Below, one piece after another: positions 1-62,102 of a DNA stretch of 62,102 nt. This stretch comes from Saccharomonospora sp. CUA-673. Lineage in GTDB: Bacteria > Actinomycetota > Actinomycetes > Mycobacteriales > Pseudonocardiaceae. Position numbers and translations under genes: made by a program. The notes beneath the pieces were generated by a model, which ran no database searches, had not been told where the DNA came from, and saw only the letters and a program-made list of their open reading frames with translations. Position 1 is the first letter of the stretch. Every line of letters begins with the position of its first letter. Location: NCBI RefSeq assembly GCF_001942305.1, contig NZ_MKKE01000019.1:1-62102 (forward strand), written 5' to 3'.

Positions 1-135
1 GTCGTTGGGCGACGGGGTGGTCGGGTAGGTCGACGATCCGCCGCCGGGGCCGCCGGGGAAGTTGGGGTTGTAGTTGGACGAGCTGGTGCCGTCGTTGGGC
101 GACGGGGTGGTCGGGTAGGTCGACGATCCGCCGCC
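1..135. repeat. 90-bp period internal tandem repeat in PPE-like gene
   Basis: Bases 1-45 recur identically at 91-135, a 90-bp (30-residue) period within the coding sequence. The repeat encodes a Gly-rich GGGSSTYPTTPSPND type segment. The window begins exactly at a repeat unit, so the true copy number cannot be known from here. Confidence 0.85.
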
Positions 136-966
136 CCCCGGGACACCGGGGTAGCTGCCGCCGGGCCCGCCGGGGTAGCTCCCGCCGCCGGCACCGCCGC
201 CGGGCGTGCTGCCACCGGGGTACGACGCGGCCGGCGTCTGCACGCCGCCGGACGACACACCGGGCGACTGGTAGCCCGCGCCGCCGGTCCCCTGACCGCC
301 GCCACCACCGGGCTCGTTGATGCTGACCGGCCCGGTACGCCCACCATTCACGCCCGACTCGCCCAGGCTCACGTCGCCGTAGGCACCGGACATGGTGCTG
401 TACTGCGGCATCTGGCCAGCGTTCTGCGAGCTCGTGTCGTGGTACTGGTTGAAGACCTGGACGTTCTTGTTCGCGTTGTCGTTGTACTCCGCGATGTCGC
501 GGTCGAGGTCCGTCTCCCACGGCTTGAGCTTGTTGCCCCAGCTGTTCTCGGGCGGCTCGGCCGGGAGCGGCTGCACGTTGTTGCGCGCATTCTCGAATGC
601 CCCGGCCTGGGTCGACATCACCTGGCCGCTCGTGCCGAGGTTAGCGCTGGCGTCGCCCATCCACGTCTGAAGCGGCTGGGCGCCCATTCGGGCGCTCTCG
701 GCACCCTCACCGGTCCAGGCGGAGGCCATCGTCGAGTTGATCTGGCTGATTTGGGTGGCACGCTGGCTGTGGAGATTCGACAGCTCCAAGCTCGCGGCCT
801 GACCCTCATGGAGCGACGCGGTGCCCCGGCCGGACGTGATCTTCTGGTAGATCTGGTAGGCGTCGATACAGCCCTGCGTGCTGGACTGCCGCTGGGCCTC
901 CTCGCCGTTGGCCAGCGAGTCGTAGACATACGCGCCGGCGGCCGGAATAAGGAACGGTGCCACCAT
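1..966 (-). CDS. PPE-like secreted protein (3' end outside window)
   Basis: The frame is open from ATG at 966 to the window edge, so at least 322 residues are visible and the C-terminus is missing. The N-terminal 200 residues are helical and polar, with QIYQKI, LSNLHSQRATQISQINSTMASAW and TGEGAES stretches resembling the PPE/WXG helical-bundle proteins exported by type VII secretion. From about residue 215 it becomes Gly/Pro/Ser/Tyr-rich and repetitive (SYPGG, TYPTTPSPND). The start is supported by a GGGGAG Shine-Dalgarno 12 nt upstream. It is last in a minus-strand run after the WXG-like protein and a DUF3558 lipoprotein, a gene combination I associate with Pseudonocardiaceae. ESX export is an inference from family resemblance. 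Confidence 0.7.
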   Translation of the reverse strand, partial: MVAPFLIPAAGAYVYDSLANGEEAQRQSSTQGCIDAYQIYQKITSGRGTASLHEGQAASLELSNLHSQRATQISQINSTMASAWTGEGAESARMGAQPLQTWMGDASANLGTSGQVMSTQAGAFENARNNVQPLPAEPPENSWGNKLKPWETDLDRDIAEYNDNANKNVQVFNQYHDTSSQNAGQMPQYSTMSGAYGDVSLGESGVNGGRTGPVSINEPGGGGGQGTGGAGYQSPGVSSGGVQTPAASYPGGSTPGGGAGGGSYPGGPGGSYPGVPGGGGSSTYPTTPSPNDGTSSSNYNPNFPGGPGGGSSTYPTTPSPND

Positions 967-972
967 CTCGGA

Positions 973-1023
973 TCAACTCCCCTGATTGATGTGGATGAGA
1001 CGGAACGCGTCGGCGCGGCACAT
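973..1023 (-). CDS. possible 16-codon coupling ORF
   Basis: An ATG overlaps the stop of the preceding DUF3558 gene (TGATG) and is served by the GGAGG encoded in that gene's last codons. The frame runs MCRADAFRLIHINQGS and stops 6 nt before the PPE-like start. Its final codons contain the PPE gene's Shine-Dalgarno. It may only couple translation of the two genes. There is no independent evidence that the peptide is functional. Confidence 0.25.
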   Translation of the reverse strand: MCRADAFRLIHINQGS

Positions 1024-1673
1024 CACGCACCTCCGCCGAGGGTCTCGATCATGTCGCCGGCGACAGCTTCGGCGACTTCGCAGCCTCGCGGGTAGTCGTC
1101 GCTGTCTTCGCCGACTTGCACCATGACCGACATGACGTAGTTGTCGGCGAGGCCGACCTGCAGGTCGCAGTAGCCTTCGTCGCGGTCGTCGGAATAGTTG
1201 CTGGTGATGACGGCGGGATGTCCAGCGACCTGGGTGGGCTCGAACAGCGCAACCGCGTCCTTGCGGGCGTAGACGTCGTCGAGACCGTTGGTGAAGTCAG
1301 GCACTTGGACGAATGCGACGCGACTCCCCGAGCCGTCGGTGTACTCGTACAGGCATTCGGGAGTGCCTTGTTGAACCCGCGCTTCGCCGGGCTCGAAATT
1401 GCGATCGCGGACTTGCGCATCCGACAACACGGCACAGGGGTTCTCGTCGAGCGGTGCTACGTCGATTGGGTCCGGCACGCGCGGTGCCTCTCCGTTGCCG
1501 TTTGCCGCCGAGGATTCGGCAGGTGCACTCGCCGGTGCGGAGGGCGCGCCGCCGTTGTCGGGGCTGGCCTGGCCCTGTTCGGGGTCGGTGCCGCAGGCGG
1601 ACAGGATCAGTCCCGCGGCCGCGGCAGCGATGACGGCCGAGGTTGTATGGGATGCGGTGGAGCGACGCGGCAT
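1023..1673 (-). CDS. DUF3558 family lipoprotein (copy 1)
   Basis: This is a 216-residue lipoprotein. The signal peptide ends in a lipobox, LILSAC, around residues 22-27, followed by a Ser/Pro/Ala-rich linker and a globular domain. The domain carries the family pattern NPCAVLSDAQ, a CLYEY motif, TNGLDDVYARKD and GYCDLQVGL. Five cysteines, one of them acylated, are spaced as in the two paralogues at 2334 and 2954. The chosen ATG overlaps the upstream gene's stop by one base, so the longer frame reaching 2186 is rejected. The function of DUF3558 is not established. The adjacent PPE-like gene suggests an envelope or secretion-associated role. Confidence 0.85.
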   Translation of the reverse strand: MPRRSTASHTTSAVIAAAAAGLILSACGTDPEQGQASPDNGGAPSAPASAPAESSAANGNGEAPRVPDPIDVAPLDENPCAVLSDAQVRDRNFEPGEARVQQGTPECLYEYTDGSGSRVAFVQVPDFTNGLDDVYARKDAVALFEPTQVAGHPAVITSNYSDDRDEGYCDLQVGLADNYVMSVMVQVGEDSDDYPRGCEVAEAVAGDMIETLGGGA

Positions 1674-2095
1674 CAGAGTGCTCCGCCTCCGGAGCTCGTC
1701 GCGTCCTGGGCCGCCTGGGCGTCGGTCTCTTCCGTGACGCCCTTGGCCCTTTTCAGGGCACGGATGTACTCGTTGCAGTGGTCGATCATCGCCTGCGTTT
1801 GTTCGACAAGCGCCTCGCCCGAGGTCCCGGCGGAGCCCGTAAACATGCTGCTGGCCGGCTCGTCGGCGGGCGCCTGTACGTTGGCGATTTGCCGCGCGAG
1901 TTGTATGTCGTCGCGTAGGCCGCTCCGCAGCTCTTCCCACTGCTGGATCGCGTTGTCGATCTCTTCGGGGCTGAACTCGTAGCCGCCACCTGCGGGTGAC
2001 GCGGCGGCCTTCGCCGCGAACGACGCACCTGCGCCCACTGCGCCACCCACTGCCATTCCGATCATGGGCGTCGGCATCTGGGGAATGCTGGACAT
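1673..2095 (-). CDS. WXG100-like small helical protein
   Basis: The product is 140 residues with a Gly/Ala-rich N-terminus (MAVGGAVGAGASFAAKAAA), then two predicted helices. One carries IQQWEELRSGLRDDIQLARQIAN and the other ALVEQTQAMIDHCNEYIRALKRAKG. A single tryptophan lies in the first helix, recalling ESX substrates or DUF3558-cluster partners, but no canonical WxG turn is clear. The start at 2095 is preferred over 2134 because GGAAGGGG lies 7 nt upstream. It is coupled to the DUF3558 copy 1 gene by a one-base overlap. It is probably an exported or membrane-associated partner of the PPE-like protein. The family assignment is tentative. Confidence 0.6.
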   Translation of the reverse strand: MSSIPQMPTPMIGMAVGGAVGAGASFAAKAAASPAGGGYEFSPEEIDNAIQQWEELRSGLRDDIQLARQIANVQAPADEPASSMFTGSAGTSGEALVEQTQAMIDHCNEYIRALKRAKGVTEETDAQAAQDATSSGGGAL

Positions 2096-2235
2096 CTCGA
2101 CCCCTTCCTCGTGGACCCCTCGCGGTCGCTCCAAGTCTCCGCAAAGCCTTCCGCCCTGTGCTCAGGGCGTCAACCGTCTCGACCACTATGACGACGGCAG
2201 GCGCGCGAAGGTTTCCTTTGCTCGGGAAAATCTTC

Positions 2236-2337
2236 TCAGATCCCGGGGGCGAGCGAGTACTTCTGGTAGTACTGCACCGTCAGCGCACCGACCATCACCC
2301 GAGTGGAGTAGCCCACGTGCCGGCTATCGCCGGTCAC
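2236..2337 (-). CDS. possible 33-residue coupled small ORF
   Basis: A GTG overlaps the stop of the DUF3558 copy 2 gene by four bases (GTGA) and sits next to a strong GGAGGGG. The product would be 33 residues with a short aromatic stretch, VQYYQKY, and no signal or membrane segment. The start context is as good as those of the neighbouring real genes. However, the length is small and I recognise no family. It may be a true small protein or a chance frame after a C-terminus that always ends RGGA. Confidence 0.35.
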   Translation of the reverse strand: MTGDSRHVGYSTRVMVGALTVQYYQKYSLAPGI

Positions 2338-2954
2338 GCCCCTCCGCGGAGGTGCTCGATCATGTCGCCGGCGACGGCTTCGGCGACGTCGCAGCCCTGT
2401 GGGTAGTCGTCGCTCGAAGGTCTGACCGAGACCATCACCGACATGAACTCGTTGTCGGTGAGCCCGAGCTGCAGATAGCAGAAACCCTCGTCCCGGTCGT
2501 CGTCATACTGACTTGTGAACACCGCTGGTTGGCCCGCCACTTCGGCTTCTTCGAAGAGGCCGAAGGTGTCCTTTTGTGCGTACAGGTCATCCAGCCCGTT
2601 GGTGAGATCTGGATTCTGAGCGAAGCGCACACGGCTGCCCGAGTCATCCGTGTACCGGTAGATGCAGCTCGGGTCCCCGTCGAGCTCTTCTGACACCCCA
2701 CGTTCGAGATTCCGCTCCGCAGCTTGCGCATCCGAGAGCGCGGCGCAGGGGTCTTGCTGGAGGGCGGCGGTGTCGACCGGATTCACCACTCGGGGTGCCT
2801 CGCCGGTGCTGCCGGTGTCGGTCGCCGCAGTGGTCTTGTCCGGGCTGGCCTCGCCCTGCTGGGGGTCGGTGCCGCAGGCGGAGAGGATCAGGCCGGCCGC
2901 CATACCGGCGATCATTGCCGTGGCCGCCCGGGATGCGGTGAAGCGCCGGGTCAT
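2334..2954 (-). CDS. DUF3558 family lipoprotein (copy 2)
   Basis: The product is 206 residues. The signal peptide contains AGMAAGLILSAC with a lipobox cysteine near residue 28, followed by a Thr/Ser/Gly linker. The DUF3558 domain has DPCAALSDAQ, CIYRYTDDSGSRV, LTNGLDDLYAQKD and GFCYLQLGL. It is clearly a tandem paralogue of the genes at 1023 and 2954. The ATG at 2954 overlaps the upstream stop (TGATG), which favours it over the GTG one codon earlier. It probably sits on the outer face of the cytoplasmic membrane. No enzymatic motif is visible. Confidence 0.87.
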   Translation of the reverse strand: MTRRFTASRAATAMIAGMAAGLILSACGTDPQQGEASPDKTTAATDTGSTGEAPRVVNPVDTAALQQDPCAALSDAQAAERNLERGVSEELDGDPSCIYRYTDDSGSRVRFAQNPDLTNGLDDLYAQKDTFGLFEEAEVAGQPAVFTSQYDDDRDEGFCYLQLGLTDNEFMSVMVSVRPSSDDYPQGCDVAEAVAGDMIEHLRGGA

Positions 2955-3580
2955 CACGCACCTCCCCGCAGGTTCTCGATCATCTCTTCGGCGAAGACCT
3001 CAGCTACAGCACAGCCCTGCGGATAGTCGTCATTGCTCTCGGCAATCTGGGCGACCACCGTGACGACGTCACTGTCGGTCAAGCCGACCTGCAGGTCGCA
3101 GTAACCCTGGTCGCGAGAGTCGCGGTGGGTCTGTGTCACCACGGCCGGGTGTCCGGCCACGTCCGTCGGCTCGAACACGACGACCGCATCTTTCCGGTCG
3201 TAGACGTCGCTCAAGCCGTTGGTAAGCGTCGGCGATTGGACGAAGGACACGACGGTGTTTGTATCGGCTGCATAGCGGTATTTGCAGATCCACTCGCCGT
3301 CCGTCAATTCCTCGGGCTGGCCAGCTTCGAGGTTGAGCTCGTCGATCTGCTGATCGTCCAGCGCCGCGCAGGGGTCCTGCTCCAGTGGTGCCACGTCCAC
3401 CGGGTTGGGGACCCGCGGCACCTCGCCGGCGCCGTTGCCACCCGCAGGTGACGACTCGGCTGCCGGGGTTGCCGGGGTGTCGTCGTCGGGGGTTGCCTCG
3501 CCTTCGGTGCCCGTGCCGCAGGCGGTCAGCACCAACCCGGCCACCGCCGCCCCAACGGACAAGCCCCACCGGTTCGCCAC
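2954..3580 (-). CDS. DUF3558 family lipoprotein (copy 3)
   Basis: This is the third tandem DUF3558 lipoprotein and the first gene of the minus-strand run. The GTG at 3580 gives a compact signal, WGLSVGAAVAGLVLTAC, with a lipobox cysteine. A TTG at 3622 would add 14 residues but lies only six bases from the upstream hairpin and lacks a ribosome site. The mature domain has DPCAALDDQQ, CKYRYA, LTNGLSDVYDRKD and GYCDLQVGL. A TATGTT at 3621-3626 could be a -10 element for this operon. Start choice is uncertain, family is not. Confidence 0.83.
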   Translation of the reverse strand: MANRWGLSVGAAVAGLVLTACGTGTEGEATPDDDTPATPAAESSPAGGNGAGEVPRVPNPVDVAPLEQDPCAALDDQQIDELNLEAGQPEELTDGEWICKYRYAADTNTVVSFVQSPTLTNGLSDVYDRKDAVVVFEPTDVAGHPAVVTQTHRDSRDQGYCDLQVGLTDSDVVTVVAQIAESNDDYPQGCAVAEVFAEEMIENLRGGA

Positions 3581-3627
3581 GCTGCGCGTCCGCGCGCCCC
3601 CCTCAACAGCGTCATGGTCCAAACATA

Positions 3628-3671
3628 CGAAAGGTGGCGGTCCTCCGTCTCCGGAGAACCGCCACCTTTCG
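3628..3671 (-). terminator. hairpin terminator after rplI
   Basis: Two 20-nt arms (3628-3647 and 3652-3671) pair with one G-U position around a four-base loop. The hairpin lies nine bases past the rplI stop. It separates the ribosomal protein operon from the DUF3558 cluster on the same strand. Confidence 0.9.
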
Positions 3672-3679
3672 TGGGGTGC

Positions 3680-4135
3680 TTACTTGGGCTGCACGTCCAG
3701 CCGGACGTCCGCCTTCACGCTCGGGTGCAGACGGGCCGTCACCGAGTGCTTGCCGACGGTCTTGATGTGACCGTCGACGTGGATGACCCGCTTGTCGAGC
3801 AGCGGGCCGCCCGCGGCCTTGATCGCACCGACGATGTCGGCGGTCGTCACGGAACCGAACAGCTTCTTCGAGCCCTCGGACGCCTTCGCCGCGACGGCGA
3901 TGTGGCCCAGGCCCTCGAGCTGCGTCTTCAGCTCCTTGGCGTGGTCGAGGTCGCGCACGCGACGGGCCTCCTGGGCACGCCGGATCGTGCGGACGTTCTT
4001 CTCCGCGCCCTTCGTGGACGGGATCGCGTAGCCGCGCGGCAGCAGGTAGTTGCGCGCGTAGCCGTCCTTGACCTCGACGATGTCGCCGGGACCGCCCAGG
4101 TGCGCGACGTCGGTCGTCAGGATGATCTTCGCCAT
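3680..4135 (-). CDS. rplI: 50S ribosomal protein L9
   Basis: The 151-residue product binds 23S rRNA at the base of the L1 stalk. The N-terminal L9 domain has the hallmark stretch GDIVEVKDGYARNYLLPRG, then a long charged helix (IRRAQEARRVRDLDHAKELK) and the C-terminal domain ending in DVRLDVQPK. It is the last gene of rpsF-ssb-rpsR-rplI, 14 nt after rpsR, and is followed at once by a strong hairpin. Length and domain order are normal for the family. Confidence 0.98.
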   Translation of the reverse strand: MAKIILTTDVAHLGGPGDIVEVKDGYARNYLLPRGYAIPSTKGAEKNVRTIRRAQEARRVRDLDHAKELKTQLEGLGHIAVAAKASEGSKKLFGSVTTADIVGAIKAAGGPLLDKRVIHVDGHIKTVGKHSVTARLHPSVKADVRLDVQPK

Positions 4136-4149
4136 GTCTGACTCCCTTC

Positions 4150-4398
4150 TCAGCGAGCGGTCGAGGTGTAGGGCAGCAACGCCATCTCGCGGGAGTTCTT
4201 GACCGCGATGGCGACGTCGCGCTGGTGCTGGCTGCAGTTGCCGGTGACCCGACGGGCACGGATCTTGCCGCGGTCGGAGATGTACTTCCGCAGCAGGTTG
4301 GTGTCCTTGTAGTCGATGGCCTCCGGGTGGCCCTGCTTCACGGCCTTGCAGAAGACGCAGACCTTCTTCTTCGGCTTACGAACGGGTGGCTTAGCCAC
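4150..4398 (-). CDS. rpsR: 30S ribosomal protein S18 (cysteine-containing type)
   Basis: The 82-residue small-subunit protein partners with S6. CVFC near the N-terminus and GNCSQHQ later retain the cysteines of the zinc-binding type. It is therefore the housekeeping paralogue rather than the cysteine-free copy that actinobacteria induce in zinc starvation. The conserved [19 protein letters not shown] and RARRVTGNC segments are present. It lies between ssb and rplI in the usual operon order. Confidence 0.98.
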
Positions 4399-4461
4399 TG
4401 TGTACTCCTGGGGAACTTATTGCGTGGTTGCTGATGTCTGGGAAGGCTCGTTGCGAGCAGC

Positions 4462-4977
4462 TCAGAACGGCGGCTCGTCGGAGAAGCCGCCACCGCCACC
4501 GGCGGGAGGCGCACTGCCCCACGGATCGTCGGCAGGCGCACCGGCACCGGCGCCGGCACCGGCCGACGCAGCCGCGCCGCCGCCACCGAAACCGCCGCCA
4601 CCGCCACCGCCGCGGCTGACCTTGTTGACCTTGGCCGTCGCGTACCGCAGCGACGGACCGATCTCGTCGACCTCGAGTTCGACGACGGTCCGCTTCTCGC
4701 CTTCCTTGGTCTCGAACGACCGCTGCTTGAGCCGGCCCTGCACGATGACCCGGGCGCCGCGCGTGAGCGTCTCCGCCACGTTCTCCGCCGCCTGGCGCCA
4801 GATGTTGCAGCGCAGGAACAGAGCCTCGCCGTCCTTCCACTCACCGCTCTGCCGGTCGAACTGGCGAGGGGTGGAGGCGACGGTGAAGTTCGCGACGGCC
4901 GCGCCGGACGGCGTGAACCGAAGCTCCGGGTCCGCGGTCAGGTTGCCGACCACCGTGATGATGGTGTCTCCGGCCAT
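4462..4977 (-). CDS. ssb: single-stranded DNA-binding protein
   Basis: The 171-residue protein has an N-terminal OB fold (residues 1-110, with [27 protein letters not shown] and [16 protein letters not shown]), a Gly/Ala-rich linker and the acidic tip FSDEPPF, close to the usual DDEPPF that recruits partner proteins. The start at 4977 is used because [12 protein letters not shown] matches the family. The frame upstream to 5028 runs into rpsF. It lies 10 nt after rpsF and is essential for replication and repair. Confidence 0.98.
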
Positions 4978-4987
4978 GGCTGCCGCC

Positions 4988-5320
4988 TCAGGCCTTCGCG
5001 GCGATCTTCGCGGCGCGCTTCGTTCCACGCACCTCCTGGCGGCGGACCACCTTGGTGCGCAGCACGGTCTCCTGCAGAGACAGCTGCCGGTCGAGCTCCT
5101 GCACGTCGGCCGGCTCGGAGATCAGCTCGAGGACGGCGTAGATGCCCTCGGCGTTCTTGTTGATCTCGTACGAGAGCCTGCGACGGCCCCAGACGTCAAC
5201 CTTCTCCACGCTGCCACCGCCGTTGCGGATGACCTTGAGAAAGTTCTCCAGGGTGGGTGCGACCGTCCGCTCGTCGAGCGACGGGTCGAGGATGACCATT
5301 ACCTCGTAATGGCGTGACAC
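4988..5320 (-). CDS. rpsF: 30S ribosomal protein S6
   Basis: The 110-residue first gene of the rpsF-ssb-rpsR-rplI operon has [16 protein letters not shown] at the start and [21 protein letters not shown] in the core. A perfect AGGAGG at 5330-5335 lies nine bases before the GTG at 5320 but only three before the GTG at 5326, which decides the start. The C-terminus is the basic actinobacterial extension [13 protein letters not shown]. It binds S18 in the 30S platform. Confidence 0.97.
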
Positions 5321-5448
5321 AACCACTCACCTCCTATGGGCTCGGGCGGCCACGGAACGTCCGTGGCAGGAGGGCAATGTCGACTCGCCAGTCTAGCCAC
5401 CACCCCCGACACCCCCGCTCCCGGGTACGGATGCCGGGCGACGGGTGG

Positions 5449-5524
5449 GCGCAGCCGCGCGCGAGCGCGTCCTTGGGGGGCGGTGGCCGGGCGACGGGTG
5501 GGCGCGACCATGGGGCCTCGGGAG
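5449..5524. repeat. dispersed intergenic repeat, copy A
   Basis: This 76-nt stretch is nearly identical to 35906-35984, with only a few substitutions and one-base indels. Both copies lie just after the stop of a minus-strand gene. The end nearest that gene has the GGGGCC-TCGGGAGC core also found, inverted, at 20284 and 34745. It contains no gene. Confidence 0.8.
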
Positions 5525-5537
5525 CTTTCTTGCGGAG

Positions 5538-6494
5538 CTAGGTGGTCTTGCGGAGGACCCAGGTTCGGACCAGGCTGCGGTGACGCCGGCGAGGGCGACG
5601 ACGGCGAGCAGCATCGGCAGTTGCACCTGGCCCGGGGAGCCGGCGCGGCGGCCAGTGCGTCGGCGTTGCCCGCGTTGCGGACGTCGCCCTGCGCGCCGGC
5701 ACCGGTCTGCCCACCCTGCTGAGCACGCCGAACTCCGGCGAGTCGGGCGCACCGGGGACGCCGTCCTGCGGCGAGTAGCGCATGTCCGGCGGCACGGCCG
5801 CGCCGCCGGTGGGCGCGTCGGCCGACGGGATGTTGCCGTAGTCGCGCGGCGCGGCCCACGCGTCGCCGCTTCCCTGCGGGGAGTCCGGCGTCGGGGGCAC
5901 ACCACCGGGCTGCGGCGCGCCGGGCGCCGTGCTGCCGGAACCACCGTGACCGCCGGGCTGCTGCGGCTGCGCCGAACCACCGGAGTGGCCGTCACCGCCG
6001 CCGCGCTGCGGCTGCGAGCTCGGCGCCGAGTGGTTCGTCGCCTCGAGCGGCATGCCGCACGTGCCGGCAACCTTGCGGTGGATCGAGTCGAGCACCTGCT
6101 GTCGCTTGTGCGGCCAGCCGAGCGCGGGGTTGCCGTCCAGGATGTCGGTCACGATGTTCGCGACCCGCTCCCCGCCGACGACACCGGTCGCCCGGTGCGG
6201 AACCGTGCCGACCTCGAGCGTGTGCTTGCTGATCTCCTCGGCGAGGTTCTTCGGGAAGGTGAACTGCAGGAAGCGGTCGGCCTCACGGGCGCCGGCCTCG
6301 ACCTGGCCGGCGACGGACGAGCCCTTCAGCATCACCTTCGCGCCCATCGGGGCGGCTACCGTCGCGGTGCACGAGTTGACGGGGGCCTGCGTCTGAGCGC
6401 CTGCGGCCGGCGCGGCCAACGCGGTCAGTCCCGCGGCGACCGCCGTCGCGGCCACCAGTCCAAGCACCCGGTTGAGGGCGGTGTTGGTACGCAC
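5538..6494 (-). CDS. secreted C-terminally anchored protein, frameshifted as read
   Basis: The GTG-started product has a signal peptide (LGLVAATAVAAGLTALAAPAAGAQ), a roughly 120-residue domain with two cysteines (VNSCTATVAAPMG and VAGTCGMP), and a long Gly/Pro/Ser linker. As read, the C-terminus loses the family pattern. QGDVRNAGNADALAAAP lies in a second frame and the membrane segment LPMLLAVVALAGVTAA in a third. The original frame returns for LVRTWVLRKTT. Three indels near 5575-5730 thus restore a tail like that of the neighbour at 6721. I read it as one intact gene with sequence errors. Function is unknown, location the cell surface. Confidence 0.7.
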   Translation of the reverse strand: MRTNTALNRVLGLVAATAVAAGLTALAAPAAGAQTQAPVNSCTATVAAPMGAKVMLKGSSVAGQVEAGAREADRFLQFTFPKNLAEEISKHTLEVGTVPHRATGVVGGERVANIVTDILDGNPALGWPHKRQQVLDSIHRKVAGTCGMPLEATNHSAPSSQPQRGGGDGHSGGSAQPQQPGGHGGSGSTAPGAPQPGGVPPTPDSPQGSGDAWAAPRDYGNIPSADAPTGGAAVPPDMRYSPQDGVPGAPDSPEFGVLSRVGRPVPARRATSATRATPTHWPPRRLPGPGATADAARRRRPRRRHRSLVRTWVLRKTT

Positions 6495-6653
6495 TTCGAA
6501 CGGTATCCCTTTCCGAACGGCTTACCCTGCCTGGACCTCATTGGCACGGCAGGGCGTCAACAAGATAAACGACCGCTCGGCGTTGGGGATACGGGTCGGT
6601 AGCTACCGCTCGTGCCCGATTCGTCCCCGCATCGGGCGAACCGGCCACGAACC

Positions 6654-6704
6654 GGTGACAGGGCCGGTCACAGGGCCGGTCACAACCGCGACGTCACAAC
6701 CGCG
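6654..6704. repeat. short tandem repeat upstream of 5538 gene
   Basis: Two 12-bp units, GGTGACAGGGCC and GGTCACAGGGCC, are followed by two related units ending ACAACCGCG. GTGAC/GTCAC pairs give several small dyads. This lies between two minus-strand genes, so it may be a promoter-proximal or terminator element. No more can be said. Confidence 0.45.
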
Positions 6705-6720
6705 GCTGACGGACCGCGGC

Positions 6721-7692
6721 TCAGGAGCCGCCGGCGCGCTGCAGCACCCAGCTGCGGGCGAGGCCGGCGCTGACACCCGCCAGCGCGAACACCGCCAGCA
6801 TCAACGGCAGCGACGGACCGCCCGCGGGGCTCTGCTGCGCCAGCGACGACGCCTCGCCCGCGTTGCGAACCTCGTCGGCGCCCTGCTGCTGGCCGTGCCC
6901 GGTGGACTGGCCGGGGGTCTGCTGTTCGAGGGCCCGGATGTCCGGCACGCCCGCGTTCGGGCTGGGCGGCGTCTCGCCGAGCAGGCCGAAGTCGGGGCTG
7001 TAGCCGGGGATCTGCCCGCCGTAGCGCAGGCCGGGCGCCGCGGAGAACAGCGCGCCGTCGGCGGCGGGGACGCCCGCGTAGCGCAGGGCCGGATCGCCCG
7101 CCGACCCACCGGCCGCGTACGACAACCCGCCGCCCGACCCGGAACCGCCGTCGCCCACGACGGGGCTGTTCGGTTCGCGTGTGCCGTCGGAACCACCGGA
7201 TCCGCTGCCGGAGTCACCGCCGTCGCCGGCACCGGAGTCGGGCTCGGACGGCGCGGGCTCGGACGGCTCGGGCTCCGAGGGTTCGGAGGGCTCGTCGGGA
7301 CGCGGCACGACCTGGCCGTTGCCGAGCGAGTCGGTCATTTGCCGGGCCCCGCCGGTGACGCCCTCGACCGTGTTGTTGAGGCCGTCGGACAGGGGTTCGC
7401 CGGCGCCCGGGATCGGCTTCACGGCCGTGTCGACGACGTTCACCGTCACCTTGCACAGGCCGCTGAGCAGCGAACCGACCGTGTCGGTGACGACTCCGAG
7501 GTCGAGGGGCACGCCGAGGGCGGTGATGCCCTGGATGCGGTCGCCGGGTTCGGCGGTGACGGTCTGGCCGCACCGCACCTTCTTGGTCTCACCCTCGGCA
7601 TGGGCCTGCGCGGGCGCCACCGCGCCCGCGGTCATCGCCAGGAGGACACCCGCGGTCGTGACGGCCGCCGGCTTCGCGACCCTGCGGGTCAC
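6721..7692 (-). CDS. secreted protein with C-terminal membrane anchor
   Basis: The 323-residue product has a signal peptide (AAVTTAGVLLAMTAGAVAPAQAHA). A small domain with two cysteines follows (KKVRCGQTVTAEPGD and SGLCKVTVNVVDTAVKPIPG). Next come a Glu/Pro/Ser-rich linker, a Gly/Tyr-rich low-complexity stretch, and a terminal hydrophobic segment LPLMLAVFALAGVSAGLA with the tail RSWVLQRAGGS. The architecture matches the genes on either side (5538 and 7842), so these are three tandem surface proteins. No catalytic motif is visible. Adhesion or envelope structure is a guess from composition only. Confidence 0.75.
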   Translation of the reverse strand: MTRRVAKPAAVTTAGVLLAMTAGAVAPAQAHAEGETKKVRCGQTVTAEPGDRIQGITALGVPLDLGVVTDTVGSLLSGLCKVTVNVVDTAVKPIPGAGEPLSDGLNNTVEGVTGGARQMTDSLGNGQVVPRPDEPSEPSEPEPSEPAPSEPDSGAGDGGDSGSGSGGSDGTREPNSPVVGDGGSGSGGGLSYAAGGSAGDPALRYAGVPAADGALFSAAPGLRYGGQIPGYSPDFGLLGETPPSPNAGVPDIRALEQQTPGQSTGHGQQQGADEVRNAGEASSLAQQSPAGGPSLPLMLAVFALAGVSAGLARSWVLQRAGGS

Positions 7693-7790
7693 GCGCCCAC
7701 CGGACCGCCGCAGGCACCGAGATCGCCCGGTTCGCCGTCACCACGGTTCTCGCGATTGTCGTCGTCTCGCATCGCGTGCCCTCCGAGATC

Positions 7791-7812
7791 GGTTCGTAGT
7801 AACTAACGAACC
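7791..7812. promoter_or_regulatory. inverted repeat, possible operator
   Basis: GGTTCGT and ACGAACC form a perfect 7-bp dyad around an AT-richer 8-nt centre, about 100 nt upstream of the 6721-7692 gene and just after the end of the 7842 gene. The position and low-GC centre suit a regulator site. The cognate regulator is unknown. Confidence 0.4.
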
Positions 7813-7841
7813 ACATCCCGCGGCGTCACGCACACCAACGA

Positions 7842-8732
7842 TCAGGCGTTCTTGCGCGCGATCCACGCCCGGCTCAACGCGCCGATGACCACCAGGAGTG
7901 CGGCCACCGACAGCACCAGCGGTGCCCGGTCGCGCTCGCCCGCCTGGGGGAGGGCCTGCGCGGTGCCGGACTTGCGGGCCGCGTTCTCCTGCTCGCCGGG
8001 ACGGTTGCCCTGCTCGGGGCTGTCCATGCCCGGGCCGACCGGCGCCTCCGGCACGTCCAGGTCGGCACCCGGCGGCAGTTCGGCCTCCGGCGGGGTCTGC
8101 GGGCCGCCCGGGATCTCGATGTCCTCGAGCGGCGAGGCAGCGGCACCGGGGTCCGGCGCGGGCGCCGCGAGGTCGAGCCCGTCCGGGGTCTCGCCACCGG
8201 CGCCGTCACCAGGCGCGTCGTCCCCGGGACCGCCGTCACCGGGAGCCGGTGTCTCCGGGTCGTCCTCCGGCGGCGCGGGGTCGGGTTCGGGCTGCGGTTC
8301 GGGTGCCGGCTCGGGCGCGGGCTCGGGCTCCGGTTCGGGTTCGTCCGGCGTCGTGGGGGCGCGCAGCGCGTTGACAGTCGTGTTGGCGGTGCTCTGGGCG
8401 GTGTCGCAGATCTGCCCGAGCGAATCGACGACGACCTCGGCCCGGTTGATGCCGAGCCCCGCGAGCAGCTCCTTCACCGGCAGGGTCACGAGCGCGTCGC
8501 TGCCCTCACCGGTGCCGATGCCGGCCAGGCCCTCGCCGCCGTTGATCGCCGCCAGGGTGTCGAGCGTCAGCGGTTCGCCGTCCTCGCCCTTCAGCGTGGA
8601 AGCGCACTCGCCCCTGATGAACTCGGGCTCGGCGTCCTCCTGCGCGGAAGCCACGCCGCCGATGCCGAGCGACCCCAGCGCGACGACGCTTGCCGTCACG
8701 GTCGTCCGCAGTGTGTTCCGGCCGATCCTCAC
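7842..8732 (-). CDS. secreted protein with LPQAG sorting-like signal
   Basis: The product is 296 residues from GTG at 8732, chosen because GAGGGG lies seven bases upstream. The longer frame to 8825 has no ribosome site. The signal peptide TASVVALGSLGIGGVASAQ leads to a small domain with two cysteines (RGECASTL and GQICDTAQ). Acidic Glu/Pro repeats follow, then a C-terminal LPQAG, a hydrophobic segment (PLVLSVAALLVVIGALS) and the basic tail RAWIARKNA. That tripartite end resembles a sortase substrate, although the motif is not canonical LPXTG. It is the first of three similar surface genes. Confidence 0.75.
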   Translation of the reverse strand: MRIGRNTLRTTVTASVVALGSLGIGGVASAQEDAEPEFIRGECASTLKGEDGEPLTLDTLAAINGGEGLAGIGTGEGSDALVTLPVKELLAGLGINRAEVVVDSLGQICDTAQSTANTTVNALRAPTTPDEPEPEPEPAPEPAPEPQPEPDPAPPEDDPETPAPGDGGPGDDAPGDGAGGETPDGLDLAAPAPDPGAAASPLEDIEIPGGPQTPPEAELPPGADLDVPEAPVGPGMDSPEQGNRPGEQENAARKSGTAQALPQAGERDRAPLVLSVAALLVVIGALSRAWIARKNA

Positions 8733-8842
8733 GAGCCCACCCCTCGCTGTTGCTGCATCACTCTGCGCACGCGCGCGAGCGATCTCCGTTGCACGGGTGA
8801 AGGTACTCGATGATCGTCTTCGCACGTAGATAGGCTCGCGGT

Positions 8843-9601
8843 ATGCAGATCGGTGCCCACGTCGGTGACGACGATCCGCTCTCGGCAGCCGCGGACGTCG
8901 GCGCGACGCGGTCCAGTTCTTCCTGTCCGACCCGCAGTTGGAAGAAACCGCAGCCGCACCCGAGGGGCGACGACCTGCTCGCGTCCGACGTCGCGGTGTT
9001 CATCCACTCGCCGTACGTGTTGAACGTGGCGTCCCTGAACAACCGCATCCGCATCCCCTCGCGCAAGGGCGTCACGCAGCACGCGGAGGCGGCCGCGGCG
9101 ATCGGCGCGCGCGGACTCGTCGTGCACGGCGGGCACGTCCGCAAGGGCGAGGACCCCGCCGAGGGCGTCGCCAACTGGCGCAAGCTGTTCGAACGGACCT
9201 CGTTCGACGTGCCGATCCTCATCGAGAACACCGCGGGCGGTGACGCCGCGATGGCCCGCGACCTCGACATGCTCGCGCGCCTGTGGGACGCCGTCGGCGA
9301 GTTCGGCGCCGGGTTCTGCCTGGACACCTGCCACGCCCACGCCGCGGGCTGGGACCTCGAGACCGTCGTCGACGACGTCCTCGCGATCACCGGCCGCATC
9401 GACCTGCTGCACCTGAACAACTCGCGCGACGCGGCCGGTTCGCAGCGCGACCGGCACGCCAACGTCGTCGGCGGTGAGGGCACGATCGACCCCGACGTGC
9501 TGCGCGCCGTCGCTGTTGCGGCCGGCGAGGCCGGAGCCCCGGTGGTCGTCGAGACCCCGGCCGAGGGCCAGCGCGCCGACATCGCGCACCTCCGCGGCTG
9601 A
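8843..9601 (+). CDS. nfo: endonuclease IV (AP endonuclease), two compensating indels
   Basis: This AP endonuclease of base excision repair has a zinc-dependent TIM barrel. The start MQIGAHV and the motifs FIHSPYVLNVAS, VVHGGHV, ILIENTAGGD, FCLDTCHAHAAGWD, LLHLNNSRDAAGS and PVVVETPAEG carry the zinc-ligand His, Glu and Asp residues. Residues 21-35 are wrong in the read frame, but inserting one base near 8907 restores AVQFFLSDPQ, and the frame returns at WKKPQPHP. The length of 252 is normal. It stands alone, divergent from the 7842 gene. Confidence 0.93.
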   Translation: MQIGAHVGDDDPLSAAADVGATRSSSSCPTRSWKKPQPHPRGDDLLASDVAVFIHSPYVLNVASLNNRIRIPSRKGVTQHAEAAAAIGARGLVVHGGHVRKGEDPAEGVANWRKLFERTSFDVPILIENTAGGDAAMARDLDMLARLWDAVGEFGAGFCLDTCHAHAAGWDLETVVDDVLAITGRIDLLHLNNSRDAAGSQRDRHANVVGGEGTIDPDVLRAVAVAAGEAGAPVVVETPAEGQRADIAHLRG

Positions 9602-9608
9602 ACCGGAG

Positions 9609-11396
9609 CTACGACCGCGGCCCCGAGGATCCCGCTCGCTCCCGGTCCGACTCCGCCGAGTGCCGCCCCGAGGGACGCAGTCTCCGCGGCACGATCCGGG
9701 CCGGCAGCAACGTCGACAACCCGGGCAGCACGACGACGTCCCGTTGCCCGGCGAGCGGACCACCCAGCGGGTCGTCGGTCGCCGTCGGCCCGGACCGCAC
9801 CGGATCGGCCGCCGGCCGGTAGATCTCCCGCACGATCAACACGCACAGCAGGCCCACGGCGATGTCGCGCACGATCACCGTGCCGAGGAACCAGCTGTCG
9901 GGCAGTCCCTTGTTCTCGACGCCGAGGTAGGAGAACATCCGCGGCGCCCACACGAGCGCGTCGATCACCATCCAGCTCAGCAGCAGCCGCCAGCGCGGGA
10001 TCGCGAGCACGGCCAGCGGCACCAGCCACAGCGAGTACTGCGGACTCCACACCTTGTTGGTCACCAGGAACGCCGCCACCACCAGGAAGCACAGCTGCGC
10101 CACCCGCGGCCGCCGCGGCGCCGTCAACGCGATGTAGGCGACCACCGCGCAGCCCGCCAGGAACAGCACACCGCTGACGGTGTTGAGCACGGTCGGCGCC
10201 TGTCCCGGTTCGAGCTCGCCGTCGAAGCCGGGCCAGCCCGTGAAGTACGAGACGACGTTGTAGATCGAGTCCGGGTCCATCCCGCGTTCGGAGTTGAGCC
10301 GGAAGAACTCGCGCCAGCCCTCGGTGAACACCAGCAGGATCGGCAGGTTCACCGCGAACCACGCGACCGCCGCCGCCAGGAACGTCCTCCCCCACTCGGC
10401 CACTCTGCCCGCGCGGATACCCAACACCAGTAAGGGACCGAGCAGGAACAGCGGATACAGCTTGGCCGCGGCACCGAGTCCGATGAGGAGGCCCGCGAGC
10501 CCCGGTCTGTGTCTCGACCACGCCAACAGGCCGCACGTGGCCAGCGCGACCGCGAGGGTGTCGAAGTTGGTGAACGCGTGCACGATCGCCAGCGGCGAGA
10601 TCGCCACGAGCGCCGCGTCCCACGGTCGGTGCCGCGATATCCGCGCCGTCGCCCAGATCGCCGTCAACCACGCCGCGGCCAGGAACAACGCCGTCATGTT
10701 GAAGTACACCGCCACCGGCAGTGCGCCCGGCAGGAATCCGGCATCGGCGACGCCCGTCCAGCCGTGCGTGAGCTTCGCGTTGACCCATTGGAACAGGCCC
10801 GTCAGCACCGGGTACTCCATGTACCGGCGCTCGTGCTCGCCCGCCTGGGTCTCCTCCGACCAGTGCGTCGCGTACGGGAACGTGTCGCCCTGGTCGAGGC
10901 GCTGCGCCGAGTACAGCGGAACGATGTCCGAGTAGCACATCGCCACGTATTGCCGGCCCGACTGCCAGTCGAGCCGCAGCTGCCCCGACGGGTCCTCGTA
11001 CTGCTGGATGCACGCCGCCTTGCCGAACCACGACAGCGACAGCGCGATCACGCCCAGCAGCAGGCACACCCGCAGCGGAGACCAGAACCAGTGCCGGCCC
11101 ACCGTCGCGTGCCGGCCCAGCGGACCGCCGAGCGGCGCCGTCGCCCGCGCGACCAGCGGCTCCTCCCGGCTGGGGATCGCCCGGTCCGTCGGCCCCAGCG
11201 ACGCCGTGTCGTCAGAAGCGGTGTCGTCAGAAGCGGTGTCGTCAGGGGCCGTGTCGTCCGGACCCGTGCCCGGGGCGGTGTCCTCCGCTGCGGTGTCCGG
11301 CGATACCCGTCTCTCCGCGGTCTCCTCGGTGTGGGCACGCGAGGACGGAGAAGAGGTATCGCCGGACACGCACCGGATGCTACAAGCGCACCTCAC
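9609..11396 (-). CDS. GT87-type polyprenyl-phosphate mannosyltransferase (DUF2029)
   Basis: This roughly 595-residue integral membrane protein has about a dozen hydrophobic segments, such as LCFLVVAAFLVTNKV and WSLVLVPLAVL-like stretches. GT-C family loop patterns are visible (YSDIVPLYSAQRL, TNFDTLAVALATCGLLAWSRHRPGLAGLLIGLGAAAKLYPL). The GTG start overlaps the ponA stop by four bases. The first 90 residues are a low-complexity Asp/Thr repeat (TASDD, TAPDD), so GTG at 11303 is an alternative start. I recall the M. tuberculosis counterpart, Rv0051, next to ponA1. It is probably involved in lipoglycan or arabinogalactan assembly. Confidence 0.85.
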   Translation of the reverse strand: MRCACSIRCVSGDTSSPSSRAHTEETAERRVSPDTAAEDTAPGTGPDDTAPDDTASDDTASDDTASLGPTDRAIPSREEPLVARATAPLGGPLGRHATVGRHWFWSPLRVCLLLGVIALSLSWFGKAACIQQYEDPSGQLRLDWQSGRQYVAMCYSDIVPLYSAQRLDQGDTFPYATHWSEETQAGEHERRYMEYPVLTGLFQWVNAKLTHGWTGVADAGFLPGALPVAVYFNMTALFLAAAWLTAIWATARISRHRPWDAALVAISPLAIVHAFTNFDTLAVALATCGLLAWSRHRPGLAGLLIGLGAAAKLYPLFLLGPLLVLGIRAGRVAEWGRTFLAAAVAWFAVNLPILLVFTEGWREFFRLNSERGMDPDSIYNVVSYFTGWPGFDGELEPGQAPTVLNTVSGVLFLAGCAVVAYIALTAPRRPRVAQLCFLVVAAFLVTNKVWSPQYSLWLVPLAVLAIPRWRLLLSWMVIDALVWAPRMFSYLGVENKGLPDSWFLGTVIVRDIAVGLLCVLIVREIYRPAADPVRSGPTATDDPLGGPLAGQRDVVVLPGLSTLLPARIVPRRLRPSGRHSAESDRERAGSSGPRS

Positions 11397-13810
11397 GCAC
11401 CGCCGTTGTCGTTCGGATCATCGGTCGGTCGGCCCCAGATCGGGCCGCCCGGGTCCTCCGACTCGTCCTCGTCGTCGTCCTCCGACGGGGACGAGGGCGG
11501 CGACGACGGCTCCGACGGCGAGGGCGGCGGCCGGGTCGTCGACGGCGGCGAGGACTCCGTGGTGGTCTCCTCGGTCGTCGTCTCCTCCGTCGTCTCCTCG
11601 GTCGTCGCCGGGGCGTCGTCCACGACGGTCTCCTGCGGACCCATGACCTCCTCGAGCGGCGGGAACGGCTCCGGATCCAACGGTTCGAGGTAGTTCGCCA
11701 TGAACTCCTGCCAGATCTCGGCCGGCAGCCCGCTGCCGTAGATCATGCCGCCGGCGGCGTTGCGGATCGGCTCACCCGTGCCCGTGCCGACCCACGCCGC
11801 GGCCGAGATGTGCCGCGAGTAGCCGACCATCCACGCCTGCGCGTTGTCCTTCTGCGTCGGATCGGCGTCCGCGACGTCCTCGCTGCCGCCCTGCACGTAC
11901 TGGTGCGTACCGGTCTTGCCGGCGCACTCGTGCGCACCCGGGCAGGACAGGTCGGCCTCCGGCAGCACGCCCTCCATCGAGGCCGTGACGTTCCGCGTGA
12001 TCGTCTGGTTCTGCTCCTCGTCCGGGTCGAAGGCGGGCTCGCCCTTCTTCGCCGCCGGGGTCGTCTCGTCGAACAGCACCTCGCCGTCGGAGGTCTCCAG
12101 CTTCGCCACGAAGTGCGTGTCCCGCTGGATGCCGTCCGCCGCGTACGTCGCGTACGCGCCGGCCATGTCCGTCGGCGTCACCAGCGTGTCACCACCGCCG
12201 ATGGAGATGTTGCCGTCGAGGCTGGCCATCGTCTGCTGGTCGCCGTGCTTCTCGGGGATGCCGGCGGCCATCGCGGCCTCCTTCACCGCCCGCGGCCCGG
12301 TGTCGTTGGTGACCATGTCGTAGAACACCGTGTTGATCGAACGGGCCATCGCGTCCTCGATGGTGCATTCCGTTCCGCAGTCGGTGCCCTCGGCGTTGCC
12401 GATGGTGATGCCGTTGAACTCGCGCGGCGACGTCCCGTCGTACGTCGAGTACAGCCCGCCCTTGCCCTGCTGCAACAGGGCCGTGAAGTCGAACGGCTTG
12501 AACGCCGAACCGGGGTTGCGCTGCACGTTGCCCCAGTCCATCTCGTCGACACCCGGTTCGTTCGGACCGCCGTAGTAGGCCCGCACCGAACCGCTCTTCG
12601 GGTCGACCGCCACCAGCGACTTGCGCAGGTTCCCCGGTTCGCCCTCCATGATGTCGTTGACGGCCTGCTTCGCGGCCTCCTGCGCGCGCTTGTCGATCGT
12701 CGTGGTGATCTTGTAGCCGCCGGTCTGGATCGCGTCCTGCGAATAGCCCTTCGCGGCCAGCTCGGCCATCACCCGGTTCTTCACGAACGCGTCCGGACCG
12801 TCGAGCGCATCCGGCCGCGACTCGTTCTCGGGGATCAGCCGGGGCAGCTCCATGCCGTCGCGCTCGGCCTGGCTCACCCAGCCGTTGGCCACCATCTGGT
12901 CGGCCACGTACCCCCAGCGCTGCTGGCGCACCTGCTCGTCCTCGCTGCGGCCCGGCTGCTGGATCATGCCGGCCAGCAGCGCAGCCTCGGAGGCGTTCAG
13001 GTCCTTGGCGCTCTTGCCGTAGTAGGCCTGCGCGGCGGTCTCGACACCGTAGGCACCGCGTCCGAAGTAGATGGTGTTCAGGTACCCGGTGATGATCTCG
13101 CTCTTCGACTGCTCGTTGTTCATCTTGAACGAGCGGACGATCTCGGTCCACTTGCGCAGGTACGAGTAGTCGTCGTTCTCGGTGGCGACCTTCACGTACT
13201 GCTGGCTGATGGTCGAACCACCGCCGACGCCGCCGCGCACCTGGTTCCACGCGGCGCGCGCGATACCGCTGATGTCGAAGCCCGAGTTGCTCTCGAACGT
13301 GGAGTCCTCGGCCGCGTAGGCCGCGTACCGCATCACCGGCGGGACGTCCTCGGGCTTGAGGATCACCCGGCGCCCGTCCTGGGGCGCGTCCTCGGCCATC
13401 TTGTCGCCGGAGGCGTAGTAGTAGCTGACGACCTTGTCCTGGCTCGCCGCCACTTCCTCCGGCGTCGGCACGTCGACGAAGAAGTATGTGATGACGAACG
13501 CCAGCGCCGGCAGCACGATGAACACGCCCACGCAGGCGTACAGCGAACGGCGCACCATGCGCCACCGGCGCTTCTTGCGTTGCGCGGGGGTCAGCAGAGC
13601 CGCCTTGCCCTTCGAGCCGCCGTCGGCCGGTTCGGAGTCGTCGTTCGGATCGTCGCGGCCGTCGGCCGCGGCGACCGCGGTGAGCCCGTCCGGGGCGCTC
13701 GGGTCGCCGCCGGTGAAGCCGTCGTCGTCGTACCCGTACGCGCCGGTGCCGTACGGGTCGGAGTCGTAGCGGTCGTCGTACGGGTCGTACCCGCGACCGG
13801 TGCCGCTCAT
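11393..13810 (-). CDS. ponA: bifunctional penicillin-binding protein (class A)
   Basis: This 805-residue peptidoglycan synthase has a disordered acidic N-terminus (1-70), a membrane anchor at about 88-112 and a GT51 glycosyltransferase domain. The GT51 domain contains the catalytic glutamate in AAEDSTFESNSG (residue 168), GGSTISQQ at 197-204 and YLNTIYFGRGAYG near 243-255. The transpeptidase domain has SAFK (435-438), SIN (491-493) and KTGT (632-635). The tail is Thr/Pro/Ser-rich. It is coupled to the GT87 gene downstream. Only a weak AGGAC precedes the start, so the proline-rich frame upstream may once have been one N-terminal extension. Confidence 0.96.
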   Translation of the reverse strand: MSGTGRGYDPYDDRYDSDPYGTGAYGYDDDGFTGGDPSAPDGLTAVAAADGRDDPNDDSEPADGGSKGKAALLTPAQRKKRRWRMVRRSLYACVGVFIVLPALAFVITYFFVDVPTPEEVAASQDKVVSYYYASGDKMAEDAPQDGRRVILKPEDVPPVMRYAAYAAEDSTFESNSGFDISGIARAAWNQVRGGVGGGSTISQQYVKVATENDDYSYLRKWTEIVRSFKMNNEQSKSEIITGYLNTIYFGRGAYGVETAAQAYYGKSAKDLNASEAALLAGMIQQPGRSEDEQVRQQRWGYVADQMVANGWVSQAERDGMELPRLIPENESRPDALDGPDAFVKNRVMAELAAKGYSQDAIQTGGYKITTTIDKRAQEAAKQAVNDIMEGEPGNLRKSLVAVDPKSGSVRAYYGGPNEPGVDEMDWGNVQRNPGSAFKPFDFTALLQQGKGGLYSTYDGTSPREFNGITIGNAEGTDCGTECTIEDAMARSINTVFYDMVTNDTGPRAVKEAAMAAGIPEKHGDQQTMASLDGNISIGGGDTLVTPTDMAGAYATYAADGIQRDTHFVAKLETSDGEVLFDETTPAAKKGEPAFDPDEEQNQTITRNVTASMEGVLPEADLSCPGAHECAGKTGTHQYVQGGSEDVADADPTQKDNAQAWMVGYSRHISAAAWVGTGTGEPIRNAAGGMIYGSGLPAEIWQEFMANYLEPLDPEPFPPLEEVMGPQETVVDDAPATTEETTEETTTEETTTESSPPSTTRPPPSPSEPSSPPSSPSEDDDEDESEDPGGPIWGRPTDDPNDNGGA

Positions 13811-13824
13811 GTCCTGATGCGTGA

Positions 13825-14653
13825 TCAGCTCGGGTTCGCGCGGCTCCGGCGGCTGACCGCCGCGGCTCGCCGCGTACCCGGCCGCACCGGCCGCGCCCGC
13901 ACCCGCGCGCCCGCCGCGGCGGCGCCGCCGAGTCCGCGGCGCTGCTGCGTGCCCTCGCCACGGCCACCCTCCGGACGGCGGTCCTCAGGGCGGCGGGGCG
14001 GCTGCCCACGCCCGTCCGCGGGACGACCACGGCCACCGGCCGCGCCTGCCGCCGCGCCACCGGCCGCGCGGTCCGGACCATCCGGCCGCCCACCCTCGGG
14101 GCGGCGGTCCTCGGGTCTGCGGTCCTCGGGACGGCGGGGCGGCTGGCGCCGAGCCTGCGTCGGATCCTGCGGACCGCCCGGCGGAACGGGACGACCCTGC
14201 GGATCACGCGGCGGCTGCTGGGGGTTCTGCGGGCGGCGTTCGCCGCCCGGACGCGCCGGGAGGAGGCGGGTTCTGACCGGGCCCCGCCTGGGGGCCCGGC
14301 TGCTGAGGACGCCGCGGCGGCTGGCCGTGCTGAGGCGGCTGGCCGGGCGGACCGGGCTGGCCGGGTTGCTGGCGCGGCGGGCCGCCCGCCTGCCGGGGCG
14401 GCTGCTGCGGGGGCTGATCGGGACGGCGGGAAGGCTGGGGTGGCTGATCGGGTCGGCCGGCATCCCCACGGGGCGGAGGAGGCGGCTGCCGATGGTCGCC
14501 GCCGGGTGCCTGCCGCGGCGGACGCGGAGGTCTCGGCGGTTCGTCGCCGCTGTCACCGGGCCATTGCGGAGCGTCACCACCGGAGGGCCATTGCGGCCGC
14601 TGCGGGGGCCCGGGCTCCTGCTCCGGCCAACCGTGATTTCCCTGGTCGTTCAC
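13825..14653 (-). CDS. proline-rich protein upstream of ponA, frameshifted
   Basis: A GTG start with GGGAGGG upstream opens a Pro/Gln/Gly/Arg-rich frame. It stops at 14204 as read, but after an indel near 14250 continues in a second frame with the same composition (PQNPQQPPRD, QPPRRPEDRRPE repeats). The second frame stops at 13825, just before ponA. The whole is about 275 residues, disordered, without membrane segments. Class A PBPs of related actinobacteria often begin with such tails, so it may be a separate scaffold protein or the true ponA N-terminus. Composition alone makes this a weak call. Confidence 0.5.
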
Positions 14654-14792
14654 CTAAGACCCTCCCAGAATGGCGCGTCGGGGGACGCCGTTCTGCGGAC
14701 CCAACCCTCTCGTGTGCATGGCGTGGACCTGTCGCAGGCCCCGCCACATGGTCGCGGCACTCACGTCGTTACTGCCTCGAGTGCATCAGATG

Positions 14793-15211
14793 TCACTGTC
14801 CCGCAGTCCTCCGTGTGGTCCGCGTAGTGCGCGGTGCCGTCTCCGGCGAGTCGGCCGTTCCCAGGACGTACGAGAGCACCAGGTGGTTCCACGCGCACGC
14901 CGTGCAGACCTCCACCACGTACACGGTGAACTCGCTGAATCGCGCGGCCATGCGCTCGAGTTCCTCCGCTTCCTCGCCGAACCCGCAACGTGCTGCAGCT
15001 CGTCGCCGTACACCCAGCTGACCTGCCCCAACGTGTGCTTGCCGCACACCGGGCAGGCGTCACCGGCAGGCGTGCCGTGGAACTTGGCAGCCTGCAGCAA
15101 CTGCGGGGTGGCGTCGCAGACGTCCATGACGCTGGCCCGTCCCGAGCGGAACTCGGCCAGCAGCGCACGGCGCCGGAGCGCGTAGTCGACGACTTGCCGC
15201 TGGTTCTGCAC
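14793..15211 (-). CDS. DUF5318 family zinc-ribbon-like protein, frameshifted
   Basis: The first half (VDYALRRRALLAEFRSGRASVMDVCDATPQLLQAAKFHG, then CPVCGKHTLGQVSWVYGDEL) and the second half (EEAEELERMAARFSEFTVYVVEVCTACAWNHLVLSYVLG) are in different frames joined near 14985. Together they make one roughly 138-residue protein. CPVCG and CTACAWNH suggest a metal-binding ribbon. The order DUF5318-ponA-GT87 matches my memory of Rv0049-Rv0051. A single-base error is the simplest explanation of the shift. Function is unknown. Confidence 0.8.
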
Positions 15212-15364
15212 CTCAACAGAGTACGTGGTCCGCGGCGGAAGGCCACGTCCCGTTCTGCGGGATCGTCGACCGGTGCGACGCGACACGCCGTCGACGTCGA
15301 TAACGGTCCGGTGAAGTTTGCCCTCCGTGGGGGTATCCTCACGGTTAGCTCCACCACTCCGATG

Positions 15365-15377
15365 TATCGGCGCGATA
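15365..15377. promoter_or_regulatory. possible PadR operator
   Basis: TATCG-GCG-CGATA is a perfect dyad about 120 nt before the PadR gene. It is nested inside a wider ATGTA (15362-15366) and TACAT (15389-15393) pair. PadR proteins commonly bind ATGT/ACAT-type dyads, so autoregulation of the padR-ino1 operon is inferred. Confidence 0.5.
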
Positions 15378-15495
15378 TAGTGGGTCGGTACATTGCATGG
15401 TCATGGGTGACGCTCGGCGCACGATGTCCCGGGCATCACCCGACAGGCGGAAACGCCGGTCGACGCCGATTCGTTCCCGGTAAGGGGGTGCACGT

Positions 15496-16095
15496 GTGCT
15501 GGAGTTCGCGATTCTCGGGCTGCTGCACGAGCACCCCATGCACGGTTATGTCCTGCGGAAACGACTCCACGAGTCGCTGGGTATGTTCCGCACGTTCAGC
15601 TACGGATCGCTGTACCCGACCCTGCGCCGGATGCAGCGGGCCGGCTGGATCGCCGAGGACGTGGCCGATGCGGCCGACCCCACGACGTCGTGGAACCGCA
15701 GGGCGAGCAAGTCGAAACGCGTGTACAAGCTCACAGCGGAGGGCAAGGAGCGGTTCGACGAACTGCTCGCCGACGCGGGGCCGCAGACGTGGGACGACGA
15801 GGGTTTCGGCGTCCACCTGACGTTCTTCTCGCGCACGCCCGCAGATGTCCGCATGCGGATTCTGGAGGGCAGGCGCAGGCGGGTCGAGGAACGTCGGGAA
15901 GGTCTTCGGGCAGCGTTGGCCAGGGCCGAGGAGAAGATCGACCGCTACACCCGTGAGCTGCACGAGCTGGGGCTCGAGACCAGCGAGCGGGAGGTGCGCT
16001 GGCTCAACGAGCTCATCGCGCATGAACAGGCCGAGCAACACCGGTCCGAATCGACCGCGCCTCGGCGTGAACCAGGTTTTACGGAACACGAGTAA
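15496..16095 (+). CDS. PadR family transcriptional regulator
   Basis: The 199-residue product has the winged-helix PadR N-domain ([55 protein letters not shown]), then a long C-terminal coiled helix ([36 protein letters not shown]) for dimerisation. GTG at 15496 follows a purine-rich AAGGGGG. It lies 14 nt before ino1 on the same strand, so one transcript is likely. The mycobacterial counterpart Rv0047c also neighbours ino1. Its effector is unknown. Confidence 0.93.
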
Positions 16096-16109
16096 AGGGA
16101 GATACCGGC

Positions 16110-17198
16110 ATGGGCGAGAACCGCCGCGTGAGGGTGGCCATCGTGGGCGTTGGCAACTGTGCGGCCTCGCTGGTTCAGGGTGTGCACTACTACCGCGAGG
16201 CCGACCGGGGTGCGCGCGTTCCCGGCTTGATGCACGTCCAGTTCGGCGATTACCACATCAGTGACGTCGACTTCGTCGCCGCGTTCGACGTCGACGCGAA
16301 GAAGGTCGGCCAGGACCTGTCCGAGGCGATTCTCGCGAGCGAGAACAACACCATCAAGCTGTGCGACGTGCCGCCGCTGGGCGTCACGGTGCAGCGTGGG
16401 CAGACGCTCGACGGTCTGGGCAAGTACTACAAGGAGACCATCGAGGAGTCCGACGAGCAGGCCGTCGACGTGGCCGCGGCACTCAAGGCCGCCGACGTCG
16501 ACGTGCTCGTGTCCTACCTGCCGGTGGGCTCGACCGAGGCGACGCGCTTCTACGCGCAGGCCGCGATCGACGCGGGGGTCGCGTTCGTCAACGCCATCCC
16601 GGTGTTCATCGCCTCCGACCCCGAGTGGGCCGAGAAGTTCGAGCGGGCCGGCGTGCCGATCGTCGGCGACGACATCAAGTCGCAGGTCGGCGCCACGATC
16701 ACGCACCGCGTGCTGGCGAAGCTGTTCGAGGACCGCGGCGTGCAGCTCGACCGCACGATGCAGCTGAACGTCGGCGGCAACATGGACTTCCTCAACATGA
16801 AGGAGTCCGAGCGCCTGGAGTCGAAGAAGATCTCCAAGACCCAGGCCGTGACGTCGCAGGTCGAGCGCGACATGGGCAAGTCCAACGTGCATGTCGGTCC
16901 GTCGGACCACGTCGCGTGGCTGTCCGACCGCAAGTGGGCCTACGTGCGCCTCGAGGGTCGCGCGTTCGGTGACGTGCCGCTGAACCTCGAGTACAAGCTC
17001 GAGGTGTGGGACTCGCCGAACTCGGCGGGCATCATCATCGACGCGCTGCGCGCCGCGAAGATCGCCAAGGATCGCGGTATCGGTGGTCCGATCCTGTCGG
17101 CGTCCTCGTACTTCATGAAGTCGCCGCCGGTGCAGTACGACGACTCCACCGCCCGCGACGCCGTCGAGAAGTTCATCGAAGGCACCTCGGACGAGTGA
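16110..17198 (+). CDS. ino1: inositol-3-phosphate synthase
   Basis: This NAD-dependent enzyme converts glucose 6-phosphate to 1L-myo-inositol 1-phosphate, the precursor of phosphatidylinositol, lipoglycans and mycothiol. The N-terminal Rossmann motif is [13 protein letters not shown] (residues 9-21). The catalytic domain has [23 protein letters not shown] and [16 protein letters not shown]. The 362-residue length matches the actinobacterial type. It follows the PadR gene in an apparent operon and is closed by a strong hairpin. Confidence 0.97.
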
Positions 17199-17203
17199 CG
17201 AAC

Positions 17204-17233
17204 AGGGGTGGGCGCCACCAGGTGCCCACCCCT
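17204..17233 (+). terminator. ino1 terminator hairpin
   Basis: Two 13-nt arms (17204-17216 and 17221-17233) pair with one mismatch around a four-base loop, five bases after the ino1 stop. The opposing HAD gene ends about 80 nt further on. Confidence 0.88.
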
Positions 17234-17235
17234 GA

Positions 17236-17319
17236 GTCGCCGTGTCAGCATCCCACGTCGCCGTGTCAGCACCCCACGTCGCCGTGTTGGCGTCCTGCGT
17301 CGCCGTGTTGTCAGATGCC
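17236..17319. repeat. 21-bp tandem repeat, four units
   Basis: Units start at 17236, 17257, 17278 and 17299 and share GTCGCCGTGT followed by a variable CAGCAYCCCAC-like half. They fill the gap between the ino1 terminator and the end of the HAD gene, and the last unit runs into its stop codon. There are no unique spacers, so this is not a CRISPR. I recall similar GTCGCCGTGTT arrays between genes of Pseudonocardiaceae. Confidence 0.8.
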
Positions 17320-17952
17320 GAGCGCCGCGGGTAGGTCGCCGATCGCCCCGAGCACCTGATGGGTCCGCGCGACCACGTCCGGGTCGGGCGGGAAGTGCGG
17401 ATTCGGGATCGCGTACACGGTCATGCCCGCCGCGAGCGCGGACCGCAGTCCGTTGGTCGAGTCCTCGACGGCGGCGCACTCGCCGGCCGGTACGCCCAGC
17501 TGCGAGGCGGCCTCGACATAGACGTCGGGTGCCGGTTTCCCGGCGGCCACCTGCTCGCTCGACACGGCCACGCGGATCCGGTCGGTCAGCCCGGTCGCGG
17601 TCAGCAGGGAGTCGATCAGCACCGGCGGTGCCGAACTGGCGATCGCCGTCGGCAGGTTCTCCGACACCGTGCGCAGGGTGTCCTCCGCGCCCGGCAGGAT
17701 CGGCGGCCCGTCGGCGTACCGCATGCGCATCTCGTCGATCACCCGCGCGGCGGCCTCCTCCGGGGCGAGCTGCGTGCCCAGTTCGTTGACCAGGTACTCG
17801 GCCCATTCCGGGGTGCTCATCCCCTGCAACGCGCGGGTCGCCTCGTCGGTCCAGGTCCCGCCGTGCTCGGCGACCAGGTCGCGGCGCACCTCGTCCCAGA
17901 GTTGCTCGGAGTCGACGAGCACTCCGTCCATATCGAAAACGACAGCTCGCAT
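17311..17952 (-). CDS. HAD family phosphatase (beta-phosphoglucomutase/phosphatase-like)
   Basis: The 213-residue HAD subfamily I protein has the nucleophile motif FDMDGVLVDSE at residues 5-15, an alpha-helical cap (ALQGMSTPEWAEYL), motif II SSA, the lysine in AAGKPAPDVY and motif IV VEDSTNGLRSA. This is the pattern of small phosphatases and beta-phosphoglucomutases acting on sugar phosphates. The substrate cannot be read from sequence. It is convergent with ino1 and stands alone. Confidence 0.88.
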   Translation of the reverse strand: MRAVVFDMDGVLVDSEQLWDEVRRDLVAEHGGTWTDEATRALQGMSTPEWAEYLVNELGTQLAPEEAAARVIDEMRMRYADGPPILPGAEDTLRTVSENLPTAIASSAPPVLIDSLLTATGLTDRIRVAVSSEQVAAGKPAPDVYVEAASQLGVPAGECAAVEDSTNGLRSALAAGMTVYAIPNPHFPPDPDVVARTHQVLGAIGDLPAALGI

Positions 17953-18070
17953 CCCCCGAACCTACGTCCCCGTAGCCGGTACGTACATGGTGGACATCCG
18001 CGCAGTCATGGACACGACGCGCTCTCGTGGTCCGATTTGCTCTTTTCGTCTATTTACCGACGAAATATTG

Positions 18071-18121
18071 GTTCGCTTCCGTGTTCGACGTCGAATCTCG
18101 TTCGCTCGTCGTTTACCTTTT
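18071..18121 (+). promoter_or_regulatory. PHO-box-like direct repeats upstream of phoX
   Basis: GTTC-starting units occur at 18071, 18083 and 18100, then GTTTACC at 18111. The last two are contiguous 11-nt units, GTTCGCTCGTC and GTTTACCTTTT. PhoP of Streptomyces binds 11-nt direct repeats of GTTCACC type. The match here is imperfect, but the gene served is a PhoX-type phosphatase. Confidence 0.4.
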
Positions 18122-18190
18122 CGACCATTCCGACTCGGATGCCGAACGTAGAGTCACCAGCGTTCCCCTGACTGAGTGACTGGAGGCCGT

Positions 18191-20244
18191 GTGTCCGCCA
18201 AGCGACTGCTCCCGCTGCTGACCACCCATCGTTCCGGCCGCTCGCCGGTGACGTGTGAGTACCGGTGCGGCAATCAGTGTTCCCACCCCGCTCCGAACAC
18301 GTCCGACAACGAGTACTTCGGCGACGTCGTGCGGGATGTCGTGTCGCGGCGCGGTGCACTGCGCGCCGGTGGCGTGCTGGCCGCGACGGCGGCGGGCTTC
18401 GCCGCGCTGTCGGGCACGGCGTCGGCCGAGGTCCCGGCGCTGGCCGCGCAGCCCGCGGGCCGGCCGGTCGCCCGGGCACCGCGACGCCGCCCCCGGGCAC
18501 GAACTTCGAGCCGGTCGCGCCGAACACCAAGGACGCGGTCGTCGTCCCGGAGGGCTACGAGCAGCAGGTCGTCATCCGCTGGGGCGACCCGGTGCTGCCC
18601 GGTGGTCCGGAGTTCGACCTCCACAACCAGACCGCCGAGAAGCAGGCCCAGCAGTTCGGCTACAACAACGACTTCGTCGGCCTGATCCCGCAGGACGGTT
18701 CGGGCAAGCGCAACTTCCTGGTGGTGAACCACGAGTACACCACCGAGACGGAGATGTTCCCCGAGGGCGCCTACGACGAGGAGAACCCGACGGAGGAGCA
18801 GGTGCGCATCGCGTGGGCGGCGCACGGGCTGACCGTCGTCCAGGCCGATCGCACCCGCGAGGGTGGTCTGAAGGTCGTGCCGAGCCGGTACAACCGCCGC
18901 ATCACGCTCGACACCGAGTTCGAGGTGCGCGGCCCGGTCGCCGGATCCGACCTGCTCAAGACGTCGGAGGACCCGACGGGCACGATCGTGCGCGGCACGC
19001 AGAACAACTGCGCGGGCGGCGTCACGCCGTGGGGCACGGTGCTGTCGGGTGAGGAGAACTTCCACCAGTACTTCGGCAATGCCGACAAGGTGACCGACCC
19101 GGCCACCGCCGAGCGGCTCGAGCGGTACGGCTTCGAGGCCGGCGCGAGCACGCGGCTGTGGGAGCGGTTCGACAAGCGGTGGGACCTCGGCCAGGAGCCG
19201 AACGAGGCGAACCGGTTCGGCTGGGTCGTCGAGATCGATCCGAACGACCCGAACGCCAAGCCGATCAAGCACACCGCGCTCGGCCGGTTCAAGCACGAGG
19301 CCGCCAACGTCAAGATCACCCGCGACGGCCGCATCGCGGTCTACTCCGGTGACGACGAGCGGTTCGACTACATCTACAAGTTCGTCTCCAACGGCAGGTA
19401 CAAGCCGGGCAAGAGCGCGCACGCGCGCCGGCACAACATGGCGCTGCTCGACGACGGCACCCTGTACGTCGCGAAGTTCACGGGCAACAGCCCCGCCGAG
19501 GAGATCGACGGTTCGGGCACGCTGCCCTCGGACGGCCAGTTCGACGGCACCGGCGAGTGGCTGCCGCTGGCCAGCGGCGACAAGTCCTTTGTGGACGGCT
19601 TCACGGCCGAGGAGGTGTACGTCTTCACGCGCCTGGCCGCCGACAAGGCGGGCGCCACGAAGATGGACCGCCCCGAGGACATCGAGCCGAACCCGGTCAA
19701 CGGCCGCATCTACGCCGCGTTGACGAACAACGACGACCGCGGCGCCACCGGCGAGGCGGGTGCCGACGAGCCGAACCCGCGCAACGGCAACAAGAACGGC
19801 CACATCCTCGAGTGGGACGAGGACGGCGCGGAGACGACGTTCGTGTGGCGTCTGCTGCTCGTCTGCGGTGACCCGGCCACGGCCGACACCTACTTCGGCG
19901 GGTTCGACAAGAGCCAGGTCAGCCCGATCTCCTGCCCGGACAACCTGGCGTTCGACGGCTACGGCAACCTGTGGATCTCCACCGACGGCAACGCGCTCGG
20001 CTCCAACGACGGCCTGTTCTCGGTGCCGGTCGACGGCCCGAACCGCGGTGAGGTCAAGCAGTTCCTGACCGTTCCCGTCGGTGCGGAGACGTGCGGCCCG
20101 GTCGTGCGCGACGACATCGTGCTCGTCGCCGTGCAGCACCCGGGCGAGGGCGGCGAGCCCGGCTCGACCTGGCCCGACGGCGGCCACGCCCGCCCGGCCA
20201 TCGTCGCCACCTACAAGTCCGGCGGCGGCCGAATCGGCGCCTGA
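18191..20244 (+). CDS. phoX: PhoX family alkaline phosphatase (DUF839), Tat-exported, frameshifted
   Basis: The N-terminal frame carries CEYRCGNQCSHP, NEYFGDVVRDVVSRRGALRAGG and a hydrophobic run ending TASAEVPALAA, a twin-arginine signal of the PhoX type. An indel near 18475 moves the rest into the frame from PPPGTNFEPVAPNTKDAVVVPEGY to the stop at 20244. The mature part has VNHEYTTETEMFP, NNCAGGVTPWGTVLSGEENF, GRFKHEAANV and NLAFDGYGNLWISTDGN, typical of the Ca/Fe-dependent beta-propeller phosphatases. GGAGG supports a GTG start near 18191. It probably releases phosphate from external organic esters. Confidence 0.87.
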
Positions 20245-20286
20245 CACCCATCGGGTGAACCCCCACCCAGCCCAACCGATGTAGCT

Positions 20287-20329
20287 CCCGAGGGCCCCAT
20301 GGTCGCGCTCAACGCGACCATGCCTCGGG
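20287..20329. terminator. hairpin after phoX, related to the dispersed repeat
   Basis: CCCGAGG and ATGGTCGCG pair with CGCGACCAT and CCTCGGG around a CTCAA loop, with a short bulge. The element lies 43 nt past the phoX stop and shares the CTCCCGAGG-GCCCCATGGTCGCG core with copies at 5449, 34745 and 35906. It probably acts as a terminator, though the SDR start follows at 20345. Confidence 0.65.
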
Positions 20330-20344
20330 ATTACGGTGGCGCGT

Positions 20345-21034
20345 ATGGATCGTCCACTCGCACTCGTCACCGGGGCGTCGCGCGGTATCGGCGCCGCCGT
20401 CGCCGGCGCACTTGCCGACACACACCGCATCCTCCTCGGCGGCCGCGATAGCGCCGCCCTCGAGGCGCTCGCCGCGCAGCTGCCCGACGCCCGCCCGTGG
20501 GTCGTCGACCTCGCCGACGACGCCGCGGTGGCCGACGCGGCGGCCGGCATCGACCGGCTCGACGTGCTCGTCCATTCGGCGGGCGTCGCGCAGCTCGCCG
20601 ACGTCACGCACTCCTCCGCCGACGCCTGGCGGCGGAACTACGAGGTCAACGTGGTCGCCGTCGCCGAGCTCACCCGCCTGTTGCTGCCCGCGCTGCGCGC
20701 CGCGAACGGGCATGTCGTGGTGATCAACTCCGGTCAGGGCCTGTCCGTGCGCGAGGGCTGGGGCCCGTACGCGGCGAGCAAGTTCGGCGCCCGCGCGTTC
20801 GCCGACGTGCTGCGCGCCGAGGAGGAACCGAACGGCCTGCGCGTCACGTCGGTCTACCCCGGGCGCACCGACACCGAGATGCAGCAGGCCGTCGTGGCCG
20901 CCGAGGGTGGCGAGTACAGCCCCGCGAAGTACCTGCGTCCCGAGTCGGTCGCCGGCGCGGTCGCCGCCGCGGTCCTGGCGAGCCCCGACGCGCACCTGAC
21001 CGACATCACCGTCCGCCCCCGCCCCCACCGCTAG
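20345..21034 (+). CDS. short-chain dehydrogenase/reductase
   Basis: The roughly 229-residue SDR has the cofactor motif TGASRGIG near residues 9-16, HSAGVAQL (the NNAG position), a catalytic INSG serine, and YAASK with the Tyr/Lys pair. The Asp in VVDLADD agrees with adenine-ring binding. It is classical, with no membrane segment. The ATG at 20345 is preferred to the GTG nine bases earlier because GGTGG is better spaced. The substrate is unknown and no pathway neighbour points to one. Confidence 0.9.
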   Translation: MDRPLALVTGASRGIGAAVAGALADTHRILLGGRDSAALEALAAQLPDARPWVVDLADDAAVADAAAGIDRLDVLVHSAGVAQLADVTHSSADAWRRNYEVNVVAVAELTRLLLPALRAANGHVVVINSGQGLSVREGWGPYAASKFGARAFADVLRAEEEPNGLRVTSVYPGRTDTEMQQAVVAAEGGEYSPAKYLRPESVAGAVAAAVLASPDAHLTDITVRPRPHR

Positions 21035-21085
21035 GCCGCCGCTCGCACCGTGGGCATCCGCGTCGCGGCCCGGCCTCGTGGCGTC

Positions 21086-21798
21086 TCACGTGGCGTGGTC
21101 GCGGTCGCGGAGCCGTACCCACGGCCAGGTCATCAGTGCCCACACCGCGAGCAACAGTGCGGCGACCGGCAGGAGGTACCAGGCCACGGGCCGAGCACGT
21201 CCAGTATCGACGCCGTGTCCGACGTCCCGTTGAGGAAGCCGTAGTTGGTGCCGGCGACGGTATTGAAGGTCATCGTCACGGCCGCCCATCCCACCGTGAC
21301 GGCGATCGCGAGTCGGTAGCTGCGCCAGTCGACGCGCATGCCCAGTCCCCAGGTGAGGTAGATCGCGGCCAGCACGGCCAGCAGGTGGCCGCCCCAGAAC
21401 AGCAGGTAGTTGGGGTGCGGGAAGTCCGGCCCTGTCAACGCGGGTGAGATCAGCGCCTGGGTGCTCAGTGCCAAGCCCCAGTAGTAGGCGAGGGCGTGGG
21501 CCCACGGGCGCCGGAAGAGCAGGGCGTACGCGGCGACCAGCGGTACCAGGTCGGACAGGTGTAGCGGCACGGAGCGTTCGAGGCTCGGAGGCACCGCGTC
21601 GTACACCAGGTCCACCGCGCTGACGACGAGGAGCGTCGCCGCGAAGAATCGGCTGAAGCGTTGCGCCCGCGCCGTTGTCCGCTGGTTGCGGCCCAGGTGG
21701 ACGAGCAGCGTTGCGCCGACCGCGAAGACTCCCACGGCCAGCCAGTGCGACGGCCCGTACTGGGAGAACTCCGCCGCGGCTGCGACCACCGGTTCCAC
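21086..21798 (-). CDS. YwaF-type integral membrane protein (TIGR02206 family), frameshifted
   Basis: The product is about 237 residues with six to seven membrane segments, including HWLAVGVFAVGATLLVHLG, LHLSDLVPLVAAYALLF and YLLFWGGHLLAVLAAIYLTWG. Conserved polar positions are HLSDL, ALTGPDFPHPNY and FWGGHLL. As read, the last segment is lost, but an indel near 21185 restores WYLLPVAALLLAVWALM and a stop at 21086. The family is uncharacterised, of unknown transport or structural role. GTG start at 21798. Confidence 0.8.
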
Positions 21799-21873
21799 AC
21801 CTGCGGACTCTAACGGTGGCGGCCGCCCGCAGCGACGTTCCGCCTGCCTCGGGGTTTTTTCGCGTTCCGAGTT

Positions 21874-21896
21874 GACACCATTAGTCGACTGGTGTC
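21874..21896. promoter_or_regulatory. operator overlapping the GntR-ABC promoter
   Basis: GACACCA and TGGTGTC form a perfect 7-bp dyad around nine bases holding an AGTCGACT core. It overlaps a TTGACA -35 hexamer at 21872-21877, about 55 nt before the GntR start. This arrangement suits autorepression by the YtrA-type regulator encoded next. Confidence 0.65.
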
Positions 21897-21949
21897 ATGG
21901 TTACCCACATGACTAAGGAACCCCAGTGGTTCGGGGGATGGTGGGGCTG

Positions 21950-22308
21950 ATGGACGACACGCGGCCGCTGTTCCAGCAGATCGCGGAGCAGATCGAGGAG
22001 TCGATCATCGACGGCTCGCTGCCCGAGGAGACCAGGGCGCGTCGACGAACGAGCTCGCGGCGTTCCATCGGATCAACCAGGCCACCGCGGCGAACGGCAT
22101 CAACAAACTCGTCGCCGACGGACTGCTCTACAAGAAACGGGGGGTCGGAATGTTCGTCACCGCCGGCGCGAGGGACAAGCTCGTGCAACGCCGCCGAGAC
22201 GCCTTCGGCGAGACCTACATCGCCCCGCTGCTTGCCGAGGCCAAGCGGCTCGAAATGGACGCCGACGACGTCAAGAAGATGATCGAAAACTGGAGGGACG
22301 AAGAATGA
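21950..22308 (+). CDS. GntR/YtrA family regulator, frameshifted
   Basis: The read frame begins MDDTRPLFQQIAEQIEESIIDGSLPEE, then an indel near 22030 shifts it. The continuation ASTNELAAFHRINQATAANGINKLVADGLLYKKRGVGMFVTAGARDKLVQRR is a complete winged helix with the short YtrA-type C-terminus (FGETYIAPLLAEAKRLEMDADDVKKMIENW). The restored length is about 119. Its stop overlaps the ABC ATPase start (ATGA), so the three genes 21950-23906 form one operon. It probably represses it through the dyad at 21874. An envelope-acting antibiotic is the usual signal for this family. Confidence 0.82.
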
Positions 22309-23196
22309 GCGTGGCGACCTGCGGGGGGTGACGAGGCGCTACCGCCGCACCACGGCGGTCGAGGACGTGTCGTTCGACCTGCACGAGAACCGCATCCACG
22401 GCCTGCTCGGCCGCAACGGCGCGGGCAAGAGCACGGTGATGCGCATGATCACCGGGCAGGACGTGCCCACTGCGGGCCAGATTCGCGTGCACGGTGAGAA
22501 CCCGTACGAGAACGCGACGTGTTGCGTCAGGTGTGCTTCATCAAGGAATCGCAGAAATTCCCGGACGTTTTCGTCGCCAAGCATGCGCTGAAAGCCGCGA
22601 GCCTGGTGTTCCCGAACTGGGACGCCGAATTCGCCGAGCAGCTCGTCGACGAATTCCGGCTGCCGTTGAATACGCGTGCGAAGAAGCTGTCGCGCGGTCA
22701 GTTGTCGGCGGTCGGGGTGATCATCGGACTCGCCGCGCGGGCGCCGATCACGCTGTTCGACGAGCCGTACCTCGGCCTCGACGCGGTCGCCCGGCAGGCG
22801 TTCTACGACCACCTGATCGCCGACTACGCCGAGCACCCGCGCACGATCGTGCTGTCCACGCACCTGATCGACGAGGTCGCGGACCTGATCGAGCACGTCG
22901 TCGTGATCGACCGCGGCCGGATCGTCATGGACGACCTGTCCGACAACCTGCGCAGCCAGGCCGTGACCGTCAGCGGTCCGACGAAGGCGGTCGAACGCTT
23001 CGCCGAGGGTCACCGGGTGCTGCACCGTGAGGACGTCGGCGGCTTCGCGCGTCTGTTGGTCTCCGGCGTTCCCGAAGGTCGCGACACCACGAGCCTCCAG
23101 GTCGAACCGGTCTCGTTGCAGCAGCTCGTCGTGCGCACCGCGCAGATGTCCGACTCCGCACCGGCCGGTGCGGCCAACGGGAAGGGGGCAGCGTGA
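22305..23196 (+). CDS. ABC transporter ATP-binding protein, two frameshifts
   Basis: ATG at 22305 overlaps the GntR stop. The first codons shift at a G6 run near 22318, after which YRRTTAVEDVSFDLHENRIHGLLGRNGAGKST (Walker A) reads correctly. A second indel near 22515 leads to LRQVCFIKESQKFPDVF, LSRGQLSAVGVIIGLAARAPITLFDEPYLGLD (a degenerate signature then Walker B) and STHLIDEVADL. The restored protein is about 296 residues, close to the YtrB/YtrE group. The permease follows with a one-base overlap. It is probably an exporter or resistance module. Confidence 0.85.
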
Positions 23197-23906
23197 TGAC
23201 TGTCGGCAACCGGATCCTGAACGTCGCACGGATCCAGCTCGTCAACAAGGTCATGGTGATCGGGCTTCCGCTGTTCATCCTGCTCTGCGTGTTTGCCGTG
23301 AACCTGGCGCTGTTCCTCGCCGTCCCGTTCCCGGAGCCGGAGGACGGGATGGCGATGACCGGCGCGGTGATCTCCATCTACATCGCGACCGCGATCGTGC
23401 ACGTCCAGACGATGTCGCAGACGCTCCCCTTCGCCTTGGGCATGAGCATCACGCGACGGGACTTCGTGTTCGCGGCGGGAGCGGTGGTCGTCGGGCAGGC
23501 GCTGTTGTACGGCGTCGTGTTGTGGGTAATGCGCTTGCTCGAACGAGCGACGGGCGGCTGGGGCGTCAACGTCGCGATGTTCGACCTGGCGTTCATGGAG
23601 ACGGCCAACCCACTCACGCAGATTCTGGTTTTCGCCGCACCGTTCCTGTTCGTCTCGTTCTGCGGCTTGTGGGCGGGAATCGTCTTCCAGCGGTGGGGCC
23701 AGCTCGGCGTGTGGGTATGGATCCTGTCGTTCGCAGCGGTGTTGGTCGGGGCGACCGCAGTGGTGGGCTGGCAGGACTGGTGGTCGTCGGTCGGCTCGTT
23801 CTTCACGGACACGCCGACGGTCGTGCTGCTGGGCGTGTACCCCACGGTGATCGCCGTGGTGTTCGCGGCCGCGACCTACGCGACCTCGCGCAGGGCCGTG
23901 GGGTAA
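23196..23906 (+). CDS. ABC transporter permease of the GntR operon
   Basis: This 236-residue membrane protein has six hydrophobic segments, for example MVIGLPLFILLCVFAVNLALFL, FVFAAGAVVVGQALLYGVVLWVM and LGVWVWILSFAAVLVGATAVVGW. It has no binding-protein motif, so export is more likely than uptake. The ATG at 23196 overlaps the ATPase stop (TGATG), and a GTG one codon earlier is possible. It is the third gene of the GntR-ABC operon. Confidence 0.82.
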   Translation: MTVGNRILNVARIQLVNKVMVIGLPLFILLCVFAVNLALFLAVPFPEPEDGMAMTGAVISIYIATAIVHVQTMSQTLPFALGMSITRRDFVFAAGAVVVGQALLYGVVLWVMRLLERATGGWGVNVAMFDLAFMETANPLTQILVFAAPFLFVSFCGLWAGIVFQRWGQLGVWVWILSFAAVLVGATAVVGWQDWWSSVGSFFTDTPTVVLLGVYPTVIAVVFAAATYATSRRAVG

Positions 23907-23915
23907 CGGGGGAAT

Positions 23916-23941
23916 CGGCCCGGCGTTCGGGGGCCGGGCCG
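23916..23941. terminator. bidirectional hairpin between convergent genes
   Basis: CGGCCCGGC and GCCGGGCCG form a perfect 9-bp stem around an 8-nt loop. It lies 10 nt after the permease stop and just before the end of the opposing amidohydrolase gene. Confidence 0.8.
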
Positions 23942-23943
23942 GA

Positions 23944-25268
23944 TCAGGTGGAGCGCAGGCGAGCGGCCGCTACGGCGACGTTCGCCTGCGCTTCGCTGCG
24001 GTCCACACGGGACGATTCGCCGCCGGCGACGACCTGTTCGCCGGCGACCCAGACGTCACTGACCCGCCGCGAACCCGCCGCCCACACGAGGTTGCCGAGC
24101 AGCTGCAGATCGGGAACGTCGAGTCCGGTGGCGAACGCGGGATCGTCGACGTCGACGTGGACCACGTCGGCCCACCGGCCGGGTTCGAGCGCCCCGATGT
24201 CATCGCGGCCGAGAGCCTCGGCGCCACCACGGGTGGCCAGCAGCAGCGCATCCGCCGCGGTCACCCTGGTAGCGTCCTGTGTGGACAGTCGGGCCAGCAT
24301 CGCCGACAGCTGGACCTCCTCCCACAGGTCGAGGTCGTCGTTGCTGGCCGGACCGTCGGTGCCCAGCCCGACATGGATGTCGCCGCGCGGAGGTCGGCCA
24401 GTCGGGCCTGGCCGGAGGCGAGCTTGGCGTTGGAACCGGGACAGTGCGCCACACCGGTGCCGCGGGCGGCGAACAGTGCGATGTCCTCATCGGACAGATG
24501 CACCGAGTGGGCCGCGATGAGCCTGCCGTCGAGCAGGCCGACCTTGTCGAGCAGCCGGGGAACCGAGCCGTGCGCGGCGCGCTGCTCGGCGTCCTCGTCG
24601 GCGGTCTCGGCGACGTGGATCTGCACGAGCGCACCGCGGCCGCGGGCCTCGTCGGCGATCGCCTCGAGTGCTTCGGGCGGCAGCATGTAGGCCGAATGTC
24701 CCGCGTACGACAGTTCGATCCGCTCGCCGGGGCCGGAGCGCAGTCCGTCGGCGTCGATCCACGAATTGGCGGCGGCGAGGAGTGTGCGCCAGTCCAGTCC
24801 CGGCAGGTCGATGATCGGACCGCCGATGACGGCGCGGGCACCCGTGGTCAGGACCGCGTCGGCCATCTGCTCGGCGTGGAAGTACATCTCGGAGCTGGTC
24901 GTCACGCCGCGGCGGAGCATCTCGACCGAGCCGAGCAGCATGCCCGCGCGCACGTCGGACGGCTGGAGTTTCGCCTCGAGCGGGAAGATCACCTCGCGCA
25001 GCCAGCGCAGCAGCGGAAGGTCGCCGCCCATGCCGCGCATCAGCACCATCGGACTGTGGGCGTGCGTGTTGACCAGGCCGGGCAGGAGGATGCCGTCCTT
25101 CGCCGTGGTGCGGTCGGCCTCGCCGGGTGCCGCGGATGCCGGTCCGCAGTAGACGATGCGTCCGGACTCGTCGATGTCGACCGCGCCGTCGCGGACCACG
25201 GAACACGCCGGGTCGGCGGGCAGCACCACGGGAGCGGTCAGACGGTGGATGTGAGCACGCGACACCAT
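23944..25268 (-). CDS. amidohydrolase, SAH/MTA deaminase-like, frameshifted
   Basis: This metal-dependent hydrolase of the TRZ/ATZ group has LLPGLVNTHAHSPMVLMRGMGGDLPL (metal HxH), VQIHVAETADE, IAAHSVHLSDEDI and VAHCPGSNAKLASG. These motifs are shared with S-adenosylhomocysteine/5'-methylthioadenosine deaminases. After an indel near 24392 the frame continues IHVGLGTDGPASNDDLDLWEEVQLSAMLARL, which holds the metal-binding Asp, then the C-terminal beta-domain. The restored length is about 440. ATG at 25268 follows a weak GAGTGG. It may act on SAH, MTA or another aminopurine, and the sequence cannot separate these. Confidence 0.83.
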
Positions 25269-25313
25269 GCCGGCCACTCTAACGAGTCGCGCGCAAGGCC
25301 CGGAGCAACCGAG

Positions 25314-25970
25314 TCAGCCGAGGATGTTGTTTCGCCAGGCCCAGGCGGCGATCTCGACGCGGTTGCGAGCACCGACCTTGGCCTGCACCGATGCCAGGTG
25401 CGTCTTGACCGTCGACAGGGACAGGTACAGCTCCTCGCCGATCTCGGTGTTCGTCCGGCCCTGCGCGGTCGCGCGGACGACGTCCAGTTCCCGCGCGGTC
25501 AACGGTTCCGACGGCTGCTCGGCCACCACGGGCTCGGCCGCCGGCGCGTCGGCGAAGTGCTCCAGCAGGCGGACCGTGATCTGCGGCGACACGAGCGCGT
25601 CCCCGCGGTGCGCCGCGCGGATCGCCTCCAGCAGCAGTGCCGGGCCGGCGTCCTTGAGCAGGAATCCCGACGCGCCCCCGGTGAGCGCGCTGTGCACGTA
25701 CTCGTCTAGGTCGAACGTCGTCACCACGACCACCTTGAGCGGATCGGCCACGTCGGGCCCCGCGAGCTGCCGTGTCACCTGGAGCCCGTCGAGCCCCGGC
25801 ATGCGGATGTCGAGCAGGCACACGTCCGGCCGCAGCTCCCGGGCTGTGCGCACCGCGTCGACGCCGTCCGCGACGTCGGCGACGACCTCCATGTCGTCCT
25901 GCGCGTCGACGATCATGCGGAACCCGGTCCGCACCATGTCCTGATCGTCGGCGATCAACACCCGGATCAC
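25314..25970 (-). CDS. NarL-type response regulator
   Basis: The 218-residue regulator has a receiver domain with ADDQ at 7-10, phosphoacceptor Asp54 in CLLDIRMP and the VVTTFDLDEYV switch region. A LuxR-type helix-turn-helix follows, ELDVVRATAQGRTNTEIGEELYLSLSTVKTHLASV. GTG at 25970 overlaps the kinase stop (GTGA), which fixes the start inside a much longer open frame. It pairs with the kinase upstream and probably controls the divergent ABC exporter at 27918. Confidence 0.94.
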   Translation of the reverse strand: MIRVLIADDQDMVRTGFRMIVDAQDDMEVVADVADGVDAVRTARELRPDVCLLDIRMPGLDGLQVTRQLAGPDVADPLKVVVVTTFDLDEYVHSALTGGASGFLLKDAGPALLLEAIRAAHRGDALVSPQITVRLLEHFADAPAAEPVVAEQPSEPLTARELDVVRATAQGRTNTEIGEELYLSLSTVKTHLASVQAKVGARNRVEIAAWAWRNNILG

Positions 25971-27772
25971 TCGTTCTCCTCGTCCCCCGCGGGTTCGCCG
26001 GCGAGCGGCAGCCACGCCTCGACCACCCAGCCGCCGGCACCGCGGCCCGTGCGCAGTGTGCCGTTCAACAGTGCCACCCGCTCGCGCATGCCGACGAGAC
26101 CGTAGCCGCCCGGCACCGACAACGGCCCCGCACCACCGGACGATCCGTCGTCGGCCACCCGAACGCGCAACCCGGCGCAATCCTCGGGATCCCCATCGGA
26201 ATCGGGATCCGGCCGCACGGAAACCCACGCGGTCGTCGCGCCGGCGGCGTGCTTGCTGACGTTGGTGAGCGATTCCTGCACGATCCGCAGGGCCGACCGC
26301 GCGAGTTCCTGCGGCAGGTCGTCCGGGACGTCGGCGTCGAGCTCGATCCGCACCCCGTGCGCACCTGAGGTCGCGAGGGCCTGCAGGTCGGCCGCGAGGT
26401 CGGTGGTGGCCGACTCGTCGACGACGCCGTCCCCGTCGCCGCGCATGCTGCGCACGAGCCTGCGCATGGCGACGAGCGCCTCGGTGCCGGCGTTCTCGAT
26501 CTGGTCGAGCGAGTCCGGCACGACGTCGGGATCGCGCTTCGCGACGATCTTCGCCGCCTGCGCCTGCACGACGATGCCCGTGACGTAGTGGGCGACGATG
26601 TCGTGCAGTTCGCGCGCCAACGCCATCCGCTCGGCGGTCTGGGCCTCGGTGACGGCCGCTTCGACCGAGGTCGTGCGTTCCGAGTCGCGGGCCCGCAGGA
26701 ACATGCCGATCGCGATGGACATCCCGAGCAGCAGCGACGCGGAGATGACCAGCCCCGGCAGCATCGACGTGCCGGCGACCCGGCTCGTCAGCAGCACCTG
26801 GATGATCGCGCCGCTGCCGACGACGGCACTGAGGGTCGCGACGGCGACGGTCGCCCGCAGGGGCGGTTGCGTCCGCACGACGAGGGCGACCGTGATCATG
26901 CCCGCGACCACCGCGGTGGTGGTCAGGCCGCCGAACCCGGTGTACGCCTCGAGCCCGGCCGTCCGCATGAGGACATTGCTGAGGATGTAGATCACGACGA
27001 GCGCGCCGACGGCCCGGATCGGCCTGCGTGTCGCGTGCAGCGCGGCCAGCGCACTCGCCGCCGCGGGCAGGGCCATGACGACGTAGGTCCGGTCGCCACC
27101 CAGGATCATGGACCCGTCGAGGAACAGGGTCAGCGCGAGCATGCCGACGAGCAACCACTGGTGGCGCAGCAGTTCCCCGAACGGGCTCCGGGCCCTGACG
27201 GTGCGATGGAGGGTGCCGAACGCGATCGCTCCCGTCACCAGCGCCGCCCCGAGCAGCAGTCCCCCCAGACCGAGCCCACGGACGGACATGCCGCGGACTT
27301 CCATGCTGCCCAGCTGCGCGACGAGCAGGAGCACCACCGTCACCGCGCCGGGGATCGCCGCCGCCGACCGGACGCAGTAGTAGACGAGCAGGGTGCCCGC
27401 GACGCATTCCGCGAGCGACATCGTGACCAGCAGCGTCATGGACGGCATCGCGCCGGTCGACGCGGTCAGCACGGAGCTCATGACGAGCACGGCGGCGCCG
27501 GTCAGCCCCGCCACGACCGACCGGCGGCGCGCCCACATCGCGCACGCGGCGAACGCGACGATGCCCGGCAGTAGGACGAGGTCCCCACCGTCCCGGCTGC
27601 CGTCCAGCGCCCTCGGCGCGATCATGGCGACGTCGACCAGCACGGCGGCGGCCAGGACGATGCCCGACAGCCCGCCGGTCTGCAGCAGCCGGGTCACGCG
27701 GTGTTCGAGAGCGCGAGGGGACCGCACCGGACCACCGGGTGCGGACCCGCTGCCGGGCGACGTGTCGTGCAT
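25967..27772 (-). CDS. membrane sensor histidine kinase (HisKA_3)
   Basis: The roughly 601-residue kinase has about ten hydrophobic segments in the first 370 residues, for instance LSGIVLAAAVLVDVAMIAP and WLLVGMLALTLFLDGSMIL. The dimerisation domain carries the phospho-His in ARELHDIVAHYVTGIVVQ, and the ATPase has ALRIVQESLTNVSKHA and VADDGSS. ATG at 27772 is chosen, but codons to 27919 are also open and would run through the palindromic intergenic region. The kinase is coupled to its regulator. A signal-sensing membrane domain next to an ABC exporter suggests detection of an envelope stress or drug. Confidence 0.88.
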   Translation of the reverse strand: MHDTSPGSGSAPGGPVRSPRALEHRVTRLLQTGGLSGIVLAAAVLVDVAMIAPRALDGSRDGGDLVLLPGIVAFAACAMWARRRSVVAGLTGAAVLVMSSVLTASTGAMPSMTLLVTMSLAECVAGTLLVYYCVRSAAAIPGAVTVVLLLVAQLGSMEVRGMSVRGLGLGGLLLGAALVTGAIAFGTLHRTVRARSPFGELLRHQWLLVGMLALTLFLDGSMILGGDRTYVVMALPAAASALAALHATRRPIRAVGALVVIYILSNVLMRTAGLEAYTGFGGLTTTAVVAGMITVALVVRTQPPLRATVAVATLSAVVGSGAIIQVLLTSRVAGTSMLPGLVISASLLLGMSIAIGMFLRARDSERTTSVEAAVTEAQTAERMALARELHDIVAHYVTGIVVQAQAAKIVAKRDPDVVPDSLDQIENAGTEALVAMRRLVRSMRGDGDGVVDESATTDLAADLQALATSGAHGVRIELDADVPDDLPQELARSALRIVQESLTNVSKHAAGATTAWVSVRPDPDSDGDPEDCAGLRVRVADDGSSGGAGPLSVPGGYGLVGMRERVALLNGTLRTGRGAGGWVVEAWLPLAGEPAGDEENE

Positions 27773-27829
27773 GGGGCGAACGGTAGTCCAGACCACCGCC
27801 GGCGCGACCCGGCCGGAAGGTCGGTGCTG

Positions 27830-27849
27830 CATCGGCCGATCGGCCGATG
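27830..27849. promoter_or_regulatory. 20-bp perfect palindrome between kinase and ABC genes
   Basis: CATCGGCCGATCGGCCGATG is its own reverse complement and lies near the middle of the 145-nt divergent gap. CGGAAGG and CCTTCCG form an outer dyad around it. It is a likely binding site for the neighbouring NarL-type regulator or another dimeric factor. Confidence 0.55.
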
Positions 27850-27917
27850 TCGCGGCCCCGAGGTCCGGCCTTCCGTCCGAAGTGGCCGGCGCCGCCGTTC
27901 GGCCAGGCTCAACAGCC

Positions 27918-28673
27918 ATGACGACACGGATCTCGACCGCCCCGCACCGGGCGGAATCGGAGGCACGGCCCGCGCTCGGGGGACGTGGCCTCGTGAAGCG
28001 CTACGGCTCGGAAACCGCACTGTCCGGAGTGGACATCGACATCACGCCGGGCGAGGCGGTGGCGATCGTCGGGCCCTCCGGTTCGGGCAAGTCGACGCTG
28101 CTGCACGTGCTCGCCGGCATCCTGCCCGCGGATTCCGGGGAGGTGTGGCTCGGCGGCAGGCGCGTCGACACGCTCGGGGAGTCGGCGCGCAGCGAACTGC
28201 GCCGCAGCGAGTTCGGCTTCGTGTTCCAGAGCGGCATGCTCGTCGCCGAGCTGACGGCCGAGGAGAACGCCGCGCTCCCGTCACTGCTGGCCGGGGTCGA
28301 CCGCGCGCGTGCGCTGGGCGAGGCGCGCAGCCGGCTGAGCGAGCTCGGGCTGGGCGGCAAGGAACGCAACCGGCCGGGCGAACTGTCCGGCGGGCAGGCC
28401 CAGCGGGTCGCGATCGCGCGGGCGCTCGCGCACCGGCCGAGCGTCATCTTCGCCGACGAGCCGACCGGCGCCCTCGACACCCGCACCGGCCGCGACACGA
28501 TGGGCGCACTGCTGGCGTCCGCGGCCGAATGCGGATCCGCGGTCGTGGTCGTCACGCACGACCGCGAACTGGCCGCCGGACTGCCCCGGACGGTGTCCCT
28601 TCGCGACGGACGGATCGAGTCCGACACGTGCCAGGCCGCGTCGGTCCCGGCGGCAGGGGGTACGGCGCCGTGA
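27918..28673 (+). CDS. ABC exporter ATP-binding protein (LolD/MacB type)
   Basis: The 251-residue ATPase has Walker A GPSGSGKST, the Q-loop FVFQSGML, signature LSGGQAQR, Walker B VIFADEPTGALD and the switch VVTHD. This is the MacB/FtsE-like type that partners with FtsX-domain permeases. ATG at 27918 is the first in-frame start beyond the divergent promoter. The next gene overlaps it by four bases (GTGA). It lies divergent from a two-component system, a common layout for peptide-antibiotic sensing and detoxification modules. Confidence 0.93.
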   Translation: MTTRISTAPHRAESEARPALGGRGLVKRYGSETALSGVDIDITPGEAVAIVGPSGSGKSTLLHVLAGILPADSGEVWLGGRRVDTLGESARSELRRSEFGFVFQSGMLVAELTAEENAALPSLLAGVDRARALGEARSRLSELGLGGKERNRPGELSGGQAQRVAIARALAHRPSVIFADEPTGALDTRTGRDTMGALLASAAECGSAVVVVTHDRELAAGLPRTVSLRDGRIESDTCQAASVPAAGGTAP

Positions 28674-30979
28674 GCTCCTTCCGGATCGCGCTGCGGGTGC
28701 TGCGCACCGACGCCCGCACCCGGACGTCCGCACTGCTCATCGCGGTGGGCGTGGCGTTCGCGACCGCGTTGGTCCTGCTGCTGGTGTCGCTGCCGGGGGC
28801 CACCCAGGAACGCGCCGACCGCGCGGCGTGGCAGCTGCCCGCCGGGCACACCTCCGCCGAGGTCACCGGTGAGGGCGGGACCGTCGAGCACGCCGCCGGC
28901 GTCGACGTCACCCCCGACGGCAGGGAGATCCAGCGCGTCGACGTCGCGGCCCTGGTCGACCCGGCCGACGTCCCGCTGCCCGCGGGCATCGACCGGCTGC
29001 CCGCGCCCGGCGAGGCGCTCGTGTCGCCCGAATTGGCGGCGCTGCTCGACCGCGCGCCCGGATCGCAACTCGGCGACCGCTACGGCGAGGTCACCGGCAC
29101 GCTCGGCCAGGACGCACTCGCCTACCCGGAGCAGCTCGTGGTGCTCGTCGGCCACGAACAGGGGGACATGCCGGCCGCCGCGACGTCGCTGGCCGGGTTC
29201 GGCGACACCGGCACCGTCGACCCGATGCTGTCACTGCTCGCGGGCGTCGGCGTGGTCGTGCTGACGGTGCCGAGCCTCGTGCTCATCGCCTCGGCCGCGC
29301 GGCTGATCGCCGCCCGCAGGGAACAGCGACTCGCGGTGTTCCGGCTCGCCGGCGCGACGCCACGCCAGGTGGTCTCCATGGTCGCCGCCGAGACCGTGCT
29401 GGCCGCCGCGGCCGGTGCGCTGCTCGGCCTGGCGGCGAGTCCGCTGCTGTACTACGCGGCCACGTTCGTGCCGTGGGACGGCGGCACGTGGCACCTGTCC
29501 GACTTCGGCCCCGGCGTCCCGACGACGTTGGCCGTCCTGGTCGGCGTCCCGTACCTGGTGCTCGTCGCCGCGGTGCTGGGGCTGAACCGGGTGCTGTCGA
29601 CCCCGCTCGGCGCGGTCGGCGGGCACACCCCGAAACGACTGCACTGGTGGCGACTGCTGCCCCTGCCGCTGTCGGGCCTGGTGTTCGCGTACCTCATCGC
29701 CGCCGCCCAGGAGCGCGGCGTCGACGCGTCGGTGATCCTGCTGTCGATGGCGTTGATCGTCGTCTCGATCAACCTGACCGGACCGTGGATCACCGCGCTC
29801 GTCGGGCGGATGTTCCGCCGCAGCTGGCGCCGCCCGTCGGGACTGCTCGCCGGCAGCCGCCTGACCGACGACCCGCGCGGCGCCTACCGCGCGACCGCCG
29901 GGGTCGTGCTCGCCGTGTTCACCGGGGCGATGGCGTTGACGCTGATGCCGAGCCTGGAGGCCTCGGCCGGCGCACCGCAGTCGTTCCGCGACGGCGTGCA
30001 GTACGTCGACACGACCGGAGCCGAGGCCGAGCGCATCGCCGACGGGACCGACGCGCGGCTGGCGCAGTACGGGCAGACCGAACGTGCCGCCGTGCTCCAC
30101 AGCGCCTACCTGCGGGTGGGCGACTCCCGGGACGCCGAACAGGTCGTCACCGTCGCCGACTGCGGCGACGCGAACCGGGTGCTGCCGCTCGACCTCGGCG
30201 ACGTCTGCGCCGACGAACCCGCCGTGTACTCGACCTACCCGCTGCGCGAGGGCCCGCTGTCGCTCGTGGCCGACCCCATGGCCGACGCCGGCACCCCGCT
30301 CGGGGACGTCCCGGTCCGCCAGGTCGAGGCGCTCGGCGGCGGCAGTGACGGTGGCAGTGCTGATGGGAGGGACACCGCATCGACCGTGGTCGTCGACTCG
30401 CGCCTCCTGCCGGATGGACCGGACGCAGGCTCGGGTGTCGGGTCGGACGAGGCGTTGGTGACCGTGGCCGTGCCGTCGACGGCGGCGAACGGCGACATCG
30501 TCCGGACCGCGTTGGTTGCCGGGTCCGGCGGGGAGCAGGTGCAGAGCCGCGAGGTGCGCCTGGCCGGACAGGAGAACCAGCTCGCCGACCTGCGCCGCGT
30601 GACGGTGATCGGCCTGTCCGTCGCGGCGCTGCTCGGCGGGTGCAGCGCGGCGATCACGACGGCGGGCTCGGTGCTCGACCGGCGTCGCACGTTCGGCGCG
30701 CTCATCGCCGCAGGCACCCCGGTGCGGGTGCTGACCAGGGCGCTGCGCGCCGAGTCGGGACTGCCCGCGTTCATCGCCACGGCCGGTGCGGGCGTCGCCG
30801 GGGTGCTCGTCGGCGTCGGGTTCATCAACCTCGTCGACGACGCCGACAATCCGGTCGTGGTCTTCTCCCCGTGGCTGGCGGCGCCGCTGGTACTCGGTGT
30901 CGCGGTCGCGCTGATCGCCTCGTCGGTGTGCCGCCCGGCCCTCAACCGCGTCCGACAAGAACCCCTCGCCGACGAATAA
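28670..30979 (+). CDS. FtsX-type ABC transporter permease
   Basis: This 769-residue permease has an N-terminal membrane segment (TSALLIAVGVAFATALVLLLVSL), a large extracytoplasmic region, and a first FtsX core (VGVVVLTVPSLVLIASAARLIAARREQRLAVFRLAGATPRQV). A second membrane block lies near residues 310-420, a second external domain with two adjacent cysteine sites (VADCGDANR and LGDVCADEPAVY) follows, and a terminal FtsX core ends it (AALLGGCSAAITTAGSVLDRRRTFGALIAAGTP). GTG overlaps the ATPase stop. It acts with it in export or mechanotransmission. Confidence 0.92.
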   Translation: MSSFRIALRVLRTDARTRTSALLIAVGVAFATALVLLLVSLPGATQERADRAAWQLPAGHTSAEVTGEGGTVEHAAGVDVTPDGREIQRVDVAALVDPADVPLPAGIDRLPAPGEALVSPELAALLDRAPGSQLGDRYGEVTGTLGQDALAYPEQLVVLVGHEQGDMPAAATSLAGFGDTGTVDPMLSLLAGVGVVVLTVPSLVLIASAARLIAARREQRLAVFRLAGATPRQVVSMVAAETVLAAAAGALLGLAASPLLYYAATFVPWDGGTWHLSDFGPGVPTTLAVLVGVPYLVLVAAVLGLNRVLSTPLGAVGGHTPKRLHWWRLLPLPLSGLVFAYLIAAAQERGVDASVILLSMALIVVSINLTGPWITALVGRMFRRSWRRPSGLLAGSRLTDDPRGAYRATAGVVLAVFTGAMALTLMPSLEASAGAPQSFRDGVQYVDTTGAEAERIADGTDARLAQYGQTERAAVLHSAYLRVGDSRDAEQVVTVADCGDANRVLPLDLGDVCADEPAVYSTYPLREGPLSLVADPMADAGTPLGDVPVRQVEALGGGSDGGSADGRDTASTVVVDSRLLPDGPDAGSGVGSDEALVTVAVPSTAANGDIVRTALVAGSGGEQVQSREVRLAGQENQLADLRRVTVIGLSVAALLGGCSAAITTAGSVLDRRRTFGALIAAGTPVRVLTRALRAESGLPAFIATAGAGVAGVLVGVGFINLVDDADNPVVVFSPWLAAPLVLGVAVALIASSVCRPALNRVRQEPLADE

Positions 30980-31042
30980 GTCGAGGGCACAACGCGTTAC
31001 ACGGGAGGGGAGGCACCCCTGGAGGTGACTGGGGGAAGCGAC

Positions 31043-31080
31043 GTGGGCTGGGCGTTTCGTCGGGGGAACGCCCAGCCCAC
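31043..31080. terminator. hairpin between permease and trmB
   Basis: Perfect 14-nt arms, GTGGGCTGGGCGTT and AACGCCCAGCCCAC, flank a 10-nt loop in the gap between two convergent genes. It could serve both. It lies eight bases from the trmB stop. Confidence 0.9.
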
Positions 31081-31088
31081 CCGCGCGG

Positions 31089-31787
31089 TCAGGCGCGCTT
31101 CTCGAAGATCAGGTCGTGGGAGATGCGGCCCTCCTCCTCGGCGCGCTGCTCGAACTTCGTCACCGGACGCCATTCGGGACGCGGGGCCCAGCCGTCGAAG
31201 CGGTTGGTCAGCGACGGTTCGGCCGAGCAGACCTCGAGCATCTGGTCGGCGTAGTCCTGCCAGTCGGTCGCCAGGTGCAGCGTGCCGCCGGCGGCGATGC
31301 GCGAGGCGACCAACGCCACGAAATCGGGCTGGACCAGCCGGCGCTTGTGGTGGCGCTTCTTCGGCCACGGGTCCGGGAAGAAGATCCGCACCCCGGCCAG
31401 CGACTCGGGGGCCAGGTGGTCGCGCAGCAGCGGCACCGTGTCGCCGTGCAGCAGGCGCAGGTTGTCCACGCCGAGCTTGTCCGCCCGCAGCATCAGCTGG
31501 CCGAGGCCGGCCTCGTACACCTCGATGGCGATGTAGTTGACCTCGGGCGCGGCGGCCGCGAGCTGCGCCGTCGCCTCGCCCATGCCCGAGCCGATCTCGA
31601 GCACCACGGGCGCCGACCTGCCGAACCAGCCCTCGACGTCGATGGCGCCGGGTTCGAGCTCGGACACGGTGCGTCCCAGTTCGGGCCACCTCGTGTCCCA
31701 GGCGCGCTGCTGGCCGACGGTCATCCGCCCGCCGCGTTTGACGTAGCTGACGACGCTGCGCAACCGCGGCTGTCCTTCGCTTTCCAC
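31089..31787 (-). CDS. trmB: tRNA (guanine-N7-)-methyltransferase
   Basis: This SAM-dependent enzyme methylates G46 in the tRNA variable loop. SAM motif VLEIGSGMGEATAQLA, then IAIEVYEAGLGQLM, RIFFPDPWPKKRHHKRRLVQP and HLATDWQDYADQML are diagnostic. GTG at 31787 is taken because the longer frame to 31844 would overlap the upstream gene by 35 nt. No start has a strong ribosome site. The C-terminus ends FEKRA. It is followed by a strong terminator. Confidence 0.93.
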   Translation of the reverse strand: MESEGQPRLRSVVSYVKRGGRMTVGQQRAWDTRWPELGRTVSELEPGAIDVEGWFGRSAPVVLEIGSGMGEATAQLAAAAPEVNYIAIEVYEAGLGQLMLRADKLGVDNLRLLHGDTVPLLRDHLAPESLAGVRIFFPDPWPKKRHHKRRLVQPDFVALVASRIAAGGTLHLATDWQDYADQMLEVCSAEPSLTNRFDGWAPRPEWRPVTKFEQRAEEEGRISHDLIFEKRA

Positions 31788-31809
31788 GAACGTCGACGAT
31801 AGCCGCGGG

Positions 31810-32421
31810 TCAGCGGACCGCTTCGATCTCCCCCAGGCGTGCACGTAGTCCGGCGAGTCCGTCGATCGCGAGCGGCGCGGGCGGGGATGCGTTCTGCTGC
31901 GCGACGCAGTGCGCGGGCAGCACGTCGATCCAGCCGGTGTGCCGGGCGGTGTTGACGACGGTCGTGGGGATGCGTCGGTCGCCGCCCGTTCCCTCGGACG
32001 GGATGAATTCCCAGTATCCGGATTCCCCGTCCTCGGGCCACGGGACGAATTCCCAACCCGGACGCTTACTGAGCAATTTGTGCACTCGGTCCTCGACGCG
32101 GAATCCGGCGTCCCGCGATTCGAGCTGACCCGCCGACAGTGCGCGCAACCACCACGGTGCCGGCACGGGCTCGTCGGATCGGGACGCGGCGCGGTACAGC
32201 GAGAGCACCTGGCTCAGCGGTCCGCGGTGCACCCACGCCATGCGCAGATCGGTGGGCGTCGCGGCGTCGCCGGTGGCGAGCGGCAGCTCGATGGCCTGCG
32301 ACCATTCGAGGCCCATCATCGGCTCGAGACTGGGTGGTGCGTCGTTCCGGGCGTCGCCGGGCGCGACACCGTCGTGGGCATCGCTGCCGCGTGGTTCCTG
32401 CGAGATACTGAACACCGTCAA
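31810..32421 (-). CDS. conserved hypothetical protein upstream of trmB
   Basis: The 203-residue product is cytosolic, without signal or membrane segments. The core has WWLRALSAGQLESRDAGFRVEDRVHKLLSKRPGWEFVPWPEDGESGYWEFIP and WIDVLPAHCVAQ. I do not recognise the family. It starts with TTG at 32421, six bases after GGAGG, and ends 23 nt before trmB, so the two are probably cotranscribed. It might be a tRNA or stress accessory protein by context only. Confidence 0.65.
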   Translation of the reverse strand: MTVFSISQEPRGSDAHDGVAPGDARNDAPPSLEPMMGLEWSQAIELPLATGDAATPTDLRMAWVHRGPLSQVLSLYRAASRSDEPVPAPWWLRALSAGQLESRDAGFRVEDRVHKLLSKRPGWEFVPWPEDGESGYWEFIPSEGTGGDRRIPTTVVNTARHTGWIDVLPAHCVAQQNASPPAPLAIDGLAGLRARLGEIEAVR

Positions 32422-32721
32422 GGGTCACCTCCGTAGAGTCCTGACGGGCTGACACCCAGCATCCCCCAAATTGCCGCGAAATGTGGGCCGCCGTGGGGGT
32501 ACTCACAGGCAATTAACCGATTCTTAATTCGGATGGAGCAGCCGCGGGTCGAGCGGCGAGTCGATCTTGTTCTCGGCGATTCCGACGAGTGAACCGAAAA
32601 GACCCGGCCCGGGCCGCCCCCGAATGCGGCCCGGCCGGGTCTCCCCCTACCCCGGATTCCGTCCGACAGCCCCCGCTGTCCCCGCGGACGGAGCTCCCCC
32701 GGTGTGGTTCCTGTGGTGCTG
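32422..32721. other. intergenic gap between two minus-strand units
   Basis: The gap holds the ribosome site and presumed promoter of the 31810 gene (AATTAACCGATTCTTAATTCGG at 32512-32533 is unusually AT-rich for this genome) and the terminator of the ABC-2 operon at 32601. I see no gene in it. Confidence 0.6.
32601..32641 (-). terminator. terminator of the ABC-2 operon
   Basis: Arms of 17 and 16 nt (32601-32617 and 32626-32641) pair with one bulged C around an 8-nt loop. The hairpin lies about 80 nt beyond the permease stop on the minus strand. Confidence 0.8.
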
Positions 32722-33473
32722 TTACGCGTCCCGCTTGCGGGCCGTGCCGATCGCGATGGCCAGCAGCACCGCCGCGAAGGCCGCGAAGTAGGCCAGCGAC
32801 CACCACGGGCTCAGCGTCGCCGTCGAGACCGGCTCGCCGGGCACGCCCCCGCCGTCACCGGCGACGAACTTGTGCAGGACGTTGAACGGCATCCACTCGT
32901 AGATGTCCGACCCGATGTTCGGGATGAAATTCACCAGGCCCTCGACGGCCAGGAAGTAGATCATCACCAGCGAGACGCGCCCGCGCTGTGCCGCACGAGG
33001 ATGCCGACGGCCACCGCGACCACCGCGGCCAGCGCGCTGGCCGGGCCGACGCCGGCCACGTTCAGCCAGTCCGCCGTGCTGTTCAGCGCCAGGTCGGAAC
33101 CGGCGGGCGCGAGGAGCCAGCCGAGGGCCCACGAGCCGAAGGCCATGGCCAGGCCGATGACCAGGCCGACGAGCGCGACGACCGCCGTCTTGGCCAACAA
33201 CGCCGCAGCGCGGTTGGGCACCGCCTGGAACGTGGTGCGCATGGTGCCGAAGCGGTACTCCGTGGTGACCGCCAGCGCCGCCAACACCATGATCACGGCC
33301 ATGCCGAAGCTGTACGAGAGTTGGGTCGAGGCCACCGTCGCCGGGAATTCCTCGGTGGAGAAGCCGACCACCAGGGCCGTGAACCCGCCCGTGAGCGCCA
33401 GCGCCGCGATGGCGCACCACCACGGCGAACGGGTGCTGAGGAGCTTGATGCGTTCGACTGCGAGAAGTGTCAT
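32722..33473 (-). CDS. ABC-2 type permease, frameshifted
   Basis: The first frame, MTLLAVERIKLLSTRSPWWCAIAALALTGGF onward, has four membrane segments up to VVAVAVGILVRHSAG. An indel near 32985 then gives SLVMIYFLAVEGLVNFIPNIGSDIYEWMPFNVLHKFV, one last segment (WWSLAYFAAFAAVLLAIAIG) and a basic end. The restored length is about 250 with six segments, like the permeases paired with drug or lantibiotic exporter ATPases. It starts 19 nt after the ATPase gene at 33493 and ends before a hairpin. Confidence 0.83.
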
Positions 33474-33492
33474 GTCTCTTCGATCCCCCTGA

Positions 33493-34431
33493 TCAGTTCG
33501 CCGCGGTGGCTGTGGTCGCGGAGCCTGCTTCGACGTCGGTGTGGTACTCGACCGAGTCGCCCGTGATCTGCATGAACGCCTGCTCCAGCGATCCCTGCTG
33601 CGGCGCGAGCTCGTGCAACGTCACCTGGTTCTCCATGGCCAGCTCGCCGATCTTGTCGCTGCTGGCACCGGAGACGAGCAGGCCGTCGTCGGCACTGGTC
33701 ACCGCCGCGCCGACACGCTCGAGCGCGGGCCGGAGCCGGTCGAGATGCGGGCTGCGCACCTTCACGGTGCTCTCGGTGGCACGGGCGACGAACTCCTCGG
33801 TGCTGCTCTGGGAGATCAGCTTGCCCTTGCCGATGACGACGAGCTCGGTGGCCGTCAACGCCATCTCCGAGAGCAGGTGGCTCGAGACGAACACCGTGCG
33901 GCCCTCGTCGGCGAGGCGCTGCATGAACTTGCGGATCCAGAGGATGCCCTCCGGGTCGAGACCGTTCACCGGCTCGTCGAACAGCAGCACCTCGGGGTCG
34001 CCGAGCAACGCGCTCGCGATGCCGAGCCGCTGCGACATGCCCAGCGAGAACCCGCCCGCGCGCTTGTTGGCGACTTCGCTCAACCCGACGATGTCGAGGA
34101 CCTCGTCGACGCGCTTCGGCGAGATCCTGTTCGACTTCGCCATCCACGCCAGGTGGGCGCGGGCCGACCGGTTCGGATGCACCCAGCCGGCCTCCAGCAG
34201 GGCGCCGACCGTCCGGAGTGGATGGTGCAGCTCGGTGTAACGCTTGCCCCCGATGGTCACCGATCCGCTCGTCGGGTTGTCGAGCCCGAGCATCATGCGC
34301 ATCGTCGTGGACTTACCCGCACCGTTCGGGCCGAGGAAGCCGGTGACCTTGCCCTCCTTGACCGTGAACGAGAGGTCTTCGACGGCGACCTTGTCCCCGT
34401 ACTTCTTGGTGAGGCCCTGTGCCTCGATCAT
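33493..34431 (-). CDS. ABC-2 exporter ATP-binding protein
   Basis: The roughly 312-residue ATPase is of the DrrA/CcmA type. It has Walker A GPNGAGKST, the H-region YTELHHPLRTVGALLE, signature FSLGMSQRLGIASALL, Walker B VLLFDEPVNGLDPEG and SSHLLSEM. The C-terminal 90 residues are the regulatory extension of this class (RPALERVGAAVTSADDGLLVSG). ATG at 34431 is fixed by AGGAGGG six bases upstream. It forms an operon with the permease. The substrate is unknown, probably a drug or lipid. Confidence 0.92.
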   Translation of the reverse strand: MIEAQGLTKKYGDKVAVEDLSFTVKEGKVTGFLGPNGAGKSTTMRMMLGLDNPTSGSVTIGGKRYTELHHPLRTVGALLEAGWVHPNRSARAHLAWMAKSNRISPKRVDEVLDIVGLSEVANKRAGGFSLGMSQRLGIASALLGDPEVLLFDEPVNGLDPEGILWIRKFMQRLADEGRTVFVSSHLLSEMALTATELVVIGKGKLISQSSTEEFVARATESTVKVRSPHLDRLRPALERVGAAVTSADDGLLVSGASSDKIGELAMENQVTLHELAPQQGSLEQAFMQITGDSVEYHTDVEAGSATTATAAN

Positions 34432-34923
34432 GATTCCCTCCTGTGGCGGCACCGGCCGTTACGGCGGGCCGCCGCTGAATCCCCTGGTCGGCTCGGTGCC
34501 TGTGGTGTGGCGGGTGTTGCTGTGCCTGTGTGGCTGTCATCTTCGCCGGGAACCGGCGCCTCGCGCGTCATCCTGTAGACCGAACTTCGCCCCAGCCCCT
34601 GGTCGTACACGCGATGGCCGTTCGGCTGCGGGTTCGACAGTGCTCCGGCGTCCTGGCTGCGGTGCACAGATAGCTTCGCGCATTTCGGACGACCCGGCGA
34701 TCCGTGACAACCCTGAGTTCCCCCTGAATCCCCACCCCAGGGGTGCTCCCGAGGGCCCCATAGTCGCGTTGAACGCAGCCATGGGGCCGTTGGGTGCGTT
34801 GAACGCGACCAAAGTTCCCACCGCACGTTCCCCTCGCGGGTGCGGTTTTGTCGGGGGCATGTGAGTTACTCGGTGGGCCGAGCGGTTCGGCGAGGGGGCG
34901 GCGCGAGCGAAGGGGTGGCACGG
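34432..34923. other. divergent intergenic region
   Basis: This 492-nt gap lies between the ABC-2 operon (minus) and the SDR gene (plus). It holds the Shine-Dalgarno sites of both, the dispersed repeat copy at 34745-34813 and a low-GC stretch around 34570-34700. Open frames here derive from the repeat and have no ribosome sites. I see no gene. Confidence 0.6.
34745..34813. repeat. dispersed intergenic repeat, copy C
   Basis: GCTCCCGAGGGCCCCATAGT and two GTTGAACGC-GACC/AGCC units recall the element at 20284 and, inverted, those at 5449 and 35906. The CGCGTTGAACGC part repeats within the copy at about 44-nt spacing. Confidence 0.65.
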
Positions 34924-35837
34924 ATGGGTGGACTGGCCGGCAAGGTCGCCGTGGTGACGGGCGCGACGCGGGGGTGCGGCAGGGCGATCGCCGTCGAACT
35001 CGGCCGGGCCGGCGCGACCGTGTACGTCACCGGAAGGACGACCCGCGAGCACGCGTCACCGATGGGTCGGAGGGAGACCATCGAGGAGACCGCCGACCTC
35101 GTCGACGCCGCGGGCGGTCACGGCATCCCCGTCCGGTGCGACTTCTCCGACGTGACCGATGTGGACGCTCTCGCGGCACGCATCGCCGAGGCGGGCGGGC
35201 GCATCGACGTGCTCGTCGACGACGTGTGGGGCGGCGATCCGTACGCCGACTTCGAGCACGCGTACTGGGAGTCGTCGTTGGACAGTGCCCTGACGATGGT
35301 GCGCGGCGGGTTGGAGACGCACCTGATCGCGCTGCACCGGTTGCTGCCGTTCGTGGTCGCGGCGCCGGGCGGGCTCGTCGTCGAGGTGACCGACGGGGAC
35401 GACGACGAGTACCACGGCGCGGGCGTGCCGTACTACCTCGTGAAGTCAGGGGTGCGGGCGATCGGGCGGGCACTGGGCGCCGAGCTGGCGAAACACGACT
35501 GCACCGGGTTGTCGGTCGCACCGGGGTTCCTGCGGTCGGAGGCGATGCTCGACCTGTTCGGCGTCACGGAGGACACCTGGCGCGACGCCGTCACCGACGA
35601 ACGTCCCGAGTTCGCGATCTCCGAGACGCGACGTACCTGGCGCGCGGCGTGACGGCGTTGGCGACCGACCCCGACGTGCGCCGGTTCGCCGGCGCGACGC
35701 TCGCCTCGTGGACGCTCGGCCGCACCTACGGCGTGACCGACGTCGACGGCAGCCGTCCGGACTTCGGCCGGTTCCTCACCGAGGTCCACGCCGCCGGCCT
35801 CGACCCCCGCGATGTCGACATGACGGCCTACCGATAG
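34924..35837 (+). CDS. short-chain dehydrogenase/reductase, frameshifted near C-terminus
   Basis: The N-terminus GKVAVVTGATRGCGRAIAVELG, the DVTDVDALAARI region and VPYYLVKSGVRAIGRALGAEL are SDR hallmarks. The active-site motif is Y-x-x-x-K, with YYLVK. An indel near 35627 separates FAISET from TYLARGVTALATDPDVRRFAGATLASWTLGRTYGVTDVDGSRPDF. The restored protein is about 304 residues, longer than minimal SDRs, with a C-terminal extension. ATG at 34924 follows AAGGGG. The substrate is unknown. Confidence 0.84.
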
Positions 35838-35905
35838 GCCCGCGCCGGCGTCGGCCGCGAGTAGCGGGCGGCCGCGAGTCGCGAAGGGAAGATTGGTTGC
35901 ATTGA

Positions 35906-35984
35906 GCGCAGCCGCGCGCCAGCGCGTCCTTGGGGGGGCGGTGGTCGGGCGACGGGTGGGCGCGACCACGGGGCCCTCGGGAGC
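35906..35984. repeat. dispersed intergenic repeat, copy D
   Basis: This is nearly identical to 5449-5524 over its full length, in the same orientation, and ends two bases from the stop of a minus-strand gene. The duplicated position relative to a stop codon suggests the element inserts at, or is maintained at, gene ends. Confidence 0.8.
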
Positions 35985-35986
35985 AT

Positions 35987-36640
35987 TTAACTGCCGGGGG
36001 CGGTGAGGCCGGTTTCGTAGGCGAGGACGACGGCTTGGACGCGGTCGCGGAGGTCGAGTTTCGCGAGGATGCGGCCGACGTGCGTCTTCACGGTCGCCTC
36101 CGACAGGAACAGTTCGGCCGCGATCTCCGTGTTCGACAGGCCGCGCGCCACCTGGGCGAGCACCTCGCGTTCGCGGTCGGTGAGCACGTCGAGCGCGCTC
36201 GCGTCGCGCGGCGCCATGCGGCCGTTGTCGACGAACCGGTCGAGCAGCCGGCGCGTCACCGCAGGTGAGACGACCGCATCGCCCCGCGCCACCGACCGCA
36301 GCGCCGACAGCAGGTCGTCCGGCGGCGTGTCCTTCAGCAGGAACCCCGACGCCCCGGCCTGCAACGCCGAGTAGACGTACTCGTCGAGGTCGAACGTCGT
36401 CATCACCAGCACGCGCGAACTCGCCGCCGCGACGATTCGCCGCGTCGCCTCCACTCCGTCGAGCACGGGCATCCGCACGTCCATCAGCACGACGTCGGGT
36501 TCGAGCTCCGCCGCGAGCCGCACCGCCTCGTCGCCGTTGGCCGCCTCCCCCACGACCTCCAGGTCGTCCGACGCGCCGAGCACCATGCGGAAGCCGACGC
36601 GCATCAGTTCCTGATCGTCGACCAGCACCACCCGGATCAT
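35987..36640 (-). CDS. NarL-type response regulator (second pair)
   Basis: The 217-residue regulator has a receiver with VDDQE at 8-11, phosphoacceptor Asp54 in VLMDVRMPVLDG and VMTTFDLDEYV. The LuxR helix-turn-helix is DREREVLAQVARGLSNTEIAAELFLSEATVKTHVGRI. ATG at 36640 overlaps the kinase stop (ATGA), and a start three codons earlier lies inside the kinase gene. Its regulon is unknown. Unlike the first pair, no transporter adjoins it. Confidence 0.94.
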   Translation of the reverse strand: MIRVVLVDDQELMRVGFRMVLGASDDLEVVGEAANGDEAVRLAAELEPDVVLMDVRMPVLDGVEATRRIVAAASSRVLVMTTFDLDEYVYSALQAGASGFLLKDTPPDDLLSALRSVARGDAVVSPAVTRRLLDRFVDNGRMAPRDASALDVLTDREREVLAQVARGLSNTEIAAELFLSEATVKTHVGRILAKLDLRDRVQAVVLAYETGLTAPGS

Positions 36641-38085
36641 GAACGCCACCCTAGGGAGTCCGCGTCCCGCGACTCGGCACCACCGGCGCTCGCACCGGTC
36701 GATCCGCCCGGGCCGTGGGGGTCGGCGGGCACGGGCAGCACCGCACGCACCCGCCAGCCGCCGCCCGGAGCCGGTCCGGCCTTGAGGGTGCCTCCGTGGA
36801 CGTTGACCCGTTCCCGCATTCCGATCAGCCCGTTCCCGCTCGCCGGAACAGCCGCACCCGCAGCACCCGCGCCCGACGAACCCGAGCCGGAAGCGCCGGC
36901 CGCCACACCGGCACCCGCAGCACCGGTTCCGTCCACGTCGGCCCGGCCGGCCAGCACGGGATGGGCGCGTCCGGCGCCGTCGTCCTCGACGTCGATGCTC
37001 ACCGCCGCGCCCTCGTCGGCGCGGCGTACGCGCACGTGCGTCCGCGCGCCCACGCCCGCGTGCTTGAGGCTGTTGGTCAACGCCTCCTGCACGATCCGAT
37101 AGGTGCCGAGTGCGACGCCCGCGGGCAGGTCGTCGAGCGCGCCCTCGGTCTCGAGCCGCACGAGCAGCCCGGCGCCGCGCATCCGGTCGGCGAGTTCGTC
37201 GAGGTCGGCGGTCGTCGGCTGCGGCGTCCGCGCGGGGGCGGAGCCCGAACCGGCTCCGCCCCCGGAACCCTCGGAGTCAGCACCGTCGGAACCGGAATCG
37301 GAGCCCTCCCCCTCGTCCCGGTTGTCGCGCAGGATCGCCAGCAGTCCGCGGAGTTCGGCGAGGGCGCTGCGGCCGGTCTCGGAGATCGTGCCGATGGCGC
37401 GTTCGGCGAGGTCGGGGTCCTTGCGGACGGCGTAGGAGGCGCCGTCGGCGTGCACGACGATGACGCTCACCGAGTGCGCGACGACGTCGTGCAGTTCGCG
37501 GGCGATGCGTTCGCGTTCCTCGGCGACGGCGATGCGCGTGGACTGGTGGCGTTCGTTCTCCAGCAACGCCAGGCGCGCCTCGACCTCGGCCTGGTACGCC
37601 CGGCGCGCGCCCACGAACTCGCCGAGCACCCAGCACAACGCCAGGGACAGCACGATGGTGATCATGTTGACCAGCACGTCGTCGGGGAATTCGATGAGCT
37701 GCTGCGACATGCTGACGCCGACGGTCAACGCCGTGTACACGGCGGCCGTCCTGCGCGTGGTGTAGACGACGAGCGTGTAGAGGGCGATGCAGCTGGCCGC
37801 GGCGACGCTGAGCGGCGCGTCCATGAGCCCGAGCGCGACGTGCGGGATGCTCCAGCCGAGTACCCAGTAGGCCATGAGCACCGGGTGCGAACGGCGGGCC
37901 GGCATCGCGGCGAGCAGGCCGACGGCCAGCGGCAGGCCCACGTACCAGCGAGGGGTTTCGGTCTCCGGCGTCGGGAACGCGTTGAGCAGCATGATGAACA
38001 GCGCGTCGACGAGGAACAGCACGACGGCGATGAGGCTGTCGCCCACGACGGGGCGGGCTCTCATCCAGAGACTGATCCGGCGCAC
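36637..38085 (-). CDS. membrane sensor histidine kinase (second pair)
   Basis: The 482-residue kinase has five or six N-terminal membrane segments (SLIAVVLFLVDALFIMLL, LVNMITIVLSLALCWVLG). The phospho-His motif is IARELHDVVAHSVSVIVVHADGA, and ALGTYRIVQEALTNSLKHA and VEDDGAG form the ATP site. Two low-complexity insertions interrupt the catalytic region. One is Gly/Ser/Glu after AILRDNRDE, the other Gly/Ala/Ser between the N and G boxes. GTG at 38085 follows GGGTGA. It lies divergent from the dynamin cluster. The signal is unknown. Confidence 0.92.
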   Translation of the reverse strand: MRRISLWMRARPVVGDSLIAVVLFLVDALFIMLLNAFPTPETETPRWYVGLPLAVGLLAAMPARRSHPVLMAYWVLGWSIPHVALGLMDAPLSVAAASCIALYTLVVYTTRRTAAVYTALTVGVSMSQQLIEFPDDVLVNMITIVLSLALCWVLGEFVGARRAYQAEVEARLALLENERHQSTRIAVAEERERIARELHDVVAHSVSVIVVHADGASYAVRKDPDLAERAIGTISETGRSALAELRGLLAILRDNRDEGEGSDSGSDGADSEGSGGGAGSGSAPARTPQPTTADLDELADRMRGAGLLVRLETEGALDDLPAGVALGTYRIVQEALTNSLKHAGVGARTHVRVRRADEGAAVSIDVEDDGAGRAHPVLAGRADVDGTGAAGAGVAAGASGSGSSGAGAAGAAVPASGNGLIGMRERVNVHGGTLKAGPAPGGGWRVRAVLPVPADPHGPGGSTGASAGGAESRDADSLGWRS

Positions 38086-38249
38086 TCACCCACGGTAGGC
38101 GGCTCGCACGCGTGCGCGCGTCCGTCTGAGGTCTCATCCGGGTGGCCTCGCAGGATGACCCGGGTGGGCGGGCGGCCGGGGAATTACGGAATGTCGGCCG
38201 GGGGTGGGAAGATGCGTCCCGGACCGCAAGGACTCGGAGGGGGCGGGGA

Positions 38250-39883
38250 GTGAACGCAGGGCACGCCGACGGCGGCAGATCGCTCGGGCCGCTCGCGGCG
38301 CTGGTGGCCGATCTGTGCACCCGGCTGCGCGGTCAGGTCGGCCGGCGCACCGCGGCGGGTTTCACCGAGGTGCTCACGCGCCTGGAGGCTCCGTTGCAGG
38401 TCGCCGTCGCCGGGCGGATCAAGTCGGGGAAGTCGACGCTGGTCAACGCCTGATCGGACGCCGGGTCGCGCCGACGGCCGTCGGCGAGTGCACGCGGCTG
38501 GTCACCCGGTTCCAGTACGGCACGGTCGACCGCATCGAGGTCGTGTTCACCGACGGGACGAAGCAGGTGCAACCGTTTGCGCCCGACGGCGGCATCCCGG
38601 CCGAGCTGGGGGTGGACATCGATCGGGTGTCGCACGTCGAGGCGTATCTGACGAACGCGGTGCTGCGAGACATGACCGTCATCGACACCCCGGGGCTCGG
38701 GTCGCTGGACTCGTCGTCGGTCGCCCGCACCCAGAAGCTGCTCGGCGCGACCCGGCTCAGCGGCTCCCTGGACGGCGACGACGACAGCACCGGTGACACC
38801 TCGGCCGAGGACGACACGCTCGACGACAACTCCCGCGGTGCGCTCGTGGGTGCCGAGGCGGTGCTGTACGTCGTCACGCAGGGCGTGCGGTCGGACGACC
38901 ACCAGGCGCTCGCCGCGTTCACGGCCGCGACGGCCGCCCGCGAGGCCGGTCCGGTGAACGCCATCGCCGTGCTGAACAAGGCCGACACGATCCCGCCGGA
39001 GTCGGTCGACGGTGCCGACGGTGACGTGTGGACGGCGGCGTCGCTGCTCGCGCGCAAGCAGGCCGCGGTGCTGCGTCCGCGGGTGGCGGACGTGCTGCCG
39101 GTGATCGGCCTGCTCGCCGAATCGACCGAGACCGGTGCGTTCACCCCGACCGAGGCGGAGGCGCTGCGCACGCTGGCCGGGCTCGACGACGGTGACCTGG
39201 AGGTCATGCTCGTCTCGGCCGACATCTTCACCAGCTGGGAGTGCGACGTGCCCGCCGGCGTCCGCGTGCGGCTGCTGGAGAAGCTGGACCTGTTCGGCAT
39301 CCGGCACGCGGTCGACGTGATCCGCGCCGAGCCGGGTGTGACGGTCGGGGCGCTGCACCGCAAGCTGCTCGACGTCTCCGGGTTGGCCGCGGTGCGGACG
39401 CGGCTGGCCGAGGTGTTCGCCGCCAGGGCCGACGGGATCAAGGCCGCGGCCGCGCTGGCGTCGATCACGGCGTTCGCCCACGACTCCGGCGACAGGGCCG
39501 AGAAGCAGCGCGTGCACGACGCCATCGAGATGCTGCTGGCGCGGCCCGAGGCGCACCAGCTGCGGCTGCTCGAGACGTTGACCCTGGTCACGTCGGGTGC
39601 GGTCGAGATGCCCGACGACCTGACCGAGGAGGTGCTGCGCGTCGGCAGCAACGCCGACGTCGCCGCGCAGCTCGGCATGCCCGGCGCGCCCGCCGACCAG
39701 TTGGCCGCCTACGCGCTGGAACGGGCCGGCTGGTGGCGGTCGTTCGCGTCGTTCGGCGCGACGCCGGGTCAGGCGCGGGTCGCGCACGTCGTCCACCGGG
39801 CGTACTTCCTGCTCTGGCAGCGGCTGAAGGGCCGCGGCGGGCAGAACCCGGCCCCGCCCGCGCACCAGGGCGTGCGCCGGTGA
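38250..39883 (+). CDS. dynamin-like GTPase (first of pair), frameshifted
   Basis: GTG at 38250 with GGAGGGGG upstream opens a frame to the P-loop VAGRIKSGKSTLVNA (G1). One C missing near 38450 shifts the frame, and LIGRRVAPTAVGECTRLVTRF then follows, with the G3 motif VIDTPGLGSLDS and the G4 motif VLNKADTI. The remaining 300 residues are helical (LLDVSGLAAVRTRLAEVFAARADGIKAAAALASI). The restored length is about 544. The layout resembles the mycobacterial IniA/IniC bacterial dynamins that remodel membranes. It is coupled to the next gene (GTGA). Confidence 0.87.
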
Positions 39884-40305
39884 ACGTGTCCGACTCGCGG
39901 AGCGACACCGAATCCGTCGACATCGGATCGGCCGGGAAGGGAACCGTACCGGCGGGTAGCGCGTCCGAAACCGATGTGGACCCCGTAGCACTCGCGAGCG
40001 GCATCTCCCGCGACCAGGCGCTGGCCGACCGGCAGGCGCTGATCCAGCTCTGCCTGTACGCCCTGGACCGGGCGCACAGCGAGGGCGTCGCCGAACGCAT
40101 CGAGCAGAGCCTGGCCGCCGTCGGCGTGCACGCGGTGCGGCCCGACGGGGTGCGGTTCGACCCGGCCAGACACGAGGCGGGCGGCGCCGTGCCCACCACC
40201 GATCCCGGCCTGGAGGGGGTCGTCGCCGAGACCGAGGTTCCCGGCTTCACCGACCACGACCGGCTGCTGCGCGCACCGATCGTCACCGTGTACACGCGCC
40301 GGTAG
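39880..40305 (+). CDS. GrpE-like protein between the GTPases
   Basis: The 141-residue product begins with 40 disordered polar residues. A helix follows (RDQALADRQALIQLCLYALDRAHSEGVAERIEQSLAAVGVHAVRP), then the beta-rich end VPTTDPGLEGVVAETEVPGFTDHDRLLRAPIVTVYT. The last part resembles the C-terminal lobe of GrpE nucleotide-exchange factors, without the long dimer helix. It overlaps the first GTPase by four bases and lies 32 nt before the second, so all three are probably cotranslated. A role as a partner or exchange factor for the GTPases or an Hsp70-like protein elsewhere is inferred. Confidence 0.75.
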   Translation: MNVSDSRSDTESVDIGSAGKGTVPAGSASETDVDPVALASGISRDQALADRQALIQLCLYALDRAHSEGVAERIEQSLAAVGVHAVRPDGVRFDPARHEAGGAVPTTDPGLEGVVAETEVPGFTDHDRLLRAPIVTVYTRR

Positions 40306-40337
40306 AGGTGACCGGGGCGACGTTCTAGGGTTCGGGT

Positions 40338-42197
40338 GTGTCCGCATCGACTGGTTCGCTCGGCAAGGTCAGCCTGCCCGCGCAGGTCAAACAGGCGCGG
40401 ACGACGCTGCTGACGTTGTTGCGCGGTCAGGACCCGGAGGCGGCCGCGTGGGTCGAGCAGCAGCGCCGGGCCTCGGCGTCGAAACCGACCGTCGTGGTGG
40501 TCGGCGAGACGAACCGCGGTAAGAGTTCGCTGGTCAACGCATTGTTGGCCGAACCGGGGCTGTCGCCGGTGGACGCGGAGGTCGCGACGTCGACGTATCT
40601 GGTGTTCGACCACGCCGCCGAATGGCAGGCGCAGGCCTGCTATCCGGGGCAGTTGGCGCCCGTGGGTTTCCCGATGGACGAGCTCGTGCGGTGGGCGTCG
40701 GCGTCGCACGAACTGCCCGAGGGGCAGCTCCCGCCGCGGTACGTGCAGGTCGACGGGCCGTGCCCGCTGTTGGAGCGCATCGCCGTCGTCGACACCCCCG
40801 GGGTGGGCGGGCTCGACGCGGGGCACGGCGAACTGGCCATGGAGGCGGCCGCCAATGCGACGGCGTTGCTGTTCGTGGTCGACGCGTCCGCCCCGTTCAC
40901 GTCGACGGAGCTGCGGTTCCTGGCCGACATGAGCGACCGCGTCGAGACCGTGTTGTTCGCGCTGGCCAAGACCGACCAGTTCCGCGGCTGGCGCGAGGTG
41001 CTCGACGCCGACCGCGCGCTGCTGGCCGAGCACGCGCCCCGGTTCGCCGAGGCGGTGTTCCACCCCGTGTCGGCGCGCATGTTCGAGATGGCGGCGAAGG
41101 CGTCCGGCGAACAGGCCGCGGCGACGCTGCGCGAGAAGTCCGGCGTCGCCGAACTGCAGGGCGCCCTGCAGGAGACGTTGGTGGGCCGGGCCGCGATGCT
41201 CGCCGAGGCCAACACGATGCGGGCCCTGTCCACGGCGCTGGCCGAACAGCACGCGAAGGCGCTCGTCGATCAGCGTGCGTTGACCTCGGGAGAGGACGAG
41301 GCCGCGAGCCTGCGCGCGCGGCGCGACGAACTGACCACCGCGCGCCGCTCGTCGACCCGCGGCTGGCAGCTCAAGCTCCGCGGCGAGGTGCAGCGGGCGC
41401 GGGTCGACGTCACGCACGAGTCCGCGCGGCGCATGCGCGACGCGCAGGCCCACTTCCGCCAGCAGGTCGACGGCGCCGACCGGCAGGCCCTCAAGGAGCT
41501 GCCCGCCCAGGTCGACGCCGCGCTGCAGGCGACGTCGCAGCAGGTGTCGGCGCTGTTGGCGCAGCGGCTCAACGAGGTCGCCGACGCGACGTTGGCCGAC
41601 CTGTTCTCGCCGGAGGAGCTCGACGTCATCCGCGGCCAGTTCCTGCGCGGCGGCACCCCGCCCGTGGTGCTCCGGCCGCAGGACAAACGGCCGTCGTCGG
41701 CCGAGGACAAACTGCTCGTGTTCATGGGTCTGACCAGCGGAACGGCCGCGGCCAAGCTCGCCGCGGCGCCGCTGGCCGGGGTCGCGCTGTTCAACCCGGT
41801 GGTGCTGCCCGCGACGATCGTCGTCGGCCTCGGCGCAGGCTGGTGGGTCGGGCGCACGCGGCGGCACTCGGCCGACAAGCAGCACATGAAGCAGTGGCTG
41901 GTCGAGTCGATCGCCGACGCCCGCTCGACGCTCGAGCAGCTCGTGTCGGAACAGCTCATCGAGGCCGAACAGCAGCTGTCCATCGCGCTCGACGACGCCC
42001 TGAGCAGGCGGATCGAGGCCATCGAGGCCGAGCTCAAAGAGGTCGACAAGACGATCAGGATGGACGAGCAGGAACGCAAGCGCTCCCTCGCCGTGGCGAC
42101 CAAGCGGGTCACCGACCTCGCCGACGGCCGGGACCGCGCCGAGACGTTGCTCGCCCGGATGCGCGGCCTGCGTGACCGCCCTCGCACCGAACAGTGA
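40338..42197 (+). CDS. dynamin-like GTPase (second of pair)
   Basis: The 619-residue GTPase has G1 VGETNRGKSSLVNALL near residue 55, G3 VVDTPGVGGLD and G4 ALAKTDQFRG. Helical, Arg/Glu-rich coiled-coil segments follow (ASLRARRDELTTARRSSTRGWQLKLRGEVQRAR). A hydrophobic hairpin, AAAPLAGVALFNPVVLPATIVVGLGAGWW, lies near residues 475-503, and a second coiled coil with EAIEAELKEVDKTIR ends it. GTPase head, coiled stalk and membrane paddle are the bacterial dynamin layout. It probably works as a heteromer with the first GTPase. Confidence 0.92.
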   Translation: MSASTGSLGKVSLPAQVKQARTTLLTLLRGQDPEAAAWVEQQRRASASKPTVVVVGETNRGKSSLVNALLAEPGLSPVDAEVATSTYLVFDHAAEWQAQACYPGQLAPVGFPMDELVRWASASHELPEGQLPPRYVQVDGPCPLLERIAVVDTPGVGGLDAGHGELAMEAAANATALLFVVDASAPFTSTELRFLADMSDRVETVLFALAKTDQFRGWREVLDADRALLAEHAPRFAEAVFHPVSARMFEMAAKASGEQAAATLREKSGVAELQGALQETLVGRAAMLAEANTMRALSTALAEQHAKALVDQRALTSGEDEAASLRARRDELTTARRSSTRGWQLKLRGEVQRARVDVTHESARRMRDAQAHFRQQVDGADRQALKELPAQVDAALQATSQQVSALLAQRLNEVADATLADLFSPEELDVIRGQFLRGGTPPVVLRPQDKRPSSAEDKLLVFMGLTSGTAAAKLAAAPLAGVALFNPVVLPATIVVGLGAGWWVGRTRRHSADKQHMKQWLVESIADARSTLEQLVSEQLIEAEQQLSIALDDALSRRIEAIEAELKEVDKTIRMDEQERKRSLAVATKRVTDLADGRDRAETLLARMRGLRDRPRTEQ

Positions 42198-42279
42198 GCT
42201 GGTGCAGGGAACCGAACGGGCCTAACGTGAGTCCCATTGGTAGATGTGAGCCAGTAGCCCTGTTGAGGGGGAGTTAGCA

Positions 42280-42999
42280 GTGTGGGTCGACGACGGAACC
42301 GCTGACACCACGAGCACCGCGGAAGACATCACGGTGACCGTGGAGGGCGAGGAATACACGGCCGAGCTCAACACCGATCTGAGCGGCGACGGGGTGTACG
42401 ACGCCGCCGTCGTCGAGCACGACGACGGCAGCGCGCAGCTGTTCGCCGACAGCAACGGCGACGGGGAGGCGGACCTCTACGCGCAGGCCGATTCGGGCGG
42501 CAACATCGTCGTCGAGGCCGAGTACAACGCCGAGCGCGGCGCGTGGGTGGAGATGTCCGAGGACGGGCCGTCGTCGGATGCGCCCGAGCGGGACGCGGGC
42601 GCGGGCGGCACGATCACCGCCGACCTCGGCGACGGGGACATGGAGGTCGGGCCGGCGACGATCGACACCAACGAGGACGGCACCAACGACACCGCGATCG
42701 TCGAGACCGAGGACGGCACGACCATCGCGTTCACCGACGCCGACGGTGACGGCCAGGCCGATGTCGCCGTGGTCATCGACGAGAACGGCAACCAGACGGT
42801 GCTCGAGACCGACGGCGACGGCGAGTGGACCGAGACGACCGGCACCGGTGCGCCCGCCGGTGAGTCCGCGGCGGCGCCGATGGCCCAGGCCGGTTCGGCC
42901 GGCGCCGAATGGGGCGACGGCACCCAGCCTGTGGGCGCCGGCGTCGAGGGCGTCGCGAAGATCGACTCGGCCACCGGCCAGTGGATCAGCCAGAACTGA
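42280..42999 (+). CDS. acidic protein with repeated DxNxDG calcium-loop-like motifs
   Basis: The 239-residue protein is strongly acidic. At least four loops of EF-hand or dockerin type are seen: DLSGDGVYDAAVVEHDDG, DSNGDGEADLY, DTNEDGTNDTAIVETEDG and DADGDGQADVAVVIDENGN. I recall similar actinobacterial proteins labelled DUF6802, but cannot verify this. There is no signal peptide. GAGGGGGAG supports the GTG start. It lies 83 nt after the dynamin-like genes and is closed by a hairpin, so it may be the fourth gene of that operon. Confidence 0.75.
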   Translation: MWVDDGTADTTSTAEDITVTVEGEEYTAELNTDLSGDGVYDAAVVEHDDGSAQLFADSNGDGEADLYAQADSGGNIVVEAEYNAERGAWVEMSEDGPSSDAPERDAGAGGTITADLGDGDMEVGPATIDTNEDGTNDTAIVETEDGTTIAFTDADGDGQADVAVVIDENGNQTVLETDGDGEWTETTGTGAPAGESAAAPMAQAGSAGAEWGDGTQPVGAGVEGVAKIDSATGQWISQN

Positions 43000-43020
43000 G
43001 CAGCCAGTACCGAACGACCG

Positions 43021-43051
43021 AGCCCCGGGGACCGCAGAGGTCCTCGGGGCT
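43021..43051 (+). terminator. terminator after the acidic repeat protein
   Basis: AGCCCCGGGGACC and GGTCCTCGGGGCT pair with one G-U type mismatch around a five-base loop, 21 nt after the stop. Confidence 0.85.
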
Positions 43052-43224
43052 CTGCTCTGTTCGGGTGGTCGAATTGTCGTTTCCACCTGCTGGAAATCCG
43101 CCCGTCACCAGCTCCCGCTAGGCGTCTGAATCGATTCCCTGATCGTTCTTGTGAGAGAACCGACAGAGCTGACCTGCCTGAGTTCGCAATCCGGCCGTTA
43201 GTCTCAGGGAATCCCCAAGAAACG

Positions 43225-43310
43225 CACGCACCGCTTGGCCGCGGTGCGTGAAGCCATTTCGGTCGCCGGCAACGGAGCCCGCACCCAACGAGGAAGTTCG
43301 GTGTGGGCTC
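43225..43310 (+). promoter_or_regulatory. structured 5' leader of pckG with two hairpins
   Basis: A perfect 10-bp stem with a 6-nt loop (43225-43250) is followed by an 11-bp stem with one wobble and a 14-nt loop (43275-43310). The second ends 24 nt before the pckG start and leaves its ribosome site single-stranded. This is not a protein-coding segment. It matches no riboswitch class I can name. Post-transcriptional control is possible. Confidence 0.5.
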
Positions 43311-43334
43311 TTGTCGTCGAAGACAGGAGAAGAG

Positions 43335-45164
<1,830 letters not shown>

Positions 45165-45180
45165 CCGTTCTGTCGTGACA

Positions 45181-45213
45181 ACGGCTCCCCGCGGGACTTC
45201 CGCGGGGAGCCGT
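45181..45213 (+). terminator. pckG terminator
   Basis: ACGGCTCCCCGCGG and CCGCGGGGAGCCGT form a perfect 14-bp stem around a 5-nt loop, 17 nt past the stop. The opposing methyltransferase gene ends three bases further, so it may act on both strands. Confidence 0.93.
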
Positions 45214-45215
45214 CG

Positions 45216-46019
45216 TCATGTGCGGGACGTGCGCGGGGTGCTTCGGGCCAGGTAGACGCGTTCCAGGCCTGGGCGGTCGGGGGCGTCGCGGACGTCGGTG
45301 ACGTCGAACCCGGCCGCGTGCAGGCTCGCGACGACCTCGTCGTGGTCGCGGAACCGCAACGTCGAGTCGGATGTCAGCACGGTCCCGTCCGGAAATCGGT
45401 ACGTGTGCCGGAAGGACACGAACGGCAGGTCGACGTCGGTCACCGTCCGGTCCTGGGTGACGTCGCCGACGCCGGGCACGGTGGCCGTCCCGGGTTCGGC
45501 GTCCGACCACCGCTCCCAGGCGCGCGCCTCGGGCCGCCGCGTCTCGAACACGAACCATCCGCCGGGCCGGAGCGCCGCATGGATCGCGCCGAGCGTCGCG
45601 TGCCAGTCGTCGTCGGTGAGGAACACCTGCGCAACGTTCCCGGTCATCACGGCGACATCGGCGCGCCAGTCCGACGGGACACAGGTCTCGGCGGTACCGG
45701 TCGGCGCGGTGTCGGTCAGGACAGTGCCGGTCTGCGCCGTGTCGGTGAGTGCGGCCGCGTCGCCGTGGACCCACACGACGTCGGCGCTCTTGCCGCGGGC
45801 GATGTCCAGGGAGGCCGCCGCCGGGTCGACGCCGACGACGTCGTACCCCTCGCCGGCCAGGAGAACGGCCAGCGCGCCCGTCCCGCACCCGACGTCGAGC
45901 ACGCGCCGCGCCCCGACCTCGGCCACGATGCCGCGGTAGAGCTCGAGGTCGTCGCGCTCGCCGTCGAACGTGTCGTACAGCGGCGCGAGCCGGGGGTCGG
46001 CGAAGATCGCATCGGGCAT
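45216..46019 (-). CDS. SAM-dependent class I methyltransferase
   Basis: The roughly 267-residue protein has the SAM-binding motif VLDVGCGTGALAVLLAGEGYDVVGVDPAAASLDIAR and the later LRPGGWFVFETRRPEARAWERW. The second half is the beta-rich extension typical of small-molecule methyltransferases near UbiE/Methyltransf_25. A low-complexity stretch (TDTAQTGTVLTDTAPTGTAE) is inserted after motif II. ATG at 46019 is chosen, with a GTG nine bases earlier possible. The substrate is unknown. Confidence 0.85.
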   Translation of the reverse strand: MPDAIFADPRLAPLYDTFDGERDDLELYRGIVAEVGARRVLDVGCGTGALAVLLAGEGYDVVGVDPAAASLDIARGKSADVVWVHGDAAALTDTAQTGTVLTDTAPTGTAETCVPSDWRADVAVMTGNVAQVFLTDDDWHATLGAIHAALRPGGWFVFETRRPEARAWERWSDAEPGTATVPGVGDVTQDRTVTDVDLPFVSFRHTYRFPDGTVLTSDSTLRFRDHDEVVASLHAAGFDVTDVRDAPDRPGLERVYLARSTPRTSRT

Positions 46020-46078
46020 ACCGGGCACGGTAGATCCACCGACCCGTCCCGGCGACCGATTTTCGGTAGCGTGCGGGC

Positions 46079-46918
46079 ATGGGGTTCCGATTCGGCGTGA
46101 ACATGCTCGCCTCGGGGGAGCGGACTCACTGGCAGGACAGGTGCCGCAGAGCCGAGGACCTCGGGTTCGACGTCGTCGCCGTACCCGACCACATCGGTAT
46201 GCCCGCGCCGTTTCCCTCGCTGGTCGCGGCAGCCGAGGCGACCGAACGGGTGCGGCTGGGGACGTTCGTCGTCAACACGGCGTTCCACAACCCGACGCTG
46301 CTCGCCCGCGACGTCGGCACCACCGACCTGCTCCTCGACGGCAGGCTGGAACTCGGCCTCGGCACCGGATACGCCAGGGAGGAGTTCGACGCGGCGGGGT
46401 TGCCGTTCCCCGGCCCCGGCTCCCGTCTCGACCACCTGGAACGGTGCCTTGCCGTGTTGCGGGAGCACTACGCTGAGCGCAGGTTGCCGCCGATCGTCCT
46501 CGGTGGACAGCGCGACCGCATGCTGCGGATCGCAGCCAGGGAGGCGGACGTCGTCGGCTTCACCGGCGTGCGGTTCGATCGCGACGGTGCCGCGGCCACG
46601 CTCGTCGGCCCGTCCGAACTGGACGAACGAGTGGCGTTCGTCCGTGCCGAGGCGGGTGACCGCGATCCCGAACTGAACCTGCTGATCCAGCATGTCGAGA
46701 TCACCGGCGACCGGACCGCCGCATTGGAGAACCTCCGCCGGTACGCCCCCGATCGACCGGCCGCCGAGCTCGGCGAGGCACCGGTGTTACTCGTCGGCAC
46801 CGAGCGGCAGCTCGCCGACCAGCTGCGCGCCCACCGTGCACGGTTCGGATTCACCTACATCACGGTGATGGACAAGGACCTGGACGCCTTCGCGAAGGTC
46901 ATCGAGGAGCTGCGTTGA
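46079..46918 (+). CDS. F420-dependent luciferase-like oxidoreductase
   Basis: The 279-residue TIM-barrel flavin-like protein has FGVNMLASGERTHWQDRCRRAEDLGFDVVAVPDHI, RVRLGTFVVNTAFHNPTLLARDVGTTDLLLDGRLELGLGTGYAREEFDAAGLPFPGPG and a C-terminal LVGTERQLADQLRAHRARFG. This matches the actinobacterial F420 subfamily that I recall as TIGR03621. ATG at 46079. It starts 60 nt from the divergent methyltransferase. The reduction substrate is unknown. Confidence 0.88.
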   Translation: MGFRFGVNMLASGERTHWQDRCRRAEDLGFDVVAVPDHIGMPAPFPSLVAAAEATERVRLGTFVVNTAFHNPTLLARDVGTTDLLLDGRLELGLGTGYAREEFDAAGLPFPGPGSRLDHLERCLAVLREHYAERRLPPIVLGGQRDRMLRIAAREADVVGFTGVRFDRDGAAATLVGPSELDERVAFVRAEAGDRDPELNLLIQHVEITGDRTAALENLRRYAPDRPAAELGEAPVLLVGTERQLADQLRAHRARFGFTYITVMDKDLDAFAKVIEELR

Positions 46919-46925
46919 AGGAGCT

Positions 46926-47546
46926 GTGTTGACGGAGGTCGTCGCCGACGGGCTCGGCGTGCGGGCCGGCGACGTGTGGCTGTTCCGCGGCATCGATGAG
47001 CATGTGCGGCCGGGCGAATGCCTCGTACTGACCGGGCCGAACGGCAGCGGCAAGTCGACCTTCCTGAACCTCGTGCATGGCACGCAGGAACCCGCCGAAG
47101 GCCGCGTGACCGTCGGCGGAGAGCGTCCGGACGAACGCGACCGTGCCTTCCGCCGCCGGGTGTCCGTGCTGCTGGATGACTCCGACTTCTTCGCCGAGCT
47201 CACCCCGGCACAGCACCTGGAGCTGCTTGCCGGCTCGTTCGACGTCGACCTCGATATCGACGCCCTGCTTACCGACGCCGCCCTCGACGATCGCGCGGGC
47301 GTCGCCGCGGGCTCGCTGTCGGCGGGACAACGCCGGCGGTTGCTGCTCCTCGGTGCGACGGCCCGTCCGTTCGACGTGCTGCTGCTCGACGAACCCGAAC
47401 GCGCCCTCGACGCCGACGGCCGGCAGTGGCTGACCGAGCTCATCACCCGCGCGACCGGCGACGGCGCCGTCATCGTCCTCGCGACGCACCACCCACTGCT
47501 GCTCGACGCCGCCGATCACGTGCTCGACCTCGCCGCGGCGTCATGA
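46926..47546 (+). CDS. small ABC transporter ATP-binding protein
   Basis: The 206-residue ATPase has Walker A GPNGSGKSTFLNLV, signature SLSAGQRRRLLLLGATARPFDVLLLDEPERALD with Walker B, and a switch histidine in LATHHPLLLD. It is near the CcmA/YtrB size class. GTG at 46926 follows AAGGAG. It lies seven bases after the F420 oxidoreductase and overlaps the membrane-protein gene by four bases (ATGA), so these two form one transporter. The substrate is unknown. Confidence 0.88.
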   Translation: MLTEVVADGLGVRAGDVWLFRGIDEHVRPGECLVLTGPNGSGKSTFLNLVHGTQEPAEGRVTVGGERPDERDRAFRRRVSVLLDDSDFFAELTPAQHLELLAGSFDVDLDIDALLTDAALDDRAGVAAGSLSAGQRRRLLLLGATARPFDVLLLDEPERALDADGRQWLTELITRATGDGAVIVLATHHPLLLDAADHVLDLAAAS

Positions 47547-48700
47547 CCCTGCGGACACTCTTCGGCGGTGGCACGTCGACGCTGGTGAGCCTGTTCGTCG
47601 TCAGCTGGCTGATCAGCGTGTTCTACCGGCTCGACGATTGGCGCGAAGTCTTCCATGTCCACGGCACCGCGGACGTCCTTGTGACGGCGATGGTTGCGGT
47701 AGTGGCGGCGGGAACGTGGGCCTCGATGCTGCACAGGCGGTTCCTGTGGGCCGACCCGGCGGAGCTGATGTGGCGCGACTTCACGCGTAGCCGCGACCGC
47801 GCGGTCGTCATCAGCGGTCGCGTGTGGACACACTGGGTGATCCGGCTGGTCGCGCTCGCCTACGTCGCCGCGTTGCTCGGTGCGTTGTGGAGCGTCCCGA
47901 CGTCGACGTGGCAGGCGTTGACCGCCGTGGTCGTGGGCGGCGGGATGCTCGCGTTGCCCGCGGCCGCCGGCATCGGCGTGCCGTGGCGACTGCCGGTCAC
48001 CGCCGCCGCGCGGCGGGACCGGCTGGTCGACGGCTGGCGTGAACGTGTCGTCCGTACCGTGTCGGTGACCTTCCTCGACCCCGGAATGCTGATGCCGGCC
48101 GCGAAACCCGTAGCCGTGCGCGTGCGGTCCGTGCGCTCGTTGGTCATCGCGGGCATCCGCGGGCGGGCGCGGTTCGCACCGGTCGCCGTGTTGCTGGCGG
48201 CCGTCGCCGGCCTGGCCGGCCCGCTCCTGCCTGCGGTCCCCACGCCGGTGATCGTCGCGGCGCTTGGGTACGCGGCGTTGGTGCCGTTCGGAGGCGGAGC
48301 GGGGTGGCTGTGGCGGTCCCCGGGGCTGCGGCGCTGGCTCGACGAACCGGACTCCGTGCTGCGGGCGTGGCACCTGGCCGCGCTGGTCGTGGTCGCTGCG
48401 GCGTGGGGTGCGGTGCTGTCGGGTGTTGTGGGCGTCGTCGGTGGTGCGGTGCCGACGACGACGTGGCCGGTGTTGGTGGTCGTCGCTGCGGCGGTGGTCC
48501 GGACAGCGACTCGCCCACCTGTCGACTACTCGACGCCGGGCGTCACGGACACGCCGTTCGGCCAGGCGCCGGTACACCTGGGTGCGCAGCTGCTGCGTGG
48601 TCCGGACCTCGTCCTCGTCGCTGCCGTGACGGCGGCGATGTCGACCGGTGCGGCGTTCGTGGTCGCCGTGCTCGGCGTGGTCTGGGCGATCGTGCGCTGA
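47543..48700 (+). CDS. membrane protein, partner of the preceding ATPase
   Basis: The 385-residue protein has nine or ten hydrophobic segments (STLVSLFVVSWLISVFY, VLVTAMVAVVAAGTWASML, APVAVLLAAVAGLAGPLLPAVPTPVIVAALGYAALVPF, LAALVVVAAAWGAVLSGVVGVVGGAV). The DUF-type permease fold is not one I can name. The start codon overlaps the ATPase stop, so a two-gene ABC exporter is likely. Short basic loops (RRDRLVDGWRERVVRT) lie on the cytoplasmic side. Confidence 0.8.
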   Translation: MTLRTLFGGGTSTLVSLFVVSWLISVFYRLDDWREVFHVHGTADVLVTAMVAVVAAGTWASMLHRRFLWADPAELMWRDFTRSRDRAVVISGRVWTHWVIRLVALAYVAALLGALWSVPTSTWQALTAVVVGGGMLALPAAAGIGVPWRLPVTAAARRDRLVDGWRERVVRTVSVTFLDPGMLMPAAKPVAVRVRSVRSLVIAGIRGRARFAPVAVLLAAVAGLAGPLLPAVPTPVIVAALGYAALVPFGGGAGWLWRSPGLRRWLDEPDSVLRAWHLAALVVVAAAWGAVLSGVVGVVGGAVPTTTWPVLVVVAAAVVRTATRPPVDYSTPGVTDTPFGQAPVHLGAQLLRGPDLVLVAAVTAAMSTGAAFVVAVLGVVWAIVR

Positions 48701-48708
48701 ACGGTTCC

Positions 48709-50103
48709 TCAGAAGAGGCCGACGATTTCGTTGACGGCGAGGTAGGCGAACAGGGCGAGGCAGATCGTCAGCAGGGAGTTCGACAGCCAGCCGGAGCGGC
48801 CTTCGCGGCTGACGCGGTTGGAGTTCAGCAGCACCAGCAACGTGCCCGCGAGGAACGGCATGAACAGCGCGCCGAGCACGCCGTACGTCACGGTCAGCTG
48901 GAACGGCCTGTCCAGGAACAACAGTGCCATCGGCGGGAACGTCAGCCACACGAGGTAGCCGCGGAACACCGGGCTGCCGATGCCCGCGCGGTGGTCGTAA
49001 TCGCTGAGCGAGTCGGCCTCACCGGCCCGGTAGCGCGGCAGTCGCCACGTGCGCCACCAGTCGGCGAACAGCAGGCTCACGCCGTTCCACACACCGATCA
49101 GCGAGCTGAACGACACGGCGAAGAAGCCGACCAGGAACGGGATCCGCGCCCAGTGGCCGTAGTCCGCGGCGAGGGTGTCGCCGAGCAGCAACAGACCCTC
49201 GTCGCCGTCGACGACGTTCTGGCCCATCAGCAGTTCGGCACCGACGATCAGCATCGCCAGCACGAAGATCGCCGTCGTCACGTAGCCCGCGGTGTTGTCG
49301 AGGCGCATCATCGACAGCCACCGCGCCGAACGCCACCCCTTGGCCAGGGTCCAGTAGCCGTACGCGGCCATGGTGATCGTTCCGCCGACGCCGCCGATCA
49401 GCCCGAGCACGTAGACGAACGAACCGTCCGGCAGTCGCGGCACGAAGCCCTGCGCGGTCTCGACGAGGTTCGGCGTCACCAGGACCGCCGTGCCGACGAC
49501 CGTCAGGAACATGACCCCGACCAGCACGGTCATGACCTTCTCGATCACCGCGTAGCGGCCGAACCACACGAGCACGAACCCGAACACGCCCGCCAACATC
49601 GCCCAGTAGCGGACGTCGAGCACCGGGAACAACGCGTTCAGCGGCAGCGCGCTCGCCGACATCGCCGTCGCGCCGTACACGAAACCCCAGATGACGGCGT
49701 ACGCGCCGAAGTAGACCAGCACCCACCGGCCCAGCACGCGCCAGCCCGACAGCATCGTGCTGCCCGACGTCAGGTGCCAGCGGCCGACCGCCTCCCCGAG
49801 CGCGATCTTGAAGATCGTCCCGACGATCACCGCCCACAGCAGCGTGTAGCCGAAGCGCGATCCGGCCACCATCGTCGCCACGAGGTCACCGGCACCGACG
49901 CCCGTGGCCGCGGCCATGATGCCGGGGCCGATCTGGCGGAGCTTCGCCCGCCAACCGACCGGAACCGCCGGTTCGGCCGTGCCGGTCGGTGCGCCGGAGG
50001 AGGCAGCACCGGAGGATGCAGCACCGGACGACGTGGCATCGGACGCGTCCGACGGGTCGGCGGCTCCGGAGACACCATTGTCATGATCAGAATCGCGGGA
50101 CAT
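48709..50103 (-). CDS. Nramp-related transporter without the canonical metal motifs
   Basis: The roughly 464-residue protein has a disordered Ala/Ser N-terminus and about eleven membrane segments. The fold signature GPGIMAAATGVGAGDLVATMVAGSRFGY aligns with Nramp segment 1, but DPGN is replaced by GVGAGD. The segment-6 motif reads GGTITMAAYGYW in place of the usual MPH. Conserved positions for divalent transition metals are therefore missing. It may move another ion or small molecule. ATG at 50103 is used; the TTG three codons earlier is weaker. It converges on the membrane protein at 48700. Confidence 0.8.
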   Translation of the reverse strand: MSRDSDHDNGVSGAADPSDASDATSSGAASSGAASSGAPTGTAEPAVPVGWRAKLRQIGPGIMAAATGVGAGDLVATMVAGSRFGYTLLWAVIVGTIFKIALGEAVGRWHLTSGSTMLSGWRVLGRWVLVYFGAYAVIWGFVYGATAMSASALPLNALFPVLDVRYWAMLAGVFGFVLVWFGRYAVIEKVMTVLVGVMFLTVVGTAVLVTPNLVETAQGFVPRLPDGSFVYVLGLIGGVGGTITMAAYGYWTLAKGWRSARWLSMMRLDNTAGYVTTAIFVLAMLIVGAELLMGQNVVDGDEGLLLLGDTLAADYGHWARIPFLVGFFAVSFSSLIGVWNGVSLLFADWWRTWRLPRYRAGEADSLSDYDHRAGIGSPVFRGYLVWLTFPPMALLFLDRPFQLTVTYGVLGALFMPFLAGTLLVLLNSNRVSREGRSGWLSNSLLTICLALFAYLAVNEIVGLF

Positions 50104-50173
50104 GCGGAGCAATGTAAAGGAATGGGCCCGACGCGGATAGAGGGTATTTCATCGCGTCGGCGGTCGGCGTGAT

Positions 50174-50472
50174 TCAGCCGGCGACCAGGTGTGGCCCCGA
50201 CCCTTCGCCGGGCTCGTCACCAGTGGAAACGTCGGCGTCGAGCGTGCCGCGGAGCCTGTCGAGAGGCAGATTCACGGCGTCGGCGATGGTCAGAACCGTG
50301 AAGAACGCCGGTGTCGGAATTCGACCTGTTTCGATTTTTCTCAACGTTTCGACCGAAATGCCCGCTTCGGTGGCGACGCTGACCATGCTGCGCTCGCCCC
50401 GCGCTCCCGGAGGGCGGCGCCCAGGCGTTCGCCCCGTTCACGTTCGGCGTCACTCAGCGGCACTCGGACCAT
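50174..50472 (-). CDS. XRE family regulator, frameshifted
   Basis: ATG at 50472 begins MVRVPLSDAERERGERLGAALRERG, then one base is missing at a C4 run near 50400. The next frame continues MVSVATEAGISVETLRKIETGRIPTPAFFTVLTIADAVNLPLDRLRG, a canonical helix-turn-helix with the ETLRKIE recognition helix. The restored protein is about 99 residues. It is monocistronic. A cluster of DnaA-box-like sequences lies 50-105 nt upstream. Confidence 0.75.
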
Positions 50473-50523
50473 GGCACCAATAGTAATACCGATCGCCCGT
50501 GTCCCCACCCACCCGCTCCACCC

Positions 50524-50576
50524 TGTGGATAACTCTGTGGAAACCCGCGGCAAGTTGTGCACAACCCCTGTGCACC
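50524..50576. promoter_or_regulatory. cluster of DnaA-box-like sequences
   Basis: TGTGGATAA at 50524-50532 is the exact reverse complement of the TTATCCACA box. TGTGGAAA follows at 50536, TTGTGCACAA, a palindrome, at 50555, and CTGTGCAC at 50569. This lies in the divergence between the XRE gene and the hydrolase gene end. A function in DnaA binding is inferred only from sequence. Confidence 0.4.
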
Positions 50577-50615
50577 CCGCGCCCCCGACTGTGGACGTCG
50601 GGGTCCGCACAGGGA

Positions 50616-50650
50616 ACGGGCCGCCCTCCCCGGTGGGGAAGGCGGCCCGT
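50616..50650 (-). terminator. terminator after the TAP-like hydrolase gene
   Basis: ACGGGCCGCC and GGCGGCCCGT form a 10-bp stem, with a partly paired TCCCC/GGGGA interior, 38 nt beyond the stop on the minus strand. Confidence 0.8.
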
Positions 50651-50687
50651 GTCCTGCGATGCCCGGCCGTGGTCGGCCGGACGCGCG

Positions 50688-52432
50688 TCAGCCGTTCGCG
50701 GCCTGCGGTGCGTCCGGCGTCGGCAGGGGCGCTCCGGGGAGGCTCTGGTCCTCGGGCACGACGCCGTCGACGAGGTAGTCCTCGACGACCCGGTCGACCG
50801 CCGGGTTGTCGCCCGCGTAGATGCCGTGGTCACCCTCGTCGGTCACGGTGATCATCCGCGAGCCGGCGAAGTTCTCGTGCGCCCGCTGCGCACCCTCGAG
50901 CGGCGTCGCCGGGTCGTTCTCCGACTGGACGATCAACGTCGGCGGAACGCCTTCGCCGTCCATCTCCTGCAGCTCGATCGGCTTGCCCTCCCAGAAGATG
51001 CACGGCTGGATCAGCCAACCCCAGCCGAGCAGCGGCCACTGCCGGCCCATCAGCTCGGACTGCATCGTGGCGGTGGTCCGGTTGCCGTGCCACGGACCCT
51101 CGTTGCACGGGATCGTCCAGAAGCTCGCGTCGTAGGCGTCGTCGGCCTGGCCGGCAGCCCCGTCGACCCCGCCGTCCACTCCGCCATCCACGACGAGCGG
51201 CTGCGGACCGCGGGACTTCGTCTCGTCGACGAGACTGCGGACGGCGTCGAGCATGCGGGTCGACGAGGTCCGCGCCTCGCCGGTCAGCTCGCGCAGCGAG
51301 GACAGGTTCTCGGCCAGTGTCGGGAACGACGACTTGCTGTAGAGCATGCCGGCGATCGCCGAGTCGAGCTCGTTCGGCCCGACGGTCTGCCCGTCGAGCT
51401 CGACCGGCTCCTCGGCCAGCGCCGCCCGCACGTCCTCGTAGGTCTGCCGGGCCTGCTCGCCGGTGGTGCCGAAGCCGTAGCGCTCGTCGTACTGCGCGAT
51501 CCACGGCAGGAAGTCCTCGCGCCAGCGGCGTTCGAACCCGAGCGGCTGCCAGTCGAACGAACGCTGCCACGTGGTCGTGAACTCGGTCGCCGAGTCGAGC
51601 ACGAACCGTCCGGTGTGCTCGGGGAACCGCTGCGCGTAGTGCGCGCCGAGCCACGTGCCCGCCGAGTAGCCGACCCAGTTGATCGTGTCCCGGTTCAGCA
51701 GCGTGCGCAGCAGATCCATGTCGTGCGTGGTCTGGAACGTGTTGATCAGCGGTCCCAGTTCGCCGGACTTGAGCTGGCACGAATCGGCCGCGTACTCCGT
51801 GGCGTCGAGGATCAGGTTGAGGTTGTCCCGACTGCGGTCACGCGGGTCGAGCGAGTCGCCCGTGCCGATCGCGCCGCCGCACGTGATGTTGGTGCTGCGG
51901 CCCGTGCCGCGCGGGTCGAACCCGATGACGTCCTGGTTCTGCCGCAGCCGGTCCTGGTCGGCGAACCGCAACGGGAAGTCCCGTCCGGGCGCGCCGGACC
52001 GCCGGGGTTGGTGAGCACGCTGGCCGTGGACTCGCCGGTGGCCGCGAGGCGGCTGACCGCGATGGTGATGTCCTCACCGGCGTCGGGGTTGTTCCAGTCC
52101 TGCGGCGTCACGTAGGTGGCGCACTCCATCGGATGCTCCGGCGGCGGAGTCGAGTCGAGCTCCTCCTCGGTGCACGGATGCCAGTCCAGCTGTTGCTCGG
52201 TGTAGCGCGCCGGGACCTCGTCGACGACCTCCGGCTGGGCCCGCGTCGTCTCGTTCGCCCCGGTCGACGCGGCGGTCTCCTGCTGGCGCGGCGGTTCGGT
52301 CTCCGCGGCGGCGGCCGGCGCGATCGTCGCGACCATCGTGCCCGCCAGCGCGCTCGCGACCACCGCACGACGCAGCCTCGATCCGCCCAGCCTCGAACGC
52401 CGCAGCCCTGAACGCAGTGTCTTGTCCGTCAT
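50688..52432 (-). CDS. secreted alpha/beta-hydrolase, tripeptidyl-aminopeptidase type, frameshifted
   Basis: A signal peptide (VVASALAGTMVATIAPAAAA) and the N-terminal segment WHPCTEEELDSTPPPEHPMECATYVTPQDWNNP precede an indel near 51995. The frame then runs FADQDRLRQNQDVIGFDPRGTGRSTNITC, the nucleophile elbow VGYSAGTWLG, an aspartate in VQSENDPATP and the histidine in DEGDHGIYAG. Restored length is about 580, the length of secreted proline- or tripeptide-cleaving peptidases such as SlpD. It probably digests extracellular peptides. ATG at 52432. Confidence 0.85.
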
Positions 52433-52539
52433 GAACCCTCAATCGGTGAAATGATCGAGGTCATTCAAGCTGGGAGGCCGTGCCGGGATCAACCGGCCGG
52501 AAGTCGGATCAAATTCGGGGTTGACAGGGTCCGAACGTC

Positions 52540-53442
52540 CTAATTGGGCGAAGTGGGCGACCCTGGGTTCTGCGCAGATCCCGAGGTCGGGCGCTGAAAT
52601 TCGGCGTAGCAGGTGATGTTCGTGAATCCGTTTCGCCAGTTGATCTCGTCCGGCCAACGCCACGAAGGTGCCACGTCGCGCCGCTCCTCGCCGACGTATT
52701 CGGTGACTTTCGTGCCACACGCGTTGCGGGCCTTCGCGTCGAATTCGCGTTCCGAGGGCGGCGGGCTGTCGGGGGCGCCGACCCCGACGACCCCGACAGC
52801 CTCGGCCACGTGCGACTCCTCGCACGGGACGGGTCGGGGCAGCTCGGCGGACGGGCGGGTGGTCGAGCAGAGGCGGTAGTCGCCGAAGTCCTCGGCCAGC
52901 GCGCCGCGGACCGAACCGCTGCGCGTCTGCGCCTGGCCGTCACCGTCGAGTTCGGCGACGCCGCAGCGGTACCAGCGGTTGCCGGCCTTCCAGTCGTCGG
53001 CGTCGGCCCACACGAGCCAGGCGCCGAGCGTCGAGGCGTCGTAGGCGTCGCTGCCGAGGTAGTCGGCGGCGGCCTGCCGGCACTGCGGGAAGATCTGGTT
53101 GAACACGGCCGCGTCGTCGGGCGGGGTGTCGGTGAGCGCGCCGGCGAGGTCGCCGCCGAACGTGCCTTCCTTCGTCACCTCGACGGTGTGCGGTTCGGCG
53201 CAGTCGACGGGGCCGGGGTGCTGCGAGTCGAGGCACTCCCCCGTGCCGGCGACGATCGTCCGGGCGGCGGCCTTGTGCGCCGGTTCGTTCGGCAGGTCGT
53301 CGAGCTGGGGTGCGTCGGGTGCGTCGGTGGCGCGCGCGAGGTCGGGTTCGGCGAGTCCGCTCGTGGGGTCGGCACAGCCGGCCAGTACGAGGGCGGCCGC
53401 GAGTGCGGACACGGCCAGTGCGATTCGCCCGGAGCCAGACAC
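52540..53442 (-). CDS. septum-formation-domain lipoprotein
   Basis: The 300-residue lipoprotein has a lipobox LVLAGC near residue 22 and two repeats of a Cys-rich module. The first contains GECLDSQHPGPVDCAEPHTVEVTKEG, the second CGTKVTEYVGEERR with VPCEESHVAEAVG before it. The C-D-PH pattern is that of the Septum_form family (PF13845 as I recall) found in actinobacterial division and envelope proteins. Its exact role is uncertain. GTG/ATG choice is clear at 53442. It lies about 110 nt before the hydrolase gene on the same strand. Confidence 0.78.
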   Translation of the reverse strand: MSGSGRIALAVSALAAALVLAGCADPTSGLAEPDLARATDAPDAPQLDDLPNEPAHKAAARTIVAGTGECLDSQHPGPVDCAEPHTVEVTKEGTFGGDLAGALTDTPPDDAAVFNQIFPQCRQAAADYLGSDAYDASTLGAWLVWADADDWKAGNRWYRCGVAELDGDGQAQTRSGSVRGALAEDFGDYRLCSTTRPSAELPRPVPCEESHVAEAVGVVGVGAPDSPPPSEREFDAKARNACGTKVTEYVGEERRDVAPSWRWPDEINWRNGFTNITCYAEFQRPTSGSAQNPGSPTSPN

Positions 53443-53521
53443 GGCGTCACTCTATCGAGTGAACCCATGGGGTCGACAGTCGTGGTGCGGATGGCCGACA
53501 TCGATCTTCCGGCGGCCGTGA

Positions 53522-53546
53522 TCGTCGATCTTCGCAAGATCGACGA
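53522..53546. promoter_or_regulatory. 11-bp inverted repeat upstream of the septum lipoprotein gene
   Basis: TCGTCGATCTT and AAGATCGACGA pair perfectly around a CGC loop, 80 nt upstream of the 52540 gene. It could be a promoter-proximal operator or a small terminator of a transcript from upstream. Confidence 0.45.
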
Positions 53547-53635
53547 CGCGGCGCGGGTTGTGTCCACTCGCGACGTCGGACGTGGGGGATTTTGCCGTCG
53601 ATATCGGAGAAATCCCAGGTCCAGACATATGGAAA

Positions 53636-53678
53636 CCCCGTGATGCTGCCAGGTCGGGGGTCCGCCAGCATCACGGGG
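53636..53678 (-). terminator. terminator of the small conserved gene
   Basis: CCCCGTGATGCTG and CAGCATCACGGGG form a perfect 13-bp stem around a 17-nt loop. It lies 78 nt past the stop of the 53756 gene on the same strand. Confidence 0.75.
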
Positions 53679-53755
53679 TCATGAGGGGTATCGCCACCGG
53701 TACGGGCAGCGTTACACCTGAACCCCAGTGTAATTCAGCTCACAGATCGTGTGGT

Positions 53756-53917
53756 TCAGACACGCGCCTTCGGCTTCTGATAGCCGTGCTTCTGCGCGAT
53801 GGTGATCAGCTCGTCGCGCACGGTCGTGGCGGCGGCGGTGTCGATCGCCTTGGTGACGGCGCGGCGGGTGCGGGAGTGGGCTCGACGGACGCGGAGGCGG
53901 GCGGCGAGGTTCGACAT
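53756..53917 (-). CDS. small conserved basic protein (53 residues)
   Basis: The ATG opens MSNLAARLRVRRAHSRTRRAV, followed by a helix with TKAIDTAAATTVRDELITIAQKHGY and a KPKARV end. It is strongly basic at the N-terminus. I have seen similar short frames in many actinobacteria, annotated only as hypothetical. The frame is closed by a hairpin, and AAGGAG lies about 15 nt upstream, rather far. Nucleic-acid binding is possible from charge alone. Confidence 0.65.
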   Translation of the reverse strand: MSNLAARLRVRRAHSRTRRAVTKAIDTAAATTVRDELITIAQKHGYQKPKARV

Positions 53918-54120
53918 CAGTGGTGTGGCATCTCCTTCATGGAGCTATCGACTTTTACGCTTACGTCACTTATTATCCGCGCCCTTCGCGGTGTCCGCCA
54001 CCGAATCTTCGGTGAGCTGGCTTACCTTCCGGACGATCCACGGCAAGCGTTACGTTCGAAGGGTCGTCCATCCGGGTGAGAATCTCCGCTAGGTCCGCAT
54101 ATCGGTCTCTACGACTGTTC

Positions 54121-55334
54121 CTAGAGTCCTGTAGAGGGCTCGATGAAGCCCTGTCCCCGTGCGACCCACCGAACGAGCGGATGCGGGCCGGACAGGTCCG
54201 CCAGCACCAGGTCGGCGCGCATGCCGGCGGCGATCCGGCCGCGGTCGGCCAACCCCACGGCGCTCGCCGGTCCGCTCGTCACCAACGCGACCGCCTCGGG
54301 CAGGCTGCGCACGCCGTGTTCGGCGAGCCGGACGGCCGCGGGCAGCAGCGCCGTGGGCAGGTAGTCGGAGGCGAGCGCGTCGACGAGACCGGCGGCCGCG
54401 AGTTCGGCGGCCGAGACGTTGCCGGCATGCGAACCGCCCCGGACGACGTTCGGCGCCCCGGCCACGACCAGCGCTCCCACCTCACGGGCGCGTTCCGCGG
54501 CCGCGCGCGTGGTGGGGAACTCCGCGACCCGGCCACCACGGTCGAGCAGGGCGTCGACCTCCTTCGGGCTGTCGGGGTCGTGTCCCCACAACCGGATCCG
54601 GTCCGCGCGCGCAGGTCGCCGAGCCACGTGAGGGTCTCGGCGCGGACGTGCCGATCCTGCTCCCGGCTCCGCTGCCACCACGCGACGTGCTCGGCCGCGC
54701 GGTCCGCCGTCATCCCCTCGCCCACCTCGAGCCAGCGGCGCATCGTCGCGGGATCGGCGTACTGACCCTGGCCCGGCGTGTGGTCCTCGTGCGACACCAC
54801 CGGACGATCACCGGCCACCGGCCGGGACCCGTCGAGCTCGGCCAGTCGCTGTTCCAGCTGCCGACGGCCGGACGGGCAGCGGATGTCCAGCCGGTGCAGC
54901 ACGCGGTGTTCCACGAGCCCGCCGGATTCGGCGGCGTCGATCGTCGGAGCGAGTTCGTCGGCGGCCGGTGAGTCGATCGGCAGGCCGACGGCACTGCGCT
55001 GTTGGTAGGCAAGCCCGTGGAACGCGGTGGTGATGCCGGCGCCGCGGAGCCGGGCGCTCGTCGACGCGAGGGCGAGGCCGGGGTCGAGGGAGGCGCCGGG
55101 ACGTGGGTGGCATTCGGTGTTCAACGAGTCGCTGTGCACGTCGATCAACCCGGGCAGCAGGTGCAGCCCGCCGCCGTCGACGTCGGCCGACGCGCCGGGC
55201 GGGTGCGGTCCGACGTCGACGATCACCCCGGAGCGCACGACGATCCGCGCGTCGTCGACCACCCGGTCGGGCAGCACGGCGCGGACGTGCCCCAGGTCGT
55301 AATCGGCGGGTGTGGTGAGCAGCCAGGGAGACAT
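54121..55334 (-). CDS. phnM: PhnM-type phosphonate amidohydrolase, frameshifted
   Basis: PhnM is the metal-dependent hydrolase that, in the C-P lyase pathway, releases diphosphate from the ribose-alkylphosphonate triphosphate intermediate. The family motifs HSDSLNTECHPRPGASLDPG and VVSHEDHTPGQGQYAD are present. The C-terminal part ADRIRLWGHDPDSPKEVDALLDRGGRVAEFPTTRAAAERAREVGALVVAGAPNVVRGGSHAGNVSAAELAA is in another frame after an indel near 54608. Restored length is about 404. It lies divergent from the phosphonatase-like gene, with a PHO-box-like array between. No phnGHIJ genes are present in the window, so its job here is unclear. Confidence 0.86.
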
Positions 55335-55343
55335 TCCACCGAG

Positions 55344-55357
55344 CCTGTCCGGACAGG
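55344..55357. promoter_or_regulatory. 14-bp palindrome before phnM
   Basis: CCTGTCCGGACAGG is a perfect palindrome 9 nt upstream of the phnM start, so it may lie in the untranslated leader. It could be a second regulator's operator in addition to the PHO-like array. Confidence 0.5.
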
Positions 55358-55378
55358 TCGTCCGGAAGATGAACGACG

Positions 55379-55422
55379 GTTCTCCTCGGGTTCACCTCGC
55401 ACGGGTGAGGCGTTCCCCCGGG
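55379..55422. promoter_or_regulatory. PHO-box-like array in the divergent phnM/phnX promoter
   Basis: Four contiguous 11-nt units occur: GTTCTCCTCGG (55379), GTTCACCTCGC (55390), ACGGGTGAGGC (55401) and GTTCCCCCGGG (55412). Units 1, 2 and 4 match the GTTCACC core and 11-nt period known for PhoP sites in Streptomyces. The position between phnM and the phnX-like gene suits control of both. Confidence 0.65.
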
Positions 55423-55483
55423 CGGCGGACAGTCGGGGTCGCGTCCGACGGCCGGTCCGTCGGCCCGAGCGAAGGGACCTGAC

Positions 55484-56164
55484 ATGACCGCACCGCGATG
55501 CCGCCTGGCCTGCCTCGACATGGCCGGGACGACGGTCGGCGACGACGGGGCGGTGCTGACGGCCTTCGCCGCGGCGCTCGATGCCGTCGGGTTCGCCGAC
55601 GGAACGCCGGAACGGCAGAAGGCCGTCGACTACACGGTCGAGACGATGGGCCAGTCGAAGATCGAGGTCTTCCGCGCCGTCACCGGCGACGAGACGTCCG
55701 CGCACCGCGCCAACGCCGCGTTCGAGGCGGCCTACCTCGACGCGATCCGCTCCGGTGGGGTCACCGCGATCGACGGCGCCGCCGACGCGATCGCGGCGAT
55801 GCGCGCCGCGGGCACGAAGGTGGCGCTGACCACCGGATTCTCCGCCGACACCCGCGATGCACTCCTCGACGCGCTCGGTTGGCACGACATCGCCGACCTG
55901 GTGCTGTCGCCGTCCGACGCCGGCCGCGGCAGGCCGTACCCGGACCTGGTCCTGACCGCCGTCCTGCGGTTGGCCGTGGACGACGTGCACGACGTCGCGG
56001 TCGCCGGGGACACGACGTCCGACCTGCTCACCGGGCACCGCGCCGGCGCGGGCGTCGTCGCCGGCGTCCTCACCGGCGCCCACACCGCGTCCGATTTCGC
56101 GACCGTCCCGCACACCGACGTGCTGGCCTCCGTCGCCGACCTGCCCGCCCTGCTCGCCTCCTGA
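55484..56164 (+). CDS. phosphonatase-like HAD hydrolase (TIGR03351 type)
   Basis: The 226-residue HAD protein has the phosphonatase form of motif I, LDMAGTTV (residues 11-18), with DxAGT in place of DxDGT. Lys59 in TMGQSKIEV aligns with the Schiff-base Lys53 of PhnX, and arginine rather than lysine precedes motif IV (GRGRPYPD, later GDTTSDLL). These are the signs that TIGRFAMs, as I recall, gives for enzymes acting on a 2-oxo-ethylphosphonate, separately from true PhnX. It is the first gene of the plus-strand operon and no PhnW is adjacent, so phosphonoacetaldehyde or its hydroxy form is inferred as substrate. Confidence 0.88.
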   Translation: MTAPRCRLACLDMAGTTVGDDGAVLTAFAAALDAVGFADGTPERQKAVDYTVETMGQSKIEVFRAVTGDETSAHRANAAFEAAYLDAIRSGGVTAIDGAADAIAAMRAAGTKVALTTGFSADTRDALLDALGWHDIADLVLSPSDAGRGRPYPDLVLTAVLRLAVDDVHDVAVAGDTTSDLLTGHRAGAGVVAGVLTGAHTASDFATVPHTDVLASVADLPALLAS

Positions 56165-56195
56165 CCCCTTCCCCACCAGATTCGAGGTCCCCACC

Positions 56196-57158
56196 ATGAC
56201 CACCACCCCGACCACCCGAGTGCTCGCGGCGTTGTCCGCGACCGGCCTGGTGCTTGCCGGCTGCGGCGGTTCCGCCGACGAGAACGCCACGACGGCCGAG
56301 GGTTATCCGTCGACGATCGTGCTCGGCGCGATCCCCAACGAGAATTCGACCAACCTGGCCTCCGGTTACGACCCGATCGTCGAGATGCTCGAGGAGGAGA
56401 CGGGCGCGACGGTGGAGCTGAGCCAGGCGTCCGACTACGCCGGCGTCATCGAAGGGCTGATGGCGGGCAACGTCGACATGGCGTTCCTCGGTTCGTTCGG
56501 CTACGTGATCGGCACGGAGAACGGTGCGGAGATCACTCCGCTGGGCGCGGTGACGGAGTCGGAGGACGACGACCCCGGTTACCACGCGCTGGGCATCACG
56601 CGCGCAGGCGACAACGGGATCGACGACCTGAAGGACTTCGCGGGCAAGGACATCTGTTTCGTCGACCCGAGTTCCACGTCGGGCTACCTCTACCCGGCTG
56701 CGGGCCTCGTCGAGGCCGGGGTGATCGACTCGGCGTCGGAGAACGAGATGTCCCGTTCGCTCAAGCCGGTCTACGCCGGTGGGCACGACGCGTCGGCCCT
56801 GGCGGTGAAGAACGGCGACTGCGACGCCGGTTTCTCGATGCAGAGCATGGTCGACCGCACCCTGGTCGAGAACGGCGAGCTGCAACGCGGCGAGCTCGAG
56901 CAGGTCTGGGAGTCGCCGAAGATCTCCGGTTCGTTGTTCGTCGCCCGCGACGGACTCGGCCGGGACGTCGTCGAACGGCTCACGAAGTTGATGACCGAGA
57001 AGGCCAACGCCGACTACCTGCGCTCCCAGGGTTACTGCGAGGGCGAGTGCCTGCTCACCGGCGAGGACGCGTGGGGCGTCAAGCCGGCCACCGACGCCGA
57101 TTACGACGGTGTGCGCGAGGTCTGCGACCTGACCGAGGCGGAGGCCTGCCGTGGCTGA
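56196..57158 (+). CDS. phnD: phosphonate ABC transporter substrate-binding lipoprotein
   Basis: This 320-residue binding protein has a lipobox signal (TGLVLAGC, Cys near residue 24). The phosphonate-binding family core is ENSTNLASGYDPIVEMLEEETGATVELSQASDYAGVIEGLMAGNVDMAFLGSFGYVIG, followed by GKDICFVDPSSTSGYLYPAAGL and AGGHDASALAVKNGDCDAGF. It captures a phosphonate outside the membrane for the PhnC-PhnE transporter. It lies 31 nt after the HAD gene. The four-cysteine C-terminal part (YCEGECL and EVCDLTEAEAC) is unusual for PhnD. Confidence 0.95.
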   Translation: MTTTPTTRVLAALSATGLVLAGCGGSADENATTAEGYPSTIVLGAIPNENSTNLASGYDPIVEMLEEETGATVELSQASDYAGVIEGLMAGNVDMAFLGSFGYVIGTENGAEITPLGAVTESEDDDPGYHALGITRAGDNGIDDLKDFAGKDICFVDPSSTSGYLYPAAGLVEAGVIDSASENEMSRSLKPVYAGGHDASALAVKNGDCDAGFSMQSMVDRTLVENGELQRGELEQVWESPKISGSLFVARDGLGRDVVERLTKLMTEKANADYLRSQGYCEGECLLTGEDAWGVKPATDADYDGVREVCDLTEAEACRG

Positions 57159-57942
57159 GGCAGGCGGTGACCGCACAGTCGTGCGCACGCGTGGTCTGGT
57201 CAAGCGGTTCGGCGACACGACCGCGGTCGACGGGGTGGATCTCGACGTCGAGGCGGGCGAGCTGGTCGTCCTGCTCGGACTGTCGGGGTCGGGCAAGTCG
57301 ACGTTGTTGCGGTGCCTGAACGGTCTGCATCCGGTGTCGGAGGGCGAGGTCGTCGTCGGCGACGTCGCCGTGCACGAGTGCGGGCCCGCCCGGTTGCGGC
57401 GGCTGCGCACGGACGTCGGGTTCGTGTTCCAGCAGTTCAACCTGCTGGGCCGGTTGACGTGCCTGGAGAACGTGCTCATCGGGGCGCTCGGCCGGGTGCG
57501 CGGTCCGCGGTACGGGTTGTTGACGTGGTCGGGGCGGCTCAAGCGTGAGGCGATGGGTCATCTGGACCGGGTGGGCCTGGCCGATCAGGCGTACCAGCGT
57601 GCGGACACGTTGTCCGGTGGCCAGCAGCAGCGGGTGGCGTTGGCGCGGACGTTGATGCAGGGCCCGCGGGTGGTGCTGGCGGACGAACCGGTCGCCTCGC
57701 TGGATCCGGAGAACTCGGACGTCGTGATGGATCTGCTGCGCCGGGTGTGCCGCGAGGACCGGTTGACCGTGCTGGTCAGCCTGCATCAGGTGGAGTTGGC
57801 GCTCGGTTGGGGCGACCGGCTGGTGGGCCTGCGCGGTGGGCACAAGGTGCTGGACCGGGCCGCGGCCGACGTCTCGCGCGGCGAGGTGATGGACGTCTAC
57901 CGCCGGCTCGAACCGGCGGCCGACGAGGTCGCCGTCGCGTGA
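57151..57942 (+). CDS. phnC: phosphonate ABC transporter ATP-binding protein
   Basis: The 263-residue ATPase has Walker A GLSGSGKSTLLRCLNGL, then FVFQQFNLLGRLTCLENVLIGALGR and signature LSGGQQQRVALARTLMQGPRVVLADEPVASLDPENSDVV with Walker B. The FNLLGRLT and NVLIGALGR patterns are characteristic of PhnC. GTG at 57151 overlaps phnD by eight bases, and its stop overlaps phnE by one. It energises phosphonate uptake. Confidence 0.95.
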   Translation: MAEAGGDRTVVRTRGLVKRFGDTTAVDGVDLDVEAGELVVLLGLSGSGKSTLLRCLNGLHPVSEGEVVVGDVAVHECGPARLRRLRTDVGFVFQQFNLLGRLTCLENVLIGALGRVRGPRYGLLTWSGRLKREAMGHLDRVGLADQAYQRADTLSGGQQQRVALARTLMQGPRVVLADEPVASLDPENSDVVMDLLRRVCREDRLTVLVSLHQVELALGWGDRLVGLRGGHKVLDRAAADVSRGEVMDVYRRLEPAADEVAVA

Positions 57943-59544
57943 TGTCGACTCTCACTCCGTTCCGTCCCGGCACGTCCGGGGAACCGGCGAGGCGCCGGAG
58001 TCCGGAGGGCCGGCGCCGGTGGTTGCTGGGCGTCGTCGCCGGGGTCGGTGTGCTCGCCACGGTCTCCTCGTGGTGGTACCTGGCTTTTCCCCCGCGTTGC
58101 TGGTCGAGGGCGCCGACTCGGTCGGCAACTTGCTCGAGCGGATGTTGCCGCCGGTGGTCGACGATCCGGGCCGGACGGTCGACCTGGTCGTCGAGACGCT
58201 GTTGATGGCGTTGCTGGGCACGGTGCTGGCCACCGCGATGTCGATCCCGTTGGCGTTCCTGGCGGCGCGGAACACGTCGCCGCACCCGGCGGTCATGGCG
58301 GCCGCGCGGGGTGTGATCACGTTCTGCCGCGCGGTGCCGGATCTGGTGTTCGCGGTGGTGTTCGTGCGGGCGATGGGCATCGGCGTGCTCGCCGGTGTGC
58401 TGGCGTTGGCGCTGCATTCGATCGGCATGCTCGGCAAGTTGTTCGCCGACGCGATCGAGGAGATCGACGAGGGTCCGCGCGAGGCGGTGCGCAGTACGGG
58501 TGCGGGCAGGTTGCGGGTGTTGATCAGCGGTGTCGTGCCGCAGGTGGTGCCGTCGTGGATCGGCACGTTCATCCACCGCGTGGACATCAACCTGCGCATG
58601 TCGGTGGTGTTGGGGTTCGTCGGCGCGGGCGGCATCGGGTTCGCGTTGCAGAGCAGTTTGCGGAGCCTGTCCTACGATTCGGCGCTCGGCATGATCCTGG
58701 CCGTGTTCGTGGTGCTCGCCGCGATGGAGCTGGCGACGGTGTTGGTGCGCCGGTTGTTGTTGCAGCCGTCGCCGGACCGGCCGCAGCGGGAACGGCGTAC
58801 CCGGTGGATCTTCGGCCTCGGACTCGTTGCGGCCACGGCGTATGCGTTCGTCGATCTCGGGATCAATCCGTTCACGGTGGTCATGTCGGTGCCGGAGATC
58901 GTCGACGCGGCGGCGCGGCTCGTCCCGCCGGATTTCGGCCGGGTGGGCGACGAGCTGTGGGAGGCGGTGCTGCAGACCATCGCCATCGGCGTGCTCGCGA
59001 CGGCGGGTGGGATCGCGGTGTCGATTCCGGTCGGGTTGTTGGCGGCGCGGACGGTGGCGCCCATCCGACGGTGGCGTGGGCCGCGCGGAGCGTGATGCTC
59101 GCGGTTCGGAGTGTGCCGGAGTTGATCCTGGCGGTGGTGTTCGTCGCGGCGGTGGGCCTCGGGCCGGTCGCGGGTGTGTGCGCGTTGTGTATCGGGTCGA
59201 TCGGGTTCCTCGGCAAGCTGGTCGCCGACGCGGCCGAGGAGATCGACGTCGGCCGCGTCGAGGCGGTGCGCGCGGTGGGCGGCGGCTGGTGGCAGGTGTT
59301 GTTCTCGGCGGTGTTACCGCAGGCGGTGCCGAATCTCGTCGGTTCGTCGTTGTACATGCTCGACGTCAATATCCGGCAGTCGACGGTGCTGGGGATCGTG
59401 GGCGCGGGCGGTGTCGGTTTCCTGTTGTACGAGGCTGTGCGCACGCTGAATTTCGAATTCGCGGGCGCGATCATTCTGATTATTTTCGCCATCGTTTATC
59501 TCATCGAAAGGCTCGCGGGATGGATCCGCTCCCAGGTCATCTGA
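57942..59544 (+). CDS. phnE: fused double phosphonate permease, two frameshifts
   Basis: Two PhnE domains are joined in one chain. ATG at 57942 gives MSTLTPFRPG and a first membrane segment, then an indel near 58090. The first domain continues with LLERMLPPVVDDPGRTVDLVVETLLMALLGTVLATAMSIPLAF and a permease-EAA-like loop (DEGPREAVRSTGAGRLRVLISGVVPQVVPSWIG). A linker and a second set of segments include VPPDFGRVGDELWEAVLQTIAIGVLATAGGIAVS. After an indel near 59065 a second loop follows (VGRVEAVRAVGGGWWQVLFSAVLPQAVPNLVGS). Each domain lacks nothing obvious. The fused protein forms the whole channel, where most systems use two subunits. Confidence 0.87.
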
Positions 59545-60597
59545 ACGGTTCGACGGCTTCGGTTCCGGCCACGACGGTGGCGGCCGTGTGGCGTGGTGGC
59601 TCGGAGGTGGGTCTCGAGGAGGTGCCGTTGCCGGCGCGGATGTCGGCGAGTTGGTGGTGGCGGTCGATCTGGCGACGGTGTGTGGCAGTGATCGGCACAC
59701 GGTGGGCGGGCGACGGAGCGCGCCGTGTCCGAGTGTGTTGGGGCATGAGGCGGTGGGGCGTGTCGTCGCGGCGGGTGCGGGTGCGCCGGCCGCGGTCGGT
59801 GAGCGTGTGGTGTGGGCGGTGACGGTGAGCTGCGGTGCGTGCGATCTGTGCCGTGGTGGGCGTACGGCGAAGTGCCGCAGGGTTCGCAAGATCGGGCATG
59901 AGCCGTTCGACGCGGGGTGGCCGTTGTCCGGGGGTTTCGCGGGGCACGTCGTGTTGCCGGCGGGTGCGACGGTGGTTTCGGTGCCGGACGGTCTGCCGGA
60001 CACGTTGGCCGCGCCTGCACGTGTGCCACGGCGACGGTCATGGCGGCGCTCGAGGCGGCGGGGTCGTTGGCGGGCGCGCGCGTGTTGATCTGCGGTGCCG
60101 GCATGCTCGGGCTGACGGCCGCCGCGGTCGCCACCGACCGCGGCGCCGACTCGGTCGTCGTCACCGATGTCGACCCGGCCCGACGCGCACTGGCCACCGG
60201 GTTCGGCGCCACCGACACGTTGCACGCGGCCGACGTGCCGCACACGGTGGATGTGGCAGTGGAGTTGTCGGGCGCGAGCAGCGCCGCGGCGACCGCGTTG
60301 GCCGCCCTGGACGTCGGCGGCCGCCTGGTGTTGGCCGGCGCAGTGGCGCCGGTGGCGCCGTTGGCCGTCGACCCGGAGCAGGTGGTGCGGCGTTGGCTGA
60401 CGATCACCGGTGTCCACAACTACGAACCGCGCCATCTGCGCCAGGCCATCGACCACCTGGCGGCGACGCGCGACCGTTGGCCGTGGGAGAGCCTGGTCGT
60501 CCCGGCGGTCGAGCTGGGGCGGGTCGGCGAGTTGCTCACGGCGGACAACCATCGGGTCCCCAGGCAGGCGGTGACTCCCCACGGCGTAGTCCGTTGA
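59520..60597 (+). CDS. zinc alcohol dehydrogenase of the phosphonate cluster (TIGR03366 type), two frameshifts
   Basis: The restored protein is about 358 residues. The N-terminus TVAAVWRGGSEVGLEEVPLPA is followed by an indel near 59640. Then VGELVVAVDLATVCGSDRHTVGG (catalytic zinc Cys/Ser/Asp), PSVLGHEAVGRVV, the structural-zinc quartet in VSCGACDLCRGGRTAKCRRVRKIG, and after an indel near 60018 CTCATATVMAALEAAGSLAGARVLICGAGMLGLTAAAVATD follow. I recall this clade as repeatedly associated with phosphonate-catabolism genes. It would reduce or oxidise an aldehyde or alcohol from the HAD reaction. It overlaps phnE by 25 nt if started at 59520. Confidence 0.86.
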
Positions 60598-60624
60598 GGT
60601 CGAGGACGGGCGGGTCGGCTGTGG

Positions 60625-61863
60625 TCAGAACGGTGGCGGGTCGAGCTCGGAAGCGCTGTCGGTTGGTGACGATCGTGGTGGGAGGACGGTTTCGCGTTCG
60701 GTTTCGTAGGTGACGCCGAGGGGTGTGGTGATCGAGGACGTGCCGTGGATGGGGTCGTAGTGGTGGATCCAGCCGGGTGCGTTCTTGAGCCCGTGGTGTT
60801 TGCGGCAGCGGGGTGCGGCGTTGGCGGTGGAGGTTGAGCCGCCGTCTTTGGCCCACTGTTTCTGGTGGTCGAAGTCGCAGTGCCGAGCTGGTCGTCGGCA
60901 CCAGGGGACGACGCACATCCGGTCGCGGGCCTCAACGAGCTTGCGGATCGTCGAATTCGGACGATACGAGGTGCGCCCCAGGTCGACGGGGTTGCCGGTG
61001 GCGGGGTCGCAGAGGACTTTGCGCCAGATCGACTTCGGGTCGGTCATGATCTCGCGGGCGTACGCGGCTGGGACTGGCCCGATGCCGTCGATCGAGGCGC
61101 CGGTCTCGGACATGGAGAGTGCGGTGTCGATGGGCATGTGGAGGTAGACCATCGCCGCCGACTGCGGAACCTGGACGCCGGGATCGTTGCCCAGGAGCAG
61201 ATCGGCGAACACGTCGGCCCGAAGCTGGTCGAGGTTCCGCGACGAGTCGCCCAGCCGAAGCTTGCGAGCCATCGCATCCACACGGGCGTAGCAGGCCGAG
61301 GCAACGTCAGAAGGCAGGTCGGCCGATAGGCGCGACTGGGCATAGACCCCGTGATCGAGCGTGACCTTGCGCCCCTCGTGGGCCATGCGAGCCGCAGCGG
61401 TCTCGGCACCGGGATCAACCTGCTTGACGATCTGCGAAGCATGCCAAGCCATATTCCGAGGCTGCCAAGCAGTAATCGACAACCGCGAGCGTTTTTCCTC
61501 AAGTAGTCGATCAACCTCAAGCGCATCAGCATCAGAAACCGGCGCAACAGTATTCAACACCCGCTCGGCGCCATATCGATCCACCTGCCCCTCCCGCATA
61601 GCGGAAAGCAGCCGAGGCATCCGATAAGTCAAAGCCAGCGCGGTGTGAATCCGATCCAACACGCCCTGCGGCGACAGTCGAAGCTCGGGCGCCAACGCCT
61701 CAGCCAGTGACCGCCGCTCCATCTAATCCGACGACGACCCGGAGTCGAGTGAAGCAAGAAACACCACCTCAGTAGCATCAGCCCGAGCCCGAAGCGCAAG
61801 CACCGAACGGGCCTCGTCGACAACCTCTCCAGCATCTCTCACGAAACCCATAATACCGAACAT
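60625..61863 (-). CDS. DUF222/HNH endonuclease, split by an in-frame amber codon
   Basis: ATG at 61863 (or 61851) opens MFGIMGFVRDAGEVVDEARSVLALRARADATEVVFLASLDSG, interrupted by TAG at 61723-61725. The next codon, ATG at 61722, begins ERRSLAEALAPELRLSPQGVLDRIHTALALTYRMPRLLSAM in the same frame. Both parts match one DUF222 domain. HNH motifs lie at CVVPWCRRPARHCDFDHQKQWAKDGG and CRKHHGLKN. The base composition is lower in GC than in the rest of the window. The gene may be a nonsense-disrupted mobile-type nuclease, or stop-restart may operate at TAG-ATG. Standalone 365-residue starts at 61722 are also possible. Confidence 0.8.
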
Positions 61864-62035
61864 AAGATCGACAATAACCACCCACAGGCATGACAAAGAA
61901 CCACTACTCAAAGTGAGCGAAATGCCCCCGGGAATCGACACAGCCGAAGCGAAGCAAGGCACCCCCGCCAACCACCCCACCCACAGAACCGCCCCGTGAA
62001 GTGTCATCCCGTCGACCTAAACCGGAACCATCACA

Positions 62036-62102
62036 CTGCAGTCAGGGCGCAACCAACAACGCAACCGGAACCAACCCCGAAAACCTTGCGCCCTGACTGC
62101 AG
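62036..62102. repeat. 17-bp perfect inverted repeat at the window end
   Basis: CTGCAGTCAGGGCGCAA at 62036-62052 and TTGCGCCCTGACTGCAG at 62086-62102 pair perfectly around 33 nt. The right arm ends at the last base of the window. Repeated ACCGGAACCA units flank the left arm and lie inside the loop. The element may be a terminator, a mobile-element end or an assembly feature. Confidence 0.75.

Follow-up and report, generated by a model that had tools for sequence, protein, structure and literature searches.

What supplies a phosphonatase-like hydrolase with its substrate where neither PhnW nor C-P lyase is found, and what does a stand-alone PhnM do beside it? These questions are raised by an island at positions 54121..60597 of a 62,102 nt stretch of Saccharomonospora sp. 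CUA-673 (assembly GCF_001942305.1, contig NZ_MKKE01000019.1), the whole of which is referred to here as the window.

Organization of the cluster

An earlier note on this DNA had described phnM divergent from a row comprised of HAD, phnD, phnC, fused phnE and zinc dehydrogenase, and profile matches recovered all six genes at the positions given there:

54121..55334, minus strand: phnM, amidohydrolase-fold phosphohydrolase, divergent from the operon; profile match in pieces, two-frame reading with a break at ~54597-54612
55335..55483, no strand: intergenic region between phnM and the operon, presumed by position alone to hold the promoters of both
55484..56164, plus strand: PhnX-like HAD phosphonatase (TIGR03351), by profile score; D12, K59 and R150 present
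56196..57158, plus strand: phnD-type substrate-binding protein, by profile match
57151..57942, plus strand: phnC, importer ATPase, over the TIGR02315 cut-off and overlapping phnD
58019..59544, plus strand: fused phnE-phnE permease with frame breaks at ~58090 and ~59062; a single 506-codon frame in Jiangella
59588..60597, plus strand: zinc alcohol dehydrogenase HpnZ (TIGR03366), candidate 2-hydroxyethylphosphonate (HEP) dehydrogenase, with a frame break at ~60020; a single 325-codon frame in Jiangella

The gene set supports a phosphonate cluster without C-P lyase and without PhnW over cut-off. The same six-gene cluster is found unbroken in Jiangella asiatica, where it is accompanied by a PhoD-type phosphatase and an FAD deaminase, both missing from the window. 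In the importer, phnC passes TIGR02315 (271 bits, cut-off 266) and the first phnE piece passes TIGR01097 (301 bits, cut-off 217). The phnD product passes the general model TIGR01098 (182 bits, cut-off 112) and stays below the PhnD equivalog TIGR03431 (179 bits, cut-off 261), so that the ligand of the importer can only be putative.

Genome-wide profile searches of CUA-673 gave no match to PhnJ and nothing over cut-off for PhnW (best 33.8 bits, cut-off 400.8; this was the only genome searched for PhnW), both of which the earlier note had asked to be looked for. The FAD deaminase TIGR03364, an amine oxidase whose presence had been raised there as a point to check, reached at best 65.8 bits (cut-off 285.1). 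Because the genome is rated 91.6% complete, the absence of PhnW, PhnJ and TIGR03364 is considered likely rather than certain. A C-P lyase remnant was rejected, since the window yielded no hit to PhnG, H, I or J and the genome none to PhnJ. A phosphonate biosynthesis cluster was rejected as well, the best phosphonopyruvate decarboxylase match in the genome being 27.9 bits (cut-off 312.5).

Frame breaks and assembly quality

Three of the genes, phnM, phnE and HpnZ, occupy more than one frame each, a feature missed in the earlier note. The four breaks, spread over half of the six genes, together with the two Jiangella neighbours missing from the window, could be taken as signs of real mutations in a decaying island. 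Conserved residues are, however, retained upstream and downstream of the breaks, and breaks are as common elsewhere in the CUA-673 assembly, with 58 in 338 kb of coding sequence vs 2 in 331 kb in relatives. Per 10 kb of coding sequence, 1.71 breaks were counted over 20 further stretches of this genome, each of 20 kb, vs 0.06 over 20 stretches from relatives in the genus and family and 0.09 over 65 named loci. The window gave 1.15; there the counter overlooked the break in HpnZ and one of those in phnE, and took the second phnE break for a gene boundary. The breaks in phnE and HpnZ were located by a separate comparison. Since breaks run throughout the assembly and the Jiangella cluster is unbroken, sequencing error is the likely cause, and decay was rejected as highly improbable.

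The PhnX-like hydrolase

The window HAD belongs to TIGR03351 (226.5 bits, cut-off 218.9, profile search) and lies far below the cut-off of canonical PhnX, TIGR01422 (62.8 bits, cut-off 220). The DMAGT motif, Lys59 and the arginine of GRGRP reported in the earlier note are all present, and D12, K59 and R150 each recur in 96 of the 97 other loci in the alignment. Lys59 was equated with PhnX Lys53 by eye, from the common MGxxKI spacing, as the profile alignment set this stretch in an insertion. We take DxAGT, a cap lysine and an arginine where the motif lysine would stand to be the features of TIGR03351, and the window HAD fits them.

With its DxAGT and Schiff-base lysine, the HAD resembles the PhnW-PhnX pathway and is predicted to cleave a 2-oxoethylphosphonate. 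It differs in family, in lacking a PhnW over cut-off in its genome, and in the zinc alcohol dehydrogenase and PhnM added to the cluster. Hydroxyphosphonoacetaldehyde, proposed earlier as the substrate, has lost ground because PbfD1, a TIGR03364 member, is reported to produce phosphonoacetaldehyde from N-methyl-AEP and AEP (PMC10590968).

Survey of PhnX-like loci

Loci were collected by exact matching to six peptide patterns taken from the window HAD itself, which favours closer relatives. After 7 of 98 HAD rows were dropped for less than 2.5 kb of flank, 91 PhnX-like loci remained. HpnW (the FAD deaminase), HpnZ and PhnM were called with profiles built from clustered neighbours, at thresholds of 200, 340 and 180 bits, respectively, and the correspondence of the HpnW cluster to TIGR03364 was checked on two members. 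In several of the multi-genome searches, scoring covered the top 3 to 7 first-look candidates of each genome.

HpnZ is present in 19 loci. PhnM outside C-P lyase operons was found in 8 of these and in none of the 72 loci without HpnZ. The neighbourhood survey of TIGR03351 homologues suggested in the earlier note thus reveals co-occurrence with PhnM, and the PhnM step for which that note had no assigned role recurs in other genomes. The deaminase is present in 62 of the 72 loci without HpnZ. It accompanies HpnZ in 9/19 loci, while HpnZ stands without a nearby deaminase in 10/19. Eight genomes of the latter kind were searched, each through 91 scored first-look candidates, and seven gave no TIGR03364 match at E 1e-20; in Pseudonocardia, a TIGR03364 gene over cut-off lies elsewhere in the genome. 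Neither HpnW nor HpnZ occurs in 10/91 loci, and another aldehyde source may therefore exist. A tree-pair test of HpnZ against HpnW or PhnM yielded four independent pairs, too few for significance, on a quick HAD tree in which long branches were flagged.

The HpnZ dehydrogenase

Each window piece of HpnZ remains below the TIGR03366 cut-off of 328 bits (171 and 206 bits) because of the frame break that splits the gene. The pieces are 75-82% identical to the intact Jiangella copy, which scores 397 bits. They contain C37, H58 and C151, which we take to be the catalytic zinc ligands, and C87, C90, C93 and C101, presumably the structural ones. An arginine eleven residues after the first zinc-ligand cysteine and a lysine five residues after the last structural cysteine are each found in 21/21 HpnZ sequences; the own-genome paralogue has F and M at these positions, and the solved dehydrogenase 4ej6 has F and A (gap-free stretches). 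We assume that they correspond to substrate-pocket positions 57 and 116 of horse liver ADH.

In locus L198 the HAD and HpnZ genes overlap by 4 bases, and its genome (G096) has no deaminase match. Locus L240 carries HpnZ alongside PhnD and PhnE in a single row, without HAD; in its genome (G325), HAD and deaminase lie on a different contig (L199).

PhnM

The window PhnM matches TIGR02318 in two pieces (116 and 180 bits), which are 68-77% identical to the intact phnM of Jiangella asiatica. The latter is over the cut-off of NF011984 (295 bits, cut-off 260) and under that of TIGR02318 (313 bits, cut-off 390.55). All 30 listed columns invariant in 12 C-P-lyase PhnM rows are kept in the window copy. 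Some stand-alone copies depart at such columns, as at T91, which is Arg in four PhnM rows; the stand-alone set of this alignment counts L224, L229, and L047 twice.

Stand-alone PhnM falls into two separate lineages, with a one-clade topology rejected at p-AU 1.2e-35, in a tree that leaves out L224 (partial) and the duplicate row of L047 and labels L229 as C-P lyase (PhnI and PhnJ lie on a different contig, L230, of its genome, G123). PhnM of L215 and L232, adjoined by C-P lyase genes, is outside the stand-alone count. HpnZ and PhnM genes overlap by 4 bases in L033 and by 7 in L035. The closest relative of Jiangella PhnM, in locus L223, has an importer and a 2-hydroxyacid dehydrogenase as neighbours, with neither HAD nor HpnZ present. 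A PDB sequence search with PhnM returned weak dihydroorotase and hydantoinase matches and nothing else.

PhoD and plasmid clusters

HpnZ (E 1e-40) was found in 2 of 72,556 plasmid records, both from Streptomyces, and Jiangella-type PhoD (E 1e-60) in the same two, in one gene row with it. One of these rows has no HAD within the 35 kb read; the HAD of the other is 38% identical to that of Jiangella. The window HAD had no match among the plasmid records at E 1e-30. The Jiangella phosphatase, which lies in the same gene row as the other cluster genes, carries a Tat-like stretch, as judged by eye. The presence of PhoD in Jiangella and in the two plasmid clusters with HpnZ is consistent with the use of phosphonate esters as nutrients.

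Proposed pathway and alternatives

We propose, at roughly even odds (about 50%), that the cluster serves phosphonate scavenging on HEP, a natural product with a C-P bond. PhnDCE would bring HEP into the cell and HpnZ would convert it by oxidation into phosphonoacetaldehyde, from which the PhnX-like HAD would release acetaldehyde and phosphate. PhoD, where present, would be an extracellular enzyme that cleaves phosphonate esters. The release of HEP from an ester or nucleotide conjugate by PhnM is the weakest step of the model and a doubtful one. All substrates, the direction in which HpnZ works and the part played by PhnM are inferred from the sequences.

Oxidation of HEP by HpnZ is considered likely, as is the prediction that HpnZ takes over the job done by amine-removing enzymes in known pathways. 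The earlier note and TIGRFAMs had instead placed the dehydrogenase after the HAD. In such an order it would reduce or oxidise the resulting acetaldehyde or glycolaldehyde, and the HAD substrate would come from a deaminase or another enzyme. The nine loci with both enzymes agree with that order, as does Jiangella, where the HpnZ and FAD deaminase genes overlap. Nevertheless, HpnZ is better placed upstream, because loci with HpnZ often have no deaminase, mostly genome-wide among those searched, and HpnZ-only clusters show no other aldehyde-making candidate nearby. Moreover, the many deaminase loci without HpnZ suggest that the product does not need it, and fixed basic residues at the presumed pocket positions are ill-suited to acetaldehyde. 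A downstream HpnZ is thus rather unlikely.

PhnM might also be a passenger from a lost C-P lyase operon with no role here. It was found at E 1e-30 in at least 17 of 396 genomes (scoring the top 3 to 7 first-look candidates of each), and PhnJ in 14 of those 17, so PhnM usually travels with C-P lyase. Yet two separate lineages joined HpnZ clusters, the invariant columns are kept in the window, and the genes overlap in L033 and L035, so that we regard the passenger as unlikely. The idea of the earlier note that PhnM replaces the deaminase, supplying the aldehyde by hydrolysis of an aminophosphonate derivative, stands in so far as 6/8 PhnM loci have no nearby deaminase. It fails for Jiangella and Curtobacterium, which have both, and for four HpnZ loci with neither; PhnM therefore tracks HpnZ rather than standing in for the deaminase. 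The window copy also keeps the invariant residues of C-P-lyase PhnM, a phosphohydrolase, and we know of no PhnM reaction that deaminates an aliphatic amine. Such a replacement is very unlikely.

Relation to known systems

The TIGRFAMs descriptions of TIGR03351, TIGR03364 and TIGR03366 already associate the same HAD, deaminase, dehydrogenase and PhnCDE, with the dehydrogenase proposed downstream; to our knowledge, they mention neither PhnM nor PhoD. The upstream role of HpnZ and the link to PhnM are new proposals, and among the matches listed in a literature search no paper dealt with this combination of genes by title or abstract. PbfD (TIGR03364/HpnW)-PhnX clusters similarly have a PhnX-type enzyme without PhnW, fed by a nearby oxidoreductase (PMC10590968), and the Jiangella cluster has a TIGR03364 gene, whereas in the CUA-673 genome none passes the cut-off. 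The FAD enzymes assayed in that paper reportedly did not oxidise HEP (data not shown there). C-P lyase (PhnGHIJKLM) shares PhnM and PhnCDE with the window, but PhnG, H, I and J are missing there and PhnJ from the genome. PhpC, the phosphonoacetaldehyde reductase of HEP biosynthesis, would catalyse the reverse of the proposed HpnZ step; it is described as a member of the iron-ADH family (PMC9381506), whereas HpnZ is a zinc medium-chain ADH encoded next to an importer, in a genome without phosphonopyruvate decarboxylase over cut-off.

A HEP dehydrogenase feeding PhnX was considered in a 2025 study, in which the candidate PbfF is reported to have given no phosphate from HEP (PMC12366243). HpnZ is a concrete candidate for this open slot. 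More tentatively, clusters of this kind may encode a hydrolytic route for HEP and its esters, in which PhoD or PhnM would free HEP, HpnZ oxidise it and the HAD cleave the product, yielding phosphate without C-P lyase or the ethylene it forms from HEP; PhnM would, on at least two occasions, have been recruited as a stand-alone hydrolase of phosphonate esters or anhydrides. If this is true, PhnM is used outside C-P lyase, and its stand-alone copies are probably misnamed in databases as ribose methylphosphonate triphosphate diphosphatase.

Gene row and frame breaks

Profile searches recovered the phosphonate island described in the earlier note, with phnM divergent from genes for a PhnX-like HAD, phnD, phnC, a fused phnE and the zinc alcohol dehydrogenase HpnZ.

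Genes of the row in the window; the first six were assigned by profile search
54121-55334, minus strand, phnM, divergent from the plus-strand row
55484-56164, plus strand, PhnX-like HAD, over the TIGR03351 cut-off
56196-57158, plus strand, phnD
57151-57942, plus strand, phnC
58019-59544, plus strand, fused phnE
59588-60597, plus strand, HpnZ (TIGR03366)
60625-61722, minus strand, DUF222 gene closing the row

The HAD scores far below the cut-off of the canonical PhnX model, though it passes that of TIGR03351, a family described in TIGRFAMs. Directly past the island, at the DUF222 gene, G+C falls from ~0.71 to ~0.62 (60625-62102), a possible mobile-element junction.

All genes of the set are present, but phnM, phnE and HpnZ are not single frames as they stand, being split near 54597-54612, 58090, 59062 and 60020. 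A coding-frame model counted 58 frame breaks per 338 kb of coding sequence when run on 20 stretches elsewhere in this genome (L114-L133), 2 per 331 kb on 20 stretches taken from relatives in the genus and family, and 9 per 1,004 kb on 65 named loci. Per 10 kb of coding sequence, this gives 1.15 in the window, 1.71 in the other stretches and 0.06 in relatives. The corresponding row of Jiangella asiatica, with 68-89% identity over the main aligned blocks, is unbroken. Because breaks occur assembly-wide, are few in relatives and are missing from the Jiangella row, those in the window are most likely sequencing errors. The assembly is of low accuracy, and calls of absence or of pseudogenes in it need care.

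The lack of PhnW and C-P lyase noted for the island was followed genome-wide (assembly rated 91.6% complete): PhnJ had zero matches, and PhnW, phosphonopyruvate decarboxylase and TIGR03364, the FAD oxidoreductase/deaminase family HpnW, had none above cut-off. Compared with the window, the Jiangella row has in addition a TIGR03364 gene overlapping the HpnZ end and a gene, placed between those of PhnM and the HAD, for a PhoD-like phosphatase (PF09423) with an N-terminal twin-arginine stretch, as judged by eye. Used as queries against the window at E 1e-3, these two gave zero matches.

Neighbourhoods of PhnX-like HADs

One scan of named genomes provided 65 loci with HAD relatives, and surveys of the phylum and of relatives added more. 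We kept the 91 of 98 HAD rows whose flanks reached at least 2.5 kb in each direction; the rows are related, some being near copies. HpnW, HpnZ and PhnM were scored within 9 kb of the HAD. HpnW lies near 71/91 HADs, as the only one of the three in 62, with HpnZ but no PhnM in 7, and with both in 2. HpnZ accompanies PhnM without HpnW in 6 loci, the window among them, and occurs alone in 4; all three are absent from 10/91, where the HADs may have another aldehyde source or be served by distant genes. HpnZ is thus found in 19/91 loci, 10 of them without HpnW, and is the recurring oxidoreductase of HpnW-less loci (10/20).

Co-occurrence of PhnM with TIGR03351 homologues, raised in the earlier note, was observed as stand-alone PhnM in 8/91 loci, each with HpnZ (8/8). 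Loci L215 and L232 were left out of this count, as their PhnM sits in an adjoining C-P lyase operon. On a quick HAD tree with long branches flagged, HpnZ requires at least 4 changes and PhnM 4; the tree offers only 4 independent pairs, below what a test needs. At E 1e-20, TIGR03364 had no match in 7/8 genomes whose HpnZ has no HpnW beside it, the exception being Pseudonocardia with one match over cut-off.

Two further arrangements were seen. A calcineurin-like phosphoesterase family of ~540 aa recurs near the HADs (L045, L052, L054, L058, L059, L067, L071, L075), and in L052, L067 and L075 HpnW and HpnZ were not found. In genomes G445, G316 and G453 (L215, L231/L208 and L232), a C-P lyase operon with PhnI and PhnJ matches is located no more than ~10 kb from the HAD and HpnW.

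Origins of stand-alone PhnM

PhnM was detected at E 1e-30 in 17/396 genomes of the phylum, with PhnJ in 14; it occurs without PhnJ in the window's genome, G361 and G120 (partial copy). In the order-level set PhnM is present in 8/343 genomes, with PhnI and PhnJ at the locus in 5/8 and both absent there in the window, G361 and G643. In a 21-row tree, where the Jiangella orthologue represents the window's PhnM, it pairs with the sister PhnM of G361 (L223) in a starred fork, and the starred set around this fork also contains C-P-lyase PhnM of G445 and G123. PhnM copies of Pseudonocardia, Mycobacterium and Curtobacterium form a separate starred set. A single group of all HpnZ-linked copies was rejected (p-AU 1.2e-35). 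Given the separate sets and this rejection, the trees indicate that HpnZ clusters acquired PhnM from two sources.

Of the columns listed as invariant among PhnM proteins of C-P lyase operons, the window's pieces keep 30/30; a few of these columns are altered in some of the other stand-alone copies. In L223 (9987-14932), phnM is divergent from phnC, PhnD-like, PhnE-like and 335-aa 2-hydroxyacid dehydrogenase genes, the last presumably phosphite-dehydrogenase-like, by size only; no HAD, HpnZ or C-P lyase match was found in this segment.

HpnZ features and plasmid clusters

Zinc-ligand Cys and His are present in the window's HpnZ pieces. An Arg 11 residues past the first zinc-ligand Cys and a Lys 5 residues past the last structural Cys are each found in 21/21 HpnZ sequences and differ in the same-genome paralogue; an 8-member alignment is consistent with both being fixed. 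The solved dehydrogenase 4ej6 has F opposite the Arg and A opposite the Lys, both stretches being gap-free, while against the other two chains aligned the Arg stretch has small gaps. Judged from sequence, the two positions match Leu57 and Leu116 in the substrate pocket of horse liver alcohol dehydrogenase, where basic residues would suit a phosphonate alcohol. A second HpnZ-like dehydrogenase (G000 C44:76256-77230; L184, L237), reaching 235 of 328 bits and under the family cut-off, is missing the Arg and Lys; dehydrogenases of its type reach similar scores in other genomes of the order.

Among 72,556 plasmid records, HpnZ (E 1e-40) was found in two, and Jiangella-type PhoD (E 1e-60) in the same two Streptomyces plasmids. 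That of NBC_00841 carries HpnZ, a GntR-type regulator encoded on the opposite strand, PhoD, a gene with a weak match to PhnD, PhnC, PhnE and a HAD sharing 38% identity with the Jiangella protein. The NBC_01237 row comprises a regulator, HpnZ, PhoD, a weak PhnD match, PhnC and PhnE, and the HAD had no match in the 35 kb examined. The HpnW profile gave zero matches in the 17-kb locus of either. PMC5649143 postulates that PhoD-like enzymes release phosphonates from polysaccharide esters, including those of 2-hydroxyethylphosphonate (HEP).

Proposed pathway

As a member of its family, the HAD would require a 2-oxoethylphosphonate. PMC10590968, which quotes the TIGRFAMs text for TIGR03364, reports that an enzyme of this family makes phosphonoacetaldehyde from N-methyl-AEP and AEP, and that HEP was reportedly not oxidised by the FAD enzymes studied (data not shown there). 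HEP oxidation by PbfF was considered and then excluded by assay, according to PMC12366243. Among the open-access matches listed, no paper concerned this combination (family names, stand-alone PhnM, catabolic HEP dehydrogenase).

Because HpnZ recurs where HpnW is missing, HEP oxidation would yield phosphonoacetaldehyde, and PbfF and the FAD enzymes are reported not to oxidise HEP, HpnZ is proposed to be, somewhat probably, a HEP dehydrogenase. A role for PhnM is suggested by its travelling with HpnZ and by the family residues kept in the window; that it acts within the cell to cleave a conjugate and so free HEP is doubtful. For the model as a whole, judged from gene content and sequence, we estimate a probability of about 0.5: HEP, possibly released by PhnM, would be oxidised directly by HpnZ to phosphonoacetaldehyde, which would serve the HAD as its 2-oxoethylphosphonate substrate.
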